From NCBI RefSeq assembly GCF_904846055.1, contig NZ_CAJGYV010000001.1:2232001-2296000 (forward strand): a DNA stretch of 64,000 nucleotides, written 5' to 3'. Every line of letters starts with the position of its first letter. Position 1 is the first letter of the stretch. The notes under the pieces were generated by a model. It was given only the letters and a program-made list of their open reading frames with translations, made no database searches and was not told the origin of the DNA. Positions 1-64,000 of this stretch are shown piece after piece. Source of the DNA: Psychrobacter ciconiae. Lineage in GTDB: Bacteria > Pseudomonadota > Gammaproteobacteria > Pseudomonadales > Moraxellaceae. A program made the position numbers and the translations under genes.

Positions 1-76
1 ACTTTAATCGCGCTTGCCAAGCTTTTTTATCATTCAAAGGTTTTGTCATCTAAACAATAGAGAGTTTTAGAGAGTT

Positions 77-577
77 ATGAGTAGTCAATCAAATCAGCTG
101 TCACACCTAGATGCCTCAGGCGACATTCAAATGGTCGATGTCAGCGGCAAATCAGCAACCACGCGCGAGGCGACCGCTCAAGGTCAGGTGCGTTTTTTAC
201 CCGAAATTTACGCGCAAATCAAAGCTGCTGATGGCATGACCAAAAAAGGCAGCATCACTCAAACCGCGCACATTGCAGGGATTATGGCTGCCAAAAAAAC
301 CGCTGACTTTATTCCGCTTTGTCACCCATTGCCGCTTGATAAAATTGGTTTGACCTTTGATTTTAATGATAAAAATTTTGCTATTAATGTTACCGCGACT
401 GTCAAAGTCACCCATAAAACGGGCGTTGAAATGGAAGCTTTAACGGCGGTCAGCATCGCCTGCTTGACCATTTATGACATGACCAAAGCCTTATCGCATG
501 ATATTGTCATTGATAACATTCAGCTGCTACAAAAATCAGGCGGCAAGTCCGATTATGCGATAAATTATAGCAAATAG
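77..577 (+). CDS. moaC: Cyclic pyranopterin monophosphate synthase MoaC
   Basis: Second step of molybdenum cofactor synthesis: with MoaA it converts GTP (via 3',8-cyclo-GTP) to cyclic pyranopterin monophosphate in the cytosol. The 166-residue product has the usual MoaC length and landmarks: a KKGSITQTAHIAGIMAAKKT segment near residues 55-75, LCHPLPLDK near 82-90, KTGVEMEALTAVSIACLTIYD in the core (two overlapping halves of the family signature), and DMTKAL near 140, which holds the conserved Asp/Lys. It is first in a moaC-moaD-moaE run. The ATG is preceded by AGAGAG about 6 nt upstream. No moaA is in view. Identification is secure. Confidence 0.97.
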   Translation: MSSQSNQLSHLDASGDIQMVDVSGKSATTREATAQGQVRFLPEIYAQIKAADGMTKKGSITQTAHIAGIMAAKKTADFIPLCHPLPLDKIGLTFDFNDKNFAINVTATVKVTHKTGVEMEALTAVSIACLTIYDMTKALSHDIVIDNIQLLQKSGGKSDYAINYSK

Positions 578-626
578 TTTGATGGTCAAAACGAGCTATT
601 CAAACGCTTAGCAACAGGAATTGGTC

Positions 627-881
627 ATGAGTTCAGAAATTCAAGTTCACATCTTATATTTTGCAAGCCTTGCCGATGAGGCGGGAATCAACGACGAGAC
701 GTTAACCCTCAATAAAGACACCTCGCTTAGCGCACTTTATGAAATGCTGCGCCAAAAGCATCAGTTGAGCCTGCCGCAATCAAAACTGCGCGTGGCAATC
801 AATGACTATTTTGCCTCATGGGATGACGCTGTAAGCGACGGCGATAGCATTGTATTTATCAGCCCTGTTGCTGGTGGTTAA
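627..881 (+). CDS. moaD: Molybdopterin synthase sulfur-carrier subunit MoaD
   Basis: Small ubiquitin-like protein whose C-terminal Gly-Gly is adenylated and converted to a thiocarboxylate, donating sulfur to MoaE. The product is about 84 residues and ends in SPVAGG, the diagnostic tail. A TTG two codons earlier (621) is in frame, but the ATG at 627 has ACAGGAA ideally spaced upstream and gives the normal MoaD length. It lies 49 nt after moaC and 21 nt before moaE, so co-transcription is likely. Identification rests on size, tail and position between moaC and moaE. Confidence 0.95.
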   Translation: MSSEIQVHILYFASLADEAGINDETLTLNKDTSLSALYEMLRQKHQLSLPQSKLRVAINDYFASWDDAVSDGDSIVFISPVAGG

Positions 882-902
882 GCGTAAACGAGGATAGCGG
901 TC

Positions 903-1406
903 ATGCAAAATCATATCGAAAAAAACGTTCATCAAGGCGCGATGAAAATCAAACGTAGCGCTGATGAAGCTTATCAAATTGCAATTCAAGATGGCTTTGC
1001 GCTGCTGGATTTGCCGATTGATGATGGACGATTAAAACGCGCGCTAATTCATGATGAAAGCGGGGCACTGGTCAGCTTTGATGGTCGCGTCCGCAATCAT
1101 AACAATGACAGTAGCGTTCAGCGCCTTACTTATTACGGTTATGAAGACTTGGCGATTAACCAAGGTCGCTTAATTATTGAGCAAGCCAAAACAAAATTTG
1201 ACATTGTAAATGCCGTTGCCATGCACCGAATTGGCGCGCTTGCGATTGGCGATATGGCGGTTTGGGTTGGCGTTTGCGCCGCGCACAGGGACGCCGCTTT
1301 TGAAGCTTGTCGCTGGATTTTGGATACCATCAAAGCTGATATTCCGATTTGGAAGCAGGAGTATTATCCTAATGAGCCGTCAAAATGGCTAAGCAACAAT
1401 GGTTAA
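903..1406 (+). CDS. moaE: Molybdopterin synthase catalytic subunit MoaE
   Basis: Large subunit of molybdopterin synthase, which inserts two sulfurs into cyclic pyranopterin monophosphate using MoaD thiocarboxylate. The 167-residue protein shows GALVSFDGRVRNHN near residue 55, HRIGALAIGDMAVWVGV near 107-123, AHRDAAFEACRWILD near 127-141 and the terminal IPIWKQEYY motif with the catalytic Lys region. GAGG lies about 10 nt upstream of the ATG. A second in-frame Met (residue 14) could be an alternative start, because the first 13 residues are not family-like. Confidence 0.96.
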   Translation: MQNHIEKNVHQGAMKIKRSADEAYQIAIQDGFALLDLPIDDGRLKRALIHDESGALVSFDGRVRNHNNDSSVQRLTYYGYEDLAINQGRLIIEQAKTKFDIVNAVAMHRIGALAIGDMAVWVGVCAAHRDAAFEACRWILDTIKADIPIWKQEYYPNEPSKWLSNNG

Positions 1407-1520
1407 GTAATGACGGTTAAGCAGCAATGGCTAGACCTTAAAAATTACAAAAGTTTATTTTTTTAAGGAATTGAAGATATAATAACGCCGTTTTAATAAT
1501 AAAAATTAGGGTTAATAAAG

Positions 1521-2411
1521 ATGATGCCATTTGTTTGTGAGCCGTTAGCGGTCAAGCCATCAAAGATGTGGTTATTAAGCTTAAGTTTGGGGGCGGGCGT
1601 TGCTCTAAGTGGTTGCAATAATTCTACCGCGCCAAACGAGCCGGCAACGACAACCCGCCAAGACTCGACGCCACAAGAAAATGCGTCAACACAGGCAGAA
1701 GGCGCAGAAATCCGCATTGCTGCTGCTGCTAACTTATCAGACGTGTTGCCGGAAATCATCGACAGCTATAAAGCTGATAATAATATTCCAAACCAAAAAA
1801 TTGACGTCACTTTTGCGTCCTCAGGCAAGCTGGTGGCTCAAATTGAAGCCGGTGCGCCTTACGATATCTTTTTATCCGCTGACCAAGATTTTCCGGCAAA
1901 GCTTGCAGGCGGTATGCTTAAAGACCAAAGCAAACCTTTTACCTATACCCAAGGTCAGCTGACGCTTTATAGCACCAAGCATGCCTTAACGGATTTTACC
2001 CCTGAATCATTAAAAAAACTGGTGACTGAGGACAGCAGCAACAAATTTACCATTGCCAATCCCGACCTAGCACCTTACGGCGCGGCAGCAAAGATGTATC
2101 TAAGCGACCAAAAGGCTTATGACACGTTAATTGCCAAAAAGCGGCTGATTCAAGCTGAAAACATCGGTCAAGCGTTTCAATATGCGCAAACCGGAAGCGT
2201 TGATTATGGCTTTGTGGCGTTATCGCAAGCCAAAGGCGTGGCCGCGACAGCTGATAAATATTACGTGTTAGAGCAAAGCAGCTATCCGGCGATTTTACAA
2301 GACGGCATCGTGGTAAAAGAGGGTAAAGTTGCCACTGACTTTACCAACTATTTACTTGGCGAAAGAGGTCAAAACCACTTTGCCAAAGCCGGTTATTTGC
2401 CGCTGAAATGA
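1521..2411 (+). CDS. modA: Molybdate ABC transporter substrate-binding lipoprotein ModA
   Basis: Periplasmic molybdate-binding component of the ModABC importer. A hydrophobic stretch (MWLLSLSLGAGVALSGC, residues 16-32) ends in the lipobox LSGC, so it is a predicted lipoprotein. A low-complexity Thr/Gln/Glu linker follows, then the ModA fold starting at IRIAAAANLSDVLPE with FASSGKLVAQIEAGAPYDIFLSA, whose Ser residues normally bind the oxyanion. Length 296. A near-consensus -10 (TATAAT, 1478-1483) lies upstream, suggesting its own promoter separate from moaCDE. The N-terminal 15 residues before the signal are unusual; the Met at residue 16 is an alternative start. Confidence 0.94.
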   Translation: MMPFVCEPLAVKPSKMWLLSLSLGAGVALSGCNNSTAPNEPATTTRQDSTPQENASTQAEGAEIRIAAAANLSDVLPEIIDSYKADNNIPNQKIDVTFASSGKLVAQIEAGAPYDIFLSADQDFPAKLAGGMLKDQSKPFTYTQGQLTLYSTKHALTDFTPESLKKLVTEDSSNKFTIANPDLAPYGAAAKMYLSDQKAYDTLIAKKRLIQAENIGQAFQYAQTGSVDYGFVALSQAKGVAATADKYYVLEQSSYPAILQDGIVVKEGKVATDFTNYLLGERGQNHFAKAGYLPLK

Positions 2412-2450
2412 GTTTTGGCGGCTTGTGTTAGGTAACAGTTAGGTATCGCT

Positions 2451-3152
2451 ATGATGATTGGGCAGGTTGTTGCGGCCGAAATGCTTGCGCCCGTTTGGGT
2501 AAGTATTAAGCTTGCTGCCGTCACAACGCTTTGCCTGCTTATCTTTGCCACCCCGCTTGCCTATTGGCTTGCTAAGCCTACGGCTTCAAGTACTATCAAG
2601 CGCGTTAAGATTTTACTGATGGGCGTGATTGCCATGCCGCTGGTGCTACCGCCGACGGTGATTGGCTTTTATTTGCTGCTGCTATTTAGTCCAAATTATG
2701 GCATTGGCAAATGGCTTGTCAGTCATAACCTAAGCGCGTTGACCTTTACCTTTGAAGGCTTGGTGATAGGCTCAATCATTTATTCCTTGCCATTTTACAT
2801 TCAGCCGGTTTATGCTCAATGCGCCCGCTTGCCAAAAAGTATGCTTGAGGCGGCGCATTTGCTTGAGCCAAGCCGACTGCGCTGCTTTTGGCAAGTGATT
2901 CTACCGCAAGTTAAAATCGGCATTATCCTTGGCAGCTTGGTCAGCTTTGCTCATACCATTGGTGAATTTGGTGTGGTTTTGATGATTGGTGGCAGCATCC
3001 CGCACGAAACCAAGGTCGTTTCCATTGCCATTTATGAGCAGGTCGAGGCGCTCAACTATGAGGCTGCGCACACGATGTCGCTGATTTTGATTATCATGGG
3101 AATGATGATGGTGGCACTGATTGCAAGCGTTGGCAAAAAGGGCGTTCGTTAA
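2451..3152 (+). CDS. modB: Molybdate ABC transporter permease ModB
   Basis: Inner-membrane permease of the molybdate importer. The 233 residues contain about five hydrophobic segments and the binding-protein-dependent permease EAA region (AHLLEPSRLRCFWQVILPQV), followed by HTIGEFGVVLMIGGSIPHET, typical of ModB. It starts 39 nt after modA with a weak AGGT ribosome site. The expected ATPase modC does not follow; the next gene is a lipid cytidylyltransferase. The ATPase must therefore be encoded elsewhere or supplied by another system. Confidence 0.94.
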   Translation: MMIGQVVAAEMLAPVWVSIKLAAVTTLCLLIFATPLAYWLAKPTASSTIKRVKILLMGVIAMPLVLPPTVIGFYLLLLFSPNYGIGKWLVSHNLSALTFTFEGLVIGSIIYSLPFYIQPVYAQCARLPKSMLEAAHLLEPSRLRCFWQVILPQVKIGIILGSLVSFAHTIGEFGVVLMIGGSIPHETKVVSIAIYEQVEALNYEAAHTMSLILIIMGMMMVALIASVGKKGVR

Positions 3153-3268
3153 GCGCCTTTAAGTGCCTTTTTTATTTTAAATCTGTTGCTTTAAAGCCGT
3201 ATAATAAAGCTTAGGTTGATGATTCAAAGCCTATTTGTTCATGTTAGATTCACGGTAGGTTGAAGGCA

Positions 3269-4081
3269 ATGATGCCAAACTTAGCTTCTGACCAACAATT
3301 TATTGTCACTATTTTGACCATTAACTTTCTGGTTTGGCAGGGATTGCGGCTGTTTTTTTATCAAAAGCTGTCAACGGTTTATCTGATTGCGCGCTCATGG
3401 TGGTGGCTGCTTGTCGTCTTATTTTTTTGCTATTTAGGGTCACAATGGCAAGATGTCACAGGTAATTATCCTTATAATTGGGTATTAGATGGGCTATTTA
3501 TTTTAATTGGGGTTCAAGGCGGCTTTGAGATGTTCAGGGTTTCTCGCAATCGCCTTGCGAAAAAACATACGTTATTCACTGTAATGTTAACGGTGTTGTT
3601 TTTTACGCTAATTTTAAGCTTAATTTTACTCAATCATTTAACGCTTTTTCATCATCAACATGGCGTGATATTGTTCGTGCTGTTTGCCAGTCAATTTAAC
3701 GACATTGCGCAATATATTTGCGGAAAAGCATTGGGTCAGCGCTTGTTTAAGCAAAAACTTGCGCCCACAATCAGCCCAAATAAAACCATTGAAGGGGCGG
3801 TATTTGGTAGTTTTTTATCGTCACTATTAGCAGCGCTACTTGGACTTTGGTTGACGCCTTTTGGCGTTGCGGTTTGCTTTGGGGTTGCCTATGTATTGGC
3901 AGTGACGGGGATTTGCGGCGATTTGCTCGTTTCGGCATTTAAACGCCGCTATCAGGTCAAAGATATGGGCGCGCTGTTGCCCGGTCATGGCGGCATATTA
4001 GACCGCGTGGACAGTTTGCTGATTGGCGTGCCTTTGTTTACCCTTATTTATTGGCAGGCTTATCCAAGCGTTTTTTCATAA
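3269..4081 (+). CDS. CdsA-family phosphatidate cytidylyltransferase (YnbB-like)
   Basis: Integral membrane enzyme expected to form a CDP-lipid from a phosphatidate-like lipid and CTP. About seven to eight hydrophobic segments are visible. The CdsA signature is intact at the C-terminus: SAFKRRYQVKDMGALL followed directly by PGHGGILDRVD. SPNKTIEGAVFGS lies before it. An ATG pair at 3269/3272 with GAAGG just upstream is preferred over the in-frame TTG at 3260. It overlaps the convergent SDR gene by 38 nt. The neighbouring YnbA-YnbC-like fusion makes this the probable equivalent of E. coli ynbB, a second CdsA-like protein of unknown role, rather than the essential housekeeping cdsA. That assignment is inference. 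Confidence 0.85.
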   Translation: MMPNLASDQQFIVTILTINFLVWQGLRLFFYQKLSTVYLIARSWWWLLVVLFFCYLGSQWQDVTGNYPYNWVLDGLFILIGVQGGFEMFRVSRNRLAKKHTLFTVMLTVLFFTLILSLILLNHLTLFHHQHGVILFVLFASQFNDIAQYICGKALGQRLFKQKLAPTISPNKTIEGAVFGSFLSSLLAALLGLWLTPFGVAVCFGVAYVLAVTGICGDLLVSAFKRRYQVKDMGALLPGHGGILDRVDSLLIGVPLFTLIYWQAYPSVFS

Positions 4082-4865
4082 GAAAGTTGAGTAAAGGCTT
4101 GGGCAGAGTGTTTAAGGTTTGAACAAGGTAGCGCATGGGCTTTGGAAAAATTGCCAATTTAATATTGTCATTAATGGCGGTCATCATATAGTCGGTCGCA
4201 AGCGCTTCACTGATGATAAACGGCTTGTGGCGGGCATCACCATGATTTAGGTCGCGAAGGCTTTGGGTATCAATGTAGCCTGAGGCAATGCAGTTGACCT
4301 GAATGTTAAAAGGTTTCAGCGCCAATCGGTAAGCGTCACAGGTGGCAATCATCGCCTGTTTGCAGCGCGCGTAAAGACTGGCATAAGGATAAGTCATCAT
4401 CCCTGCGATGGAGGCGAGGCAAATGAGGGTAGGTTTTGGCAGGGTTGAATTTAAGCTTTGATAATTTGCTTGCGCGGTCAGCACCTCACTTGCCCAAAGC
4501 ATCATATCGTTAAATGCTTGCAAATTTATCGCCAGCATTTTGTAGCTGTCGTGGCTATTTAGTTGCAATTTACGCTCATTGAGATACCAGCCTGCCGAGT
4601 AAATCACGCGATTAAAAAAAGGTTTGGTGTCATATTCAAGCTGATAAAACAATTTCCGACGCTGACACGTTGACGTTAAATCGCATTGCAGCGCTTGAAT
4701 ATTGGGATAAGTGTTGCGGATTTTGTCAATTTTATCTGCTCGGCTGCCAACGACGGTAACGCGCCAACCATCTGCCAAATGCCGAAGTGCAAGCGCTAGA
4801 CCGATACCGCTTGTGCCGCCAAAAATCAGCACGCTTGGCGGGTTTGCTAAATCATTGTCAGGCAA
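4044..4865 (-). CDS. SDR-family NAD(P)-dependent oxidoreductase in the lipid locus
   Basis: Classical short-chain dehydrogenase: nucleotide loop GGTSGIG near residue 16, a CDLTS acidic position, the catalytic Ser in LASIAGMM near 150, and YARCK (Tyr-x3-Lys) about 13 residues later. Its C-terminal PKPLLNFLMKKRL looks amphipathic or membrane-associating. No ATG lies near the N-terminus; a TTG start at 4865 is supported by AAAAAGGA eight bases upstream. It lies 14 nt after the patatin-like gene, so it is the third gene of the minus-strand operon. The substrate is unknown; context suggests a lipid keto group or alcohol. Confidence 0.82.
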   Translation of the reverse strand: MPDNDLANPPSVLIFGGTSGIGLALALRHLADGWRVTVVGSRADKIDKIRNTYPNIQALQCDLTSTCQRRKLFYQLEYDTKPFFNRVIYSAGWYLNERKLQLNSHDSYKMLAINLQAFNDMMLWASEVLTAQANYQSLNSTLPKPTLICLASIAGMMTYPYASLYARCKQAMIATCDAYRLALKPFNIQVNCIASGYIDTQSLRDLNHGDARHKPFIISEALATDYMMTAINDNIKLAIFPKPMRYLVQTLNTLPKPLLNFLMKKRLDKPANK

Positions 4866-4879
4866 GTAAATTGTCCTTT

Positions 4880-6052
4880 TTAAAGTAAACTTTTAAGATA
4901 GTCAGCGGTTCGCTGATAGCCAAATTGCCACTGCATCGCCATTTGCTGAACAAACTTATCATAGCTTGGATAATTCAGCTCAACTTTTCCTAACAAGGGG
5001 CGAAATTTTTTGCCAATATAATTACCATTTAAGGCGGCAGCTTGATCGGCAAAAGGTAGCCAGTGAACGTTATGTTTTGATGAGTCGCCAAACTCTTGAT
5101 AAACGCGTTGCCAGCGCTGATTGGGGTCAAAACCAAAAACGCGCTTGATGGCAGGAACAGCAAGCTTAGTGTCGTAATCGGCTTTGGTTTCGGCAAAGAC
5201 CGTTTTACCCAGCTTTACTGCCATTTCAATGGGCGTTAAGTCAATCACCCCGCCAAGCGACCAACCCACGCCGTCAATATAAATCGGCGATAAATAATAC
5301 ATATCGGCAATGGAGGCGCGAATGGCGTGCCTCCATTGCCAATCAAAAACCGGATAAATGCTTTTGGCGATTCGGTTAGGTGCTACTTGATGCAATGGGC
5401 AGGACATCGCCGTTAGCAAAGGATGGTTAGCGAAAGCTTTTGGCGCAAAAAGCACTTCTTGAAGGTAAAAGTCTGGAGTTTGCTTATCTAATTGCTTCGT
5501 CGCTCTATTTTCATTGTTCGGCTGATAAAAGCGACTGGCGATAATGGCAATATCTGGGCTTGACGTGGTGTTTTCAGTTGTTAAGTCTGCTTTTAAATTT
5601 AGCAGCGGTTCGAGCCAGTCATCATCAATCGTAAAGAGCGCTTGATTTTTAAGTTCATCAAGCAAGCTTTCCATGCAATCGGTGTGGTGATAACGTGCCA
5701 GTTTTTTAGGCTTTTTATTTAAATAGCTTTGGTTTAAGTAGCTTTTGTCTAAATAGTAGCGCTTGAGCGCCTGATATAAATGGCGATGATTGGTCAGGCC
5801 AAAGGAGTTTTTAGCGTGAGTAGGCTGAGTTTTACCAAGCGCTTGATAAAGGACTTGGCTTTGCGATAAGTCGCGTAAGTCTTTTGGGTTGGGAGCAATA
5901 TCCACCAAAAGCGCGGCCAAACTGCCGCCGCAAGATGCCAAAATTAAATCAGGCGGCAAACCAAATTCACAAAGCGCGGCATAACTGCCCAAATAATAGC
6001 CAAAACGAGTGCTGCCGCCTGAAAATAGCATCACCCGTTGATAAGGCGTCAT
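4880..6052 (-). CDS. Patatin-like phospholipase-fold protein with altered catalytic residues
   Basis: The fold is suggested by an N-terminal Gly-rich oxyanion-type loop (FSGGSTRFGYYLGSYAAL) and a nucleophile-elbow position reading ASCGGS where patatins have GxSxG. Near residue 250-277 is a patatin-like block (ASIADMYYLSP, then SLGGVIDLTPIEMA) where DGG should be. Compared with the family, the catalytic Ser is Cys and the Asp is Leu, so ordinary Ser/Asp lipase chemistry is doubtful. Length is 390 from the ATG at 6052, which overlaps the upstream stop as TGATG, implying translational coupling. A TTG one codon earlier is possible. Family assignment is moderately sure; function is unknown. Confidence 0.7.
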   Translation of the reverse strand: MTPYQRVMLFSGGSTRFGYYLGSYAALCEFGLPPDLILASCGGSLAALLVDIAPNPKDLRDLSQSQVLYQALGKTQPTHAKNSFGLTNHRHLYQALKRYYLDKSYLNQSYLNKKPKKLARYHHTDCMESLLDELKNQALFTIDDDWLEPLLNLKADLTTENTTSSPDIAIIASRFYQPNNENRATKQLDKQTPDFYLQEVLFAPKAFANHPLLTAMSCPLHQVAPNRIAKSIYPVFDWQWRHAIRASIADMYYLSPIYIDGVGWSLGGVIDLTPIEMAVKLGKTVFAETKADYDTKLAVPAIKRVFGFDPNQRWQRVYQEFGDSSKHNVHWLPFADQAAALNGNYIGKKFRPLLGKVELNYPSYDKFVQQMAMQWQFGYQRTADYLKSLL

Positions 6053-8520
6053 CAAGGCGTAAAGCTCTCTTTTTTGGCAAGTGAAACCGTAAAAATGCCA
6101 AAGTGGTCGATTCGCATCGCTACTTTGGTAAATCCTGCTTTTTGTACCAACTGGTCGATTTCAGCTTGCGAGCGGCAGCGCATCAGCCAGCTTTGACCTT
6201 GATGATTGGTGAGCGTTTTGCCGATAAATTCTTGCTCAGGATGCCACGGCTGATTGGTATAAATGAAATAGCCGCCGTCAGTTAAGCTTTGATAAATGCC
6301 CTCAAGCGCGGTCATGATTAACCCATTGCTTGAGAACAGCTCAAAAACGCCTGAAGCGATTGCCAAATCAAACGCCGGTGGATGGGCATAGCTGTCTTGG
6401 CAAAACGCATCTTTTTGTAGTGCTTGGGCGCGAGTGCTAACGCCATGCTCAAGGGCTTTTTCTTGCAAGACTTTGATGTTATGAGAATCATAATCACGAA
6501 GCTCGGCGCTGATGTGGTCAAATTGCTGCAACAGCTCCATCACGTAATCGCCGTTGCCGCTGGCAATATCAAGCAGTTTTAGTTGGCTTTTATCCGTGTT
6601 TAAGTCATCAATGGCAACCTTAGCAAGCTCCAATAAATGCTGACGGCGAATGCGAATCCCTTGCCAGCCAATGTTATTTAAATAAAATTTATCAACGGCG
6701 CGCCCAAGTACGTTTTTGCCCCGAGGCTGATTGTCATAAACTTTATCAAGCGAGCTGCCAGAGTCAAAACCATGCTCAAGCCCTGTCGCAATCGCATCGC
6801 TGATATGACCGAATTTTTGCATGGCAAGTCGGGTGAGGGCAAAGCTTGGGTTAAATGGCTTAATGGCAAGCCTATCCACGGTATCTTTGCTCGCGCTGTC
6901 GTTATGGGCTTGGCTTAAATCCACGGTTTTGGCAGGCGCGTCAAAAAGCGTTTCGGCAAAATCAATACAGTCTTTGATAACCTCAGCTTTATTGGTTTCG
7001 TGAAAAATGGCGTGAAAGCTGTCAGGATAGAGCTTCCAATACTTATTGGGCGCGCGGATACCCTCATAAAAGTCGCGCTCTGCTTGTTTATCCACCACAT
7101 AATCTTTGCCCGCGCAAAGGATAAAGGTCGGTGTGGTGATTGCGCCGGCGTCATCAAGCAGCCGCTTTCCGGTGGCATGGGTGTCAATCAGCAAATCACT
7201 TGAAATGCTACTTGAAATCAGCGGGTCAGTTTGGTACTCGGCTTGTGCGGCTTTGTCATGGGTTAACACTTGCGCTTTGACATAGCTTGACACACGCGGC
7301 ATCAGGTTAAGCTTGCGAGCGGCTTTAAGCATCGGCAGGGCAAACGGCAAATAAAGCCGAATGCGCAGGGCGGGCGTTGCCAAAATCATACCGCGAATAT
7401 TGGGCGCGTAATCGTGAACCCAAGCCGCGGCAAGCGTTGCGCCAATGCTGCTTGCGACAATAATCGTGTTTTCAAGCGCGATGGCTGATTTTTTAACCAC
7501 CAAACGCACAAAATCGTCCAAATCGCGCTCAAGCTCGGTCACGCTTTTAGCATGGTCTTTGATGCCGCCTGAGCGACCATTACCGCGAGCATCCCAAGCA
7601 AAAACTTGGTAGCCTGAGTTAACAAATCCTAACGCCACGTCTTTTAATCGCCCTGAATGCTCGTGACCTCGGTGCATTAAAATAACTTGTTTTTGAGCGA
7701 TTTGGCTATGTTTTAGCTCGGACAAAGGCATCGTTAGCCAATAGCGATAATAAATCGCTGTGCCATCGTAAGCGTTAAAGCAGCTTTGCTCGCTGATGAT
7801 TGGCGGCGTTTTGGTTGATGAATTTGGCATATCGCCTCCTTGCGATGGGCTAAAAAACGGTAAGGGCTTTGATTGAGCGATTGCTAATGGCGGCGCTGGA
7901 TGGAAATAATCAAAATAATGCGCGGCAATAAAAGCTAAGCGATTGATACTGGTTTTAATCAGGAATAATTGATTGCTAACTAGTAAAAAAGAAGTGATGG
8001 GTTTTAAGGGAGCGTTTAAAGCTACCAGTGTGCCGATGACGCCTATTTCAAAAGCGCGGTCACTTTTTCCTAACGGTCCATGATTGGCGCGTGCTCCCGT
8101 TATTTTTTCAGCTGCTATGGCAATGATTTCGGTAGCAAGGCTCAATTTTTGAACGATTGACAGTTGTGATTGCTGTTTGGGTGATAAGTGTCCTCGAAAG
8201 CTGGCAAGCAGCGCCCAATCTGAAACGATATCGCCGGCTTCATTCAAGATAGCGCCTTGTCTGGTTGCTTGCTTGTGCTCGCGCGCCATCATGCCATCGA
8301 TAGCGTTCATTGCCATTCGCAAAAACAAGGACAGCGGCAATATCAGCAAAATGCGGCGCTGATGATTGCAATCAATGCGCGCAACTATGAGCGCTGTCCC
8401 AACATTGAGCATCACCGCGCTTATTGTCACTTGGTTTGCGCTGATGCCTATCGCCACCAACTGGTTGCTGATAGGTCGCAGCTGATGTTGAAACCTTGAT
8501 TTAAGCTGATATAACGACAT
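6052..8520 (-). CDS. Three-domain fusion: CDP-alcohol phosphatidyltransferase / alpha-beta hydrolase / SAM methyltransferase (YnbA-YnbC-like)
   Basis: An 822-residue protein. Residues 1-205: membrane CDP-alcohol phosphatidyltransferase-like domain with NAIDGMMAR at 72-80, G89 and D97; two of the four consensus Asp positions are Asn (N72, N93). Residues 231-530: alpha/beta hydrolase with oxyanion HRGHEHSG, nucleophile elbow ASSIG (Ser358), Asp in CAGKDYVV and His in DSFHAIFHE. Residues about 600-822: class I methyltransferase with LLDIASGNGDY. The last two domains match the architecture of YnbC (E. coli) and the first matches YnbA, separate genes there. Start ATG has AAGGT upstream. Residue 231 is a Met with its own strong ribosome site. 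It is the first gene of an operon with the patatin-like and SDR genes. Confidence 0.85.
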   Translation of the reverse strand: MSLYQLKSRFQHQLRPISNQLVAIGISANQVTISAVMLNVGTALIVARIDCNHQRRILLILPLSLFLRMAMNAIDGMMAREHKQATRQGAILNEAGDIVSDWALLASFRGHLSPKQQSQLSIVQKLSLATEIIAIAAEKITGARANHGPLGKSDRAFEIGVIGTLVALNAPLKPITSFLLVSNQLFLIKTSINRLAFIAAHYFDYFHPAPPLAIAQSKPLPFFSPSQGGDMPNSSTKTPPIISEQSCFNAYDGTAIYYRYWLTMPLSELKHSQIAQKQVILMHRGHEHSGRLKDVALGFVNSGYQVFAWDARGNGRSGGIKDHAKSVTELERDLDDFVRLVVKKSAIALENTIIVASSIGATLAAAWVHDYAPNIRGMILATPALRIRLYLPFALPMLKAARKLNLMPRVSSYVKAQVLTHDKAAQAEYQTDPLISSSISSDLLIDTHATGKRLLDDAGAITTPTFILCAGKDYVVDKQAERDFYEGIRAPNKYWKLYPDSFHAIFHETNKAEVIKDCIDFAETLFDAPAKTVDLSQAHNDSASKDTVDRLAIKPFNPSFALTRLAMQKFGHISDAIATGLEHGFDSGSSLDKVYDNQPRGKNVLGRAVDKFYLNNIGWQGIRIRRQHLLELAKVAIDDLNTDKSQLKLLDIASGNGDYVMELLQQFDHISAELRDYDSHNIKVLQEKALEHGVSTRAQALQKDAFCQDSYAHPPAFDLAIASGVFELFSSNGLIMTALEGIYQSLTDGGYFIYTNQPWHPEQEFIGKTLTNHQGQSWLMRCRSQAEIDQLVQKAGFTKVAMRIDHFGIFTVSLAKKESFTP
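7828..7841 (-). promoter_or_regulatory. Internal Shine-Dalgarno and in-frame ATG at the YnbA/YnbC junction
   Basis: Read on the minus strand, AAGGAGG (7841-7835) is followed by CGAT and an ATG at 7830-7828 that is codon 231 of the fusion. This is the strongest ribosome site in the neighbourhood. It sits exactly between the membrane domain and the hydrolase domain and would initiate a 592-residue hydrolase-methyltransferase, close to the size of stand-alone YnbC. It could be a relic of two fused genes or an active second start. Confidence 0.75.
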
Positions 8521-8650
8521 TGCTAAGACCTTTTACGAATCGAAGTTTGTAAATCCGTGTTAAAGAATCATAGCAAAGGCGTCACTATTAAACGAGCATT
8601 AACGAGCATGGTTTGGTTTTTTAATTTTAACGCGATGGTGACTTGAGCCG

Positions 8651-9184
8651 TTACCACATCAAATCATCAGGAATGACATACGCCGCATACGGGTCATCTT
8701 CATCGACCTCGGAGCTGGTTTTGTCGTTTGACACCACGATAAAGCCGTCCATTTTGTCGTTAATGCGCTCAGCAAGTGGGTAGGGCAGCAGCGCGTAATT
8801 GTCATCTAAGCGGGCAATCACCACGTGACCGGACACGATTTGGTCGTAAAGCTTTTGGGTGGTATAGATTTTTTTAACTTTGCTGTCATCGACAAACTGA
8901 TAGCTGACATCGCCTGCGGTATCTGCAATTTGATGCTGCTTAATCATTTGCACAATATTAGCGGCAAGGGTTTTTTGTTCAAGCTGCTGCTGCTTTTCTT
9001 GGTTAAGCTGTTGGTCTTTGGCGATTTTTTCAGCTTGGGCGGCAGCGATTGCTTTTTTGGCTTCAATCGCCGCGTCGTCGCCGGTGCGCTTGGCGTGCGC
9101 TGATTGTTTGTTCAGCTGTTTTGCCTTTTTGCTGTTTACTAAGCCGGCTTTTAACAGTTGGGCTTGCAGGGCGTTTTTTGCCAT
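8651..9184 (-). CDS. DUF2058 family protein (YaiL-like)
   Basis: The product of 177 residues has the family's two-part layout: an N-terminal Lys/Ala/Gln-rich, probably coiled-coil half beginning MAKNALQAQLLKAGLVNSKKAKQLNKQ, and a compact C-terminal half ending PDDLMW. DUF2058 members have been called nucleoprotein or polynucleotide-associated, but no reaction is established. ATG at 9184 has AGGA six bases upstream; longer in-frame starts add eight non-family residues. Monocistronic, divergent from aspA. Confidence 0.85.
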   Translation of the reverse strand: MAKNALQAQLLKAGLVNSKKAKQLNKQSAHAKRTGDDAAIEAKKAIAAAQAEKIAKDQQLNQEKQQQLEQKTLAANIVQMIKQHQIADTAGDVSYQFVDDSKVKKIYTTQKLYDQIVSGHVVIARLDDNYALLPYPLAERINDKMDGFIVVSNDKTSSEVDEDDPYAAYVIPDDLMW

Positions 9185-9371
9185 AATTTTTCCTAAAAAT
9201 ATCATCAATAACGGTCAAAATGCTATGGTAGCAAATTTTCAACATAATTGGCGCGGTTTGTCTTACCCATTTATTTATTAAATTATTAAAATTTATTATA
9301 TCGTTTATGACAGTTTTCCCTTACAAAAGTGGTATTATCAAGGAGCACCCACCTTTTAATCAGGACAAATT

Positions 9372-10859
9372 ATGGCAGTTGCAGCCCCTACAAAAAGCAG
9401 TAGCACAGATAAATCGCAAAATTCTTATTTAGCAGACATTGATTTTACCGTGGGATTGAACCCTACTTCAAAATTTCGGATTGAGTCTGATTTGCTTGGT
9501 GAGCAAAACGTTCCGGCGACCGCCCTTTATGGCATCCAGACTCAGCGCGCCAATCAAAACTTTAATATTACGGGCGTTCCTATCAGCCATTTTCCAGAAT
9601 TGGTGGTTGCGCTTGCGATGGTTAAATTGGCAGCGGCAAAGGCAAATCAGCGCCATGGACTGCTGAGCAATGACAAAGCCAAGGTGATCATTGAGGCGTG
9701 TGAAGATTTGATTTCAGGGCAATATCATGACGCGTTTATTGTTGATTTGATTCAAGGTGGGGCGGGGACGTCAACCAATATGAATGCCAATGAGGTAATT
9801 GCCAACATTGGTCTTGCCAAAATGGGCTTTGAGCTGGGTCAGTATCAGTATTTGCATCCTAACAATGATGTTAATCAATCACAGTCAACCAACGATGTCT
9901 ATCCAAGTGCGGCGCGATTGGCGGTCATTTTTGCCGCTCAGCCGTTGAAAGCTGCGGTAAATCGGCTTCAAGATAGTCTGGCGCAAAAAGCAGATGAGTT
10001 TGCCGATGTGCTAAAGATGGGACGAACGCAAATGCAAGATGCCGTTCCGATGACGCTTGGGCAAGAATTTAGCGCCTTTGCCAGTGATTTAGGCGGGGAG
10101 GTTGCGCAAATTGACCACTCGTGCCATCAGCTTTGCGAGGTGAACTTGGGCGGAACGGCAATCGGAACAGGGATTAATGCACCAAACGGTTACGCCGAAA
10201 CGGTGGTCGGTGAGCTGACCCAAATCAGCGGCTTGCCAATTCACTTAGCTAAAGATTTGATTGCGGCAAGCTCGGACATGGGTGCGTTTGTGAAGTTTTC
10301 AGGGACATTGCGCCGCCTTGCCATTAAGCTGTCAAAACTTAGCAATGATTTGCGCCTGCTGTCCAGTGGTCCGCGAACGGGACTTGGCGAGATTAACCTT
10401 CCTGCCGTTCAGCCCGGCTCCTCCATCATGCCCGGAAAAGTCAATCCGGTGATTCCTGAAGCGGTCAATCAAACGGCTTTTCAGGTGATGGGGACGGACA
10501 TGAGCATCACGATAGCAGCCGAGGCCGGTCAGCTACAGCTCAATGCCATGGAGCCGCTGATTATTTATAATTTGCTCAATAACGCGCGGATGCTTGAAAA
10601 AGCCATTCATATGCTCGATACCCTCTGTATTCAGGGCATCACGGCGAACAAAGACCACTGCGCCTCTCACGTAAAAAACAGCATCGGTATTGTCACCGCG
10701 CTTGTGCCACATATCGGTTATGAAAATGCCACGCGCATCGCCGAGCAAGCCCTGATGAGCGGGGTCAGCGTTCCTGATTTGGTGCGCCAAGAAAACTTGC
10801 TCACCGAAGAGGAGCTTGAGGAGATTTTATCGCTTGGCAATATGATTCATAATTGGTGA
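9372..10859 (+). CDS. aspA: Aspartate ammonia-lyase
   Basis: Cytosolic enzyme that reversibly deaminates L-aspartate to fumarate. The 495-residue protein carries the fumarase/aspartase set: DLIQGGAGTSTNMNANEV, STNDVYPSA, GRTQMQDAVPMTLGQEF and the superfamily signature GSSIMPGKVNP with the catalytic Ser. AspA rather than FumC is favoured by RIESDLLGEQNVPATALYG and the LRLLSSGPR and AEAGQLQLNAMEP segments. A roughly 35-residue N-terminal tail precedes the usual AspA start. AGGACAAATT lies before the ATG. Together with the malic enzymes in this window it fits an amino/organic-acid-based carbon economy. Confidence 0.92.
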   Translation: MAVAAPTKSSSTDKSQNSYLADIDFTVGLNPTSKFRIESDLLGEQNVPATALYGIQTQRANQNFNITGVPISHFPELVVALAMVKLAAAKANQRHGLLSNDKAKVIIEACEDLISGQYHDAFIVDLIQGGAGTSTNMNANEVIANIGLAKMGFELGQYQYLHPNNDVNQSQSTNDVYPSAARLAVIFAAQPLKAAVNRLQDSLAQKADEFADVLKMGRTQMQDAVPMTLGQEFSAFASDLGGEVAQIDHSCHQLCEVNLGGTAIGTGINAPNGYAETVVGELTQISGLPIHLAKDLIAASSDMGAFVKFSGTLRRLAIKLSKLSNDLRLLSSGPRTGLGEINLPAVQPGSSIMPGKVNPVIPEAVNQTAFQVMGTDMSITIAAEAGQLQLNAMEPLIIYNLLNNARMLEKAIHMLDTLCIQGITANKDHCASHVKNSIGIVTALVPHIGYENATRIAEQALMSGVSVPDLVRQENLLTEEELEEILSLGNMIHNW

Positions 10860-10899
10860 TTAAGGTTTGAGCTCTTGTAAATAAGCTTAAGGGTTAAAT

Positions 10900-10934
10900 T
10901 AAAAAGCTTCTAATATGGGTTAGAAGCTTTTTAA
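10900..10934. terminator. Bidirectional terminator between aspA and the GT2 gene
   Basis: A 12-bp perfect stem (AAAAAGCTTCTA / TAGAAGCTTTTT) with a 7-nt loop; T-runs on both strands serve the convergent aspA and minus-strand operon. Confidence 0.9.
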
Positions 10935-10937
10935 TTA

Positions 10938-11603
10938 TCAATGATTCTGCTCCAAATTTGCTAAAAACGCCGCAAAGCCCTCAGCGGCTCGCGCTTGTAA
11001 TCGGCTGCTGGTGGTCACGCGAACAAGGTTGCTCCAAATGATGTTAAAACCTTGCGTTTCAAACTTTTTGACCAAATTGACATCTTCATGACAAGGCATT
11101 GCCTCAAAGCCGCCGGCGACAAGATAAGCGCGGCTACTAAAGCTTAAATTAGCCCCATGGATATGCCGATGCCCCATTTTATCTTGGTAATGGGCAAGAT
11201 AGTCCTCGCGCGTTTTTGGGGTTAAATTTGACCAGTCCGCGATGCTTACCACACCGCAAATCATATCAGTCGGCTGTAGTAAATGGCTGATTTGCTGAGC
11301 CAACCAATCTTTGCTTACGGTCGAGTCCGCATCAGTGCAACAAAGCCAAGTTGCACCGTCATCAATCACATGACGAAGCCCAAAATCACGAACCCGACCA
11401 ACGCACTGATAATCGCAGGATAAATAATCAACCTTTAACGCTTTGACGATCGCTTCGGTGTTATCGGTACAGTTATCAAGAACCACAAGCGGGCTTGCGC
11501 TGACACCTTTTGGTAATTGCGCCATAGCAGCTTGCACTGACGCTAAACAGCCCGCTATCGTTAGCGCCTCATTGTGCGCCGGAATGACAATGCCGATTTT
11601 CAT
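10938..11603 (-). CDS. Family 2 glycosyltransferase
   Basis: GT2 (GT-A fold) protein of about 221 residues: MKIGIVIPAHNEALTIAGCL at the N-terminus, VVLDNCTDNT, the metal-binding CCTDADST near 90, and a HGANLSFSSRAYLVAGGF acceptor-side segment. No membrane segments are obvious, so it is probably soluble or peripheral. ATG at 11603 has AGGTGACT just upstream, preferred over a longer in-frame start. It is the last gene of the otsBA-AcDH-PIG-L-MT-GT2 run, 42 nt after the methyltransferase, and is followed at once by a strong terminator. Donor and acceptor are unknown. Confidence 0.85.
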   Translation of the reverse strand: MKIGIVIPAHNEALTIAGCLASVQAAMAQLPKGVSASPLVVLDNCTDNTEAIVKALKVDYLSCDYQCVGRVRDFGLRHVIDDGATWLCCTDADSTVSKDWLAQQISHLLQPTDMICGVVSIADWSNLTPKTREDYLAHYQDKMGHRHIHGANLSFSSRAYLVAGGFEAMPCHEDVNLVKKFETQGFNIIWSNLVRVTTSSRLQARAAEGFAAFLANLEQNH

Positions 11604-11645
11604 AGTCACCTTTATGTTCTTTATACTATTTATACCAAATACCAT

Positions 11646-12425
11646 TTACACCAAGTTTTCTTGTTCAGCGACTGAAGCGGACGTATTTTGCCAAACGTCT
11701 AATAAAAAGTCGCGGTCAACAAGGCAGCTTTGATGCGTAAATGTCGCCGGCGACGCTTTTTGGTTAGCATCACGAGCAGGCAAGTTAAATGCCGCTTGCA
11801 AGCGCTCGTGAACGCTCTCGCCGGTCATGTCAAAGCCATCAATCGCGTAGCGCCAGTGGCAACAAAGCAGCGTCCCGCCAGCTGCCAAGTGTTTTTGAAC
11901 CCAAGCAATGACAATATCAATATCATCGGCTGATAAATAATATAAAATCTCGCTAATAATGATTAAATCAAAAGTTGGCTGCAGGCGGTTATGGGTTGAC
12001 GGCCCATGTTGTAAGAGCGAGTTTGGTAACGCTGAAAAAATATCAGGGATAATGCCATGAATAACTTGCGCGTGACAGACTTTGGCTAAGCGCTGTTTTG
12101 CTAAGCTTACCGCTTGGCGATTGCCATCGATACTGACCAAGCTTTGACAGCGGTGAGCCAGCAATTCGCTAAATACGCCGTTGCCGCAGCCAAGCTCAAT
12201 CCCGCGCCCGTACTGGCTTTGAGGTAGCAGCGACAGACAAATATCACGCTTTCTTTTTTCATACCAACGGGTTTGGTAGTGCCACGGGTCTTTATTGCCC
12301 TCGTAAAGCGCGTCAAAATAGGCTTCTGAATAACGACCGTCAGCGCCCACGTCCTTAATCGTCTCAGCAGCATCCAGTTTATTAGCAAAATTCATCGGCG
12401 TTATGGTATCAATCGCAGGCTTCAT
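11646..12425 (-). CDS. Class I SAM-dependent methyltransferase (NodS-like)
   Basis: About 259 residues, with the SAM-binding motif I as GIELGCGNGVFSELL near residue 75-90, VSIDGNRQAV as motif II and LIIISEILYYL as motif IV. The upstream segment YFDALYEGNKDPWHYQTRWYE is typical of NodS-like N-methyltransferases. The reading frame overlaps the 3' end of the PIG-L gene by 17 nt, and GGGAGG lies about 9 nt before the ATG at 12425, implying coupled translation. Deacetylase followed by N-methyltransferase is chemically sensible (free amine, then methylation), but the substrate is unknown. Confidence 0.85.
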   Translation of the reverse strand: MKPAIDTITPMNFANKLDAAETIKDVGADGRYSEAYFDALYEGNKDPWHYQTRWYEKRKRDICLSLLPQSQYGRGIELGCGNGVFSELLAHRCQSLVSIDGNRQAVSLAKQRLAKVCHAQVIHGIIPDIFSALPNSLLQHGPSTHNRLQPTFDLIIISEILYYLSADDIDIVIAWVQKHLAAGGTLLCCHWRYAIDGFDMTGESVHERLQAAFNLPARDANQKASPATFTHQSCLVDRDFLLDVWQNTSASVAEQENLV

Positions 12426-13263
12426 GTAAATAAACCTCCCAAGGTTGGCTGACTCTGGCAATGGTAATTTCGGATAATATTGGCGGATTTCCTGTGCTCT
12501 GATCGGTGGTGATTTGACTGGTAAAACAAGAAATGGCGGCTGATTTACGCTGTAATTCGTCGGCTGTTAAATCAAGTTTGAGCGCGTTTTGCCAAGGGAT
12601 TCGGGGGTCATCCGGTCGCGCCCAATGCCACGCCCAAATCAGCACCTGATAGCAGGGCAGGTGATGCGTCTTTGCAAAGTTTGCCACCACCTGCCCCGTA
12701 ATCTCGTGGTCGGGGTGACCATCATAGATAAATGGCGTCACCAAAATATCATCAGGGCGGACAATCGCGCTTAGCTTTTCGGTAAATTTACGTTGGTTTG
12801 AAATCACATCGCCGTCCGGCAAATCAAGGCTGACGGTTGTGACTTGATTTGCAATATCTAACGCGTTCAGAGCGTTGATGCTTTCTTGTGGTCGGATGAT
12901 CCCAAGCCTGTTTGGTGGGTAAATGCTGGAGTCGGGATGGCTTTGCGTGCCGCGGGTCACATAAACGATGACAATGGGAATATCATTTGCCGCCAATTGC
13001 TGTAGCAGACCACCGCAGCCTAAGATCTCATCGTCAGGATGCGGCGCAAAAACACAAACGCGCTTGTTTGGGGCAAAGTATTTTGTGGCCTCTAGCCGCG
13101 GCAGGTTATGCAGTCCTTGCCAGTTTTGCCACTCCTCGCAACTTGTGCCATCACCTTGAATGACGCGGTCGCCTACGATGGGATGAAGCGGGATTTCAGC
13201 CGTGTTTTTTTGCTTTTCATTATCCAAGCTAGGGGCGACTTTTGATGAGGTTACAGTTGCCAT
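12409..13263 (-). CDS. PIG-L/LmbE-family deacetylase
   Basis: A Zn-dependent N-deacetylase-type protein of 284 residues. The family motif PHPDDE is intact (VCVFAPHPDDEILGCGG near residue 70-86), with the later His ligand in YDGHPDHE. The family removes acetyl groups from N-acetylglucosamine-type substrates such as GlcNAc-PI and mycothiol precursors. It overlaps acyl-CoA dehydrogenase by 13 nt and the methyltransferase by 17 nt. AGGAGCGCTT precedes the ATG. Fusions of PIG-L with methyltransferase exist in other bacteria as I recall, which would support a shared pathway. The product is unknown. Confidence 0.88.
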   Translation of the reverse strand: MATVTSSKVAPSLDNEKQKNTAEIPLHPIVGDRVIQGDGTSCEEWQNWQGLHNLPRLEATKYFAPNKRVCVFAPHPDDEILGCGGLLQQLAANDIPIVIVYVTRGTQSHPDSSIYPPNRLGIIRPQESINALNALDIANQVTTVSLDLPDGDVISNQRKFTEKLSAIVRPDDILVTPFIYDGHPDHEITGQVVANFAKTHHLPCYQVLIWAWHWARPDDPRIPWQNALKLDLTADELQRKSAAISCFTSQITTDQSTGNPPILSEITIARVSQPWEVYLHEACD

Positions 13264-14351
13264 AAGCGCTCCTGAGACGTATTTGAGTTTAACTCCTCAT
13301 TTTGAGCGGCAAGCTCACCAATGCGCTGCCAATCAAACGCGCCATGACTTTGACGAATGAAAACCGTCAAATCCGCTGAAAGTTTTGCAAAATGCGCCTG
13401 AGTGCAAAAGGGTGCAGCGCCCAACGCTTGACCAACGGTTTCTAACACTTGTCGTGCGACCTGCTCGGTATTTGCGCGAAGTTGCCGAATGGCAAGCTCA
13501 TGATTGCTGTCCGGTTTCGTATCAATCAAGTTTGCAACGTGATAAAAGTACTGCTGATTTACTGCGAGCGCCGTTGCAATTTGTCCTAAATACATCGCTT
13601 TAAAATGGTTCGGCTTTTTGGCAACTGAGGTCAATAAATAATCCGCTATCGCCGTTGTCGCGCCAAACCAACATGCTGCAACGCCTGCCGCCCCATGCCA
13701 AAATCCAAACCGTTCTAAATAAGCATTTGAACTGCCGACAAGACTTGCCGGCGTGCCGTGAAACTGAATGGTTGCGGTATCGGTCGCTTGCATCCCGACC
13801 GCTTGCCAAGCGCCGTTATCAATGTCAATGCCAGATTGCGCCATATCGACCATGATAAGCTGTGATTGTCCGGCTTCATCGCGATAGGTCAAAAGTCCAA
13901 AATCGACAATATTTGCCCCTGAGCACCACGCTTTATTGCCAAAAATATTACCATTTTCAAAGCGAATCGGGTCGGGGTGACCTTCTGCTGCCCAAACTGC
14001 CCACAGCCCTTGCGCCTTAATATCGCCGACTTCCTTTAAGATACTTAGCGCATCAAGGTGAGACTCAAACCACTTGGTAATGGTCAAATCAAGCCCCGCC
14101 ACAAATGCTAAAATCTGCCAACGAATCAGCGTTTGCGAACCAAAATCGCCGCTGCCGCTAGCAGGATGTGGAATTTGCTCACTAAAGCTGATCAAGATAT
14201 CCAAAATATCGCGCCGCAGCTCATCGGTCATAACCGCGCCTGTGTTTGGCTGGATAGGAAATACGGTGGCAATCGCAGTTTTTATTTGTGCTAATAACGG
14301 ATTTTTTGCCGTAGCTTGCGATATCGCGCCCTTTGAGATAAAAAATGACAT
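13251..14351 (-). CDS. Acyl-CoA dehydrogenase-family flavoprotein
   Basis: The 366-residue protein resembles the acyl-CoA dehydrogenase fold: a helical N-terminal third, a middle beta-domain with GNKAWCSGANIVDFGLLTY and IDNGAWQAVGMQATDTATIQF (the family's GM..sdTA.. pattern), and a helical C-terminal domain ending with HGAFDWQRIGEL. It is shorter than typical 380-400-residue beta-oxidation enzymes, and I could not place the usual catalytic Glu, so a non-beta-oxidation role is possible. GGGAAG precedes the ATG. It lies 91 nt after otsA and overlaps the PIG-L gene, linking trehalose genes to the following trio. Confidence 0.8.
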   Translation of the reverse strand: MSFFISKGAISQATAKNPLLAQIKTAIATVFPIQPNTGAVMTDELRRDILDILISFSEQIPHPASGSGDFGSQTLIRWQILAFVAGLDLTITKWFESHLDALSILKEVGDIKAQGLWAVWAAEGHPDPIRFENGNIFGNKAWCSGANIVDFGLLTYRDEAGQSQLIMVDMAQSGIDIDNGAWQAVGMQATDTATIQFHGTPASLVGSSNAYLERFGFWHGAAGVAACWFGATTAIADYLLTSVAKKPNHFKAMYLGQIATALAVNQQYFYHVANLIDTKPDSNHELAIRQLRANTEQVARQVLETVGQALGAAPFCTQAHFAKLSADLTVFIRQSHGAFDWQRIGELAAQNEELNSNTSQERLWQL

Positions 14352-14442
14352 AACAGCTTCCCAGTTATTTTTAATTGTTATAGTTACTGTCTATGGTTAT
14401 CAAACTGCCTTGATAAATTTCCTAATATATATCTGCAACTGT

Positions 14443-15966
14443 TTAAGCGTCCTCTTCATGATTTTGATGGTCCGTCAAACTGTCGACTTTTAAAAGCTGC
14501 TTTGAAGCTAAGTCGTCCAAAAAGGTTTGCTGCCAATGGGCTAAATTATCAACCTTTAAGCCTTCTAGCAGGGCTTGGTGGCGCGATTTTCGTTCGCTCA
14601 GCGGCATGGTTAGCGCGGATTTTAAGCCCTCTATCATACTTTGTGGCTCATTTGGGTCGATGAGAACGGCGGCGCTCATTTGCTCCGCTGCACCGGTATG
14701 GCAAGACAGCAGCAGCACCCCCGGGTTTTGCGGATTTTGAGCAGCGATATATTCTTTAGCCACCAAATTCATGCCGTCTTTTAAGGAATTGACCCAGCAA
14801 ACATCACTTTGCCAAAACGCGGTCATCAGCTCTGTCCGGTTTCGCACCGTTTCGCTATAAGTGATGGGTTGCCAGTAGGAAGTTAAGTCATTTACGTTGC
14901 TGTTTTTTAAAGAAAATTCTGCATTAACTTCGCTAACGGCTTGTTTAACCTTGTCATAAAGGCGCTGATAAACCGGTAAATCTAAGCGGCTTGGGCAAGC
15001 AATTTGAAATAAGTTGAGCTGCTGTTGATACTCAGGATAACGCTGCAAAAACTCGCTATAAGCTGAAAACCGTGCCAGCAGTCCTTTTGAATAATCAATC
15101 CGGTCAACGGCGATGATTTGCTGAGCGGCAGTTTTTTCATTATTTTTTGGTTGTAAGCGGCTTAAGCTTTGAGTCTCTTGCTGAATCTTGGCGACATTGA
15201 TACCGATAGGGTAAGCATCGATGCTAAGCGTGTGGCAGCTGGTATCCTCAAGGTTGATCATCAAGGCGTTGTTGTTAACGCTTAGCAGGCGCTCAGACAA
15301 ATAATGCTGCATCACTGCAAGACAATTGGCTTTATCGCGCTGCGACTGAACGCCCACCAAATCATAATTTGCCAACTGTGCAATCAGTTCAGCGCTCTGC
15401 GGCAGCGATTGCCAAAAGGGCAGGGCGGCAAAGGGCACGTGTAAAAAAAAGCCAATTCGGTTTTTGATGCCAAGCTGCCGGCAGTAATAGGCAACACTTA
15501 AAAAATGATAATCATGAACCCAAATCACATCGTCCGGCTCGACAATACGACTTAGCTCCTCGGCAAACAGCCGATTTACCGCCTGATATCCGGCAAAGTC
15601 CATCGGGTTTTGCGTGATTAATTCTATATTTTCATGAAGCATCAGCCAAAGCACGTTATTGGCAAAGCCGCAATAAAAATGCTGATATTGCTTGCTGCTA
15701 AGCGCTGTGGTGACATAGCTTATATTCGCTTGAGTCGGTGTTAAATCGGCACTGATAGGGTGGCGGCTATGATGGAACTGATTGACCGCGCTAGGGGTGA
15801 AACCAGCCTCATTTAAGCTTTCACTATCGATAATCTCACCATTCCAGCCCATCCAAATGGCAGGATGCTCAATTAAAACATCATTTAAAGCGACGGCAAG
15901 TCCCCCCGCCATGGGCTTGTTGTCAGGAAGCTTCACGCGATTGGACAATACAATTAATCGGCTCAT
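14443..15966 (-). CDS. otsA: Trehalose-6-phosphate synthase
   Basis: GT20 retaining glucosyltransferase joining UDP-glucose and glucose-6-phosphate to trehalose-6-phosphate. Length 507. Landmarks: N-terminal LIVLSNRVKLP and MAGGLAVAL, WMGWNGEI, VWVHDYHFL near 150, FFLHVPFAALPFW, the DRIDYSKGL phosphate/UDP site near 275 and the NPGVLLLSCHTGAAEQM nucleotide region near 415. ATG at 15966 overlaps the otsB stop by 4 nt, with AGGGAG upstream. It makes the compatible solute trehalose together with OtsB. Confidence 0.95.
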   Translation of the reverse strand: MSRLIVLSNRVKLPDNKPMAGGLAVALNDVLIEHPAIWMGWNGEIIDSESLNEAGFTPSAVNQFHHSRHPISADLTPTQANISYVTTALSSKQYQHFYCGFANNVLWLMLHENIELITQNPMDFAGYQAVNRLFAEELSRIVEPDDVIWVHDYHFLSVAYYCRQLGIKNRIGFFLHVPFAALPFWQSLPQSAELIAQLANYDLVGVQSQRDKANCLAVMQHYLSERLLSVNNNALMINLEDTSCHTLSIDAYPIGINVAKIQQETQSLSRLQPKNNEKTAAQQIIAVDRIDYSKGLLARFSAYSEFLQRYPEYQQQLNLFQIACPSRLDLPVYQRLYDKVKQAVSEVNAEFSLKNSNVNDLTSYWQPITYSETVRNRTELMTAFWQSDVCWVNSLKDGMNLVAKEYIAAQNPQNPGVLLLSCHTGAAEQMSAAVLIDPNEPQSMIEGLKSALTMPLSERKSRHQALLEGLKVDNLAHWQQTFLDDLASKQLLKVDSLTDHQNHEEDA

Positions 15967-16886
15967 ATCGCGCTCCCTTTAATTTTTTGGGTTGTATTTT
16001 TGGCAAAACTGAATATTGGCTTTTGAGAGCGGCTTTGACAAAATGTTAAAAAGCTTTTAAGAAACTCAGTGACGTCAGCGATATCTTGTAAATAATAATG
16101 TGCAGTGGTCGGCGCATCACCAACCTTAATGCCGATACCGGTGACAGTGCTGTGTTTTTCTATGACGCCATCGACAGTGAGCCTTTCGCCCTGAACTGCT
16201 AAAAATCCTGCCTCGTCAGTAACATCATCGCCGATAAAAATAGGACAAAGCTTATGGTAACGGGGCATTTTTTCAAAAAGCGTTAAAATCGCCGTGCCTT
16301 TATTCACCCCTTTTGGCAGCAGCTCCCAGACGTACTTTCCTTGTTTTAATTCCCAATTTGGGTGCTCATGAGATATGGCGGTCATAATTTGATAAGCGGT
16401 ATCTGCCAGATTAGGATTTTCCCGAAAATGCAAAGCCACGGAGTACGGCTTATCTTCAATTCTTAACTTTGGATAAGGCAGGCAAGCCGAACGAAGCGCG
16501 CCTTTAATGGCGGTAAGCTCATTGCTACGGCTAAAAGCAGCGGTTTGATTGTCAATCATCATGCTTTGACTGCCATCAAAGGCAATCTCTAAACCGTGAG
16601 TTGCCGCAATGGGCAGCTTAATAGGAAAAAGCATTTGCCGCGCTTCAACCAAGCTGCGGCCTGTCACGGCAGCGATATGCACACCTTGCTGTTGAATTTT
16701 TTGTAAAAGGTCGAGTGTTTCTTTTGCAATGACGCTGTCTTTTGGGTCAAGGGTGAAGTCAGCAAGCGTGCCATCAATATCCAAAAATAAACAATAATCC
16801 TGCTGACTACCTAAAATATGGCTCAGTTTATCGGGCTGAATACTTATCGCTTGCGTCTTAGGGCGAAAATCTTTAGCTAAAGTCAC
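15963..16886 (-). CDS. otsB: Trehalose-6-phosphate phosphatase
   Basis: HAD-superfamily phosphatase that dephosphorylates trehalose-6-phosphate. Length 307. The HAD motif I is CLFLDIDGTLADF near residue 33-45 (both Asp present), followed by AAVTGRSLVEA, ATHGLEI, and motif IV FIGDDVTDEAGF near 218. The start codon is GTG (no ATG lies before the catalytic motif), with AAGAGAG upstream. It is the first gene of the otsB-otsA pair and possibly of a six-gene transcript reaching the terminator near 10.9 kb. Trailing residues 275-307 are extra and basic. Confidence 0.93.
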   Translation of the reverse strand: MTLAKDFRPKTQAISIQPDKLSHILGSQQDYCLFLDIDGTLADFTLDPKDSVIAKETLDLLQKIQQQGVHIAAVTGRSLVEARQMLFPIKLPIAATHGLEIAFDGSQSMMIDNQTAAFSRSNELTAIKGALRSACLPYPKLRIEDKPYSVALHFRENPNLADTAYQIMTAISHEHPNWELKQGKYVWELLPKGVNKGTAILTLFEKMPRYHKLCPIFIGDDVTDEAGFLAVQGERLTVDGVIEKHSTVTGIGIKVGDAPTTAHYYLQDIADVTEFLKSFLTFCQSRSQKPIFSFAKNTTQKIKGSAI

Positions 16887-17568
16887 AATTTTCTCTCTTG
16901 AGGATAAAACGAAAGCTGAATCAATTATTTAATTATTAGTATTTAAATCTCGGCTGGGCTTAAAATAAGCAGAAGCCGACAATCTTAAGGTTTAGTCTGC
17001 CACGATTTGAATCAGGCAACGTTAGCAAGAGTGCTTCATTTAGCAGGAGTTATGTAACTGTTTTAGCGGCTAAGATTTCTGCAATATCATTTAACGAACC
17101 AAGAATGAGGCAGAGCATGAGTTTTTATTAAGAAGTGATATAAAATTTATTGTTATAGTTGATTAATATTAAACCTTAAGCGTATTAAGGCTATTGTAGG
17201 CAAGACTAGTAGCTTGAGCGTAAAGCATCTGTTAAAATGACCTGGCAAACCTTAGCGGCTAGCAGCATCTGTACAAGCGATAAATCAACAGCATAACAAT
17301 ATCCGCTGAATTATTAGTCGGTTAACGGTTATATTTTAAAATTAAACCAAGCTGACCCACCATCGCTTTTGATGACTTCATCACTTATCTATTGTCTATT
17401 CCCAAGGCTATTTCGTTTAGAGCAAGCAAGCGGCTTCAAAGGCTCATTTTTGCCTAAACGTGATATTACCTAAGAAAAAATAGCCGATGCTATGTATAAT
17501 AGCGCCCAAACAAAACGCCCCAACTTACTATCTTTAATAAAAGATATCTTTAATAAAAGGATTTTATT
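16887..17568. other. 682-bp intergenic region between divergent otsBA run and maeA
   Basis: AT-rich, with no open frame carrying a credible ribosome site. Features seen: a near-consensus -10 box (TGTATAAT, 17493-17500) about 70 nt before maeA without an obvious -35, and a 16-bp tandem repeat next to the maeA ribosome site. Otherwise I see nothing assignable. Confidence 0.5.
17530..17561 (+). repeat. Tandem 16-bp repeat in the maeA leader
   Basis: ATCTTTAATAAAAGAT is directly followed by ATCTTTAATAAAAGGA. The second copy differs at its end and carries the AAGGA Shine-Dalgarno of maeA. Confidence 0.8.
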
Positions 17569-19251
17569 ATGCAAACCAAACGCCCGCTTTATATCCCCTT
17601 TGCAGGCCCAGCTTTACTCGAAACGCCGCTGTTAAATAAAGGCAGTGCTTTTTCATCAGAAGAACGCGATAGCTTCAACCTAACAGGATTGCTGCCGCAT
17701 AATATCGAGACCATTGAAGAGCAGTCCTTGCGCGCTTATCATCAATTGCGCTCGTTTACCAGTGATATGGACAAGCACATCTATTTGCGTAATATCCAAG
17801 ATACCAACGAAACCTTGTACTACCATTTGATCGAGCAAAATATTGAAGAAGTCATGCCGCTCATTTATACGCCAACAGTGGGGCAGGCTTGTGAAAAGTT
17901 CTCTCAAATTTATCGCCGTAAACGTGGGTTGTTCATCTCATATCCTGAGCGCCACAAAATCGACGACATGCTACAAAATGCCACCAAGCAAAAAGTAAAA
18001 GTCATCGTTGTCACTGACGGCGAGCGTATCTTGGGCTTAGGCGACCAAGGCATCGGCGGTATGGGGATTCCAATTGGTAAATTAGCGCTATATACCGCTT
18101 GTGGTGGTATTAGCCCTGCTTATTGTTTGCCGATTTTGTTGGATGTGGGTACTAATAACAAACAACTTCTTGAAGACCCGATGTATATGGGTTGGAGAAA
18201 TCCACGGATTTCTGGCGAAGAATACAACGAGTTTGTAGAGCTGTTTATCCAAGCCGTTAAACGCCGCTGGCCAGAAGTGTTACTGCAGTTTGAAGACTTT
18301 GCTCAAGAAAATGCCACGCCTTTGTTAAACAAATATCGTGATGAGATTTGCTGCTTTAACGATGACATTCAAGGTACAGCCGCCGTTTCTGTAGGAACAT
18401 TGATTGCGGCATGTTTGAATAAAGGTCAAAAACTAAGCGAGCAGCGCGTTGCGTTTTTAGGTGCAGGATCAGCCGGCTGTGGTATTGCTGAGCATATCGT
18501 CCGTCAAATGCAGCGTGAAGGGTTAAGCGAAGAGCAGGCGCGCAAACAGGTGTTTATGGTTGACCGCTATGGTTTGCTGACTGACAGCATGACTGAGCTA
18601 CAAAAGTTCCAAGAGCCGCTTGCTCAAAAAGAGTCAAACCTTGAAAACTGGGATAAGAGTCAAAAGCTTGGCTTATTACAAGTGGTCAAACAAGCGAAAA
18701 TCACCGTATTATTTGGAGTGAGCGGTCAAAAAGGGCTATTTACCCAAGAAGTAGTAGAAGCCATGTGCGCCAATACTGAGCACCCGATTATTTTGCCTCT
18801 GTCAAACCCAACTTCACGAATTGAGGCGACGCCGCAAGAAGTGACCAACTGGAGCGGCGGTAAGGCGATTATTGCTACAGGAAGCCCATTTGGTCATACC
18901 ACGTTTAATGGTCAGACGTTTGAAGTTTCGCAGTGTAATAACAGCTATATCTTCCCAGGTATCGGTCTTGGCGTTATCATCTCAAAAGCCACGGGAATCA
19001 GCGACAATATGCTTATGGCAGCAAGCCAAGCTTTAGCCGATATCTCTATGGAATATGAAAAAGCTCCGGGCGCCATATTACCACCAATTAAGCTTATCCG
19101 AGAAATCAGCACCAAGATTGCTTATGCCGTTGCCCTGCAAGCTGTTGAAGATAAATTGGCGCTACCAGTCACCCAAGAAAACTTAGAATGCCGCTTGAAA
19201 GCGAATTTCTGGTTGCCTAAATACCGCAACTACCGCCGAACTGCGTTCTAA
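17569..19251 (+). CDS. maeA: NAD-dependent malic enzyme MaeA (SfcA)
   Basis: Oxidative decarboxylation of L-malate to pyruvate, NAD-linked by family. The length of 560 residues and N-terminal [21 protein letters not shown] match the MaeA/SfcA class. The malic signature is present as [16 protein letters not shown] near residue 262, the active-site region as [13 protein letters not shown], and the nucleotide fold as [14 protein letters not shown] near 298. Ribosome site AAGGA in the repeated leader. A strong hairpin terminator follows. A separate NADP-type malic enzyme (maeB) lies at 26.9-29.3 kb. Confidence 0.95.
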
Positions 19252-19273
19252 ATTTACCAAAGCTAAGTCAGTT

Positions 19274-19314
19274 GAGCCTAATGTCGCGTTGAAGCGTGGC
19301 ATTGGGCTTTTTGA
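19274..19314 (+). terminator. Terminator of maeA
   Basis: Long stem AGCCTAATGTCGCG / AGCGTGGCATTGGGCT around TTGA, with minor mismatches, followed by T5. Confidence 0.85.
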
Positions 19315-19330
19315 TGGAGTAGAGATTTAT

Positions 19331-20567
19331 CCCAAGTCGCCGTAAAACCATGCCGTTAAGGGCATGGATATCAGGCGACAGGCGTTGACGCTTAGAATTG
19401 TTTTAGGCTTGCTAAAATTCACTAAACCCAGCAAAATCAAACCATGAAAACCTTTAAACTCCGACTTAAAGACAAACACGCCAAACAACTGACCGCGATA
19501 AGTGGTTCGGTCAATTTTGTTTGGAACTATGTCAATGAGTTGAGTTTTAAACACTTACAGCCAACTGGAAAGTTTTTTAGCGCTTACGACATTGCTAAAT
19601 ATACTAAAGGTAGCGGTGAATATTTAGGCTTACACTCGCAAACCATTCAAGCGATTAATGAAACCCATACCAAAAGCCGAAAGCAGTTTAAAAAAGCCAA
19701 GTTAAGATGGCGAACCAACAACTCCAAAGCCAAAACAAAAAGCTTAGGTTGGATACCGTTTAAAAAGAGTGCTATAAAATTCATTGGTACTCGTCAAAGC
19801 GGTAAAAAAGCACTTAAATCAACCATTCAATTGTCACTAGCCAAAGGTCAAAAGCTGATCATTGAGTTGTTTGATAGCTACAATTTAGCATTGTATGACC
19901 TAAATACCCTTGAGTTGGTTCAAGATGCGAGAGGTAGATGGTACGCCTGTATCACAGTCAAAGCCCAAAATGACGCCAAAGCCCAAGGCGGAACGGGTCA
20001 GATTGGCATTGATTTAGGACTCAAAGAAGCTGCAACCACCTCAGATGGCGACACCCTCACCGTCAAACAAACTCAAAAATGGGCTAAAAAACTGGCAATA
20101 GCGGGGCGAGCTAAGAACAAACAGCGCACCCAAGCCATTCACGCCAAGATTAAAAATACTCGTAAAGACATTATTCATAAATTCACGACCCAACTTGTGC
20201 GTAATAATGCTTTGATTGTGGTCGGTGACGTAAAATCAAAATCATTCACCTCCAAAAAAACTAATCTTGCCAAATCGACTTACGATGCAGGTTGGTTTGA
20301 GCTTAAACGGCAACTGGACTATAAATGCAAGCATGCAGGTTGTCGTTTTGAGATTGTGAATGAAAGCTACACTACCCAAACTTGTTCGTGTTGCGGCTCA
20401 CGCCAAAACAGCCCGAAAGGTAGAACAGGTTTGCGAATAAGAGAATGGACTTGTGAGTGTGGTGTCACTCATGACCGTGATATCAATGCGGCAAAGAACA
20501 TTCTTGCGGTCGGGCTTGACCGTCTGGGAGCAGAAATCCCCTCACTTTAGGGAGGGGAGGAAGTCAA
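19331..20567 (+). mobile_element. TnpB-only IS200/IS605-type element, copy 1 (1237 bp)
   Basis: Ends are defined by alignment with copy 2 (55601-56837), which has exactly the same length; similarity stops at the same points. Left end CCCAAGTCGCCGTAAAACC contains a subterminal hairpin CCATGCC/GGCATGG (19348-19367). Right end has a CCCCTC/GAGGGG hairpin (20538-20557) over the tnpB stop and ends GAGGAAGTCAA. Both copies are preceded by TTTAT (19326-19330 here), the likely target/TAM sequence. There are no terminal inverted repeats or target duplication, as expected for this family. No tnpA is present, so movement would need a transposase in trans. Inserted between the maeA and ddh terminators. 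Confidence 0.88.
19444..20550 (+). CDS. tnpB: RNA-guided endonuclease TnpB (IS605 OrfB family), copy 1
   Basis: 368 residues. The N-terminal WED/REC-like part (FKLRLKDKHAKQL, FVWNYVNELS) is followed by a RuvC nuclease: D190 in GIDLGLKEAATT, the RuvC-II strand reading LIVVGDVKSKSF (Gly261 where many TnpBs have Glu), then AKSTYDAGWFELKRQL, E307 in VNESYTTQ, a zinc ribbon (TCSCCGSR ... WTCECG) and the last acidic site in HDRDINAA. It is intact, with no frameshift. ATG lies 113 bp inside the left end. The closest homologue in view is copy 2. TnpB proteins cut DNA next to a TAM using an omega-RNA made from the element's right end. Confidence 0.9.
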   Translation: MKTFKLRLKDKHAKQLTAISGSVNFVWNYVNELSFKHLQPTGKFFSAYDIAKYTKGSGEYLGLHSQTIQAINETHTKSRKQFKKAKLRWRTNNSKAKTKSLGWIPFKKSAIKFIGTRQSGKKALKSTIQLSLAKGQKLIIELFDSYNLALYDLNTLELVQDARGRWYACITVKAQNDAKAQGGTGQIGIDLGLKEAATTSDGDTLTVKQTQKWAKKLAIAGRAKNKQRTQAIHAKIKNTRKDIIHKFTTQLVRNNALIVVGDVKSKSFTSKKTNLAKSTYDAGWFELKRQLDYKCKHAGCRFEIVNESYTTQTCSCCGSRQNSPKGRTGLRIREWTCECGVTHDRDINAAKNILAVGLDRLGAEIPSL

Positions 20568-20587
20568 GAGGCTAAGCGTAAAATGAA
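20383..20587 (+). ncRNA. Candidate omega-RNA (reRNA) with guide, element 1
   Basis: By analogy with known TnpB systems, the scaffold overlaps the 3' end of tnpB and the right end, and the guide is the flank just after it. The 95 nt at 20383-20477 are identical to copy 2, silent sites included. The end hairpin at 20538-20557 and GAGGAAGTCAA are conserved. The predicted guide starts at 20568 with GAGGCTAAGCGTAAAATGAA. The 5' end of the RNA is a guess. Confidence 0.4.
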
Positions 20588-20589
20588 TC

Positions 20590-20620
20590 AAAAAAGCACC
20601 ACGTGATTGGGTGCTTTTTT
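20590..20620. terminator. Bidirectional terminator downstream of ddh and element 1
   Basis: AAAAAAGCACC / GGTGCTTTTTT stem with a 9-nt loop, T-runs on both strands. It serves the minus-strand ddh gene. Confidence 0.9.
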
Positions 20621-20646
20621 ATAAGCAAGGTTTTTGCTCATTAATA

Positions 20647-21642
20647 TTACAACAGCTCTTTACGCAATTCTGCCGCTGACTTTGGTGACAGTAGCGTAGG
20701 CGCGACATCAAGAACTGTTTTTGCGCCCGTCTCGCCAGCTAAATTCATTTTATAAGCCGCGCGAGCATAGGCAACAAGAACGCTTGCGGTAAATTCAGGG
20801 TTGCTACCAAGTTTTAAGGAAAACTCAATAACTTGGTTGTTTTGCTGATGATCAGTACCGCTGACACCACTGCGGATAACAAAGCCGCCGTGAGGCATTT
20901 TTTGGTGGTCACGATCAAAAGTTTGCTGGTCAATAAAATGAACAGTGGTGTCATAATCCGCAAAATAATCGGGCATGGTGACAATTTCATTGCGAACGGC
21001 ATCCGCATCGGCATTGTCTTCTAGCACGATGTAGCATTCACGATTGTGCTTTTCGCGCGTACTGAGTGTTGGCTGCTCACCGCTACGAACTCTTGTTATC
21101 GCAGTCTCTGAGGGAATGGTGTATTGAACGCCTGATTTGACCCCATGAACACGGCGAACCGCATCCGAGTGACCTTGGCTTAAGCCTTTGCCCCAAAACG
21201 TGTAGGTTTCGCCCACTGGCAAAATGGCTTCGCCGTATAAGCGATTGATAGAAAATAACCCAGGATCCCAACCTACGGACAACATTGCGATTTTGCCGGC
21301 TTTTTTGGCAGGGGCATCAAGAGCGGCAAAGTATTCAGGAATTTTGGCGTGAGTGTCAAAGCTGTCCACGATGTTAAATAAACCGGCAAGTATAGGACCT
21401 TGCTCTGGCAAATCAGACTTAGAGCCACCACAGAGTATAAGAACGTCGATGTCATCTTTGTAGGTTTCAATATCGTCCATAGCATAAACCGGAACGCTTT
21501 GGTCAATAAGGGTGACGGAGGCAGGATCTCGGCGGCTGAACACACAAACCAGCTCCATATCTGGACTTTGTGCAATGGCAGCTTGGGCGCCGCGACCAAG
21601 ATTGCCGTAACCGGCGATGGCGACTTTAATTACAGAGGTCAT
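20647..21642 (-). CDS. ddh: meso-Diaminopimelate D-dehydrogenase
   Basis: Reversible NADPH-linked amination of L-2-amino-6-oxopimelate to meso-diaminopimelate, giving a one-step route to the lysine/peptidoglycan precursor. About 331 residues. Rossmann motif VAIAGYGNLGRGAQAAI at the N-terminus, VFSRRDP (NADP phosphate contact), LCGGSKSDLPEQGP, SVGWDPGLFSINRLY and FWGKGLSQGHSDAVRR, all characteristic of Ddh. ATG at 21642 is used because the family begins at TSVIKVAIAGYG; the longer frame adds 44 unrelated residues. Monocistronic with a downstream terminator. Ddh has patchy occurrence and usually coexists with the succinylase pathway. Confidence 0.92.
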   Translation of the reverse strand: MTSVIKVAIAGYGNLGRGAQAAIAQSPDMELVCVFSRRDPASVTLIDQSVPVYAMDDIETYKDDIDVLILCGGSKSDLPEQGPILAGLFNIVDSFDTHAKIPEYFAALDAPAKKAGKIAMLSVGWDPGLFSINRLYGEAILPVGETYTFWGKGLSQGHSDAVRRVHGVKSGVQYTIPSETAITRVRSGEQPTLSTREKHNRECYIVLEDNADADAVRNEIVTMPDYFADYDTTVHFIDQQTFDRDHQKMPHGGFVIRSGVSGTDHQQNNQVIEFSLKLGSNPEFTASVLVAYARAAYKMNLAGETGAKTVLDVAPTLLSPKSAAELRKELL

Positions 21643-22032
21643 GATGATTAGCCTTTCGTTGTGTTGCGGGCAGTAGGTTACTGCTAGAGAATTGGAATCA
21701 AAATCATAGCAAATATTTTTTATAATAGCTTTATTTTTTGAAAGTTTGGACGGTAATTGGCGCTGACGACTCAATCGTGCTCAGGTATTAAGTCATGGCA
21801 CTTAGCAATAATAGGAAGTTATTGGTTTGTAAAAATTAATTCATCTATTAAGCCGTAATAACGAGGGAATCGAGTTGAATTTTAAATCATCTAAGGTAAG
21901 CTATCTTATCTACCATCTTCTATGGCGCCGCCCATATCACTCATTTTGAAAAATATCTAGGCAATAACAGATATATATAAAGGAAGTTTAAGCTTTTTTT
22001 GAGAAAACTCTAAAAATAAGGATAGTTACAAT
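21643..22032. other. 390-bp divergent intergenic region
   Basis: Separates ddh and the D-2-hydroxyacid dehydrogenase. AT-rich, presumably holding the two promoters. No further gene, repeat or clear operator is visible. Confidence 0.4.
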
Positions 22033-22986
22033 ATGAAAATTGTGGTTTTAGAATCGCTAGGGATTAGCGATGATGAATTTAACACGCTTACCGCGACTTT
22101 AACAGCGAACGGTCATGAGCTTATCGTTTATAATGACGGCAAGTTAGACGATGAAACGATTAAATCGCGGATTAAAGACGCAGAAGTTTTGGTACTGGCT
22201 AATACCCCGCTCAGTGGCGACGTTATTGATGTTGCCGACAAGCTAAAATATATCTCCATCGCCTTTACGGGTTACAACCATATCGATTTGGAAAAATGCA
22301 AAGAAAAAGGCATTAGCGTCTCAAATGCTGCAGGCTATAGCACCAATTCTGTCGCTGAGCTGACGTTTGGGCTTATCATCGCGGTACTTCGCAGCATGAT
22401 ACCTTTAGAAAAAATCGTTCGAGAAGGCGGCACAAAAGACGGCTATAAGCAGCTGGATTTAAAAGGTAGAACCCTGGGGGTGGTAGGCACTGGAGACATT
22501 GGCGGCGCTGTTGCCAAGATTGGGCTTGCGTTTGGCTGCAAAGTGATTGCTTACAACCGTAGTGAGAAGCCAGCGCTAATAGATAAAGGTGTAGAATATA
22601 AGACCTTAGATGAGGTTTTGGCGCAAAGTGATATTGTCACGCTGCACGTGCCGCTGACCGATAAAACCAAAAATTTGATTGATGCTGACAAACTTGCGCT
22701 CATGAAAGATAGCGCAATTTTAATCAATACCGCCATTGGTCCCATCGTCGATAATGACGCGTTGGCTGAAGCGCTGCAAAAAGGCGACATCGCAGGAGCG
22801 GGGCTAGACCGCGTAGATATGGAACCGCCAATTCCTGCCGACTATCCGATTTTAAAGGCGCCAAATACTGTTTTGCTTCCGCATGTCGGCTATGCAACCG
22901 ATGAGGCGATGGTAAGACGTGCTGAGATTACGTTTAATAATATTACTAAGTGGGCTCAGGGTAACCAAGAAAATATCGTCCTTTAG
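22033..22986 (+). CDS. D-2-hydroxyacid dehydrogenase-family protein lacking the catalytic Arg
   Basis: 317 residues with the D-isomer 2-hydroxyacid dehydrogenase layout: a catalytic-domain N-terminus, NAD loop VGTGDIGGAVAKIG (151-164), HVPLTDKTKNLI, then the active-site segments. The canonical NTxRG motif reads NTAIGPIVD, so Ile235 replaces the substrate-binding Arg. Glu264 in MEPP and His284 in LLPHVGYAT are kept. Fold and cofactor use look intact, but the carboxylate-binding Arg is missing, so substrate preference or activity is uncertain. ATG has AAGGA upstream and a clear terminator follows. Confidence 0.85.
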   Translation: MKIVVLESLGISDDEFNTLTATLTANGHELIVYNDGKLDDETIKSRIKDAEVLVLANTPLSGDVIDVADKLKYISIAFTGYNHIDLEKCKEKGISVSNAAGYSTNSVAELTFGLIIAVLRSMIPLEKIVREGGTKDGYKQLDLKGRTLGVVGTGDIGGAVAKIGLAFGCKVIAYNRSEKPALIDKGVEYKTLDEVLAQSDIVTLHVPLTDKTKNLIDADKLALMKDSAILINTAIGPIVDNDALAEALQKGDIAGAGLDRVDMEPPIPADYPILKAPNTVLLPHVGYATDEAMVRRAEITFNNITKWAQGNQENIVL

Positions 22987-23670
22987 GCTTTAAGAAGGTA
23001 TAAAACGAATCTATCGCGATGATAGGTTCGTTTTTTTAACAAAGATGGTTTCAAAGATAAGGCTGGGAATATTTTTGGTGGAGCTTTCCTGATATTAAGT
23101 TATTTAACAGTTGACACTTCGATGGTTTTTTGTCAATATATTTGCAAATCATGTTAGTAGCTCCTGCACCTTGTTCTAAGCAATAAACACTCCTTATTCT
23201 GTCTGAATTATAGAGCTTGAGCTTATTATATAGATTGAAGCTCATCGATATTGAGTCGAACACTTTTTCTTGCAGATTCTATGATAGGCAACCGCCTCTT
23301 TTTTAGTATTAGAATTAACATTCTTGATATATTTGTGGTTAATAAAATTTTAGCTTCTATTGCTGGAAAACTACTTTTTTTCTTGACAGCATACTTCGTA
23401 ACCGCTTTGGCTATCGTTAGCCACCATATTGAACTTTAGATAAATTACAGCTTCCTGCACTATTAAAAAATATAGCAGCGATCATCAGTAAATAACGTTT
23501 CAAAACTTCAAGCTATGTCTAAGGATTTTGACAGTAGCTCAGCTTTTCAATCAAGCTGCACTTAAATTGGTGTTTAAAGGTAAATTCCAGTCCATCGGAA
23601 CAATCAAGCCTTGGCTTCATAAGATTAACATCAGCTTACTGCAGCACAAACCCACTAAGGAACATTAATA
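22987..23670. other. 684-bp AT-rich region without a convincing gene
   Basis: After the terminator at 23003-23037 there are only two short frames (minus-strand 70 codons ending at 23051; plus-strand 62 codons ending at 23439), neither with a good ribosome site or recognisable motif. The stretch is more AT-rich than its surroundings and could be a decayed insertion. The last 150 bp probably hold the allE promoter. Confidence 0.4.
23003..23037 (+). terminator. Terminator of the hydroxyacid dehydrogenase gene
   Basis: AAAACGAATCTATC / GATAGGTTCGTTTT stem around a GCGAT loop, followed by a T-run. Confidence 0.88.
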
Positions 23671-24507
23671 ATGTCAACAAAGAGTACTTATTACGCACCA
23701 CCTGGCGGATTGCCACCTCAAACACAACTGCTATCTGACCGTGCTATCTTCACTGAAGCGTATGCAATTATCCCCAAACGTGTTCTGACTGACATTGTTA
23801 TTAGTTATCTTCCATTTTGGGAAGGGATGCGGATGTGGGTTATCGCACGTCCTTTGACTGGCTTTTCAGAAACTTTCTCTCAATACATCGTTGAAGTAGA
23901 GCCAAATGGCGGATCTGACAAGCCTGAACTAGACGACAAAGCTGAAGCGGTATTGTTTGTTGTTGAAGGCGAAATGGACATCACTATTGAAGGTGAAGCC
24001 CATCATTTAGAAGCGGGCGGTTATGCTTATCTGCCACCAAAATGTAACTGGACGCTAAAAAACAACAGCAATGGTCTTGTGAAGTTTCATTGGATTCGCA
24101 AAGCTTATCAGTATGTTGATGGTATTGACGCGCCAGAAGCTTTCGTAACTAGCGATCATGATGTTGAAGCTATCGAGATGCCGAATACTAATGGTATCTG
24201 GAAGACCACCCGATTTACTGAGCAGTCTGATATGCGTCATGACATGCACGTGAATATCGTGACTTTCCAGCCAGGCGGCGTGATTCCATTTGACGAAACT
24301 CACGTGATGGAGCATGGCTTGTATGTGTTAGAAGGCAAAGCGGTGTATCACTTGAACGGTGAGTGGGTCGAAGTTGAAGCTGGCGACTTTATGTGGCTTC
24401 GCGCGTTCTGCCCACAGTCTTGCTACGCTGGTGGTCCAGGACCGTTCAGATACTTGCTGTATAAAGATGTGAACAGACACATGCCGTTCATTCGTCCAGA
24501 AAGATAA
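23671..24507 (+). CDS. allE: (S)-Ureidoglycine aminohydrolase (AllE/YlbA-type bicupin)
   Basis: Hydrolyses (S)-ureidoglycine to (S)-ureidoglycolate and ammonia in allantoin breakdown. 278 residues with two cupin domains. The C-terminal cupin keeps the Mn-binding set E209, H211 and H215 (in DETHVMEHGLYVLEG) and Q249 (CPQSCYAGGPGPFR). The start MSTKSTYYAPPGGLPPQTQLL is characteristic of the family, and AAGGAACATTAATA precedes the ATG. No other purine-degradation gene (allantoinase, allantoate amidohydrolase, urate oxidase) is in this window, so it is an orphan here. Confidence 0.9.
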   Translation: MSTKSTYYAPPGGLPPQTQLLSDRAIFTEAYAIIPKRVLTDIVISYLPFWEGMRMWVIARPLTGFSETFSQYIVEVEPNGGSDKPELDDKAEAVLFVVEGEMDITIEGEAHHLEAGGYAYLPPKCNWTLKNNSNGLVKFHWIRKAYQYVDGIDAPEAFVTSDHDVEAIEMPNTNGIWKTTRFTEQSDMRHDMHVNIVTFQPGGVIPFDETHVMEHGLYVLEGKAVYHLNGEWVEVEAGDFMWLRAFCPQSCYAGGPGPFRYLLYKDVNRHMPFIRPER

Positions 24508-24558
24508 GTAATATCCAAGCCCAGTTAATTTAAATGGGCGGTTTATTACTATAAGAAG

Positions 24559-24594
24559 CGGCGCTATCCATAGAGTTGATAGCGCCGTTTTTTT
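24559..24594 (+). terminator. Terminator of allE
   Basis: CGGCGCTATC / GATAGCGCCG stem with a 9-nt loop, followed by T7. Confidence 0.93.
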
Positions 24595-24631
24595 ATCATG
24601 GGTTAAAATTATTTAATAATATTTAAACAAT

Positions 24632-24665
24632 AAAAAACCCTTACAAGTCTTTGACTGTAAGGGTT
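24632..24665 (-). terminator. Terminator of the tRNA gene
   Basis: On the minus strand, AACCCTTACA / TGTAAGGGTT is followed by a T-run, about 20 nt beyond the tRNA 3' end. Confidence 0.88.
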
Positions 24666-24682
24666 TGCTTTTTTCGAATGTT

Positions 24683-24759
24683 TGGTGGGCCCAGTAGGAC
24701 TTGAACCTACGACCAAAGGATTATGAGTCCTCTGCTCTAACCAACTGAGCTATAGGCCC
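24683..24759 (-). tRNA. tRNA with CAU anticodon, probably tRNA-Ile2 (lysidine-modified)
   Basis: A 77-nt tRNA including encoded CCA. Acceptor stem GGGCCTA/TGGGCCC, D-arm with GTTGGTTAGAGC, anticodon loop ACTCATAAT giving CAU, T-arm GTAGGTTCAAGTCCTAC. The body (GGTCG variable loop, GTTCAAGTCC T-loop) looks more like the TilS-dependent tRNA-Ile2 than elongator tRNA-Met, but the call cannot be settled by eye. It is certainly not initiator tRNA. Confidence 0.9.
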
Positions 24760-24820
24760 TAATTAAGAAGCATTATGATACCTGATTTTTTAAAATTATC
24801 AAGTAAAAGTTAAGCGATGA

Positions 24821-25615
24821 TTAAGCCAAGCCGCCTGCTATGGTAAGACTGCGGCCGCCATCAATCGTAATGATTTCACCGGTTATATAGCCAGATTTTG
24901 CCAAATATAAGACGCAATCGGCCACATCTTCAGGAACTCCTAAACGCTGCATTGGGATGGAGCTCAAAATTTGACGCTTTTGCCGATCACTTAGCGCTTG
25001 GTCGCTGTCATCTTCGGGCAAAATATTAGCCCCTAACGCAATGCCGCTCACGCGGACACTTGGCGCAAGCTCAAGCGCTAAGGATTTGACCATCATGTTA
25101 TGTGCCGCCTTTGCCATGTTATATACCGTATAGCCCAAAAAGGGCTGCTGTAATCCATGAATGTCAAGCAAGCTAATGATACAGCCGCGTGATTTTTCAA
25201 GCTCAGGGCGTAGGGCTTGGCTTAATAGTAGCGGCGCTTTGGCGTTGGTGAGCATCAGCTCATCCCAATGCTGCAACTTAATATCGCCAACAGCTGTGGG
25301 ATAAAAGCGCGATGCATTATGAACCAGAACATCAATCCTGCCAAATGTAGTTATAATAGCTTGCGTAAATTCCTCAAGCTGTTTTGGGCAGTTGACCAAT
25401 CCCAAATCCGCTGTGATAACCTCCGCGCTATTGTCGCGTTTGGTGTTAAGTTTTTTTGCTAATGTTAAGGCTTCTTTTTCACTTTGATGACAATGAATAA
25501 TAACGCGGTAGCCTTGATGATGCGCCGCAAAAACAATGGCGGCGCCAATTCGCTTTGCCGCACCTGTGACAAGCATGACCGGTGCAGTCGTTGATTTAGC
25601 AAGGTTGATGGTCAT
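24821..25615 (-). CDS. folM: Pteridine reductase-like SDR (FolM-type)
   Basis: SDR of 264 residues with the TGAAKRIG cofactor motif (TGxxxRxG) that marks pteridine reductases and FolM, suggesting NADPH-linked reduction of dihydromonapterin or dihydrofolate. Catalytic residues are atypical: the region reads CIISLLDIHGLQQPFLGYTVYNMAKAA in two abutting pieces, with Tyr and Lys in YNMAK and Asp in the LLDIHG position where classical SDRs have Ser, also a known pteridine-reductase trait. ATG at 25615 is one base after the cca stop; a longer frame would start inside cca. Downstream partner of cca. Confidence 0.82.
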   Translation of the reverse strand: MTINLAKSTTAPVMLVTGAAKRIGAAIVFAAHHQGYRVIIHCHQSEKEALTLAKKLNTKRDNSAEVITADLGLVNCPKQLEEFTQAIITTFGRIDVLVHNASRFYPTAVGDIKLQHWDELMLTNAKAPLLLSQALRPELEKSRGCIISLLDIHGLQQPFLGYTVYNMAKAAHNMMVKSLALELAPSVRVSGIALGANILPEDDSDQALSDRQKRQILSSIPMQRLGVPEDVADCVLYLAKSGYITGEIITIDGGRSLTIAGGLA

Positions 25616-25616
25616 G

Positions 25617-26795
25617 TTAAACCGCGTCACTAAGCTGAGCTTTGATTTTATCAATCCTTGCTTGTTTGATAGCGATGCCGATGTCCGCGCCTTTTAGTGA
25701 CGGGTCAATATCTTTAACAGTCACGCTATTATAGTTGTCAATGGCTTGCGACATTTTGACCTGCTGCGCTGCCAATTGCCAAACTTGTACCACTTTCATA
25801 AGTGCTATAAAACGCTCAGGGTGCTTGTCCAAAGACACCGACTGAATAAAGCTTGCCAAATCATTTGCGTTTATATTATCGAAGTTGGCTAAATTTTTTG
25901 AATGGGTCATCAGCCAAAGGGCAAATTGGGTGATGTTTTTAGGGACTTTGTTTTGACCGCCAAAGGTGCGCACGCAGGTCAACGCATCATCTATATTTGT
26001 GCTGGGTGATGAAAAGCTCATCATTAAAAGCGCCCAACGCTGCTGCAAATCTAGCTGAAAGTTTTCGGCAAGCTCAAGGCTGTTAAGAACTTGCAAGCGC
26101 CGAGATTCTCCCAAACCGTCTTGATACCAACTTTCATAAAGCTTTGGATAAAGGGCTTTAAGCACGCCGATATCTGCAAGGTTTTGCCAATAAATTTGCG
26201 GGGCATCTTGCAAAAGGGCGCGGCTGGACTCTTGCCAAATTCGCTCGCGGCTTAAATGGGTAAGCTCACCACTGTCAACCAGTGACGTCATCAGCGCTAA
26301 AGTTTCCTCAGCGATACTAAAGCCCAGCGGAAAATAGCGACTATAAAAGCGCGCCGTTCGCAGCACTCGCAAAGGGTCTTCACTAAAGGCGCTTGAGACG
26401 TGACGCAGGGTTTTATTTTTAATATCTTCAAGACCGCCATAATAATCAATAACTTGACCGGTAAGCGGCGAGCTGTCAGTGAGACTTTTGACCTCAATTG
26501 CCATGGCGTTGACCGTCAAGTCGCGGCGCTGTAAGTCCTCTTGTAGCGTGACATCAGGACTGGCAAACACCTGAAAGCCTTGATAGCCGTGACCCAATTT
26601 GCGCTCAGTTCGGGCAAGGGCATACTCGTTTTTGGTTTTTGGATGCAAAAATACGGGAAAGTCAGCACCGACTTGGCAAAATCCGGCAGCCAGCATCTCA
26701 TCAACGCAGCTGCCAACCACCACAAAGTCTTGGTCTTTAACTTGCCGCCCAAGCAGCTGGTCACGAACCGCGCCGCCTACCAAATAAACCTTCAT
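25617..26795 (-). CDS. cca: CCA tRNA nucleotidyltransferase
   Basis: Adds or repairs the 3' CCA of tRNAs without a template. 392 residues, beginning [16 protein letters not shown] with the class II nucleotidyltransferase motif, DQDFVVVG (metal-binding Asp positions), the LARTERK region and [12 protein letters not shown]. It is followed by arm/tail helices including [12 protein letters not shown]. It lacks the C-terminal HD domain of the longer bifunctional enzymes. GAGGTCACT precedes the ATG. Its stop is one base from the FolM-like gene, so the two are probably co-translated. Confidence 0.95.
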
Positions 26796-26854
26796 AGTGA
26801 CCTCAGTTATTTTTAAACTTTTTTGTTAGTGGGCTATTTTAAAGGGTTTTGCAA

Positions 26855-26885
26855 TAAAAAAGCCAATATCTTACGATATTAGCTA
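26855..26885 (-). terminator. Terminator of maeB
   Basis: Minus strand AGCTAATATC / GATATTGGCT stem with GTAA loop, followed by T6. Confidence 0.88.
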
Positions 26886-26919
26886 GGGTAGATCATAGGG
26901 ACAGTTAAGATACTAAAGC

Positions 26920-29253
26920 TTAGCGCTGAGCATTTTCTAGGTCTTGCGCTTCAGTCACGGCAAGGGCGGTCATGTTGACCACGCGGCGGGCGGTGGCTGA
27001 AGGGGTCAAGATATGTACCGGTTTATTTGCACCAAGCAAAATAGGACCGATAGAGGCGCTTTGCGTTGCGGTTTTGAGCAAGTTAAAGGCAATGTTCGCA
27101 GCATCTACGGTCGGTAAAATCAGTAAATTTGCAGAACCTTTAAGCGTGCTTGAGGGTAGGTCATCCAAGCGAATACGCTCGTTTAGCGCCGCATCACCTT
27201 GCATTTCGCCGTCAAATTCAAAATCCACGTCCATGTTGCTTAAAAGCTCGTAAACCTTGCGCATTTTAACCGCACTTGGGCGATCTGAGGTGCCAAAGTT
27301 GGAATGTGACACCAGTGCAACTCGGGGCGTGATACCAAAGCGGCGCATTTGGGCGACAGCAAGAACCGTCATTTCAGCAAGCTGTTCGGCAGTTGGGTCA
27401 TCGTGGATATAAGTGTCGGCAATAAAAATATTGCGGTCTTGCATGAGAACGGCATTCATGGCATAAAAATCGTTAACGCCGGCTTTTTTGCCAATGACGC
27501 TTTGGATATAACGCAGATGGAGATGATAATGGCTAAACGTGCCACAAATCATGCCATCAGCGTCGCCGTTTTCGACCAGTAATGCGCCAATTAATGAGGT
27601 CTTTCGGCGAACGTCACGGCGCGCAAGCTCAGGGCTAACCCCTAATCGTTTGTTTTTTTCGTAGTAACCTTGCCAGTAATTTTTGTAGCGTGGGTCGTCG
27701 TCTTGGTTGACAATGGTAACATTTTCACCATCTTTTAGGCGCAGTCCTAACCGTTTGATATTTTTTTCAATAATGGCTGGGCGACCGACCAAGATAGGCT
27801 TGGCAAGCTCTTCATCAACCACGACCTGAACGGCAAGTAGGATGTTATGGTCTTCGCCTTCGCAATAAACGATGCGTTTAGGCTCGGCTTTAGCGCGTGC
27901 AAATACTGGCTTCATCACAAATGCAGAGTTGTAAACAAACTCTGATAACTGCTGTCGATAAGCTCTAAAGTCTTCAATAGGCAAGGTGGCAACACCTGAA
28001 TCCATAGCAGCTTTGGCGACGGCAGGGGCAATTTCGATAATTAAATTTGGTTCAAGGGGTCCTGGAATTAGGTAGTCGCGACCGAAGCTTTTGGTGGTGT
28101 CAGTCGTTTTGGCGCGAGTGGTGGTCGGCATCGCCTCAACATGCGCCATGGCAGCGATAGCGCGGACGCAAGCGATTTTCATTTCTTCATTGACTGTAGT
28201 TGCGCCCACATCAAGCGCGCCGCGAAAAATGTAAGGAAAGCAAAGCGCATTGTTGACTTGATTGGGGTAGTCTGAGCGACCGGTTGCCATGATGACATCT
28301 GGGCGAACTGAATGGGCAACCTCAGGCATGATTTCAGGCGTTGGATTGGCAAGCGCAAAAATGATGGGGTCGCGCGCCATGCGATTGACCATATCCGCCG
28401 TAAGGATACCGGGCATTGAAAGCCCTAAAAACATATCTGTGCCGTCAATAAGCTGGTCAATGGTTGTCGCGTCGGTGTCACGAGCATAGCGCTGTTTTGA
28501 TTCATCCAAATTGTCGCGCTTGGTCGAGATGATGCCACGCGAGTCTGCCACAAAGATATTTTGTTTTTGAACCCCAAGCGCGCACAACAAGTCAAGGCAT
28601 GAAATCGCAGCAGCGCCAGCACCTGAGCAAATTACCTTGATATCTTCAATTTTTTTATCAGCGATTAATAAAGCGTTTAACAGGGCAGCACCAACGATAA
28701 TGGACGTACCGTGCTGGTCATCGTGAAACACCGGAATGTTCATACGTTTACGCAGTTCGCGCTCAATTTTAAAGCATTCAGGCGCTTTGATATCTTCTAA
28801 ATTAATCCCGCCAAAGGTTGGCTCTAAGGCGGCGACCGCTTCGATAAACTTATCAGGGTCATTTTGCGCCACTTCAATATCAAAAACGTCAATGCCAGCA
28901 AATTTTTTGAATAAAACGCCTTTGCCCTCCATGACAGGCTTTGATGCCAAAGCACCGATATTGCCAAGTCCTAAAACTGCCGTACCATTGGTGATGACTC
29001 CGACCAAATTGTTGCGGGCAGTATATTTTGCGGCAAGGGTTGGGTCTTTTTCAATTTCAAGACAAGGGACAGCAACGCCCGGTGAGTAAGCTAAAGCAAG
29101 GTCGCGTTGGTTGGCAAGTTGCTTGGTAGGGGTGACAGAGATTTTACCGGGGCGAGGGTGGGCGTGATAGTGTAGGGCAGCTTGTTCAAACTGCTCTTTA
29201 TTCATATCAGCATGTGGTGCATTTGAAGCTTTATCGTCAGTGATATCGGTCAT
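26920..29253 (-). CDS. maeB: NADP-dependent malic enzyme with C-terminal phosphotransacetylase-like domain
   Basis: 777 residues, the length of MaeB-type enzymes. N-terminal malic domain (about 1-430) with [31 protein letters not shown] and the dinucleotide loop [15 protein letters not shown]. The C-terminal third (about 440-777) is a phosphate acetyltransferase-like domain with [15 protein letters not shown] and [13 protein letters not shown], thought to be regulatory (acetyl-CoA sensing) rather than catalytic. It converts malate to pyruvate with NADPH formation. No strong ribosome site precedes the ATG. Followed by its own terminator. Confidence 0.95.
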
Positions 29254-29509
29254 AATAATAGTGCCATGGTTAAAATAATAAAAATAACGCGAGCGCTTAA
29301 TCTATTGCCGCAACCTTAAATTGCAATCAGCTTCCGCTTGAGTCGTCAGTCAATCGCAACTTATTCTAGCACTGTTAATAATTTGCTGACCAGTGATCGG
29401 CTATTAATATACAAAACTATAATACATAACATTTATCACCATGATGATGACTTTTTAAATGTTAATATCTTTCATAAGTTATTGTTAATTATCATAAACT
29501 TATCCATAA

Positions 29510-30985
29510 TTAAGACGAGCAGCTGATAGAAAGCGGCGGTGCGTCATGATTTGGCGGCGTTATATCAAGGTTAGTGGCGATATCTTGAACCTTAAACGGC
29601 TGACTGAGCAGTTCAAATAAGCGCGCGACCTCGTTAAAGTCTCCTTTTTCAGCTTCTATAATTGCCCGCTGCGCCATATCATTGCGTAAAATATAAACCG
29701 GATTGTTCGCCGTCAAACGGTTAATAACTTCCTCTTGAGGCAGCTTTTGCCAAAGTGCTTGATATCGTGATTGCCAGTTTTGCCAAGACTGCCTTGCTTT
29801 ATCGCCTTGGTTTTCGATTTCTTGATTAAGCGTTTCAAGCAGTTGCGCTTCAAATGTGAAGTCATCAGGAGCAATCAGGGCTAACAGCGCGCGAAAGCTG
29901 TTGGTATAATCCAAGCGACAATCTTGCAAAAGGGTCAGCCAATCAAACCCAACGCCTAAGCTGTCCTCATCATGCGGCAATCCTATTTTATCGCAAAGCC
30001 CCGTTTGATAGCGCTGCATAAAAACAGGCTCGTAATGGGCTAACGCTTCGCCTAAGCCTTGACGGCTTATCCCTGACAATCGCATAAAATGCGGCAGCCA
30101 AACGTTTAAATTCCAATGCCCAATCGCCGGCTGATTTTGATACGCATAGCGACCGGTAAAGTCTGAATGGTTGTTAATCCAAGCCGGATTAAAGCGCTCC
30201 ATAAAGCCAAAAGGTCCAAAATCAAGCGTACTGCCGGTAATGGATAAGTTATCGGTATTCATCACCCCGTGAGCAAAGCCAATTAACTGCCAATCGGCAA
30301 TCAAGCGCGCGGTGTTTTTAACGACCTTTTCTAAAAATGCCAAAACTGGATGGTCCGCCGATAGGCAATCTGGAAAATACGTTGCTATCATATAATCGGT
30401 AAATGGCTTGAGTAAGTCCGGTGCAAAGCTTGCAATCCACTCAATATGACCCAAGCGAATATGACAGTCGGCAACGCGAATTAGCGCCGCTCCTGACTCT
30501 ATCGTTTCGCGCTGAACCGGCGTTTTTGAGGTCACTATCCCAAGGGCGCTTGATGAGGCAATGCCAAGTTGGGTGAGCGCATGACCCCCCAAATACTCGC
30601 GAATACTGCTTCGAAGTACCGCCCGACCATCGCCCATCCGCGAGTAGGGCGTCAAACCACTGCCTTTTAAATGCAAATCTTGCAGCTTGCCGGTGTTGTC
30701 GATGACTTGCGCCAAAAGCAATCCGCGACCATCGCCAAGCTGACCTGCCCATTGCCCAAACTGATGACCGGCATACGCCATGGCAAGTGGGCAAAACCCC
30801 TTTGGAACATAAGCGCCACCGATGATGTCGACCCAGTTTTGCATCAAGTCGTCATCCTCTGACCAACCGATTTTTTTTGCTAAGTTTTGGTTAAAATGAA
30901 CGGGCGTTGGCGAGTCAAGCGGCGTTGGCGGTTGACGGTGATACAGCCTTGGGTCTAATTGCGAAAACGTGTTGTGATACTTCAT
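29510..30985 (-). CDS. selO: Protein adenylyltransferase SelO (YdiU)
   Basis: Pseudokinase-fold enzyme that transfers AMP to Ser/Thr/Tyr of target proteins and has been linked to redox stress. About 491 residues from the ATG at 30985 (AAGGACAACCGAC upstream; the longer frame adds an unlikely 21 residues). Conserved parts: YAGHQFGQWAGQLGDGRG, HLKGSGLTPYSR, GFAHGVMNTDNLSITG and the DFGPFGFM metal-binding segment. The C-terminus ends ISCSS, with Cys where animal SelO has selenocysteine. Monocistronic. Confidence 0.95.
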   Translation of the reverse strand: MKYHNTFSQLDPRLYHRQPPTPLDSPTPVHFNQNLAKKIGWSEDDDLMQNWVDIIGGAYVPKGFCPLAMAYAGHQFGQWAGQLGDGRGLLLAQVIDNTGKLQDLHLKGSGLTPYSRMGDGRAVLRSSIREYLGGHALTQLGIASSSALGIVTSKTPVQRETIESGAALIRVADCHIRLGHIEWIASFAPDLLKPFTDYMIATYFPDCLSADHPVLAFLEKVVKNTARLIADWQLIGFAHGVMNTDNLSITGSTLDFGPFGFMERFNPAWINNHSDFTGRYAYQNQPAIGHWNLNVWLPHFMRLSGISRQGLGEALAHYEPVFMQRYQTGLCDKIGLPHDEDSLGVGFDWLTLLQDCRLDYTNSFRALLALIAPDDFTFEAQLLETLNQEIENQGDKARQSWQNWQSRYQALWQKLPQEEVINRLTANNPVYILRNDMAQRAIIEAEKGDFNEVARLFELLSQPFKVQDIATNLDITPPNHDAPPLSISCSS

Positions 30986-31081
30986 GTCGGTTGTCCTTAT
31001 TTTTTTACCACTATAGCACAGCACAAAATCGCTTAACCATTTAACCAAACTTTTAACTGAGCTTTTGACACGGCGCTAGCA

Positions 31082-31116
31082 TAAAAAATCCCCCTAACCA
31101 TGACGGCTAGAGGGAG
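31082..31116 (-). terminator. Terminator of the desaturase gene
   Basis: Minus strand CCCTCTAGCC / GGTTAGGGGG imperfect stem with GTCAT loop, followed by T6. Confidence 0.8.
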
Positions 31117-31153
31117 GAGAAAACTATATTTAACTACGCTTTTGAATAAAAGC

Positions 31154-32563
31154 TTAAGCTGCTTTTTGGTCAAAACCTAATGAGCGAAACGCGATTTTTA
31201 AATTGTCGTTATGAGCGACGATTTTTTGCTCAATTTTTGCATACTCATGTTTGAGTTTTTCATCAACCTCATGCAGACGGTCCGCAAACTCAGTCTTTTT
31301 CATCTCAATGGTTTTGGTCTTTAAAGCTTGCCACTCTTCAACCGTTTGCGTGAATGCTTCGTATTCAAGCTTGATGCGCTCTTGGAAATGAACCATCGCT
31401 TGCGGCAAGTCAATACCACTGGTGCTTACGGTGTCGATTTGCTCTTGGGCGCGTTTAAACTGCATTTGCACTTCAGCGTGCTTGATGGTGGCGTCATCGA
31501 TGGTGCGAAGCTCGCTGGTCAGACCAAGTTTTGATAGTCCTGCAATCAGCCATTTGGTTGGGTCGTATTGCCACCATTTCACCCCGTTACGGTAATCGTA
31601 TTGGAAGAAGTGGTGGTAGTTGTGATAGCCCTCACCCCAAGTGAAAATCGCTAGGATAAAGTTATCACGCGCCGTATTGGTATCAGTATAAGGTCTTGTG
31701 CCAAACATATGGCAAAGTGAGTTAATAAAAAACGTGAAGTGATGGGTCAAGACCAAACGCAGTAGCCCTGCTAATACCAACGTTCCCCAAACATCGCCCA
31801 GTAACCAGCCAACCGCTCCGACAATACCGATGTTGGCAGCAAGCACCCAAAGACCATAATATTTATGCTGAATTTGCAATACTTTGTCTTTGGTTAAATC
31901 TGGAATGTTTTTGTAGTCAAATTTACCGCTTGGGTAGTTTTTTAACATCCAGCCGATGTGACTGAACCAAAATCCACGATTTGCTGAGTACGGGTCGTCC
32001 ATGCGGTGGTCAACGTGACGGTGGTGGCTTCTGTGACCTGAGCACCAGTCAAACGCTGAGCCTTGAACGGCAAGGGTTGCGCCGGTTAACAAAAAGTTTT
32101 TGACCGCCGGATGCGCTTTATAAGAACGGTGCGACAGTAAGCGGTGGTAGCCTGCGGTGATGCTCAGTCCCGTCCACGCCATAAAAAAGCCGAACGCGCC
32201 CCAAACTGGCAAGCTGACTTTGTGAGTGAGCAAATACCACGGGGTGATGACGGCAGCGGCAAGGGGCGTTGCAACCAAAATCGTCGCCGGAATCCAGTTA
32301 ATCGGTGCTTTTTTAAATTCAAGCTCACGAATGTCAATCGCTTCATTGATAGTGACATCGGTCGGCGTTGACGGCTTATTGAGATAACCGCTTGCCTTGT
32401 TTTTTAAGTTGGCTTGCAGATTAGTGGTTGGTGTGTCTTTTTCCTCAAGCCAAGTTTTTAGGCGTAGCGCCTGAGTCCCAGCAGTTTGGAGTAGTGCATC
32501 ACCAGATTGGATTGCTAATCGCAAGCCTTTAAGTGGCAAGCCCATTGCTTTTTTTGCAATCAT
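31154..32563 (-). CDS. Acyl-CoA/acyl-lipid delta-9 desaturase with C-terminal coiled-coil extension
   Basis: Membrane di-iron desaturase introducing a double bond in saturated acyl chains. All three His boxes are present: HRLLSH (140-145), HRSHHRHVDH (about 175-185) and GEGYHNYHHF (about 300). Hydrophobic segments lie around 91-135 and 235-270. The protein is long (469) because of an N-terminal 80-residue helical or polar region and a C-terminal part (about 370-469) rich in Glu/Lys/Gln heptads, probably a coiled coil. AGGGATATTAT precedes the ATG. Membrane fluidity or cold adaptation is the usual role; the extra coil's role is unknown. Confidence 0.9.
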   Translation of the reverse strand: MIAKKAMGLPLKGLRLAIQSGDALLQTAGTQALRLKTWLEEKDTPTTNLQANLKNKASGYLNKPSTPTDVTINEAIDIRELEFKKAPINWIPATILVATPLAAAVITPWYLLTHKVSLPVWGAFGFFMAWTGLSITAGYHRLLSHRSYKAHPAVKNFLLTGATLAVQGSAFDWCSGHRSHHRHVDHRMDDPYSANRGFWFSHIGWMLKNYPSGKFDYKNIPDLTKDKVLQIQHKYYGLWVLAANIGIVGAVGWLLGDVWGTLVLAGLLRLVLTHHFTFFINSLCHMFGTRPYTDTNTARDNFILAIFTWGEGYHNYHHFFQYDYRNGVKWWQYDPTKWLIAGLSKLGLTSELRTIDDATIKHAEVQMQFKRAQEQIDTVSTSGIDLPQAMVHFQERIKLEYEAFTQTVEEWQALKTKTIEMKKTEFADRLHEVDEKLKHEYAKIEQKIVAHNDNLKIAFRSLGFDQKAA

Positions 32564-32796
32564 ATAATATCCCTAGCGGTATTGATTTTAGCCCCTATCT
32601 TACCCTAATTTAATTAGAAAGTGAACGCCTATACACTATAAAAATCTTACTAAATAACAATAACTTGTATGAATTTTAGTAGTAGATAAGGTTAAAACCT
32701 TGCTGCCTTTCAGGAATTAGCACAATTTGTAATCAAAACAGCTTTAATTCGGCAATATTTTGCAGGGTAAGTTTTGATAAAAAATAGCAAAGGCGG

Positions 32797-33540
32797 CTAT
32801 AAAATCTGGGTTGGAATATCGGTAATGATGACATCGACTTGCCAAAGTACCAAGTTTTTGACGGCATCAAGGTCATTGACCGTCCAAGCACTAACCTTTA
32901 ACCCGTAGCGGTGGCAGTTTTGAATGACAGATTGGGTTAATAAAGGATAGTAAATGCCGACCTGCTGGCAACCAAGCTGTAGCGCTCGATTTGCCGCAAA
33001 CTTGAGGTCATTGGGCAGTTGTACCAAAAGTCCGCGCGGCACAAGATGCAGTCTTGGATGACATTGAAGCTGCAAAAGCAGTTGATAATCAAAGGTGGTA
33101 AGAACGATCGGCAGCTTTTGGATGTCAGCGCCGATAAATGCTGTATTAAGGGCTTTGATGAGTTTTTGGTAAGAGGTTCGACTGTGGGTTTTAATTTCAA
33201 GCTCAATATGGCTAAAATTTGCCGCCACTGAGTTTGAAACGTTAAATAGTTGAATCAAAGCCTCAAGCGTGATAATCGGATGCCCAAATTGCAGTTGCCG
33301 CTGCACTTCTTTTAAAGTAAGTTGGTCAATTCGTGACTGACTGCCGCAAAGCCGCTGCAAGGTGTCATCATGAAACACAATTAGGTGACCATCAAAGGTC
33401 AGCTGAACGTCAAATTCAACCCCTGCCAAGCCGCGCGCTTGTAATCGTTTGGCGTGTTCAAAACCAATCAAGGAGTTTTCAAGCGCTTCACTGCGAGCGC
33501 CGCGATGACCTAAAAGCTGAGTTCGGTTGAGTGCAATCAT
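32797..33540 (-). CDS. Glycerophosphodiester phosphodiesterase
   Basis: GDPD-family TIM barrel of 247 residues that cleaves glycerophosphodiesters to glycerol-3-phosphate and an alcohol. Key motifs: LLGHRGARSEALENS (catalytic His, with Glu), GVEFDVQLTFDGHLIVFHDDTLQR (Glu/Asp metal ligands and second His, written here as overlapping parts VEFDVQLT and IVFHDD), ELEIKTH, and the C-terminal VSAWTVNDLD. No signal peptide, so cytosolic (UgpQ-like) rather than GlpQ-like. ATG at 33540 has AGGA seven bases upstream; a GTG one codon earlier is in frame. Confidence 0.9.
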   Translation of the reverse strand: MIALNRTQLLGHRGARSEALENSLIGFEHAKRLQARGLAGVEFDVQLTFDGHLIVFHDDTLQRLCGSQSRIDQLTLKEVQRQLQFGHPIITLEALIQLFNVSNSVAANFSHIELEIKTHSRTSYQKLIKALNTAFIGADIQKLPIVLTTFDYQLLLQLQCHPRLHLVPRGLLVQLPNDLKFAANRALQLGCQQVGIYYPLLTQSVIQNCHRYGLKVSAWTVNDLDAVKNLVLWQVDVIITDIPTQIL

Positions 33541-33695
33541 CACCGCTTCCTATCGCGCTTTCAAGCGCAAATCGATAAGCTACTATTTTACTGAATAAAT
33601 TAATGGCTTATCAATGACTTTGAGTAATGACCCAGGATTATAAATTCCGTATAATGGCTGCATTTTTACTGAAAAAAATTGAGGAGTAGCAAATC

Positions 33696-34688
33696 ATGGG
33701 GACAGCGATGCAATCAAAAATTATAGGGGCAAAAGCCTTAGCAGTGAGTCTTGCGGTCGGCTTGGCTGCAATGGGCTGTAGCAAAACTGAAAAAACAGAG
33801 GTGGAAGATGCGCCCGTAGTAGATAACAGCGGCGTCGCTCCTGCTATTGCTTGCCAAGACCCATTGGTTCAAGACCGTCTGAAAAACGCCCTCAAAAACT
33901 CAATATATCAGCGCTCACAATCGCTTGCCTCAAGCTATGGCAGTGAGGCTGATGTGAGCCTTGATTTGAGCTTGGTGCGCAGCAAGGTCAATAGTACCGG
34001 CATCAGCATCAACAATATTACGATGACTCAAGCTTCAACCAATAATGGCATCAATACTTGTCAAGCGGCAGTAAGCATTGCCCCAACCAGTGAAGATGTG
34101 TTTTTAGCCAACCAGTTAAACACAGATAATGGTCATCCAACGGTGCAGTCGCAAGTTGCCCAAGATAATTTGCGAATGACCAATAACAGCATTATTGATG
34201 ATGCGCTCACTTATATAGTCGGCATGCAAAGCGGGCAAGTTCAGGTGCGTGTGGTGGGCAATCCGCCATTGCTGACTGCGGTTTCAGATGTCATTGCAAG
34301 TGCAATGCTAAAGTCAGAGCTTGACAAACAAACCAGCAGTTTACCGCCATTGACGAGCAGTCAAGAAACTCGCCCCGTGGTTCGCGCGCCTAAGCCTGTC
34401 GCTCCTGCTCAACCGTCACAGCCTGCAAAACCCGCTCAGCCGGCTAAGCCTGTGCAACCGGCGAAACCTGCTCAGCCCTTAAGTTCAAGTAATAATGATT
34501 CAGGGTCTCAAAGCGGCTTGAGCGTACAAGAGTCAAGCAGCATCTCAGCGGCGACTGACAAAAACAGCAAACCAAGCAGCAGCTCCGAAAGCAATAATGC
34601 CAATAAACCTGCTGCCAAGCCGCAACCTGCAACACCAAAAGATGACAGCATTGACATGGTTATTATCGAAGAAAATAGCACTTATTAA
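33696..34688 (+). CDS. Putative lipoprotein with Gln-Pro-Ala-Lys repeats
   Basis: 330 residues. The signal sequence ends in the lipobox AAMGC (Cys about residue 28), so a lipoprotein is predicted. The body (about 45-210) is mixed alpha/beta with no motif I recognise; around 225-265 is a Pro/Ala/Lys/Gln-rich low-complexity tract (QPAKPAQPAKPVQPAKPAQP), then a Ser/Asn-rich tail ending acidic. GAGGAG lies before the ATG at 33696, and a TATAAT-like box at 33650-33655. Such Pro/Lys tracts often span the periplasm or bind cell wall. Function unknown; expression signals and terminator are good. Confidence 0.8.
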   Translation: MGTAMQSKIIGAKALAVSLAVGLAAMGCSKTEKTEVEDAPVVDNSGVAPAIACQDPLVQDRLKNALKNSIYQRSQSLASSYGSEADVSLDLSLVRSKVNSTGISINNITMTQASTNNGINTCQAAVSIAPTSEDVFLANQLNTDNGHPTVQSQVAQDNLRMTNNSIIDDALTYIVGMQSGQVQVRVVGNPPLLTAVSDVIASAMLKSELDKQTSSLPPLTSSQETRPVVRAPKPVAPAQPSQPAKPAQPAKPVQPAKPAQPLSSSNNDSGSQSGLSVQESSSISAATDKNSKPSSSSESNNANKPAAKPQPATPKDDSIDMVIIEENSTY

Positions 34689-34714
34689 TCGATTAAGTTA
34701 ATTGCTTTGTAACT

Positions 34715-34746
34715 AAAAAAGGCTTACATAGATAAGCCTTTTTTAT
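34715..34746. terminator. Bidirectional terminator between lipoprotein and cobalamin adenosyltransferase genes
   Basis: AAAAAAGGCTTA / TAAGCCTTTTTT stem with a short loop; convergent genes on both sides. Confidence 0.93.
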
Positions 34747-34783
34747 TTTTTGAAAAATACCTTTAGAAGCTATTTTTTAAAGG

Positions 34784-35425
34784 TTAGTTGTCGTCAAAAA
34801 CGCTAAGTACCTGATTGTTCCAAAGTACCTCGGAAGTTTGCGCAGAGTCCGTGCAGAATCTTGCGGCAACAAATAAAAAGTCGGATAAGCGGTTGATAAA
34901 TTGTAGGGCAGAGTTACTAATGGCGTCCGGAGTGCTGTTTTTTAAGCGAACGGCTTGACGCTCAGCGCGGCGGCAAACGCTTCTTGCCACGTGAAGTTGG
35001 CTGACAAGCGTTGATCCTGTCGGCAAAATAAAGTCTTTAAGCGGCGGCAAATGCGCGTTCATGGCGTCGATTCGCTGCTCAAGCCACGTGATATGGGCTG
35101 CCGTCACCCCAATATATTCAGGCATGGCAAGCTCACCACCGATATTAAACAATAAATGCTGAATGATGGTCAAGCTTTGCGCAAAACTTGCGCGGTTAGC
35201 TTCATCAGCGTTTTCAGCGTCGTTAAAAACGCGCTCAGGAAGGGCAGCGTTATTTTGAGCATCATTTAATAAGGCACGAACCAAACCGATTTGCGAGTTT
35301 AGCTCATCAACATCGCCCATCACGGCAAATAACAAATCGGCTTTGCTGACGCGGCTGCCGTCTGCCATGCCGGTGCTGCCATCATCGCCGGTTCGGGTAT
35401 AGATTTTACTTAAGCGGTTTCCCAT
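34784..35425 (-). CDS. PduO-type ATP:cob(I)alamin adenosyltransferase
   Basis: Transfers adenosyl from ATP to cob(I)alamin to make coenzyme B12. 213 residues, a helical-bundle protein opening with IYTRTGDDGSTGMADGSRV (ATP-binding motif), then GDVDELNSQIGL near 36-47, and HVARSVCRRAERQAV (Arg/Glu ATP contacts) in the third helix block. An insertion near 55-75 (acidic, Asn/Ala-rich) makes it slightly longer than the usual about 190. AAAGGATATATT precedes the ATG. No B12 biosynthesis gene is nearby, consistent with salvage of imported corrinoid. Confidence 0.93.
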   Translation of the reverse strand: MGNRLSKIYTRTGDDGSTGMADGSRVSKADLLFAVMGDVDELNSQIGLVRALLNDAQNNAALPERVFNDAENADEANRASFAQSLTIIQHLLFNIGGELAMPEYIGVTAAHITWLEQRIDAMNAHLPPLKDFILPTGSTLVSQLHVARSVCRRAERQAVRLKNSTPDAISNSALQFINRLSDFLFVAARFCTDSAQTSEVLWNNQVLSVFDDN

Positions 35426-35618
35426 AATATATCCTTTAATGTATTCTTGGCTATTTTAAGATTGGTTGACGTCATTTTAATGGAGGATTGAAACTAAGGC
35501 TTGCCATTGTGGCATTTTTTGGCAATCTTCGCTAAGATAGCGGTCAATTTATTGACAATAACTGCAATGATAACGCGTAACTGGCGCTTAATTGCATTGA
35601 TTTTAAAAGGCGAATTTA

Positions 35619-37085
35619 ATGACCCACCCTCTTGCCGACGCCATGAACCATTTGACGATTTATGACTCCTTAACGGGCAAAAAGCGCGTATTTGAGCCGC
35701 TAAAGACCGGTTTTGTGGGCATGTACGTTTGCGGAATGACAGTTTATGATTATTGTCATATTGGTCATGCTCGCGTGATGGTCGCCTTTGATATGGTGGT
35801 GCGCTGGCTGAATACGCTTGGTTTTGATGTCGATTATATCCGCAATATCACCGACATTGATGACAAAATCATCGCCCGCGCTATTGAAAATAACGAAAGC
35901 ATCAACGAGCTGACCGACCGCTTTATTAAAGCCATGCACGAAGATGCCGCTGCCCTTGGCTGCGCGCCGCCTACCGCTGAGCCGCGAGCGACTGAGTATA
36001 TCGACGAGATGCAAGCAATGATTGGCAAACTGGTCGCCAGCAATCATGCTTATAAAGCAGACAATGGCGATGTTTATTATGCCATCGATAGCTTTAAAGA
36101 TTATGGCAAACTGTCGAAGCGTAATTTGGAGGACATGCAGGCAGGCGCTCGCGTTGACGTTGATGACAATAAGCGCCATCCGTTTGATTTTGTCCTTTGG
36201 AAATCGGCTAAGCCCGATGAGCCGCAGTGGTCATCGCCTTGGGGTCAAGGTCGTCCCGGTTGGCATATTGAATGCTCCGCGATGTCCACGCACTGCCTAG
36301 GCGACAGCTTTGACATTCATGGCGGCGGTCACGATTTGCAATTTCCGCATCACGAAAATGAAATTGCCCAATCCGAGGCGGCAACGGGCTGTGAGTATGC
36401 CCGCAACTGGATGCACGTGGGCTTTATCAACGTCGATGGCGAAAAAATGTCCAAATCTTTGGGCAACTTTTTTACCATTCGCGAGGTGATGGCGCAGTTT
36501 CATCCTGAAACGGTGCGCTTTTTCTTATTGTCCAGCCACTACCGCAGTCAGGTCAACTTTTCAGACAGCGCCTTAACTGAGGCGCATAATAGCCTAAGTA
36601 CATTATATCATGCCTTAAAAACTGCCGAACAACAGGATCAAAATCATCCTAGTGATGAAGCTGCCATTAAAGATACTTGTAAAGAGGTTTGGCAAAGTCA
36701 GGAAGGTCAAAGTTTTATCACTGCCATGAATGACGACTTTAACACCTCAGCGGCAATCAGCGTGCTGTTTAGGCTAGCGCGCGATATTAATAAAGCGGTG
36801 AAAGACGGCGATACCAAAAAAGCCGCGCAGCAAGCTCAACTATTAAAAGCCTTAGCGCAGCCGCTCAATATTTTGCAGCAATCGGCGCAGCAATTTTTGC
36901 AGGCAAGCATTGGCGATAAGGAGGGCGGCTTAAGTGATGAGGCTATTGAGCAATTGATAGCTGAACGTACAACTGCTAAAGCGGATAAGAACTTTGCTCG
37001 CGCTGATGAAATTCGCCAAGAACTTAAAGACGCTGGCATCGAGCTTGAGGACAGCCGCGCCGGAACGACTTGGCGCCGCGCGTAA
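35619..37085 (+). CDS. cysS: Cysteinyl-tRNA synthetase
   Basis: Class Ia synthetase charging tRNA-Cys. 488 residues. [15 protein letters not shown] holds the HIGH motif and one zinc Cys (earlier Cys in YVCGMT), GWHIECSAM and [14 protein letters not shown] supply the other zinc ligands and the active-site His, and KMSKSLGNF is the KMSKS loop near residue 275. The C-terminal DALR-like helical domain is complete. AAAAGGCGAATTTA precedes the ATG. A second Met at residue 9 aligns better with the usual family N-terminus and may be the true start. Confidence 0.97.
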
Positions 37086-37198
37086 TTAATTTGCCAAAGC
37101 GTTTATTAAAATTTTGTTGCTAAAAAATCAGTCATAAAAAAACGGCAAAAAAATAACGCTGAAGTGAAATAAATCGAACGAAAAGCTGGCTTTTTTGG

Positions 37199-37204
37199 TA
37201 TAAT
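37199..37204 (+). promoter_or_regulatory. Probable -10 element of guaB
   Basis: TTTTGGTATAATG holds a perfect TATAAT about 130 nt before guaB. No good -35 is seen 17 nt upstream, so the assignment is tentative. The leader between here and the ATG is long. Confidence 0.4.
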
Positions 37205-37331
37205 GTGGCGTTATTTTTACGGGATAACGTCACTTTTAAAAGTAGCGGCACAATTTTGCGTTATTTTTAAAATAGCGGCTTAGCAACGTCTGAGTTCCCA
37301 CCGCTCAAAATAACCACTGCTAGGGGATTGT

Positions 37332-38801
37332 ATGTTACGAATTGTCGATCAAGCATTAACATTTGACGATGTCTTGTTGTTGCCTGCCTATTCTGAAGTG
37401 TTGCCAAAAGCCGCAAATTTAACCACCCGATTGACCAAAGACATCACGCTCAACTTGCCGCTGATTTCAGCCGCGATGGACACCGTGACTGAGTCGGACA
37501 TGGCAATCACCATGGCACAGCTTGGCGGTTTGGGAATTCTGCACAAAAACATGGACATCGCTCAGCAAGCAACCCAAGTCCGCCGCGTCAAAAAGTTTGA
37601 AGCCGGAACGGTCGTTGACCCCATCACGGTTCATCCTGAAATGAGCATTGGCGAGCTGCTCAGAATCACCCAAGACAACAACATCTCAGGCGTTCCGGTC
37701 GTTGACAAAGGCACGGACAATGTGGTGGGTATCGTCACTCACCGTGATTGGCGCTTTGAAACCAACTTGGCGTTGCCAATTAGCCAAATCATGACCCCAA
37801 AAGAGCAGCTTGTCACTGTTCATGAAGGCGAGAGCAATGAGAACATCAAAAAGCTGCTTCACGAGCGCCGAATTGAAAAAGTCATCGTTATTGATGATGA
37901 ATTTCGCTTGCGTGGTTTGATTACCGTTAACGACTTTACCAAAGCTGAAAACAACCCGAACGCTTGTAAAGACAGCCAAGGTCGCCTGCGGGTTGGCGCG
38001 GCAGTTGGTACAGGAGCGGACACGGAAGCCCGCGTTGAGGCATTAGTCGCCGCTGACGTTGATGTTATCGTGGTTGATACCGCTCACGGTCACTCAAAAG
38101 GTGTGATTGACAAAGTAAACTGGGTTAAAAAAACCTTCCCACAAATTCAAGTGATTGGTGGAAATATCGCCACAGGCGATGCGGCAAAAGCCCTTCGAGA
38201 TGCGGGCGCTGATGCGGTGAAAGTTGGTATTGGTCCTGGGTCTATTTGCACCACGCGAATTATTGCGGGCATTGGCGTTCCACAAATCTCTGCCATTGAC
38301 AACGTCGCAAGCGCGCTTCAAGATAGTATTCCACTGATTGCTGATGGCGGTATCCGTTATTCTGGTGACTTAGCAAAAGCCATTGCGGCAGGCGCATCGT
38401 GCATTATGGTGGGCTCACTTCTGGCAGGAACGGAAGAAGCTCCTGGTGAAGTTGAATTGTTCCAAGGTCGCTATTACAAAGCCTATCGTGGTATGGGAAG
38501 CCTTGGGGCGATGTCAGGTCAGCATGGCTCATCGGATCGCTACTTCCAAGATGCTAAAGAAGGCGTTGAAAAGCTGGTTCCTGAAGGTATCGAAGGTCGC
38601 GTTCCTTATAAAGGCCCTGTTGCTGGTATCGTCAATCAATTGGTCGGTGGTCTGCGCTCATCGATGGGCTATACAGGCTGCGCAACTATTGAAGAAATGC
38701 GCAAAAAGCCGCAGTTCGTTCAAGTGACCTCAGCGGGAATGAAAGAATCGCACGTTCACGATGTCCAAATCACCAAAGAAGCGCCAAATTACCGCGTTTA
38801 A
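37332..38801 (+). CDS. guaB: Inosine-5'-monophosphate dehydrogenase
   Basis: Oxidises IMP to XMP with NAD, the first committed step of GMP synthesis. 489 residues: N-terminal barrel half with [17 protein letters not shown], two CBS domains inserted around residues 95-205, then [20 protein letters not shown], and the catalytic loop [10 protein letters not shown] with the active Cys near 300. The mobile flap and [19 protein letters not shown] follow. AGGGGATTGT precedes the ATG. Monocistronic with a downstream hairpin terminator; guaA is not adjacent. Confidence 0.98.
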
Positions 38802-38867
38802 TGAGATTAGGTAAAAGTTGACCAAAGCCTCTCTAAGTTAAGTCTTTTTGCAATAAAAGATACAAAT

Positions 38868-38904
38868 AGTCAACAGTGCTAGTGTGTTGTTGGCTGTTTT
38901 TTTT
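38868..38904 (+). terminator. Terminator of guaB
   Basis: AGTCAACA / TGTTGGCT stem (one G-T pair) with a 12-nt loop, then G and T8. Confidence 0.85.
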
Positions 38905-38998
38905 GTAAAATGAGTCAGCCCAACGCTTTGCGGGTATTTTTACCCTGAACCGTTATAATTTATAATTTTGATTGTATTATTTTGAATAAGGATATCGC

Positions 38999-40366
38999 AT
39001 GAGCTATTTTGGTACTGACGGCATTCGCGGCAAATTTGGTGAGCTGCCCATCACTCCTGATTTTATTTTAAAACTGGGCTATGTGACGGGCTGCGTGTTG
39101 GTCGAAAATAGCGAGACGAGTAAAAAGCCAAGCGTGGTCATTGGCAAAGACACGCGGCTTTCAGGATATGTGATTGAGGCGGCGCTGCAAGCTGGATTTA
39201 ATGCAGCGGGCGTTGACGTTCATATGTTAGGACCCCTGCCAACTCCCGCCATTGCCCATTTAACCCGCAGCTTTCATGCAGACGCTGGGGTGGTGATTTC
39301 TGCTTCGCACAACCCTTATTTTGATAATGGCGTGAAGTTTTTTTCAGGAGATGGCAAAAAAATCAGCGATGAGATGCAAAACGCCATCAATCAAAAACTT
39401 GACGACATCATGGCAAATGATGATTCAAGCCATATTGCTATGCCGATTGTTAATCCGGCGCAATTGGGTAAAAATCACCGAATCGATGATGCCAAAGGTC
39501 GTTATATCGAATTTTGTAAAGGTAGCTTTCCTTACCAGTATGACTTGTCAAATTTAACGGTTGTTGTTGATTGCGCCAATGGGGCAGGCTATAGCGTTGC
39601 GCCGCGTGTCCTTCGAGAGCTTGGTGCTAGTGTTATTGCGATTAACAATCATCCTGATGGCATTAACATCAACGAAAAATGCGGCTCAACGCACCCTGAG
39701 GGTCTGCAAAAGGCAGTGGTTAATCATAACGCTGATGTTGGTATTGCCTTAGATGGCGATGGCGACCGTATTGTCATGGTTGATGAAAAAGGCAACTTGG
39801 TTGATGGCGACGGCATTTTATTTATTCTTGCCACTCAAGGTCAACAAAAAGCGGTTGGCGTTGCTGGGACTTTAATGAGTAATATGGGGCTTGAGCTTGC
39901 GCTAAACCGCGCCGGAATTGACTTTTGCCGCGCCAAAGTGGGCGACCGCTATGTGATGCAAGAGCTTGAAGCTCGTGGTTGGATTTTGGGTGGTGAGCCG
40001 TCGGGTCATATTTTATGCTTAGATAACAGCCGAACAGGCGATGCAATTATCGCAGGGCTTCAAGTGCTCGCCGTGATGCAAGAGCGCGATTTGGCGCTTA
40101 GTGACCTGACCGCAGGGTTTGAGGTGTTGCCGCAAAAGCTGGTTAACGTGCGCTTGTCACAAATGAAAGACCCCTTTGACTATCCAGAGCTGGTGGCGGC
40201 GTTTGATGCTGCCAAAGCGACTTTGCAAGGTCGTGGCAGGTTGCTCATCCGCCAATCAGGAACTGAGCCAATGATTCGGGTCATGGTCGAGTCGGACGAC
40301 GAGATTGAATGTGATATCATTGCCAATGACTTAGCAGGCAAAATTAAGCAGCAGCTTGACCGCTAA
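38999..40366 (+). CDS. glmM: Phosphoglucosamine mutase
   Basis: Interconverts glucosamine-6-phosphate and glucosamine-1-phosphate for UDP-GlcNAc (peptidoglycan, LPS). 455 residues with the alpha-D-phosphohexomutase set: [17 protein letters not shown] start, [18 protein letters not shown] with the phosphorylated Ser near 103, the metal loop [13 protein letters not shown] near 245, LGGEPSGH sugar loop, and the phosphate-binding [14 protein letters not shown] at the C-terminus. ATG preceded by AAGGATATCGC. Stands alone, 86 nt before pdxH. Confidence 0.98.
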
Positions 40367-40451
40367 ATTGAATAAGTAATGGCAAAATTATCGTAATCGG
40401 CTTATATTACTCATTAGATTGATTTAGTCACGTTAATAAAAAGGCGAATTT

Positions 40452-41105
40452 ATGAAAATGGACTTTACCGACCAGCGGTTGTCATATGAAAAAGGCGAGC
40501 TTGATAAAGCATCTGTTCCAAAGTCGCCATTTGAGTTGTTTAATGCTTGGATGAGTGAGGCGCTTGAAGAAAAGGTTCAAGAGCCTTATGCCATGAGCCT
40601 TGCCACTTGCGGCGCGGATATGAAGCCGTCCGTTCGCATCGTACTACTTCGGGAAGTGACCGATTCTGGCATTGTGTTTTATACCAATTATGAGAGCGCC
40701 AAAGGTCAAGACATCAGCGAAAATCCCAATGCCGAGGCGCTGTTTTTTTGGCATGAGCTTGAGCGTCAAGTCCGCATCAGTGGCAGTATTGCAAAGATTG
40801 ATGCGCAAAAATCGGCAAGCTACTTTCAAAAACGACCGCATGACAGCCAAGTTGGCGCTTGGGTCAGTCAGCCCCAAAGCGGTGTGGTTGAAAACCGCGA
40901 GGTGATGGAAGCAAAGTTTGATGAGTTGGTTAAACAGTTTCCTAAAGAGTCAAACGTGCCGACGCCTGAATTTTGGGGCGGTTATGAAATCACGATTGAA
41001 AAGATCGAGTTTTGGCAAGGTCGCGCCAACCGAATGCATGACCGAATGGTTTACTCAAAAAATGACCAAGACTCAAGCTGGCAAATCGACCGCTTATTGC
41101 CTTAA
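40452..41105 (+). CDS. pdxH: Pyridoxamine/pyridoxine 5'-phosphate oxidase
   Basis: FMN enzyme forming pyridoxal 5'-phosphate. 217 residues. SVRIVLLREVTDSGIVFYTN (substrate/FMN region), SAKGQDISENPNAEALFFW, ERQVRISG, and the C-terminal family signature around EFWQGRANRMHDRMVY and the IDRLLP end are all present. AAGGCGAATTT precedes the ATG. Possibly cotranscribed with glmM; a bidirectional terminator follows. Confidence 0.97.
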   Translation: MKMDFTDQRLSYEKGELDKASVPKSPFELFNAWMSEALEEKVQEPYAMSLATCGADMKPSVRIVLLREVTDSGIVFYTNYESAKGQDISENPNAEALFFWHELERQVRISGSIAKIDAQKSASYFQKRPHDSQVGAWVSQPQSGVVENREVMEAKFDELVKQFPKESNVPTPEFWGGYEITIEKIEFWQGRANRMHDRMVYSKNDQDSSWQIDRLLP

Positions 41106-41140
41106 GTTTTAAAGTTAACTTGTTTTTAATTTTTCAAAAT

Positions 41141-41174
41141 AAAACCCTTTAATACGCTATTAAAGGGTTTTTTT
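41141..41174. terminator. Bidirectional terminator between pdxH and the HlyD-family gene
   Basis: AAAACCCTTTAAT / ATTAAAGGGTTTTTTT stem; convergent genes on both sides. Confidence 0.92.
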
Positions 41175-41207
41175 GGTGCTTTTATTTATGCTTTTATTTT
41201 AAAGCAG

Positions 41208-42443
41208 TTATTTAGTATCGACATCAACGGAGACCGACATTCCTGGTCTTAGCTCACCTAAGCGCTGTTGATTGGCGTCTAAATCAATACGAACCGGAAT
41301 GCGCTGCGCGATTTTGATATAGTTGCCGGTGGCGGGGTTGGCAGCTCCTGCACTAAACTCGCTTCCTGTTGCAGGGGAGATATTGCTGACATGACCGCGA
41401 AATTTGATACCGCCGAGCGCGTCAACATGAACGGTGGCAGGCTCGCCAATGCTCATATTTGCCACTTGCGTTTCTTTAAAGTTGGCAATGACCCAAACGC
41501 CGCGCGGAACGATATACATCAGCTGAGTGCCCGCGTTAACAAACTGACCGGCTTTAACGCTTACTTGGCTTAATTGCCCTGATTCTGGGGCGCGAATGAT
41601 GGTGTTTTCGAGGTTGATTTTGGCTTGAGTTGCGCCCGCTTCAGCATTTTTAATGTTAGCGTCCAATGAGGCGCGGCTTCCGGTGGTTTTTTTGCCGGCT
41701 TCTTTAGCCGCTTGCAAGTTGGCTTCAGCTTGGCGAACAGCAGCTTCAGCTTTTGCCAATTGTGCTTGGGCGTGAGCCACTTCCGCTTGCGCCACCGCGC
41801 CGATCGCTACTAAGCCTTGATAGCGGTTGACGTCCTCACGAGCGCTATCAACGCTGACTTTAGCACTATAGACGTCCGCTTCGCGCGCTTTAATTTGCGC
41901 CTCACTCGTTCCGGTGTCTTGCTCATTGCTTGAGCGGTCAGTCAGCGCCACTTCGATATTTGCTTGGGCTTGTTCAAGCTGCTGGCGAAACGTTCGGTCA
42001 TCAATTTTTACCAATAAATCGCCGGCTTTTACCTGAGCGAAGTCTTCAACCAAAACTTCGGTCACATATCCTGAGACTTGCGGGCTGATGATGGTCGTTT
42101 GACCTTTGATAAACGCATTGTCTGTTTTTTGAATGGTAGGAGTAAAGGGCGGCAGTCGCCAAGCGTACAAAATTAAGCCAATACCAATAGCGATGAACGC
42201 GATCAGCAGCGCTAGATTAAATGCTGATTTTTTTTTGGGTGACCAGCCGGCAGGCTCATCAATCGGCTCTTTTGGTGGCATCGGTGTGTCATTTTTGGCA
42301 GCCGCTTCATCGGCTTTTTGACTGTCTTCTGCCATTTTTTCATTGGCGGCTTGTTCGGCGTTGTCCTCTGATTTTGGTAACTCATTGACTGTAGCGCGGT
42401 CATCATGAGGGGCTGCCGGTTCACGGGGGGAGGGTTCACTCAT
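41208..42443 (-). CDS. EmrA/HlyD-family membrane-fusion protein of a drug efflux pump
   Basis: Periplasmic adaptor of a tripartite MFS pump. 411 residues: a 70-residue acidic, Pro/Glu-rich cytosolic tail, one membrane helix (about 75-95, NLALLIAFIAIGIGLILYAW), a lipoyl-like half (ISPQVSGYVTEVLVEDFAQVK in two pieces), a long alpha-hairpin (about 160-260, Ala/Gln/Glu heptads), the second lipoyl half IIRAPESGQLSQVSVKAGQFV, and a beta-barrel. TAGGAGCAAGTC precedes the ATG. It is the second gene of a pair with the DHA2 transporter, 39 nt downstream. The acidic N-tail is longer than in E. coli EmrA. Confidence 0.92.
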   Translation of the reverse strand: MSEPSPREPAAPHDDRATVNELPKSEDNAEQAANEKMAEDSQKADEAAAKNDTPMPPKEPIDEPAGWSPKKKSAFNLALLIAFIAIGIGLILYAWRLPPFTPTIQKTDNAFIKGQTTIISPQVSGYVTEVLVEDFAQVKAGDLLVKIDDRTFRQQLEQAQANIEVALTDRSSNEQDTGTSEAQIKAREADVYSAKVSVDSAREDVNRYQGLVAIGAVAQAEVAHAQAQLAKAEAAVRQAEANLQAAKEAGKKTTGSRASLDANIKNAEAGATQAKINLENTIIRAPESGQLSQVSVKAGQFVNAGTQLMYIVPRGVWVIANFKETQVANMSIGEPATVHVDALGGIKFRGHVSNISPATGSEFSAGAANPATGNYIKIAQRIPVRIDLDANQQRLGELRPGMSVSVDVDTK

Positions 42444-42482
42444 GACTTGCTCCTAAATTTTTTATCATCATAAAATGTTTAA

Positions 42483-44174
42483 TTAATCACGCGCGCTCAT
42501 TTTGGCAAGCGCCGCAAGCTCTTTAGCAAGGGGGTTGCGCTTATGATAGCGGTAATAAAGATAGTTCATTAATAAAAGCAGCGCGGTGACGGTCGCAATC
42601 GTGGCAATAACCACAAACAAATCATTGTAAGCGGCAACGGTAGCTTGACGCTGAATAGCTTGAAGCACTTGATTCATGGCAGCACTTCCGGCTTGAGCGC
42701 GGTCGGTGATTTGCCCTGATAGTGCCCCTTGAGCACCGGCAACCCTTGCGGCAAGTCCTGCGTCACCAAGGTTGAGCGAGCTTACCATATCGGCGTAATG
42801 CATCTGCGTTCGGATGGTGGTAAAGGCTTGAATGGCAGCCGCACCCGCCAAACCGCCGATGGTTTGTGAAATCCCAAAAATGACCGAAAAGCTGATGATG
42901 TAGGCAGGACCGTTGGCAATGGCGCGAAACATGCCTTCAAACACCATCGGTCCCATAAAATAAACTGCCGCAAAAGCAATTAAAAACTGGCTAAAATAAA
43001 ACATCGCAGGCGTTGAATTGAGTGACGACCCCGCATCAATCCAAGCACCAATGGCAATCAGCGCCACCGAAAAAATGACTGGTCGCCGCAAATCCATCGC
43101 ATTGGTGGTAAAAATGCTCGTGACCAACGCCAGTACACTTGCTGCTAAAACCACCCCATAAAAGGTGACAAGCTGGTCATTGCCATAGCCTAAATTGGCA
43201 AGCAATCCTGCCGCGCCAACGGTTTGTTCAGACAACAAAATCCGCATCACCGCGCCGGTAATGGTGAAAGCAATAATGGTGCGACTACGCATCCAGCGAA
43301 CTTGCAGCATCGGATTTTTGCGGTGGGTTTCAATCCAAAGCGCCGGAATAATGGTTACTACTGAAATAATCAGCGGTAAGCTAAGCCACGGCGTCGTCCA
43401 CCACAAAATGCGACCTTGAACCAAAAACGCACAAAGCGCCGCAATACCAATGGCAAATAGCCCAAAGCTGATAATATCAAGCTTTTCAAAGACCTTTTCG
43501 GTAATTCCGGCGGGAAGTTCAAGCAGATTAATCAAGCTAAAGCAAATCAGCACCAAGCCAAATTCAAATAAAAATAGCGTATCAAGCGAGCCATCACCCG
43601 CCAAATAAGGAGAAATAATCCGTGATAACGGGATGCCAAACTGAACCAAGCCAAAGCCTAAAATTAAGCCGCTGATGCGTTTGGCAGTTGGCATGCCTTG
43701 TAAGCAATAAAAAATGGACAATACCGTCATCGCGCTTGCCACAATACCGCTAAAGCCGCGAGCCACCATTTCTAAATAATACGGCTCAACCCAAGTGCCA
43801 AAGGACGTCTCAATAATGCCGCTACTGACCAGCCACTGCAAACTGGTTGCCGCCAGCAAAAAAAACATGGTAATTTTACTAAACAGCGCCATGCCAAACT
43901 GCTGACGGATCTTATAAAGCAGCACCGTAATGCAGGCGTTGGTCATGTTGTAAGCGACCGAAATCCAGCCGCCTTCAACGGGCGTTAACCCAAGCTCGCC
44001 TTGGATTTGGGTCAGGTTGGCAACCAAAAGCCCGTTTTGAAAGCTTGCGGTAATTCCGATAAAGATACCGATAATCAAATAAAAAAACTTGCGGCGCGTG
44101 GGATGGTCAGGGTTGGCAGGGGAGCCGACCATGATGGGGCGTTCGTGGGGTTTGAACTGGTATTCGTGGCTCAT
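42483..44174 (-). CDS. DHA2-family (EmrB-like) MFS multidrug transporter
   Basis: 14-helix proton antiporter subunit paired with the EmrA-like adaptor. About 563 residues; hydrophobic segments throughout, with LTPVEGGWISVAYNMTNACI near helix 2 in place of the common EmrB sequence and an extended loop near 485-510 (AQGALSGQITDRAQAGSAAM). ATG at 44174 is chosen over an in-frame GTG two codons earlier. No strong ribosome site is seen. The order transporter then adaptor is the reverse of E. coli emrAB but common elsewhere. The substrate is unknown, and no regulator adjoins. Confidence 0.88.
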   Translation of the reverse strand: MSHEYQFKPHERPIMVGSPANPDHPTRRKFFYLIIGIFIGITASFQNGLLVANLTQIQGELGLTPVEGGWISVAYNMTNACITVLLYKIRQQFGMALFSKITMFFLLAATSLQWLVSSGIIETSFGTWVEPYYLEMVARGFSGIVASAMTVLSIFYCLQGMPTAKRISGLILGFGLVQFGIPLSRIISPYLAGDGSLDTLFLFEFGLVLICFSLINLLELPAGITEKVFEKLDIISFGLFAIGIAALCAFLVQGRILWWTTPWLSLPLIISVVTIIPALWIETHRKNPMLQVRWMRSRTIIAFTITGAVMRILLSEQTVGAAGLLANLGYGNDQLVTFYGVVLAASVLALVTSIFTTNAMDLRRPVIFSVALIAIGAWIDAGSSLNSTPAMFYFSQFLIAFAAVYFMGPMVFEGMFRAIANGPAYIISFSVIFGISQTIGGLAGAAAIQAFTTIRTQMHYADMVSSLNLGDAGLAARVAGAQGALSGQITDRAQAGSAAMNQVLQAIQRQATVAAYNDLFVVIATIATVTALLLLMNYLYYRYHKRNPLAKELAALAKMSARD

Positions 44175-44295
44175 GGGCACATCATCGGTTGGCTATTCAG
44201 TCAACTCCATTATTAATCAAAAAACTAAATAAAAAACTAAGTAAAATGTTTGCACGGATAATTCGTGATTTGTAATTATTAGCATTTAAAAAGGC

Positions 44296-44326
44296 AAAAA
44301 AAACAGCCCAAGACTGTTTTGGGCTA
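44296..44326 (-). terminator. Terminator of the DJ-1/PfpI-family gene
   Basis: Minus strand AGCCCAA / TTGGGCT stem followed by G and T8. Confidence 0.9.
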
Positions 44327-44406
44327 TTTTATCACAGTTTTTTGATCATCGCATAACGATTGGTTATTGTTTTTAACGCGCTCATTTTAACGCCGCTTAG
44401 TTGTGG

Positions 44407-45084
44407 TTATTGATCAAGAAGCTTCAATAATGCCTTCGCCGTGGCTTCTGATGACGCTGGGTTTTGACCGGTGACCAAGTTGCCATCGGTGATGACAAAT
44501 GATGACCAGTCCGCGCCTTTGTCATAATGCGCGCCGCGATCTTTGAGCATATCTTCTAATAAAAACGGCACATCGTCGTAAAGTCCGACTTCTTTTTCCT
44601 CAGAGTTGCTAAATCCGGTGACTTTTTTGGCTTTAACCAAATAGTCATCTCCTGATTTGACGTTTTTAAGGGCAGCAGGGGCATGGCAAACAAAGGCAAT
44701 CGGTTTTTGCTGAGCGTTAAAATCTTCAATTAACGCGATAGAATCAAGGCTGATTGCCAAGTCCCAAAGCGGACCATGACCGCCGGGGTAAAATACAGCA
44801 TCAAAGTCTGATGCTTGAACCTCAGCAAGCTTTTTGGTGTGATCAAGCTTATTTTGAGCGTCTTTGTCGTCTTTAAAGCGGCGGGTCGCGTCCGTTTGCG
44901 CGGCAGGCTTGTCGCTTTTTGGGTCAAGCGGCGGCTGACCACCAGCAGGGGAGGCAAGCGTAATGTCGCAGCCGGCATCCAAAAAAGTGTAATAAGGCGC
45001 GGCAAATTCTTCAAGCCAAAATCCAGTTTTTTTGCCGGTATCGGCTAGGCGCTCATGCGAGGTTAATACCATTAAAACTTTCAT
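44407..45084 (-). CDS. DJ-1/PfpI-family type 1 glutamine amidotransferase-like protein (Hsp31-like)
   Basis: 225 residues. The nucleophile elbow reads AFVCHAPAAL (Cys near residue 131), preceded by AVFYPGGHGPLWDL. Together with the N-terminal KVLMVLTSHE and LASPAGGQPPLDP these match the Hsp31/class-I DJ-1 group, whose members act as glyoxalases/deglycases or chaperones against methylglyoxal damage. AAGGATAACTG precedes the ATG. It is the last gene of the minus-strand set TetR - YqhD-like - CurA-like - DJ-1, fitting electrophile detoxification. Exact activity unproven. Confidence 0.88.
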   Translation of the reverse strand: MKVLMVLTSHERLADTGKKTGFWLEEFAAPYYTFLDAGCDITLASPAGGQPPLDPKSDKPAAQTDATRRFKDDKDAQNKLDHTKKLAEVQASDFDAVFYPGGHGPLWDLAISLDSIALIEDFNAQQKPIAFVCHAPAALKNVKSGDDYLVKAKKVTGFSNSEEKEVGLYDDVPFLLEDMLKDRGAHYDKGADWSSFVITDGNLVTGQNPASSEATAKALLKLLDQ

Positions 45085-45146
45085 CAGTTATCCTTATTAT
45101 AAGCTGTTTATTAAACGTTATTTTTATAAAGCTACTGTTTATAAAC

Positions 45147-46208
45147 CTATTGAACATCAGCAACTTTAACGACCGTTTTACCAAAGTTATCGCCACTGAG
45201 CATATCAAAAAATGCTTGCGGCGCGTTTTGCAGCCCATCGGTAATGTGCTCTTTGGTTTTTACGATTCCTGATTCGACCCAATCGCTCATGGTCGCTAAA
45301 AATTCAGGGAAGTGCTCGCCGTATTCTTCAAAGATAATAAAGCCTTTAATGGTTAAGCGCTGTTTTAAAATCGTTGCCATGAGTAGCCCCAAGCGGTCAG
45401 GCGCATCAGGCAATGAGGTGGCGTTATATTGAGAAATTAAGCCACAAACCGGAATCCGTGCGTGGGCGTTGAGCAGCGGCAGCACGGCATCAAAGACTTT
45501 GCCGCCGACGTTTTCATAATAAATGTCGATGCCGTTAGGGCAAGCTGTTGCCAAAGCTTTAGCAAAATTCTCGCTGGTATGGTCAAGGCAATCATCAAAG
45601 CCAAGCTCATTTTTAGCAAACGCGCATTTTTCTGCGCCACCTGCCACACCGACCACATGAAGCCCTAAATGCTTGCCAACTTGACCGACGGTTGCACCAA
45701 CAGGACCTGTGGCAGCAGCAACGACGAGCGTTTCACCTTTTTTAGGTTTGCCAATGTCCGTCAGCCCCATATAGCCTGTAAACCCTGGCATGCCAAGAAC
45801 GCCCAGACCATAAGAGGGGTTCGCCATGTTTTTATCAAGTTTAACCACGCCTGTGCCATCGCTGATACTGTAATCTTGCCAGCCGGCATTGGCAACGACC
45901 AAATCGCCAGACTCAAAACCATCAAGGTTGGAGTCAACCACTTGGCAAACTGCCGCGCCAAGCATCACATCGCCAATAGCAAGCGATTCGGCGTAGCTTT
46001 TCGCCGCGCTCATGCGACCGCGCATATAAGGGTCAAGCGATAAATAAACTGTCCGCAGCAGCATTTCATTATCTTTGGGCTTTGAGATCTCACTGGTTTC
46101 CCAAGCAAAGTTGTCAAAGTTTGGCGCGCCATTAGGTCGGCTGGCAAGCTTGATTTGACGGTTTTGAGAGTCGTTTTGTTGGCTGTTATTATCGTTAATA
46201 AAGCTCAT
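45147..46208 (-). CDS. NADP-dependent MDR oxidoreductase (CurA/leukotriene B4 12-hydroxydehydrogenase-like)
   Basis: Zinc-free medium-chain reductase that saturates alpha,beta-unsaturated carbonyls with NADPH. 353 residues; the N-terminal RPNGAPNFDNFAWE and LSLDPYMRGRMS are diagnostic, followed by VVAAATGPVGATVGQVGKHLG (nucleotide loop region, in two pieces), CPNGIDIYYENVGGKVFDAVL and a substrate loop with RLTIKGFIIFEEY. No zinc Cys cluster. CAAGGATAAATC precedes the ATG. It lies between the YqhD-like and DJ-1-like genes; the common theme is reactive carbonyls. Confidence 0.92.
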   Translation of the reverse strand: MSFINDNNSQQNDSQNRQIKLASRPNGAPNFDNFAWETSEISKPKDNEMLLRTVYLSLDPYMRGRMSAAKSYAESLAIGDVMLGAAVCQVVDSNLDGFESGDLVVANAGWQDYSISDGTGVVKLDKNMANPSYGLGVLGMPGFTGYMGLTDIGKPKKGETLVVAAATGPVGATVGQVGKHLGLHVVGVAGGAEKCAFAKNELGFDDCLDHTSENFAKALATACPNGIDIYYENVGGKVFDAVLPLLNAHARIPVCGLISQYNATSLPDAPDRLGLLMATILKQRLTIKGFIIFEEYGEHFPEFLATMSDWVESGIVKTKEHITDGLQNAPQAFFDMLSGDNFGKTVVKVADVQ

Positions 46209-46257
46209 GATTTATCCTTGTTTTTATATTGTTATAGAGTTTGTTTGAAAAATAAAA

Positions 46258-47460
46258 TCAAACCGCGCGCTGCAAAATCCGGCGCGATACTGTCAAGTCG
46301 TTGTTGCCATGCTCGCCAAGGGCAGTCATTTGATGGGCATCAAGTTGTTCAATTACCGTATCAATGACGCTTTCATCAAGATTGGCATCACTCAATGATA
46401 CCGGTAAATTGAGTGATTTAAAGAACGCTTCGGTCATGTCGATAGCCGCATCAATTTTATCATCATCGCTTTGGCGCTCATCCGTTAATCCCCAGACGCT
46501 GTTAGCAAATTGCAACAGCTTGTCTTTTTTGCTGGCTTTGAGCTCACGCATGACAGCAGGAAGCAAAATGGTCAGCGTTCGCGCGTGGTCAATGCCAAAC
46601 AGCGAAGTCAGCTCATGACCAATCATATGCGTCGTCCAATCTTGCGGAACGCCCGTCCCAATCAAGCCATTGAGCGCCATCGTTGCCGACCACATGATAT
46701 TTTTGCGCGTTTCCAAATCCTCAGGGTTTTGGCAAACGGCGCGACCTTCCTCAATTAAAATCTTCAGCAATTGCTCGGCAAAGGCATCTTGAACTTTAGC
46801 ATTGACCGGATAAGTCAAATACTGCTCCATCACGTGAACAAACGCATCGGCAACGCCATTCATCACTTGGTGCTCAGGCAAAGTGAAGGTTTTGGTAGGG
46901 TCTAAAATGGAAAATTTGGGATAAGCTAAAGGATTGCTAAACGACAATTTGGCTTGGCGGTTGCTGTCATTAATCACGCCGCCGGAGTTCATCTCAGAAC
47001 CCGTTGCCGGAATGGTCAGCACCGCGCCCAAATCAACGGCAGAGTCCAAATTGCGGCAACGACTGGTTAGCGTTTGCCAAGCTTTTTCGCGGGAGACTTT
47101 TTTTGAGTTGCTATCGTCCGTTAAAGGGGCAACCAAAGCGATAAACTTGCTGCCGTCAATCACCGAGCCGCCGCCAACCGCTAAAATAAAATCAATATCA
47201 AGCTCATTGACCTTATCAGCGGCTTTTAATAGGGTGTCAAATTCAGGATTGGGTTCAATTCCGCCAAACTCAAAAACCTTGCGCGAGCCATTAGCATCGA
47301 GCGCCGCTTTGACCTCATCAAGCGTGCCATGTTTTTTTGCTGAGCCACCGCCAAAGGTGATAAGCACTCGAGCATCGAGCGGCACGAGATTGGCAAGCTC
47401 TTTGATTTGGTTATCGCCAAAGACGATTCGCACCGGATTGTAATATTGAAAGTTTTTCAT
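46258..47460 (-). CDS. Iron-containing alcohol dehydrogenase (YqhD-like aldehyde reductase)
   Basis: 400 residues of the group III alcohol dehydrogenase family, most like YqhD, an NADPH aldehyde reductase active on short and peroxidation-derived aldehydes. Start MKNFQYYNPVRIVFGDNQI, the Gly-rich VLITFGGGSAKKHG, AVGGGSVIDGSKFIA near 95-110, and metal ligands around NGVADAFVHVMEQYL and DWTTHMIGHELTSLFGIDHA (each about 20 residues). AAGGACAATT precedes the ATG. A TAGAC-N5-GTCTA inverted repeat lies 80 nt upstream, likely the control point for this gene and the two following. Confidence 0.93.
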   Translation of the reverse strand: MKNFQYYNPVRIVFGDNQIKELANLVPLDARVLITFGGGSAKKHGTLDEVKAALDANGSRKVFEFGGIEPNPEFDTLLKAADKVNELDIDFILAVGGGSVIDGSKFIALVAPLTDDSNSKKVSREKAWQTLTSRCRNLDSAVDLGAVLTIPATGSEMNSGGVINDSNRQAKLSFSNPLAYPKFSILDPTKTFTLPEHQVMNGVADAFVHVMEQYLTYPVNAKVQDAFAEQLLKILIEEGRAVCQNPEDLETRKNIMWSATMALNGLIGTGVPQDWTTHMIGHELTSLFGIDHARTLTILLPAVMRELKASKKDKLLQFANSVWGLTDERQSDDDKIDAAIDMTEAFFKSLNLPVSLSDANLDESVIDTVIEQLDAHQMTALGEHGNNDLTVSRRILQRAV

Positions 47461-47540
47461 AATTGTCCTTGTCGCCGCTAAGCTAGAGATTAGGTTTTAT
47501 AGGGTTCGTAAAGTTTCGATTTGATGTATTTTACTAAAAT

Positions 47541-47555
47541 TAGACCGGTCGTCTA
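47541..47555. promoter_or_regulatory. Candidate TetR-family operator
   Basis: TAGACCGGTCGTCTA: 5-bp arms TAGAC/GTCTA around CGGTC, between the tetR stop and the YqhD-like gene. Its size and symmetry suit a TetR/NemR-type repressor, and the nearest such gene is directly upstream. Confidence 0.6.
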
Positions 47556-47665
47556 GTGATTTTTACAAAAAGCTGCTGAATCAAGAGTCATTTATTAACA
47601 AAGCTAAAAAGGCTAAAAGTTGCTACAAAAAATAAAATTTGTTTAAAGGTCAACAAAATGCCCTG

Positions 47666-48298
47666 CTAACTCGGCAGCTCTGCCGAAATGTTTAAGCTGT
47701 CGCAAGTCATCTGCCAAACTTCATCAAGCGGTGCGTTTGAGCGGCTGATTTTGGCGACCAAACTTGCCCCAAGCCAAGCAAAGTACCAGCGTTTGGCAAG
47801 GCTTTTGGCGCTGATTGCGGTTAGTGCCATATCGCCAGATTCAAAGGACGCCTCGATTTGAGCCGCAAGCCAGTTAATGGTTTGCTCATAGCCTTGATAT
47901 AGCGCCTTTGTCATCGCCTCCGACAAGTCGGCAACCTCCGCGCTTAATTTCACCACCAAGCACTTATCCACATCGCAGCTACTTTGCTGAGTGTTATACC
48001 ACTGGGCAAAGTAGTGGTACAGCGCCTGATTTGCGCGCGTTTGGGTGCGGGCAAGTGCATCAAGGCGGGCTTGATATTGCAAAAAATAATGCTCAATAAT
48101 CGCCTCGCCAAAGGCTTCTTTTGAGGCGAAATAATGATAAAACGACCCTTTAGGGATACCTGCGGTGGTCAATATTTGCTGAAGACCAACCGCTGAAAAG
48201 CCTTTTTTTGATAGCAGCTGATAGCCAACCTCAAGCAACTGCGTTTTGGTGTCTTGATGTGAGTTTGTTTGCGGCTTTAAAAAACGTGGTTCTGTCAT
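47666..48298 (-). CDS. TetR/AcrR-family regulator, NemR/AcuR-like
   Basis: 210 residues. N-terminal helix-turn-helix: TKTQLLEVGYQLLSKKGFSA then LQQILTTAGIPKGSFYHYF, ending with SKEAFGEAIIEHYF. The ligand domain has two Cys in SSCDVDKCLVVKLSAEV (C108, C113), close to where NemR-type regulators sense electrophiles by Cys chemistry. It is co-directional with and just upstream of the YqhD-like, CurA-like and DJ-1-like genes and divergent from an aldehyde dehydrogenase, so it may control both directions. Sensing by Cys is inference. Confidence 0.88.
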   Translation of the reverse strand: MTEPRFLKPQTNSHQDTKTQLLEVGYQLLSKKGFSAVGLQQILTTAGIPKGSFYHYFASKEAFGEAIIEHYFLQYQARLDALARTQTRANQALYHYFAQWYNTQQSSCDVDKCLVVKLSAEVADLSEAMTKALYQGYEQTINWLAAQIEASFESGDMALTAISAKSLAKRWYFAWLGASLVAKISRSNAPLDEVWQMTCDSLNISAELPS

Positions 48299-48460
48299 AA
48301 TGATAAAAATGTTCCTTGTTTTAAATCAGACTTAAGCTTACGTATTGTAAACACATTTCTGCAAAAAATCAGCTGAGAAATCAAGCGGCTATGTTAGCCT
48401 GAACCTCGTAAGCTTTAACAAAAGCTTTAATAACACTTTTAATAAAAACTAGGATAAGTC

Positions 48461-49984
48461 ATGACCGACCATAATAACCAAAATAACAAGCAAAATAACA
48501 GCAACCAAAACGCTGCTGCCAAAGACCGCTATCAAAATTTTCATTTGCAATATATCGCAGGCTATTGGGAAAAAGGCGAAGACGACAGCGAAAATATCGA
48601 TACCAACCCCTTTAATGGCGAAACCTTAGTTAAAATCCCACAAGCGACTAAAGCCCAATTAAACAGGGCTTATCAAGCAGCAAAACAAGCGCAAATTGAT
48701 TGGGCAAAAAAGACGCCAAACGAGCGCGCTCAAGTGCTTTATAAAGTGGTTGAGATTTTCGATAGACGAAAAGACGAAATCATCGATTGGCTAGTGAAAG
48801 AGTCAGGAAGTACCAAGATTAAAGCCATGGTCGAATTTGGAAGCGCCCGCGCCATTACTTTGGAGGCGGCAAGTTACCCAAGCCGCGCTCACGGTGAGAT
48901 TCGCCCGTCAAATATCGCCGGTAAAGAGCACTTTATTTATCGCGCGCCAAAGGGCGTCATTGCAGTGATTAGCCCGTGGAATTTTCCGCTGCACTTGACT
49001 CAGCGCTCGATTGCGCCAGCCATTGCTTTAGGTAATGCGGTCGTTTTGAAACCTGCAAGCGACACGCCCATCACTGGCGGGTTGCTTCTTGCTAAAATTT
49101 TTGAAGAAGCTGGCTTGCTAAAAGGTATCTTAAACGTCGTCATCGGCGGCGGTGATGAGATTGGTGATGCCATCGTCACCCACGACATCCCAAGTTTTGT
49201 ATCGTTCACCGGCTCAACGGCGGTCGGCAAACATATCGGCAAGCTTGCCTTTAATAGTGATTATATCAAACAAGTTGCGCTTGAGCTTGGCGGCAACAGC
49301 CCGTTTGTGGTGCTAAAAGATGCTGATTTGGGTCAAGCGGTCAAAGCGGCTGCCTTTGGTAAGTTTTTACATCAAGGTCAGATTTGTATTGCCATTAACC
49401 GAATTATCGTTGAAGATGCCATTTATGATGAGTTTGTTGAGCGCTTTGTTGAGCACGTCAAAACGCTAAAAGTCGGCAACCCAAGCGATCTTGATACTGC
49501 CATTGGTCCGATTATCAATAAAAAACAGCTCGAATCCTTAAAAAATAAAATCAAAATCGCTAAGGAAGAAGGCGCAACCGTCAAGCTCGAGGGTGAGATT
49601 AATGGTCAACTGGTATCGCCATATATCTTTACTGATGTGACCTGCGATATGGACTTGGCAAAGTGTGAAATCTTTGGACCTTTAGTCGGCATTATCCGCG
49701 CTAAAGATGAGATTGATGCCTTAGAGATTGCCAACGATACGATGTTTGGCTTATCAAGCGCGGTCTTTACCAACGATCTGCAAAAAGGGCTACGCTTTGC
49801 TCGCGGGATTAAAGCAGGAATGACCCATATTAATGACATCACGGTCAATGATGAAAGTCACGCGCCCTTTGGCGGTGAGAAAAACTCCGGTATTGGTCGT
49901 TTTAATGGCGATTGGATATTAGACGAGTTCACCACGCTGCATTGGATTTCAGTTCAGAATCAGCCGCGCGATTATCCGTTTTAA
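48461..49984 (+). CDS. NAD(P)-dependent aldehyde dehydrogenase
   Basis: 507 residues, ALDH superfamily. The first about 25 residues are an Asn/Gln-rich tail. Catalytic elements: [16 protein letters not shown] (Asn for oxyanion), [12 protein letters not shown] (cofactor), [11 protein letters not shown] (general-base Glu near 270) and [11 protein letters not shown] with the nucleophilic Cys near 304. Overall it resembles benzaldehyde/vanillin dehydrogenase-type members, but substrate cannot be set. Divergent from the TetR gene, and a strong terminator follows. It probably oxidises aldehydes while the neighbouring YqhD-like enzyme reduces them. Confidence 0.9.
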
Positions 49985-50034
49985 ACGCCGATTAATTAGA
50001 AGTAATTAGCAGTTAAATCGGGATTATATTTTAA

Positions 50035-50066
50035 TAAAAAGACCAGCGGCAAACTGGTCTTTTTTA
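50035..50066. terminator. Bidirectional terminator after the aldehyde dehydrogenase gene
   Basis: AAAAAGACCAG / CTGGTCTTTTTT stem with a 7-nt loop, T-runs on both strands. Confidence 0.92.
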
Positions 50067-50089
50067 TGTGCTATCAAAGGTCAGTACAA

Positions 50090-50323
50090 TCAATGATGAA
50101 ATCCCAACATCATTTCAATATCACGACTGGTTAAATTTTTTACCAAAAGCTGCTCGTCAACGGGCAGGCGGTTATGATGCTCTTTTATCATCACAAATAA
50201 AGCGCGAGCCACCTCTGCGGTCGGCGCATAATACATTTGCGGATCATCCTTGGTCAGTTTTGCCAAAAAACGGTTGATAATTTGGCGTTTTTTGGCGGTA
50301 TTGCTGTCATCAGTTATGCTCAT
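50090..50323 (-). CDS. Small hypothetical protein (77 aa)
   Basis: A short frame with an excellent ribosome site (AAAGGAGAGCAAT before ATG) and terminator support from the shared hairpin. The product is soluble and mostly helical, with no motif I recognise; RDIEMMLGF near the C-terminus and a basic N-terminal third stand out. It is divergent from nnrS across a 146-bp region that holds an NsrR-like site, so it might be controlled with nnrS. Function unknown. Confidence 0.75.
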   Translation of the reverse strand: MSITDDSNTAKKRQIINRFLAKLTKDDPQMYYAPTAEVARALFVMIKEHHNRLPVDEQLLVKNLTSRDIEMMLGFHH

Positions 50324-50415
50324 ATTGCTCTCCTTTACCGCTATTTAAGCAACGCGATTATAGCGCGTCAAGCAGTAATAATGTGGGATTGAGTAATGAT
50401 TGCTTCTTAAATAAC

Positions 50416-50432
50416 ATTCATTTAAAATGAAT
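50416..50432. promoter_or_regulatory. NsrR-type operator upstream of nnrS
   Basis: ATTCATTT-A-AAATGAAT is a perfect 8-1-8 inverted repeat, 38 nt before the nnrS start. The published NsrR consensus is two AAGATGCATTT-type halves separated by one base; this site keeps the ATTT/AAAT core and spacing. nsrR itself lies just downstream of nnrS. Confidence 0.8.
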
Positions 50433-50469
50433 TTATTGGTAATCCCCGTTTGTTTTAAGGACAATCGTC

Positions 50470-51717
50470 ATGCAATCTATCTCCCTGCCATCTAAGCCGC
50501 CAAGCTCGCCGCATCCGATTTTAAATTTGGCGTTTCGGATTTTTTTTAGTGCCGCAGGGCTGTTTGCCATTGTCATTATGACCGCTTGGGCGTTCATTTT
50601 TAACGGTTATGGCAAGATGGATAGCACGATGCTTAATCCGTTTTATTGGCATGGTCATGAGATGATTTTTGGCTATGCGATTGCCGTGGTGGCAGGGTTT
50701 TTATTGACAGCGGTGAAGACTTGGACGGGGCAGATGATGCCTTATGGCTATCGCTTGCTGGGCATTTTTTTGTGTTGGCTGCTTGCAAGGCTTGGTTGGT
50801 TGGCGTTCGGCTTTGGGGTTGATTTTGGCGGGGCAGTTGGCTTACAAGTTTGGCTCGTTGCGGCGCTTATTTTTGATGGCTTATTTATGCTGTCGATGGC
50901 AGGGGCAATTTTTCGAGCAGTTTTGGCAGTTAAGCAGTATAAGCAAATGGGAATTTTAGCCAAGCTTGCGCTACTCACCCTTGCCAATGGGCTTTGCTAT
51001 TTGGGCATTTTTAATGGCAATATGGCGCTGAGTAAAGTTGGCATTTATCTTGGGTTTTATTTAATTATCGGACTGGTTTTGACCATTGGTCGCCGCGTTG
51101 TGCCCTTTTTTATTGAGCGTGGGTTGAGTCCGGACTTACCGGCCCCCATAAAAGTAAAAAATAGCCGCTGGCAAGATATTGCAAGTTTGCTGCTGTTTTT
51201 GGTGTTTTTTCTTGTCGATGTGTTTTATCCTAATCCGTATCTGCTTACCATTGCCGCGCTTGGCGTGGGGCTCGTGAACGTTAAGCGTTTGTTTGGTTGG
51301 TATCATCCTAAGATTTGGCAAAAGCCGCTGCTTTGGTCGCTGTTTTTGGCATTTTTGGGAATGTGCATCAGCTTTTTCTTGTTTGCGGTGCAGCCGTGGC
51401 TTGGCTTTAGTCACAGCCTTGCCGTTCATGCCCTTGCGGTATCAGGCGTTGGCATGATGACGGTAGCCATGATGACGCGGGTATCGCTTGGGCATACGGG
51501 TCGCAGTATCCATACGCCGCCGCGCGCGGTGACGCTGATGTTTTTATTAATGGCGCTGGTGTTTGTGAGCCGATCCTTGTTGCCACTGGTTGATGGCAGT
51601 CATTATTTGTGGTGGGTGATGATTGCTCAAGCAGGTTGGATTGGCTGCTTTGTGCTATTTTGCTTTTATTATCTGCCGATTCTTGCAAAACGGCGACCCG
51701 ATGGGCTGTTTGGCTAG
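50470..51717 (+). CDS. nnrS: NnrS-family haem-copper membrane protein
   Basis: Polytopic membrane protein (415 residues, about 12 hydrophobic segments) of the NnrS family, induced by nitric oxide and protecting against nitrosative stress. Recognisable parts: LAFRIFFSAAGLFAI near the start, FYWHGHEMIFGYAIAVVAGFLLTA in two pieces with the His pair, IGRRVVPFFIERGL, and MTRVSLGHTGRSI near 337-349. Preceded by the NsrR-like palindrome and AAGGACAATCGTC. nsrR follows after 68 nt in the same direction. Confidence 0.93.
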   Translation: MQSISLPSKPPSSPHPILNLAFRIFFSAAGLFAIVIMTAWAFIFNGYGKMDSTMLNPFYWHGHEMIFGYAIAVVAGFLLTAVKTWTGQMMPYGYRLLGIFLCWLLARLGWLAFGFGVDFGGAVGLQVWLVAALIFDGLFMLSMAGAIFRAVLAVKQYKQMGILAKLALLTLANGLCYLGIFNGNMALSKVGIYLGFYLIIGLVLTIGRRVVPFFIERGLSPDLPAPIKVKNSRWQDIASLLLFLVFFLVDVFYPNPYLLTIAALGVGLVNVKRLFGWYHPKIWQKPLLWSLFLAFLGMCISFFLFAVQPWLGFSHSLAVHALAVSGVGMMTVAMMTRVSLGHTGRSIHTPPRAVTLMFLLMALVFVSRSLLPLVDGSHYLWWVMIAQAGWIGCFVLFCFYYLPILAKRRPDGLFG

Positions 51718-51785
51718 CTTCATTGTAATGGTAGCGCTTTGTAAAAACGGGCTTATAAACAAATTAAAAAAAGGTTGGAAAGCTT

Positions 51786-52253
51786 ATGCGATTGACCACT
51801 TATAGTGATTTTGCGCTGCGAACGCTCATGTATTTGGCGGTCGTTCCGGCGGATGGCATGCTTGCCAACATCAGCGACATTGCAGGCAGTTATCACATTT
51901 CAAAAAGCCATCTAACCAAAGTCGTTCACCAATTAGGAAAGCTTGGCTATATCGAAAGTATTCGCGGTAAAGGCGGCGGTATTCGCTTAGCAAAAGCGCC
52001 TGAGGACATTAATTTGGGCGTTCTTATTCGGCAAATCGAACCTGATTTTGAGTTGGTAGAATGCTTTGGGCAATCTGTACCGCCTAAGTCTGATTTGATT
52101 TATCAAGAGGTGGTCGGCTGCGTGATTAGCCCTGAATGTCAATTAAAGCGGGTATTTTCTGAGGCGCTCAAAGCATTTATCGGCGTTCTTGACCAGTACA
52201 GCCTTGCAGATATTGTTCGCAATGATGCCAAGCTTGCAGCACTGTTGGCGTGA
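51786..52253 (+). CDS. nsrR: Rrf2-family nitric-oxide-sensing repressor NsrR
   Basis: 155 residues. It opens with MRLTTYSDFALRTLMYLAV (typical NsrR), a winged helix with YHISKSHLTKVVHQLGKLGY, and GKGGGIRLAK. Three Cys able to bind the Fe-S cluster are present, in VECFGQ (near 94), GCVISPEC (near 112 and 118), with spacing close to NsrR. NO destroys the cluster and releases repression. AAAGGTTGGAAAG lies upstream of the ATG. Adjacent to its likely target nnrS and its own binding site. Confidence 0.92.
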   Translation: MRLTTYSDFALRTLMYLAVVPADGMLANISDIAGSYHISKSHLTKVVHQLGKLGYIESIRGKGGGIRLAKAPEDINLGVLIRQIEPDFELVECFGQSVPPKSDLIYQEVVGCVISPECQLKRVFSEALKAFIGVLDQYSLADIVRNDAKLAALLA

Positions 52254-52375
52254 TAGGGGCATGAATAACAGGCTTGATAACATTAATAATTTTGATTTAC
52301 AGCAGGCTCACTGTTAACTTATAATTAACTTTTTGTTGTAAAAGATAATAATAGGTTAACTTAAAGGATATCTCG

Positions 52376-53167
52376 ATGACTCATGCTTTAAATTTGAAGG
52401 CTTTGGCGCTAATGGGAGCGGTACTTTTAAGTGCTTGTTCAGCAATGCCCACCGATGATAATGTCAAAAAAGAAACCACAACGCAGTCGGCAAGCGCCGC
52501 GCCAACCCCGCAATCTGGATTTCGTTTTAGCGATGCTGAAAACGCTGATATCGCCAACAAAAACAAGCTGTCTTATCGGATATTTTATGACAAGCCGTCC
52601 ACAGGCGCGGATGCTGCTTGGTTTGATGCGGTAAAGCGTGGTGATTTGGCAACGGTCAAATATATGACCCAAAATGGTCAAGATTTGGAAGCCAAAGATA
52701 CTGGCAGCTTGGATCAGACAGCGCTTGGTTGGGCGGCATTTATTGGTTATGAGGACATGGTGGATTATCTGATTGCTCAGGGCGCAAGTGTTTATGCGAC
52801 CGATAAAGGCGATGTTTATAACGTTATGAAGTCCGCTGCACTGGGTAAAAATACCAATATCGTCAAAAAAGTCCATCAAATATTAAAATCAAAAGGCGCG
52901 GTCGATTTAAACGACCAAACGGTTGAAAATGATGGCGAAACCTTGATTATGGTTGCCGCCAGCAATAACCGGATTGAAACGGTCAAATATCTATTGTCGC
53001 AAGGCGCGAATCCCAACTTGGTCGCTACGACTAAAGACAAAAGCATGGGGTCTTATAAACAAGGCGCTTATTCTTACGCTTGTTCGCGTGGTTTGGTAGA
53101 GATGCAGCAGCTGCTTGCAGCCAACGGCGCGATAAACCATCGAACCGGAAAAGCCAGCTGTGAGTAA
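52376..53167 (+). CDS. Ankyrin-repeat lipoprotein
   Basis: 263 residues. N-terminal signal with lipobox LLSAC (Cys about residue 21). After a Thr/Ala-rich linker come three to four ankyrin repeats: AVKRGDLATVKYMTQNGQDLE, LGWAAFIGYEDMVDYLIAQGA and VAASNNRIETVKYLLSQGA are recognisable, with a final copy near SRGLVEMQQLLAANGAINH (given as separate pieces). Probably anchored to the outer membrane facing the periplasm, where ankyrin proteins may bind or protect other proteins. AAAGGATATCTCG precedes the ATG; own terminator. Ligand unknown. Confidence 0.88.
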   Translation: MTHALNLKALALMGAVLLSACSAMPTDDNVKKETTTQSASAAPTPQSGFRFSDAENADIANKNKLSYRIFYDKPSTGADAAWFDAVKRGDLATVKYMTQNGQDLEAKDTGSLDQTALGWAAFIGYEDMVDYLIAQGASVYATDKGDVYNVMKSAALGKNTNIVKKVHQILKSKGAVDLNDQTVENDGETLIMVAASNNRIETVKYLLSQGANPNLVATTKDKSMGSYKQGAYSYACSRGLVEMQQLLAANGAINHRTGKASCE

Positions 53168-53186
53168 AAGTTAATATGCAATAAAG

Positions 53187-53222
53187 AAAAAAAAGGCTGT
53201 TCATATTGACAGCCTTTTTTAT
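53187..53222. terminator. Bidirectional terminator after the ankyrin lipoprotein gene
   Basis: AAAAAAAGGCTGT / ACAGCCTTTTTT stem with an 8-nt loop. Confidence 0.92.
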
Positions 53223-53242
53223 TGATCAATGCCTTTTAAAAC

Positions 53243-53992
53243 TTATTCAGCGTCCTCAAGTTTCGGTCGGGCTTTGTCAATGGCTTTAGTCAGCGCTTGC
53301 CCAAACTCACCCGCTTTAAATTCAATCCGATGCGTGTGCGCGGCGCAAAAATTACGGGTATCGCCCCATTTATCAGCAATATCCAATGCCCAATCGCAAT
53401 ACTGTTTTCCTGCGTCCGGCTCATCAAGGAGGGCGTCTTTGGTGCTAGGATGCAAAAGCACCTCAGGCATGACGGCATCAAGGAGTTTTATTGGCGGGGT
53501 CACAAAGGTATCATCGACATGAAGGCTTTTGCTGGCAGGGTGAAACGCAAGCAAAGAGCCGGTGTGAATTTTGTCATCGGGCGCAATGTAATAAATGCCT
53601 TTTGGCAAGGAGAATTCAAGCGCCGGATAACGGCGCGTCACCGCGTCACTTTCGACCAACTCATCTGCCCAATTAACCTCAGGAACTTGCTCACGGCGGC
53701 GGCGGCTGCCATAAAAGGTTGCCTCTGGAAAATCCTGTGCCATCTGCGCGCAGTGCGTGGTATGAAACGGATGAACGTTAAGAACCGCTTCGACCTTTTT
53801 ACCATTATCAGTAAGCGTCATGACCTCATCGCGGACGTCACCTTTAAGTTCATAACTGTCCAAAAAAATAAAGTTTCCGGAGTTGAGCTGCACCAATGAG
53901 CACTGCGTTCCCACGTCGATAATGTCGCCAAGCCGAAACGAGCCGCGGATATTCCAAAATCCTGACCCCAAATCTGTAATCGAATCGCTCAT
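53243..53992 (-). CDS. Metallo-beta-lactamase-fold-like protein with atypical metal site
   Basis: 249 residues. The opening (GFWNIRGSFRLGDIIDVGTQCSL, FIFLDSYELKG) resembles MBL-fold strands. Where HxHxDH is expected it reads NVHPFHTTHCAQ, giving His-x2-His-x2-His instead. A later Asp (LHVDDTFV) and His (AAHTHRIEF) could complete a site. Activity cannot be inferred. GGAGAATAATA precedes the ATG. Monocistronic, convergent with the ankyrin lipoprotein. It may be a non-catalytic or variant hydrolase. Confidence 0.65.
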   Translation of the reverse strand: MSDSITDLGSGFWNIRGSFRLGDIIDVGTQCSLVQLNSGNFIFLDSYELKGDVRDEVMTLTDNGKKVEAVLNVHPFHTTHCAQMAQDFPEATFYGSRRRREQVPEVNWADELVESDAVTRRYPALEFSLPKGIYYIAPDDKIHTGSLLAFHPASKSLHVDDTFVTPPIKLLDAVMPEVLLHPSTKDALLDEPDAGKQYCDWALDIADKWGDTRNFCAAHTHRIEFKAGEFGQALTKAIDKARPKLEDAE

Positions 53993-54304
53993 TATTATTC
54001 TCCATATTATTTTCGAATTTTACTAAGGTTTATTATAAGGACGACGGGGCAGGCGAACTGTTAGCAAAATGAGGCGTTAGCGTGATTTTATATTATCTCG
54101 ATCAATTTACTGATTTAGTCAGTAAAACCGCTTGGTTTAATGGTTAAGCATTAATTTTGCCCCCTGAGAACACTCATTATTGTGATATTATATAAATCGT
54201 TTATCATTCAAAGTTTACATTAGTAACTTCTATTAATCGTTAAAAATATTACTTTTCAATCACTTACGCGATTTATCACCGCGACCAATATAATCAGAAA
54301 TCTT
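53993..54304. other. 312-bp intergenic region, divergent
   Basis: AT-rich spacer between the MBL-like gene and the MFS transporter. No further gene, repeat or convincing operator is seen. Confidence 0.4.
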
Positions 54305-55576
54305 GTGAACCTATCCAACACGCCGTCCAAATTACAAAACGCTTCTTCAGCCCTACCAAACAAGGCACAAAGCAATGTGCCAAACAGCGCACCAAATTTT
54401 GCCTTACCGTCGTTGCTGCTTAAGCTGACCGTTGGCATGATTGGGATGTTTGCCTTTTTGCAAGTATATTCCATTCAAGCGATTTTGCCGGTATTGATGA
54501 GCGATTTGTCCGCAACCGAGGTGCAAGCGGGCGTGGTCGTTGGGGCAACTGTGATGGCGATTGCGATTATGTCGCCGTTTTTGGGGATGCTGTCCGACGC
54601 TGTTGGTCGCAAAGTTTTGGTGGTTGGGGCGCTGTTGTTTTTGGCGATTCCGACGGCGCTGATTGCCTTTAGTCCAAGCATTGGCTGGATGACGCTGTTT
54701 CGATTTTTGCAAGGCTTGTCCGTTCCAGGAATTACCGTGGTGATTTTGGCATATATCGGTGAGGAGTTTGAGGGTCGCGCGGTCACCGAATTGATGTCGT
54801 TTTATGTGTCAGGAACGGTATTGGGCGGCTTTTTAGGTCGGTTTTTATTGGGGCATTTGCACGAATTTATCGGCTGGCGGCATGGCTATTTTGTGATGGC
54901 GGCGATGACATTGGTTGGCGCAGCTTGGGTTGCCAAGACGCTTCCTGCATCCAAAAAGTTTGTTCCCAATCCCAATTTTCGCTCGGCAATGGCAACGCTC
55001 AAATCCCATTTGACCAACCGCTATGTGATAACGGCTTGCTTGCTTGGCGCTTGCGTACTGTTTTCGCTGGTTGGCTGCTTTACTTTTATCAATTTGCATT
55101 TAGCAGCCGCGCCTTATCAGCTATCGACCGGAGCGCTTGCCAATATTTTTGCTGTTTATCTGATTGGTGTGGTGATTACGCCATTATCAACCAAGCTTTT
55201 ACGCCGCTTTGGGGCGGCCAAAACCGTTCGCGCGGCGGTTATTATGTCAATGGTAGGCGTTTTGATCACGCAAGTGACGCCGCTTTGGGGCGTGATTGTA
55301 GGTCTTGCCATCATGTCGTCGGGCGTTTTTATCACTCAAGCGGCGACCATCAGCTATATTGCAGTCAACGTTAAATCGGGGCGCTCGCTTGCCTCGGGGC
55401 TGTATTATATGGGCTATTATGCTGGCGGCACGATTGGCGCTTGGCTTTGCGGCATTGCGTTTGCCAAAGGCGAGTGGTCAATGACAGTCGGGCTGCTGTT
55501 GGGGGTTCAGGTCTTAGCGCTGCTGATGGCAAGCTTTGGTATGGTAAAAATGAAAAAAACCTCCGCCGTAAGCTAA
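54305..55576 (+). CDS. MFS transporter, YnfM/DHA1-like
   Basis: 12-helix major facilitator, 423 residues. The first 35 residues are a soluble Asn/Ser/Ala-rich tail, then VYSIQAILPVLMSDL begins helix 1; the MFS loop motif is GMLSDAVGRKVLVVGAL, and WMTLFRFLQGLSVPGI is the helix 4-5 region, all as in YnfM-type exporters. The frame's start is a GTG with no clear ribosome site; Met44 inside helix 1 would be too late, so GTG is accepted with caution. Substrate unknown. TnpB element 2 sits 24 bp beyond its stop. Confidence 0.88.
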   Translation: MNLSNTPSKLQNASSALPNKAQSNVPNSAPNFALPSLLLKLTVGMIGMFAFLQVYSIQAILPVLMSDLSATEVQAGVVVGATVMAIAIMSPFLGMLSDAVGRKVLVVGALLFLAIPTALIAFSPSIGWMTLFRFLQGLSVPGITVVILAYIGEEFEGRAVTELMSFYVSGTVLGGFLGRFLLGHLHEFIGWRHGYFVMAAMTLVGAAWVAKTLPASKKFVPNPNFRSAMATLKSHLTNRYVITACLLGACVLFSLVGCFTFINLHLAAAPYQLSTGALANIFAVYLIGVVITPLSTKLLRRFGAAKTVRAAVIMSMVGVLITQVTPLWGVIVGLAIMSSGVFITQAATISYIAVNVKSGRSLASGLYYMGYYAGGTIGAWLCGIAFAKGEWSMTVGLLLGVQVLALLMASFGMVKMKKTSAVS

Positions 55577-55600
55577 GCGGTTAAGAAAAACCCTTTTTAT

Positions 55601-56837
55601 CCAAAGTCGCCGTAAAACCATGCTGTTCAGGACATGGATATCAGGCGATAACCGCTGACGCTTAGAATTGTCTGAGGCTTGCTAAAACTCATTAAACCTA
55701 TCAAACTAAAACCATGAAAACACTTAAACTTCGACTTAAAGACAAAAATGCCAAGCAGCTTAATCAATTAAGCGGCACGGTCAACTTTGTTTGGAATTAT
55801 GTCAATGAGTTGAGTTTTAAGCACCTAAGGCGAACCGGCAAGTTTTTTAGCGCTTACGATTTAGCTGAATATACCAAAGGTTCAGGCGCTCTGCTTGGTT
55901 TACACTCGCAAACCATTCAAGCGATTAGTGAAACTCACGCTAAAAGCCGAAAGCAGTTTAAAAAAGCCAAGTTAAGATGGCGAAGCAATAAGCCCAAAGC
56001 TAAAACAAAAAGCTTAGGTTGGATACCGTTTAAAAAGTCAGCGATTAAGCATTTAGCCACACGCCAAAGCGGTAAAAAGGCACTGAAATCAACCCTTCAA
56101 TTGTCACTGGCCAAAGGTCAAAAGCTGATTGTTGAATTGTTTGACAGCTACAATTTGGCATTGTATGACCTAAACACTCTCGAATTGGTTCAAGATGCAA
56201 GGGGCAGATGGTACGCTTGCATCACGGTTAAAGCCCAAAATGACGCCAAAGCCCAAAGCGGCAGGGGCAAAGTAGGCATTGATTTAGGACTCAAAGAAGC
56301 TGCCACTACCTCAAATGGTGATGTTCTAACCACCAAACAAACCCAAAAATGGGCTAAAAAACTGGCAACGGCGGGGCGAGCTAAGAACAAACAGCGCGCC
56401 CAAGCCATTCACGCCAAGATTAAAAATACTCGTAAAGACATCATTCATAAATTCACGACCCAACTTGTGCGTAATAACGCCTTGATTGTGGTTGGTGACG
56501 TAAAATCAAAATCATTCACTTCCAAAAAAACTAATCTTGCCAAATCGACTTACGATGCAGGTTGGTTTGAACTCAAACGGCAATTGGACTACAAATGCAA
56601 GCATGCAGGTTGCCGTTTTGAAATAGTGAATGAAGCTTACACCACCCAAACCTGTTCGTGTTGCGGCTCACGCCAAAACAGCCCGAAAGGTAGAACAGGT
56701 TTGCGAATAAGAGAATGGACTTGTGAGTGTGGTGTCACTCATGACCGCGATATCAACGCGGCAAGGAACATTCTTGCGGTCGGGCTTGACCGTCTTGCAG
56801 AAGGAATCCCCTCTCTTTAGGGAGGGGAGGAAGTCAA
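55601..56837 (+). mobile_element. TnpB-only IS200/IS605-type element, copy 2 (1237 bp)
   Basis: Same length and structure as copy 1: preceded by TTTAT (55596-55600), left-end subterminal hairpin around CCATG/CATGG (55618-55637), tnpB ATG 113 bp in, right-end hairpin CCCCTC/GAGGGG (56808-56827) and terminal GAGGAAGTCAA. It lies between the MFS gene and that gene's probable terminator. The native flanks carry GGTTAAG (55580-55586) and CTTAACC (56844-56850), which would face each other in the empty site. No tnpA. Confidence 0.88.
55714..56820 (+). CDS. tnpB: RNA-guided endonuclease TnpB (IS605 OrfB family), copy 2
   Basis: 368 residues, collinear with copy 1 without gaps. It keeps D190 in GIDLGLKEAATT, VVGDVKSKSF at RuvC-II, E307 in VNEAYTTQ, both zinc-ribbon Cys pairs and HDRDINAARN. 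Differences from copy 1 concentrate in the first half (for example NQLSGTVNF versus TAISGSVNF, LRRTGKFF versus LQPTGKFF), while the last third is nearly invariant. Intact and apparently expressible. Both copies together imply fairly recent activity or maintenance by selection. Confidence 0.9.
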   Translation: MKTLKLRLKDKNAKQLNQLSGTVNFVWNYVNELSFKHLRRTGKFFSAYDLAEYTKGSGALLGLHSQTIQAISETHAKSRKQFKKAKLRWRSNKPKAKTKSLGWIPFKKSAIKHLATRQSGKKALKSTLQLSLAKGQKLIVELFDSYNLALYDLNTLELVQDARGRWYACITVKAQNDAKAQSGRGKVGIDLGLKEAATTSNGDVLTTKQTQKWAKKLATAGRAKNKQRAQAIHAKIKNTRKDIIHKFTTQLVRNNALIVVGDVKSKSFTSKKTNLAKSTYDAGWFELKRQLDYKCKHAGCRFEIVNEAYTTQTCSCCGSRQNSPKGRTGLRIREWTCECGVTHDRDINAARNILAVGLDRLAEGIPSL

Positions 56838-56857
56838 TTTGAGCTTAACCTTTTAAC
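56653..56857 (+). ncRNA. Candidate omega-RNA (reRNA) with guide, element 2
   Basis: Scaffold position inferred as for element 1: 56653-56747 is base-for-base identical to 20383-20477, and the right-end hairpin and GAGGAAGTCAA are kept. The predicted guide begins at 56838, TTTGAGCTTAACCTTTTAAC. The 5' boundary is not determinable here. Confidence 0.4.
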
Positions 56858-56870
56858 CGATGTCAAACGA

Positions 56871-56895
56871 CCGATTTCATAGGAAGTCGGTTTTT
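56871..56895 (+). terminator. Terminator downstream of element 2, probably of the MFS gene
   Basis: CCGATTTC / GAAGTCGG stem (one G-T pair) with ATAG loop, then T5. It lies 16 nt before the HIBCH-like gene. Confidence 0.75.
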
Positions 56896-56910
56896 CAATC
56901 CAAAGGATAA

Positions 56911-58107
56911 ATGATGACTGCTACTACTTCTAACCCTCTTCAAAACCATGCGGACGACGTTGTGCTTTTTGAAACAATCAGAACGCATTGCGGTCATGGG
57001 CTTGGGGTAATGACGCTAAATTCGCCCAAGTCACTAAATGCGCTTAGCGTTGACATGTGTCATTTGCTATCAGCTGCGCTGAGCGATTGGCAAGAAGATG
57101 AGCACTTGGTTGCGGTGATATTAAAAGGGGCAGGCGATAAGGCATTTTGTGCAGGCGGTGATATCCGCAAGCTTTATGACAGCATGAAAGATAAATCGCT
57201 GTTGCCAAATCCGTATGCGACCAGTTTTTTTGGTAGTGAGTATAAGCTATTTCAGCAAATGCATAGTTTTACCAAGCCGATTATATTATGGGGTGATGGT
57301 ATCGTCATGGGCGGTGGCATGGGGCTGCTGGCGTCTTGTAGTCACCGAATTGTCACCGAAAAAACGCAGTTTGCCATGCCAGAGGTGACCATTGGGCTGT
57401 TTCCTGACGCCTCGGGAAGTTGGTTTTTGCAAAAATTTCCAGCAAAGTCGGGGCTATTTTTGGGATTGACGGGCGCTCGTGGCACAGCAAGTGATTTAAT
57501 ACTGGGTAATTTGGCAGAGTTTGCGCTGGCTTGTGATTATGATGCCATCATTCAAAAGCTGGTTGCGACCAACTGGCAAAGCGCCACCAACCCAAAGAGC
57601 ACCGATACCGCCCATGGTCTAGTCAGCCAAGCGCTCAGCCAGTTGCCAAAAGCGACCCTTACCGAAAGTAAGCTTGCCCGTTATTGGCGGCCCATTTCGC
57701 AAATCATGAACAGTGGTAGCCTTGCAGACATCGATGCAATTTTGCAAGATGATAAAAAAATCGCTGCCATATCAAGCGACTTTGCTGAAGACGAGTGGAC
57801 AAAACGCACCCTCAACAGCTACCGAAACGGTTGTCCGGTCACCAAAGCCTTAGCGTTTGAGCTGTATTATAAAGTGGGCACATTGTCTTTTGAGCAGATT
57901 TTATATCTAGAAACCAATGTCGCGCTGCACTGTTCGGCAAATCCTGACTTTAAAGAAGGCGTTCGGGCATTGCTTATTGATAAAGACAAACGCCCAAACT
58001 GGTCGCGAACGCTGAAAGACTGCCTAACTTTCGAGGGTCGTCGCTACATTGACAGTCATTTTGACAACCCTTATTCAGCAGGAAATCATCCCATTTTAGA
58101 AGGCTGA
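56911..58107 (+). CDS. 3-Hydroxyisobutyryl-CoA hydrolase-like enoyl-CoA hydratase/isomerase family protein
   Basis: 398 residues, the length of the HIBCH branch of the crotonase superfamily, which cleaves 3-hydroxyisobutyryl-CoA in valine breakdown. Oxyanion elements GAGDKAFCAGGDIRKLYDS near 70-88 and WGDGIVMGGGMGLLAS near 125-140; the catalytic segment MPEVTIGLFPDASGSWFL near 155-172 has the Glu and Asp typical of the branch. AAAGGATAA precedes ATGATG, so the start could be either Met. Convergent with an IclR gene just 4 bp away. No other valine-pathway gene is seen here. Confidence 0.87.
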   Translation: MMTATTSNPLQNHADDVVLFETIRTHCGHGLGVMTLNSPKSLNALSVDMCHLLSAALSDWQEDEHLVAVILKGAGDKAFCAGGDIRKLYDSMKDKSLLPNPYATSFFGSEYKLFQQMHSFTKPIILWGDGIVMGGGMGLLASCSHRIVTEKTQFAMPEVTIGLFPDASGSWFLQKFPAKSGLFLGLTGARGTASDLILGNLAEFALACDYDAIIQKLVATNWQSATNPKSTDTAHGLVSQALSQLPKATLTESKLARYWRPISQIMNSGSLADIDAILQDDKKIAAISSDFAEDEWTKRTLNSYRNGCPVTKALAFELYYKVGTLSFEQILYLETNVALHCSANPDFKEGVRALLIDKDKRPNWSRTLKDCLTFEGRRYIDSHFDNPYSAGNHPILEG

Positions 58108-58111
58108 CGGC

Positions 58112-58870
58112 TTAGTTTTGCATTTCATAAATTAAGTCTTGAATGTCCGCCGCCGCTTCTTGAAGTCTTGGGACAAATGCCAGCATATCCTCAAGGCTTA
58201 CGCGGATGGTCGGTGCGTGGACATAAAGCGATGCTAAATAGCGCGATTTTTTATCGACGATGGGAACCGATACCGAAATCATCTCAGAGATGAACTCTTC
58301 GTTATCCACACCGATTTTAGTCTTGGCAATGTGGTCAAGCTCAGCGTTTAACTCATCAATATCGATGATGGTGTTTTTGGTAAATTTATTCAATCCCAAA
58401 TTGTTGAGCGTTTTGCGGCGACGAGCTGCCGGTAGCTGGCTTAAATATAACTTGCCGCTTGAGGTGCACCACATCGGTGATTTGGTTCCGATTGGCAGAT
58501 AGATTTGCAGCGGCAGTTCGGTTTGGATGCGGTTGGTATAGGTCATTGACATCTGATAGGGGATGGCAATGCCGCAAGACTCTTTAATATCATCGACCAG
58601 CTTTTGTAGCACCACTTGGCGCTCATTAAAAAACTGCCGCTGCTGCCAAAGCTCCACACTTAAATTGCGAACGCGCCGCCCCGGAATGATACCGCCGCCA
58701 ATATCCACTTTGACAAAGCCTTCCTCAACCAAGTTCTGAATCAAGCGATGAACCGTCGGCTTTGGAATATTGAGCGCTTGCGACAATTCAAGCGGCGACA
58801 TTGGCGTTTGAGAGTACGAGACTGCCTCGATAATCTCTAACACACGGGTAATGGAGGACATTTTTGGCAT
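58112..58870 (-). CDS. IclR-family transcriptional regulator
   Basis: 252 residues. N-terminal winged helix: ITRVLEIIEAVSYSQTPMSP, then LSQALNIPKPTVHRLIQNLVE and GFVKVDIGGGIIPGRRVRNL. The C-terminal effector domain has MWCTSSGKLYLSQLPAARRRK and VDNEEFISEMISVSVPIVD. IclR proteins usually control aromatic or organic-acid catabolism. The inducer and target are unknown; the adjacent HIBCH-like gene is convergent, so it is not an obvious target. Start ATG at 58870. Confidence 0.9.
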   Translation of the reverse strand: MPKMSSITRVLEIIEAVSYSQTPMSPLELSQALNIPKPTVHRLIQNLVEEGFVKVDIGGGIIPGRRVRNLSVELWQQRQFFNERQVVLQKLVDDIKESCGIAIPYQMSMTYTNRIQTELPLQIYLPIGTKSPMWCTSSGKLYLSQLPAARRRKTLNNLGLNKFTKNTIIDIDELNAELDHIAKTKIGVDNEEFISEMISVSVPIVDKKSRYLASLYVHAPTIRVSLEDMLAFVPRLQEAAADIQDLIYEMQN

Positions 58871-59591
58871 AATAATACTCGCTCGACTAACAAATTAAAG
58901 CGTGAATGCTGCAATAGGCTGAACGGTAGGGTCAACAAATCCGGCGATACACATCAAAAAGTGCAATCACCTATCAGCAGCCATAAAGAATAATGAATCA
59001 AAATACAAAGATGAAGAATGCTACAAGGCTTAAATTGAGAAAAACTGCCTCACCGAATTAGATAATAGCCGAAGTCTGTAAGATTTAATAGCCATTTATC
59101 GAAGAATGTTATTAGATGTTGCCAAAATAAGATAACGAGAAGTTACTGTTTGTTGATAAATTAAATGATGGTATAAGATTGTTAAACAAAATTTAATGAT
59201 AAATTGATAGTTGGTAATACAGCGGTAAGCAAAAACAGCTATTTTAAAGCCATTATAAGAAAAGAGCCGCTGGGCTCAAGAAAACTGCCATATTTGAAGA
59301 CAGTTTGATGTCTTTATAATCCTTTTCAAAGGTCAGTTGTTTTGTAAGGGGCTTTACCTAGAATTTCTTAAGATTGCTTATTTGTAACAAAAAATGTGCT
59401 AACATAGTCAATTAAGAAGTAATTATTACAATATTCCCGTAATCTTTACACAACGGCAAATAAAAATTTCAGCTTTAGGGGTGACTTTTTGAGCCAAAAT
59501 TGTTTTAATCTGCTCAACAAAATGGTTGTTTATAAAAATATTAGATAATCGTTTTTTTGTGGGAATGAAATTTTAATTTTAGGAGAGTAGT
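58871..59591. other. 721-bp intergenic region upstream of the OMP gene
   Basis: AT-rich and free of credible genes. It should contain the promoters of the IclR and OMP genes. A long leader precedes the OMP start, with AGGAGAG as ribosome site. A weak imperfect hairpin AAACTGCC...GACAGTTT is present near 59281-59306. I see no repeat or clear operator. Confidence 0.4.
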
Positions 59592-60479
59592 ATGAAAGCT
59601 GTTCAATTATCTGCTATTGCTGCAGCCGTTTTAGCTTCAACAGCTGCCTTAGCTGCTGAGCCAGTTGTGGTTGTTGATGACAATGAAGCGGTCGTCTATG
59701 AAGTTGAGCCTGTAGCGGTTGCCTATGAAGCTGAGCCAGTTGCTTATGCAGCTACTGACGCTGGTGTTATCCGTAGCACGCCTGCTGCTGTCGTTGGCGG
59801 TACTAAAACTTTCTTCCAAACGGTAACTCACCCTGCGGCTATCAGTGCTGAAGTGGGCTCGCTTGGTTATGGCGCAAACATCGGTTGGGGTCTAAACGAA
59901 AAAACTGAACTTCAAGCCGGTTGGGCAGGTGGTGATGTTGCTGACCTTTTCGGCGGCGACTTTGACGCTAAAGGCATTAACTATGATGTCGAAACTGACT
60001 TTAGCAACCCATACTTAGGCGTTCAATTACGTCCAATGGCAAACTGGTTCACTATGGGCGCTGGTATCATCGTTCCTGATAACGATATTGATGTTACAGC
60101 TAATGCTAATGGCGAAGGTTATTACAGCATTAACGGAGATCGTTACTATGCTGGTAATTATGAAGGGAGCGATCCAGTAGGAGATAAGGTTGCTGCTGAT
60201 AACGTTGGTAATTTGGAAGGTTCTTTAAAGCACCGTAACAAGTTAGCTCCTTACGCAACTATCGGCTTCCGTCCAAACATTACCAATAACTTTGGTGTAT
60301 TTGGTGAGCTTGGCGCTGCTTACTTAGGTAAAGTCGACGCTAATGTAAAACTATCAGGAGAAAATGCTAACTTGCCTGCAGCTGTTGATGCTGCTCGTCA
60401 AGCTGAGAAAGATTTAGAAGATAAGAGCTGGATGGAGTGGTTGCCAATCGTAAAAGTTGGTGCAACTTACCGCTTCTAA
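59592..60479 (+). CDS. Outer-membrane beta-barrel-type protein with N-terminal Glu-Pro-Val repeats
   Basis: 295 residues. Sec signal peptide MKAVQLSAIAAAVLASTAALA with AxA cleavage (shown here as its two halves MKAVQLSAIAAAVL and ASTAALA), then an acidic repeat tract VEPVAVAYEAEPVAYA. From about residue 75, alternating strands and Gly-rich turns end in ...VGATYRF, with the terminal aromatic Phe used for outer-membrane insertion. A Tyr/Gly/Asp-rich segment (about 175-205) looks like a surface loop. Strong AGGAGAG ribosome site and a tight terminator suggest good expression. Family uncertain; function unknown. Confidence 0.78.
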   Translation: MKAVQLSAIAAAVLASTAALAAEPVVVVDDNEAVVYEVEPVAVAYEAEPVAYAATDAGVIRSTPAAVVGGTKTFFQTVTHPAAISAEVGSLGYGANIGWGLNEKTELQAGWAGGDVADLFGGDFDAKGINYDVETDFSNPYLGVQLRPMANWFTMGAGIIVPDNDIDVTANANGEGYYSINGDRYYAGNYEGSDPVGDKVAADNVGNLEGSLKHRNKLAPYATIGFRPNITNNFGVFGELGAAYLGKVDANVKLSGENANLPAAVDAARQAEKDLEDKSWMEWLPIVKVGATYRF

Positions 60480-60501
60480 TTGCTGCGCATCACTTAGCAA
60501 T

Positions 60502-60530
60502 AAAAAACGATCCTTCGGGGTCGTTTTTTT
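60502..60530. terminator. Bidirectional terminator after the OMP gene
   Basis: AAAAAACGATCC / GGGTCGTTTTTT-type stem closed by a TTCG tetraloop, T7 tail. Confidence 0.93.
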
Positions 60531-60543
60531 GGTTTGGCAGCCT

Positions 60544-61203
60544 TTAAAAAACGACTGCTAGGCGGTCATCTAGCTTGATACAAACTTGATAGGAAGACGT
60601 ATTTGATAGGTTGATGGGTAAGTTAAAGACAGTATTGCCAGTCAAAATCGCATTGTGAATCGGTAAAATCAATGCTGAATAATCCTTTCCTAAGCCTTGA
60701 GCAAGAGTGAATTGTTCAATTTTAATGATGCTTTCTTTGATCTGCCACAGCAGCCGACTGATGGTTTGTTTGGAATAATCATCAAGCTTCGAAAGCTCGG
60801 TAATTTCTTTTAGGTGATAATAGCGCTTTGCCACTTGCCATGAAATCGCCTGCGCTTCAATATCAAGCCCAATGGGTCTTTGATGGCTAATCGCAACCGC
60901 GACTTGGCTTCCTGAATGGCTAAAACAAATAAACGCTCCTGTATCTTTTAAATGATAAGGAAAGCTTGTTTCTACCAACTCATCGCTGATATTAAGATAA
61001 CAAAGCAGATCGGTTAAAAGCTGGCGTGTTCCTTGCCGCTGCTGCTGCCGCTCATGCTTTTTTTGTTCGGGAGTGTCATTTTTGGCTAAAAGGCTATCTA
61101 ATTTTGGCAGTGTGGCAAGCGCGCACCATGAGTCTTCATTTAGCTGATAAAATTTAGTATGTTCTAAGGTTATCATTGCTTTATTTTGAATAGAGTTATT
61201 CAT
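60544..61203 (-). CDS. 4'-Phosphopantetheinyl transferase, Sfp-type
   Basis: Activates acyl or peptidyl carrier proteins by attaching phosphopantetheine from CoA. About 219 residues: FICFSHSGSQVAVAI, then GLDIEAQ (Mg-binding Asp and Glu) near the middle and LLWQIKESIIK (W-x-x-K-E-S/A motif). ATG at 61203 is preferred, because the longer TTG start lies inside the pal terminator; 61176 (MITLEHTK) is another option. No strong ribosome site. No NRPS/PKS cluster is in view, so the partner carrier protein (possibly fatty-acid ACP) is unknown. Confidence 0.85.
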   Translation of the reverse strand: MNNSIQNKAMITLEHTKFYQLNEDSWCALATLPKLDSLLAKNDTPEQKKHERQQQRQGTRQLLTDLLCYLNISDELVETSFPYHLKDTGAFICFSHSGSQVAVAISHQRPIGLDIEAQAISWQVAKRYYHLKEITELSKLDDYSKQTISRLLWQIKESIIKIEQFTLAQGLGKDYSALILPIHNAILTGNTVFNLPINLSNTSSYQVCIKLDDRLAVVF

Positions 61204-61239
61204 GATAAAATTCAGGGTTGCAGGGTTTTTAGCGGATAA

Positions 61240-61271
61240 TAAAAAGCTCAGCAATTATTAAACTGCTGAGC
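61240..61271 (-). terminator. Terminator of pal
   Basis: Minus strand GCTCAGCA / TGCTGAGC stem followed by T5. A second, larger AT stem (AAGTTATTAATT/AATTAATAACTT, 61284-61320) overlaps the pal stop just before it. Confidence 0.85.
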
Positions 61272-61318
61272 CATAGCGCTATGTTAAGTTATTAATTAGT
61301 GACTTATCAATTAATAAC

Positions 61319-61858
61319 TTAATAAGACAATTCAGCGCGGCGGTTTTGCGCGTAAGCTTCTTCAGTCGTACCGTTTACGGCAGGGCGCTCTTCACCGTAG
61401 CTGATCACGTTGATGTTGGCAGGATTGACGCCTTGAGCTGCAAGATAGCTGCTGACGGCTTGGGCGCGGCGTTCACCGAGTGCCATGTTATATTCACGGC
61501 TACCGCGCTCATCAGTATGACCTGCGATCAACACGCTTGCTGCTGGGTTTGAGTTTAACAGGCTGGCGTGCTGACTTAATACGCTTGCAGACTCTGAGGT
61601 AATCTCGCTGCTATCAAAAGCAAAGTAGACGACCGCTTGCAGATTGTTAGCTGCGCTGATGATGCCGGCTGAGTTATCAACGATAACCGCGCCATTGTAG
61701 CCGACTTGACCGCCTGGAATGCCAAGTGGGGCAACGACGACTTCAGAGGTTGCGCGTTTGGTTTGACAGCCAGTAGCCAAAACAACGGCGCTTGATAACA
61801 CAGCAAGGGCGGCGACTTTGGCGATAGCATGGTTGGACAATGCAGCAGTTAGTGACAT
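61319..61858 (-). CDS. pal: Peptidoglycan-associated lipoprotein Pal
   Basis: Outer-membrane lipoprotein of the Tol-Pal envelope system. 179 residues: signal with lipobox LATGC (Cys near 31), a linker, then the OmpA-like peptidoglycan-binding domain: VVYFAFDSSEI, IAGHTDERGSREYNMALGERR (given as pieces IAGHTDERGS and YNMALGERRAQAV) and ISYGEERPAV. AGGAGTGTTTC precedes the ATG. It stands alone with two hairpins downstream; tolB is not next to it, so it could be a Pal paralogue. Confidence 0.9.
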   Translation of the reverse strand: MSLTAALSNHAIAKVAALAVLSSAVVLATGCQTKRATSEVVVAPLGIPGGQVGYNGAVIVDNSAGIISAANNLQAVVYFAFDSSEITSESASVLSQHASLLNSNPAASVLIAGHTDERGSREYNMALGERRAQAVSSYLAAQGVNPANINVISYGEERPAVNGTTEEAYAQNRRAELSY

Positions 61859-62169
61859 GAAACACTCCTAAAATTTAACTTCATTTTGTTGTTGTAAAAC
61901 CACTTATAATAAACCATTGGGCAATGATGACCCAAAGTAAAGTCAATGTTACGTTGTGTAAGTAGCATTACTGTGAATGATGTCAAAGTTTGCCGATAAT
62001 TACAATATGCAATTGGCAACCTTCGTTACGATTTGGTAGTTTCTCTGCCATTTTTTAGCATTTTCGGTGATAATAAGAAAAAACTTACTATCTTAGCTAA
62101 GATTAAAAACGCATTTTTTGATTTTATTCAAAATCGACCATTTAAAAAACAACGATTTAAGGAATACTT
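61859..62169. other. 311-bp divergent intergenic region between pal and pepN
   Basis: AT-rich, presumably with both promoters. The short plus-strand frame across 62033-62266 has no ribosome site and overlaps pepN. Nothing else is visible. Confidence 0.4.
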
Positions 62170-64000
62170 ATGTCCATTGCCGAAACTGATGCGCCTATTG
62201 TCAACGTTGAAATGCCAGATGTGCCGCCGCACGCGCCAACACCAATCAACCAAAAGATTTATTTAAAAGACTATCAGCCGCCAAGCTTTACGGTGGAAAC
62301 AGTGGATTTGGACATTAAATTGTTCGAGGCGTTTGCAACGGTTGCAAGCACGCTTAAGATGACGCGCGCGCACCAAGGCGATTTGGTGTTGCTTGGCGAA
62401 GCGCTTGAGCTGCAAAGCATTACGATGAACGGTAAAGAGTTATCTGAAGCCGATTACCAATTGTCCGCCGGAAAGCTGGTTATTAGCGATGCGCCCGATA
62501 CCGTTCAGCTTGATATTTCGGTCAAAATCGTCCCGCAAACCAATACTGAGCTTGAAGGGCTTTATATCGCCGGCAGTGGTGATGAGACGATGTTTGTCAC
62601 CCAGTGCGAGCCGGAAGGGTTTCGCAAGATTACCTATTATCCTGACCGTCCGGACGTTTTGGCAGTGTTTACCACGCGCCTTGAAGCCGATAAGCGCTTT
62701 AAGACCTTGCTTGGTAATGGCAACTTGATTGAGGCAGGCGTGGTTGAAGGCGATAGCAATCGCCATTTTGCCATTTGGCATGACCCGACTAAAAAGCCCA
62801 GCTATTTATTTGCTTGCGTGATTGCAGATTTGGACGTCTTGACCGACAGCTTTACCACCAGTGAAGGTCGTAAGGTCACGCTTGAATTATTTGCCAAAGC
62901 TTCCGACATTGATAAATGCCATGTTGGCATGCAAGCACTAAAAGACGCCATGCTTTGGGATGAGGTCAATTACGGTCGTGCTTATGATTTAGACCGCTAT
63001 ATGATTGTGGCGGTGAGCCAATTTAACATGGGGGCGATGGAAAATAAGGGGCTCAATATCTTTAATACCGCTTGCGTGCTCTCAAGCCCTGAAACAACGA
63101 CCGACAGCCGAAGCTTTAATGTCAAAGCGGTGATCGCGCATGAGTATTTTCACAACTGGACGGGCAACCGCATCACCTGCCGCGACTGGTTTCAGCTGTG
63201 TTTAAAAGAAGGCTTTACCGTATTTCGCGACCAGTCGTTTTCTGCTGACCAACAATCAAGCGCCGTTCAGCGTATTGATGACGTGGCAATGCTGCGAGCG
63301 CATCAATTTAGCGAGGACGCAGGACCGCTTGCGCATCCGGTTCGCCCCGAAAGCTTTGTTGAAATCAACAACTTTTATACCACCACCATCTATGAAAAAG
63401 GCGCTGAAATCGTGCGAATGATTGCCAATACCCTTGGCAAAGACGATTTCCGCGCAGGGACGGATGAGTATTTTCGCCGCTACGATGGTCAAGCGGTGAC
63501 GGTTGAGGATTTTTTATCGGCGCTAAGTATTAACAATCCGAAAATTGAGCAGTTTATCGATTGGTATCGTCAGCCCGGAACGCCCGTGGTTTCAGGTCAG
63601 CAAAGCTTTGATGAAAACAGTAGAACGCTGATGATTACCTTAAGCCAAAACACGCGCCACGTTTCAGGGTTTGATGCGCCAAAGCCGCTGCCAATTCCCG
63701 TTGCCACCGCGCTTTTTGATAAGGTTACGGGCGAAATCATCGCTGAGCAGATGCTATTGTTAGAAGATTCAAGCCAAACGTTCACTTTTGACAACATCGA
63801 TAGCGCGCCGATTGTGTCGTTGCTTCGAGACTTTAGCGCGCCGGTTATTTTGGATTTTGATTATCAAGATGATGATTTGGCGTTTTTGTTGACTTATGAA
63901 ACCAACGGCTTTAACCGCTGGCAAGTCACCCAAATGCTGGTCAATCGGATTTTATTGCAAAATCATGACCCAAGTGTTTATTTAACCGCGCTTGAAGATA
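62170..64000 (+). CDS. pepN: Aminopeptidase N (5' part, runs off the window)
   Basis: M1-family zinc aminopeptidase, cytosolic, removing N-terminal residues in peptide turnover. 610 codons are present, open to the window end. The exopeptidase motif GAMENKGLNIF is at about residue 285, and the zinc motif HEYFHNWTGNRITCRDWF follows around 325 with the downstream Glu. TTYRP-type and FYTTTIYEKGAEIVRM segments are also as in PepN. ATG at 62170 has AAGGA five bases upstream. N-terminal 35 residues (Pro-rich) precede the usual start of homology. The C-terminal third is missing. Confidence 0.95.
   Translation, partial: MSIAETDAPIVNVEMPDVPPHAPTPINQKIYLKDYQPPSFTVETVDLDIKLFEAFATVASTLKMTRAHQGDLVLLGEALELQSITMNGKELSEADYQLSAGKLVISDAPDTVQLDISVKIVPQTNTELEGLYIAGSGDETMFVTQCEPEGFRKITYYPDRPDVLAVFTTRLEADKRFKTLLGNGNLIEAGVVEGDSNRHFAIWHDPTKKPSYLFACVIADLDVLTDSFTTSEGRKVTLELFAKASDIDKCHVGMQALKDAMLWDEVNYGRAYDLDRYMIVAVSQFNMGAMENKGLNIFNTACVLSSPETTTDSRSFNVKAVIAHEYFHNWTGNRITCRDWFQLCLKEGFTVFRDQSFSADQQSSAVQRIDDVAMLRAHQFSEDAGPLAHPVRPESFVEINNFYTTTIYEKGAEIVRMIANTLGKDDFRAGTDEYFRRYDGQAVTVEDFLSALSINNPKIEQFIDWYRQPGTPVVSGQQSFDENSRTLMITLSQNTRHVSGFDAPKPLPIPVATALFDKVTGEIIAEQMLLLEDSSQTFTFDNIDSAPIVSLLRDFSAPVILDFDYQDDDLAFLLTYETNGFNRWQVTQMLVNRILLQNHDPSVYLTALED

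Follow-up and report, generated by a model that had tools for sequence, protein, structure and literature searches.

A genus-wide ynbA-ynbC gene fusion in Psychrobacter with a conserved and probably active inner start at the domain junction

In this study, a fused gene of Psychrobacter ciconiae was analysed together with its relatives in other genomes; it lies in a stretch of 64,000 nucleotides of one contig (the window), to which all coordinates refer. The gene joins counterparts of Escherichia coli ynbA and ynbC, which probably serve membrane lipids, and at the border of the two halves it carries an in-frame ATG preceded by a Shine-Dalgarno (SD) sequence. The comparison of relatives indicates that the fusion arose once and before the genus diverged, and that the inner SD and ATG are conserved beyond the demands of the protein code inside a hypervariable linker. 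It is very likely that the old ynbC start was retained in this in-frame fusion and that two products are under selection. In the proposed course of events, adjoining ynbA and ynbC genes of a Psychrobacter ancestor would have turned into a single reading frame, and ribosomes would have gone on initiating at the old ynbC start, now internal to that frame. In the long product, the helices of the YnbA part would hold the whole YnbA-YnbC chain in the inner membrane; the short product would be a soluble YnbC (592 residues in P. ciconiae), and selection would have maintained both.

Table 1. Features of the fused gene and its neighbours (positions in the window)
Feature	Position	Strand	Basis
822-codon fused gene with a YnbA-like domain, a linker and a YnbC-like hydrolase-methyltransferase	6052..8520	-	ORF, Pfam, E. 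coli identity
CDP-alcohol phosphatidyltransferase domain, residues 28-167	8020..8439	-	Pfam PF01066, 23.0 bits
Hydrolase_4 (monoacylglycerol-lipase-like), residues 275-510	6991..7698	-	Pfam, Foldseek
Methyltransf_20 domain, residues 520-817	6070..6963	-	Pfam PF12147, 313 bits
Inter-domain linker, residues 207-241, probably disordered	7798..7902	-	pLDDT <50 at 208-236
YnbC-like second product (proposed), 592 residues, with the whole hydrolase and methyltransferase	6055..7830	-	Model, stand-alone YnbC sizes
Inner SD, AAGGAGG	7835..7841	-	Sequence; AAGGA or GGAG element kept in relatives
Inner ATG, codon 231, in frame	7828..7830	-	Sequence; linker ATG in 59/59 distinct fused genes
AAAAGG, weak SD-like element for the start of the fused gene at 8520	8529..8534	-	Sequence; duplex energy
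Patatin-like phospholipase	4880..6055	-	Pfam; overlaps fused-gene stop; match in 52/53 named loci
Short-chain dehydrogenase, next gene after patatin	4044..4865	-	Pfam; match in 51/53 named loci
Converging CdsA/YnbB-like cytidylyltransferase	3260..4081	+	Pfam CTP_transf_1; match in 50/53 named loci

The fused frame begins with ATG and contains no internal stop. The first-pass annotation had read three activities of the YnbA-YnbC type into its 822 codons, which is borne out by the Pfam domains and by the 40% and 41% identity of E. coli YnbA and YnbC to the respective halves of the protein. The CDP-OH_P_transf domain scores just above the cut-off of 22 bits (39.2 bits in E. coli YnbA), and Hydrolase_4 (186 bits) followed by Methyltransf_20, both above cut-off, is the same pair as in E. 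coli YnbC. The best Foldseek matches of the Hydrolase_4 part are monoglyceride lipases. In an alignment of 51 rows, S358, D473, H503, D651, G655 and G657 are conserved at 90% or more; we take the first three to be the Ser-Asp-His triad of the hydrolase and the last three to be motif I of the methyltransferase. The canonical signature of CDP-alcohol phosphatidyltransferases is D-x2-D-G-x2-A-R-x8-G-x3-D-x3-D. The YnbA half departs from it in that Asn replaces the first and third Asp (N72 and N93). Both Asn are conserved at 90% or more in the same alignment and are shared with E. coli YnbA; conventional catalysis by this half is putative. In the structure model, the helices of the YnbA half span residues 3-206 (7903-8514), residues 208-236 have low confidence, which was read as disorder, and the first hydrolase strand begins at residue 242, 11 residues past Met231. 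This arrangement is consistent with the earlier proposal of a membrane-tethered long form and a soluble short form.

As had been noted from the sequence, codon 231 is an ATG with AAGGAGG four bases upstream: the element (7841-7835) is followed by the spacer CGAT and the ATG (7830-7828). The sequence GGATCACCTCCTT, which we take to be the usual 16S 3' end, was found at 4 places in the genome, and the inner element thus fits the expected anti-Shine-Dalgarno. The duplex energy of the inner SD was -10.7 kcal/mol versus -3.4 kcal/mol for the SD of the gene start. Moreover, the 2.48-Mb genome contains 20 matches to the pattern AAGGAGG-N3-9-ATG and 5 to the reversed pattern, and only at codon 231 does an open frame extend more than 51 codons upstream of the site (234 codons); the other sites comprise 13 with gene-start-like open frames of at least 56 codons and 6 with open frames below 30 codons. 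A sequencing error at the junction, which would have undone the earlier reading, is unlikely because the fusion is genus-wide and a homologue on another contig (P0002, 821 aa, 92% identical) has the same junction peptide.

The fused genes form a single clade in the tree, sister to Moraxella, and one long frame is retained in 59 of the 63 Psychrobacter genomes that have the gene (64 with G012, left out of this base for a weak 25% match only). The 4 Moraxella loci read (L106, L107, L108 and L113) hold two genes in different frames, and the strong matches beyond Psychrobacter are stand-alone ynbC frames of 578-651 aa. In Moraxella, an SD precedes ynbC; the ynbC start overlaps the ynbA end in L107 and L108, and in L108 the overlap involves the ATG of ynbC and the stop codon of ynbA, with the SD lying within ynbA. 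In the Osedax symbiont Rs1 (L110), ynbA and ynbC adjoin with a stop between them, and in genus g293 ynbA adjoins a stand-alone ynbC in 9 of 9 loci read. The fusion was first thought to be possibly recent, with a leftover start, but it is common to the genus and older than its divergence. In the outgroup-rooted tree, the P. ciconiae gene is sister to the 58 others, so the 8 genes with the AAGGA type of inner signal do not form a clade, and this type is probably ancestral; midpoint rooting alone places them in one clade.

The conservation of the inner start was assessed in 59 distinct fused genes, which are 104 fused frames minus duplicates from two collections; L055 (part of the P. ciconiae gene), the pattern hits L118-L141 and the broken copies in G034 (L006, L164), G003 (L023, L116, L165), G087 (L115, L163) and G106 (by coordinates L117) were left out. 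All 59 genes have an in-frame linker ATG, and 54 have a strong SD, defined as a duplex energy of -5 or lower, while the SD of the other 5 is weaker (-3.1 to -3.3). In 200 synonymous shuffles, a strong linker SD appeared in 15.5 genes on average and 25 at most, although these counts overstate independence since the sequences share kinship; the 59 genes were selected for an open frame, and the fair base for frame retention is the 63 genomes. Among the linker ATGs of a gene (1-5 per gene), the one with the best SD was taken as the inner start; in 46 of 59 genes, the stretch corresponding to residues 209-243 holds exactly one Met. A per-position table anchored on this ATG has zero ATG changes by construction, and some further nearby positions are similarly quiet, namely -15 (0 changes), -5 and +4 (1 each) and -7 (2). 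Free of this choice is a signal-blind alignment of 51 GGAG-type linkers, in which Met is present in 51 of 51 and is the sole invariant linker column. In this alignment, the two SD codons before Met underwent 0, 3, 0 and 0, 0, 2 base changes on the tree, whereas most other linker columns show 3 to 12 per position, and where Leu (TTG) gave way to Ser (TCG) in an SD codon the final G was retained. The linker itself ranges from 40 to 173 residues in relatives, counted between the equivalents of residues 203 and 243. Among the other ATGs of these genes, a strong SD stands before just 31 of 996 that are in frame and 63 of 2300 that are out of frame. At each of 9 other well-conserved Met columns, fewer than half of the members have a strong SD; one further Met column, found in just 14 genes, has it in 14 of 14. 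A chance SD is ruled out by the shuffles, the genome-wide pattern count, the comparison with other ATGs and the signal-blind linker alignment.

It is improbable that the full-length protein alone is made and that the SD-like element pauses the ribosome at the domain border, letting the membrane domain insert before the hydrolase is synthesized. The position of the element would fit this view, as the linker is probably disordered and separates a soluble domain from a helical one of membrane type, but pausing does not need an ATG, and the universal ATG and the single invariant Met described above argue against it.

Very improbable is the view that conservation at the junction reflects a protein motif, such as a protease or binding site, whose codons happen to yield the SD. 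The peptide L/S-E-x-x-x-M-P is fairly conserved in the larger of two gene groups, but the smaller group mostly has QG-xx(x)-M and still matches the anti-SD, and a peptide motif alone is unlikely where unlike junction peptides go with the same kind of RNA signal. Furthermore, codon choice in the element is biased, as was found in an earlier set of 54 genes (46 + 8): a third-position G is present in 46 of 46 Leu/Ser codons of the element versus 0 of 78 Leu/Ser columns, and the glycine codon is GGA in 8 of 8 AAGGA-type genes, which are 0.34-0.98 substitutions per site apart, whereas none of 36 columns with invariant Gly exceeds 4 of 8. GAG at the Glu codon, tried alone as a signal, is not special (42 of 46 genes, and 2 of 14 conserved Glu columns also at 0.91).

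The earlier suggestion that the locus makes both an 822- and a 592-residue protein is favoured by an SD and ATG kept inside a hypervariable linker. All but one of the 59 genes have a weaker SD at the gene start than at the inner start (medians -0.9 versus -5.9), the gene-start value being taken at the ATG aligned with the first Met of the P. ciconiae fused gene; TTG or GTG codons 4 codons upstream of the gene start have SDs of up to -3.9 in the 14 genes shown. The inner start is also more accessible, with less pairing than at the remaining ATGs in frame (0.574, n=20, versus 0.381, n=328; every third gene, 20 of 59, was sampled). The gap between SD and ATG is 9 nt in most relatives, which is on the long side. 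Because of its stronger SD and more open start region, the short form is probably more abundant than the long form; initiation at the inner ATG, the product ratio and the product locations are what we infer from these data. That the short product alone matters and the full-length frame is incidental and harmless is highly improbable: the gene-start SD is indeed weak in most members, and in G034 the YnbA half is frameshifted while the YnbC half is open, which indicates that the long form can be lost, but the frame has stayed open through the YnbA half and a linker of widely varying length in nearly all genomes with the gene, and many YnbA-domain residues are conserved at 90% or more.

The nearest precedent for one gene with an internal start and long and short products is the SctQ family of type III secretion (Spa33, SpaO and YscQ). 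According to one report, an in-frame internal start in SctQ gives a C-terminal product, and the counterparts in related systems are the separate genes fliM and fliN (PMC6925163). Likewise, the two parts of the fused ynb gene occur as separate genes in Moraxella, the Osedax symbiont and genus g293. The proteins and functions differ: Spa33C begins at GTG and is about 12 kDa, whereas the inner ATG with its SD predicts a complete two-enzyme protein beside a product predicted to be membrane-anchored, and for Spa33 the short form is reported to bind the long one, which is only proposed here. N-terminally truncated proteoforms of E. coli and Salmonella also arise from in-frame internal starts, and one paper refers to 42 genes of this kind in two E. 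coli strains and has a clpA case among its references (PMC11005335). Those proteoforms were found by ribosome profiling and the Psychrobacter case by sequence comparison alone; unlike them, the Psychrobacter inner start would be the earlier start of a separate gene. Among the open-licence papers listed on ynbA/ynbC, on Psychrobacter CDP-alcohol phosphatidyltransferase and on fusion with an internal start, no title or opening of an abstract describes such a case, and in the protein listing each fused locus that has a name is given as a single long protein. Should the inner start be functional, the whole genus has an unannotated second protein here, and gene fusion need not stop the separate expression of a downstream gene. 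The evolutionary series of two genes, overlapping genes and a fused gene with the old start allows the idea of retained starts in domain fusions to be tested.

As to function, our most speculative suggestion is that the long form might couple CDP-alcohol transfer to lipid hydrolysis and methylation at the membrane, while the short form might act on released substrate or join the long form as a subunit. We regard it as rather doubtful, though possible, that excess soluble YnbC assembles with membrane YnbA-YnbC into a lipid-modifying complex with a stoichiometry set by the ratio of the two starts. If so, the fusion with its retained start would be an evolved tether for part of an enzyme pool, different from both an operon and a plain fusion.

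The fused gene offers a handle on the little-studied ynb pathway; in a passage of one paper, ynbC is called a putative hydrolase/methyltransferase without further function (PMC13313352). In E. coli ynbABCD, ynbA and ynbC, whose products are homologous to the two halves, are distinct genes on either side of ynbB, whereas in Psychrobacter they are fused and followed by the patatin and dehydrogenase genes, which also lie downstream of the two-gene ynbA-ynbC of Moraxella (L106, L107, L108 and L113) and of the Osedax symbiont Rs1 (L110). The ynbB-like gene of P. ciconiae is on the opposite strand, and its product is 30% identical to E. coli YnbB.

The first-pass annotation described a YnbA-YnbC-like fusion, a CDP-alcohol phosphatidyltransferase joined to a hydrolase-methyltransferase, in one 822-codon frame, with AAGGAGG four bases before an in-frame ATG at codon 231. 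Both points were borne out. The frame (6052-8520, minus strand) is stop-free, Pfam recovered its domains, residues 1-194 share 40% identity with E. coli YnbA and residues 242-818 share 41% with E. coli YnbC, and the inner Shine-Dalgarno (SD) element and ATG were read directly.

Features of the fused gene (window nucleotides or residues of the fused protein)
Feature	Position	Strand	Basis
Inner ATG, codon 231	7830-7828	-	Read in sequence, in frame
Inner SD AAGGAGG	7841-7835	-	4 bases before inner ATG
CDP-OH_P_transf	residues 28-167	-	Pfam, barely over cut-off
Hydrolase_4	residues 275-510	-	Pfam
Methyltransf_20	residues 520-817	-	Pfam

The top structural matches of the fused protein were monoglyceride lipases, followed by methyltransferases, and the PDB sequence matches to the first domain included phosphatidylinositol-phosphate synthases (E 0.0008-0.002). 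At residues 72 and 93, Asn occupies the first and third Asp positions of the usual CDP-alcohol phosphatidyltransferase signature, as it does in 90% or more of the alignment rows and in E. coli YnbA. In the usual enzymes of this kind these two Asp bind metal, and the chemistry of YnbA may therefore differ from theirs.

The fused protein was matched in 64 of the 105 genus genomes, weakly in one (G012); no match was found in the other 41, and the gene is therefore patchily distributed in the genus and probably dispensable. The Methyltransf_20 profile matched 63 of the genus genomes; of these, 59 have an open frame of at least 826 codons at the match, whereas the four copies in G034, G003, G087 and G106 are broken. 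In G034 (loci L006 / L164), a frameshift lies in the YnbA half, between window residues 113 and 142, and the linker and YnbC half are still open, as if the inner start alone remained in use. Strong full-length matches outside the genus were all stand-alone proteins of 578-651 aa (class sample of 369 genomes, order sample of 390). Within the same family, stand-alone frames of 578-640 were found in 50 genomes of the genus g293 and four of the genus g304; one of the family's stand-alone frames (genome G505) has a TAG inside its match. Among the 53 named loci (48 Psychrobacter, 4 Moraxella and 1 Osedax symbiont), all four from Moraxella carry ynbA and ynbC as two genes, each in its own frame; at L108 the ynbA stop is overlapped by the ynbC ATG, with CAGGAG inside ynbA, and at L107 the overlap is 11-14 nt, varying with the ATG chosen. 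In the Osedax symbiont, the ynbA stop is directly followed by the ynbC start. In a tree of the YnbC part, the 59 fused genes formed a single clade (support 0.955) whose sister is Moraxella (support 0.983) and whose first branch is the window gene. The two-gene outgroup loci and the single fused clade thus show that two genes were ancestral and that a single fusion preceded diversification of the genus. The proposed comparison of split and fused forms separates 59 of 63 genus genomes from Moraxella, the Osedax symbiont, g293 and g304, and the suggestion of a recent fusion that kept the old start does not hold as to its age.

An in-frame linker ATG was present in all 59 distinct fused genes, whose linkers range from 40 to 173 residues. 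Of 120 fused proteins listed, 119 had ends that could be recognised, and each of these 119 has a linker Met; in 46 of the 59 genes, the stretch between the equivalents of residues 209 and 243 contains exactly one Met. The inner SD duplex energy was -5 or lower in 54 genes and -3.1 to -3.3 in the remaining five. Across 200 synonymous shuffles the count at -5 or lower averaged 15.5 of 59 and never exceeded 25; the shuffles preserved each protein, including Met, and each gene's codon counts, so that the SD alone was tested. Elsewhere in these genes, a strong SD stood before 31 of the 996 remaining in-frame ATGs and before 63 of the 2300 ATGs that are out of frame. When contexts were anchored on whichever linker ATG had the strongest SD (37 unique contexts), upstream information content was highest at -13 to -11. 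Because that anchor was picked by its SD, the 51 GGAG-type linkers were also aligned at the protein level with no reference to ATG or SD, and the Met column was gapless, complete (51/51) and the sole invariant linker column. On the tree, base changes at the positions of the two SD codons numbered 0, 3, 0 and 0, 0, 2, whereas positions in other linker columns mostly had 3 to 12. A second Met, which lies outside the linker at alignment column 154, is present in 14 fused genes and follows a strong SD in every one of them.

Two groups of fused genes arrive at the same signal by different codons. The 51-gene group mostly reads xxG-GAG-N9-ATG (46 GGAG, five GGA only), with no tree changes at -13, -12 and -11 and two at -10; 785 third positions of conserved domains had a median of 7 changes and none in 4.7%. 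Other quiet positions near the inner start are -15 (0 changes), -5 and +4 (1) and -7 (2). In codon tests on an earlier set holding 46 genes of xxG-GAG type, codon -5 ended in G in 46 of 46, a consistency matched by none of 78 Leu/Ser columns; codon -4 was GAG in 42 of 46, which is unremarkable alone (0.91 is also reached in 2 of the 14 conserved Glu columns). In the eight-gene group, which includes the window and whose members lie 0.34-0.98 substitutions per site apart, AAGGA forms the element, with GGA as its Gly codon in 8/8, against a maximum of 4/8 in any of 36 invariant-Gly columns, and six of the eight have a single linker ATG. AAGGA or AGGAG also precedes the ynbC start in all four Moraxella loci. 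The AAGGA type seems ancestral, because the window gene branches first.

In the window's genome, GGATCACCTCCTT, the usual 16S tail, occurs at four places. AAGGAGG-N3-9-ATG was found 20 times in the 2.48-Mb genome, versus five for the reversed pattern, and of the 20 sites only the inner start is embedded in an open frame by more than 51 codons. Of the two starts, the inner one appears the better: median SD duplex energies were -5.9 inside and -0.9 at the outer start, and the inner SD was the stronger in 58 of 59 genes. For this comparison the outer SD was measured at the ATG that corresponds in the alignment to the first Met of the window gene. TTG or GTG alternatives four codons upstream carried SDs as strong as -3.9 in the 14 genes listed. 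RNA was less paired at the inner start (0.574, 20 genes) than at 328 other in-frame ATGs (0.381), with a p-value merely indicative because the genes are related. In an AlphaFold2 model built on a 51-row alignment (mean pLDDT 78.9, pTM 0.65), helices cover residues 3-206, residues 208-236 are of low confidence and the first hydrolase strand begins at residue 242; thus, a protein starting at Met231 would be a complete YnbC.

Full frame and inner start alike have been retained. Manufacture of the short product only would leave part of this evidence unexplained, as would a peptide motif or a pause site at the element. Two products are the simplest account: the inner start would give a soluble YnbC and the outer start a membrane-anchored YnbA-YnbC chain, initiation, ratio and roles being inferred. 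In-frame internal starts are an already known kind. One paper describes an internal start in Spa33/SctQ giving a C-terminal product whose flagellar counterpart is encoded by its own gene (PMC6925163), and another studies conservation of such starts in enterobacteria (PMC11005335). Spa33/SctQ is the nearest precedent, sharing the internal start and a C-terminal product separate elsewhere; what differs here is that the downstream gene's former start has stayed in place genus-wide after fusion, with one putative product in the membrane. No description of this arrangement turned up in searches of open-licence papers.

Downstream of the gene, a patatin match was found in 52 of the 53 named loci, patatin plus dehydrogenase in 51, both with a converging CdsA/YnbB-like gene in 50, and a YnbD match further on in four. 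ynbA adjoins ynbC in 9/9 g293 loci and in many, not all, short outgroup stretches; a YnbD-like gene follows ynbC instead in the nine g293 loci read and many other outgroup loci. Patatin/dehydrogenase after ynbC (window 4044-6055) characterises Psychrobacter, Moraxella and the Osedax symbiont (loci L065-L117 and L195-L207 compared). The downstream genes of the ynb cluster thus appear to have been exchanged, patatin and dehydrogenase versus YnbD-like. The neighbouring DUF2058 gene (window 8651-9208) was unmatched in all 53 named loci, with flanks of up to 5 kb, and is therefore not common to the relatives looked at. In E. coli, one paper reports a glycolipid, MPIase, whose level was raised by YnbB overproduction and not significantly lowered by ynbB knockout (PMC6362211). 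A lipid role of the putative ynb pathway is likely. Elsewhere in the window, an ORF at 19444-20550, judged by eye, resembles IS605-type TnpB/OrfB, with CxxC motifs near its end.
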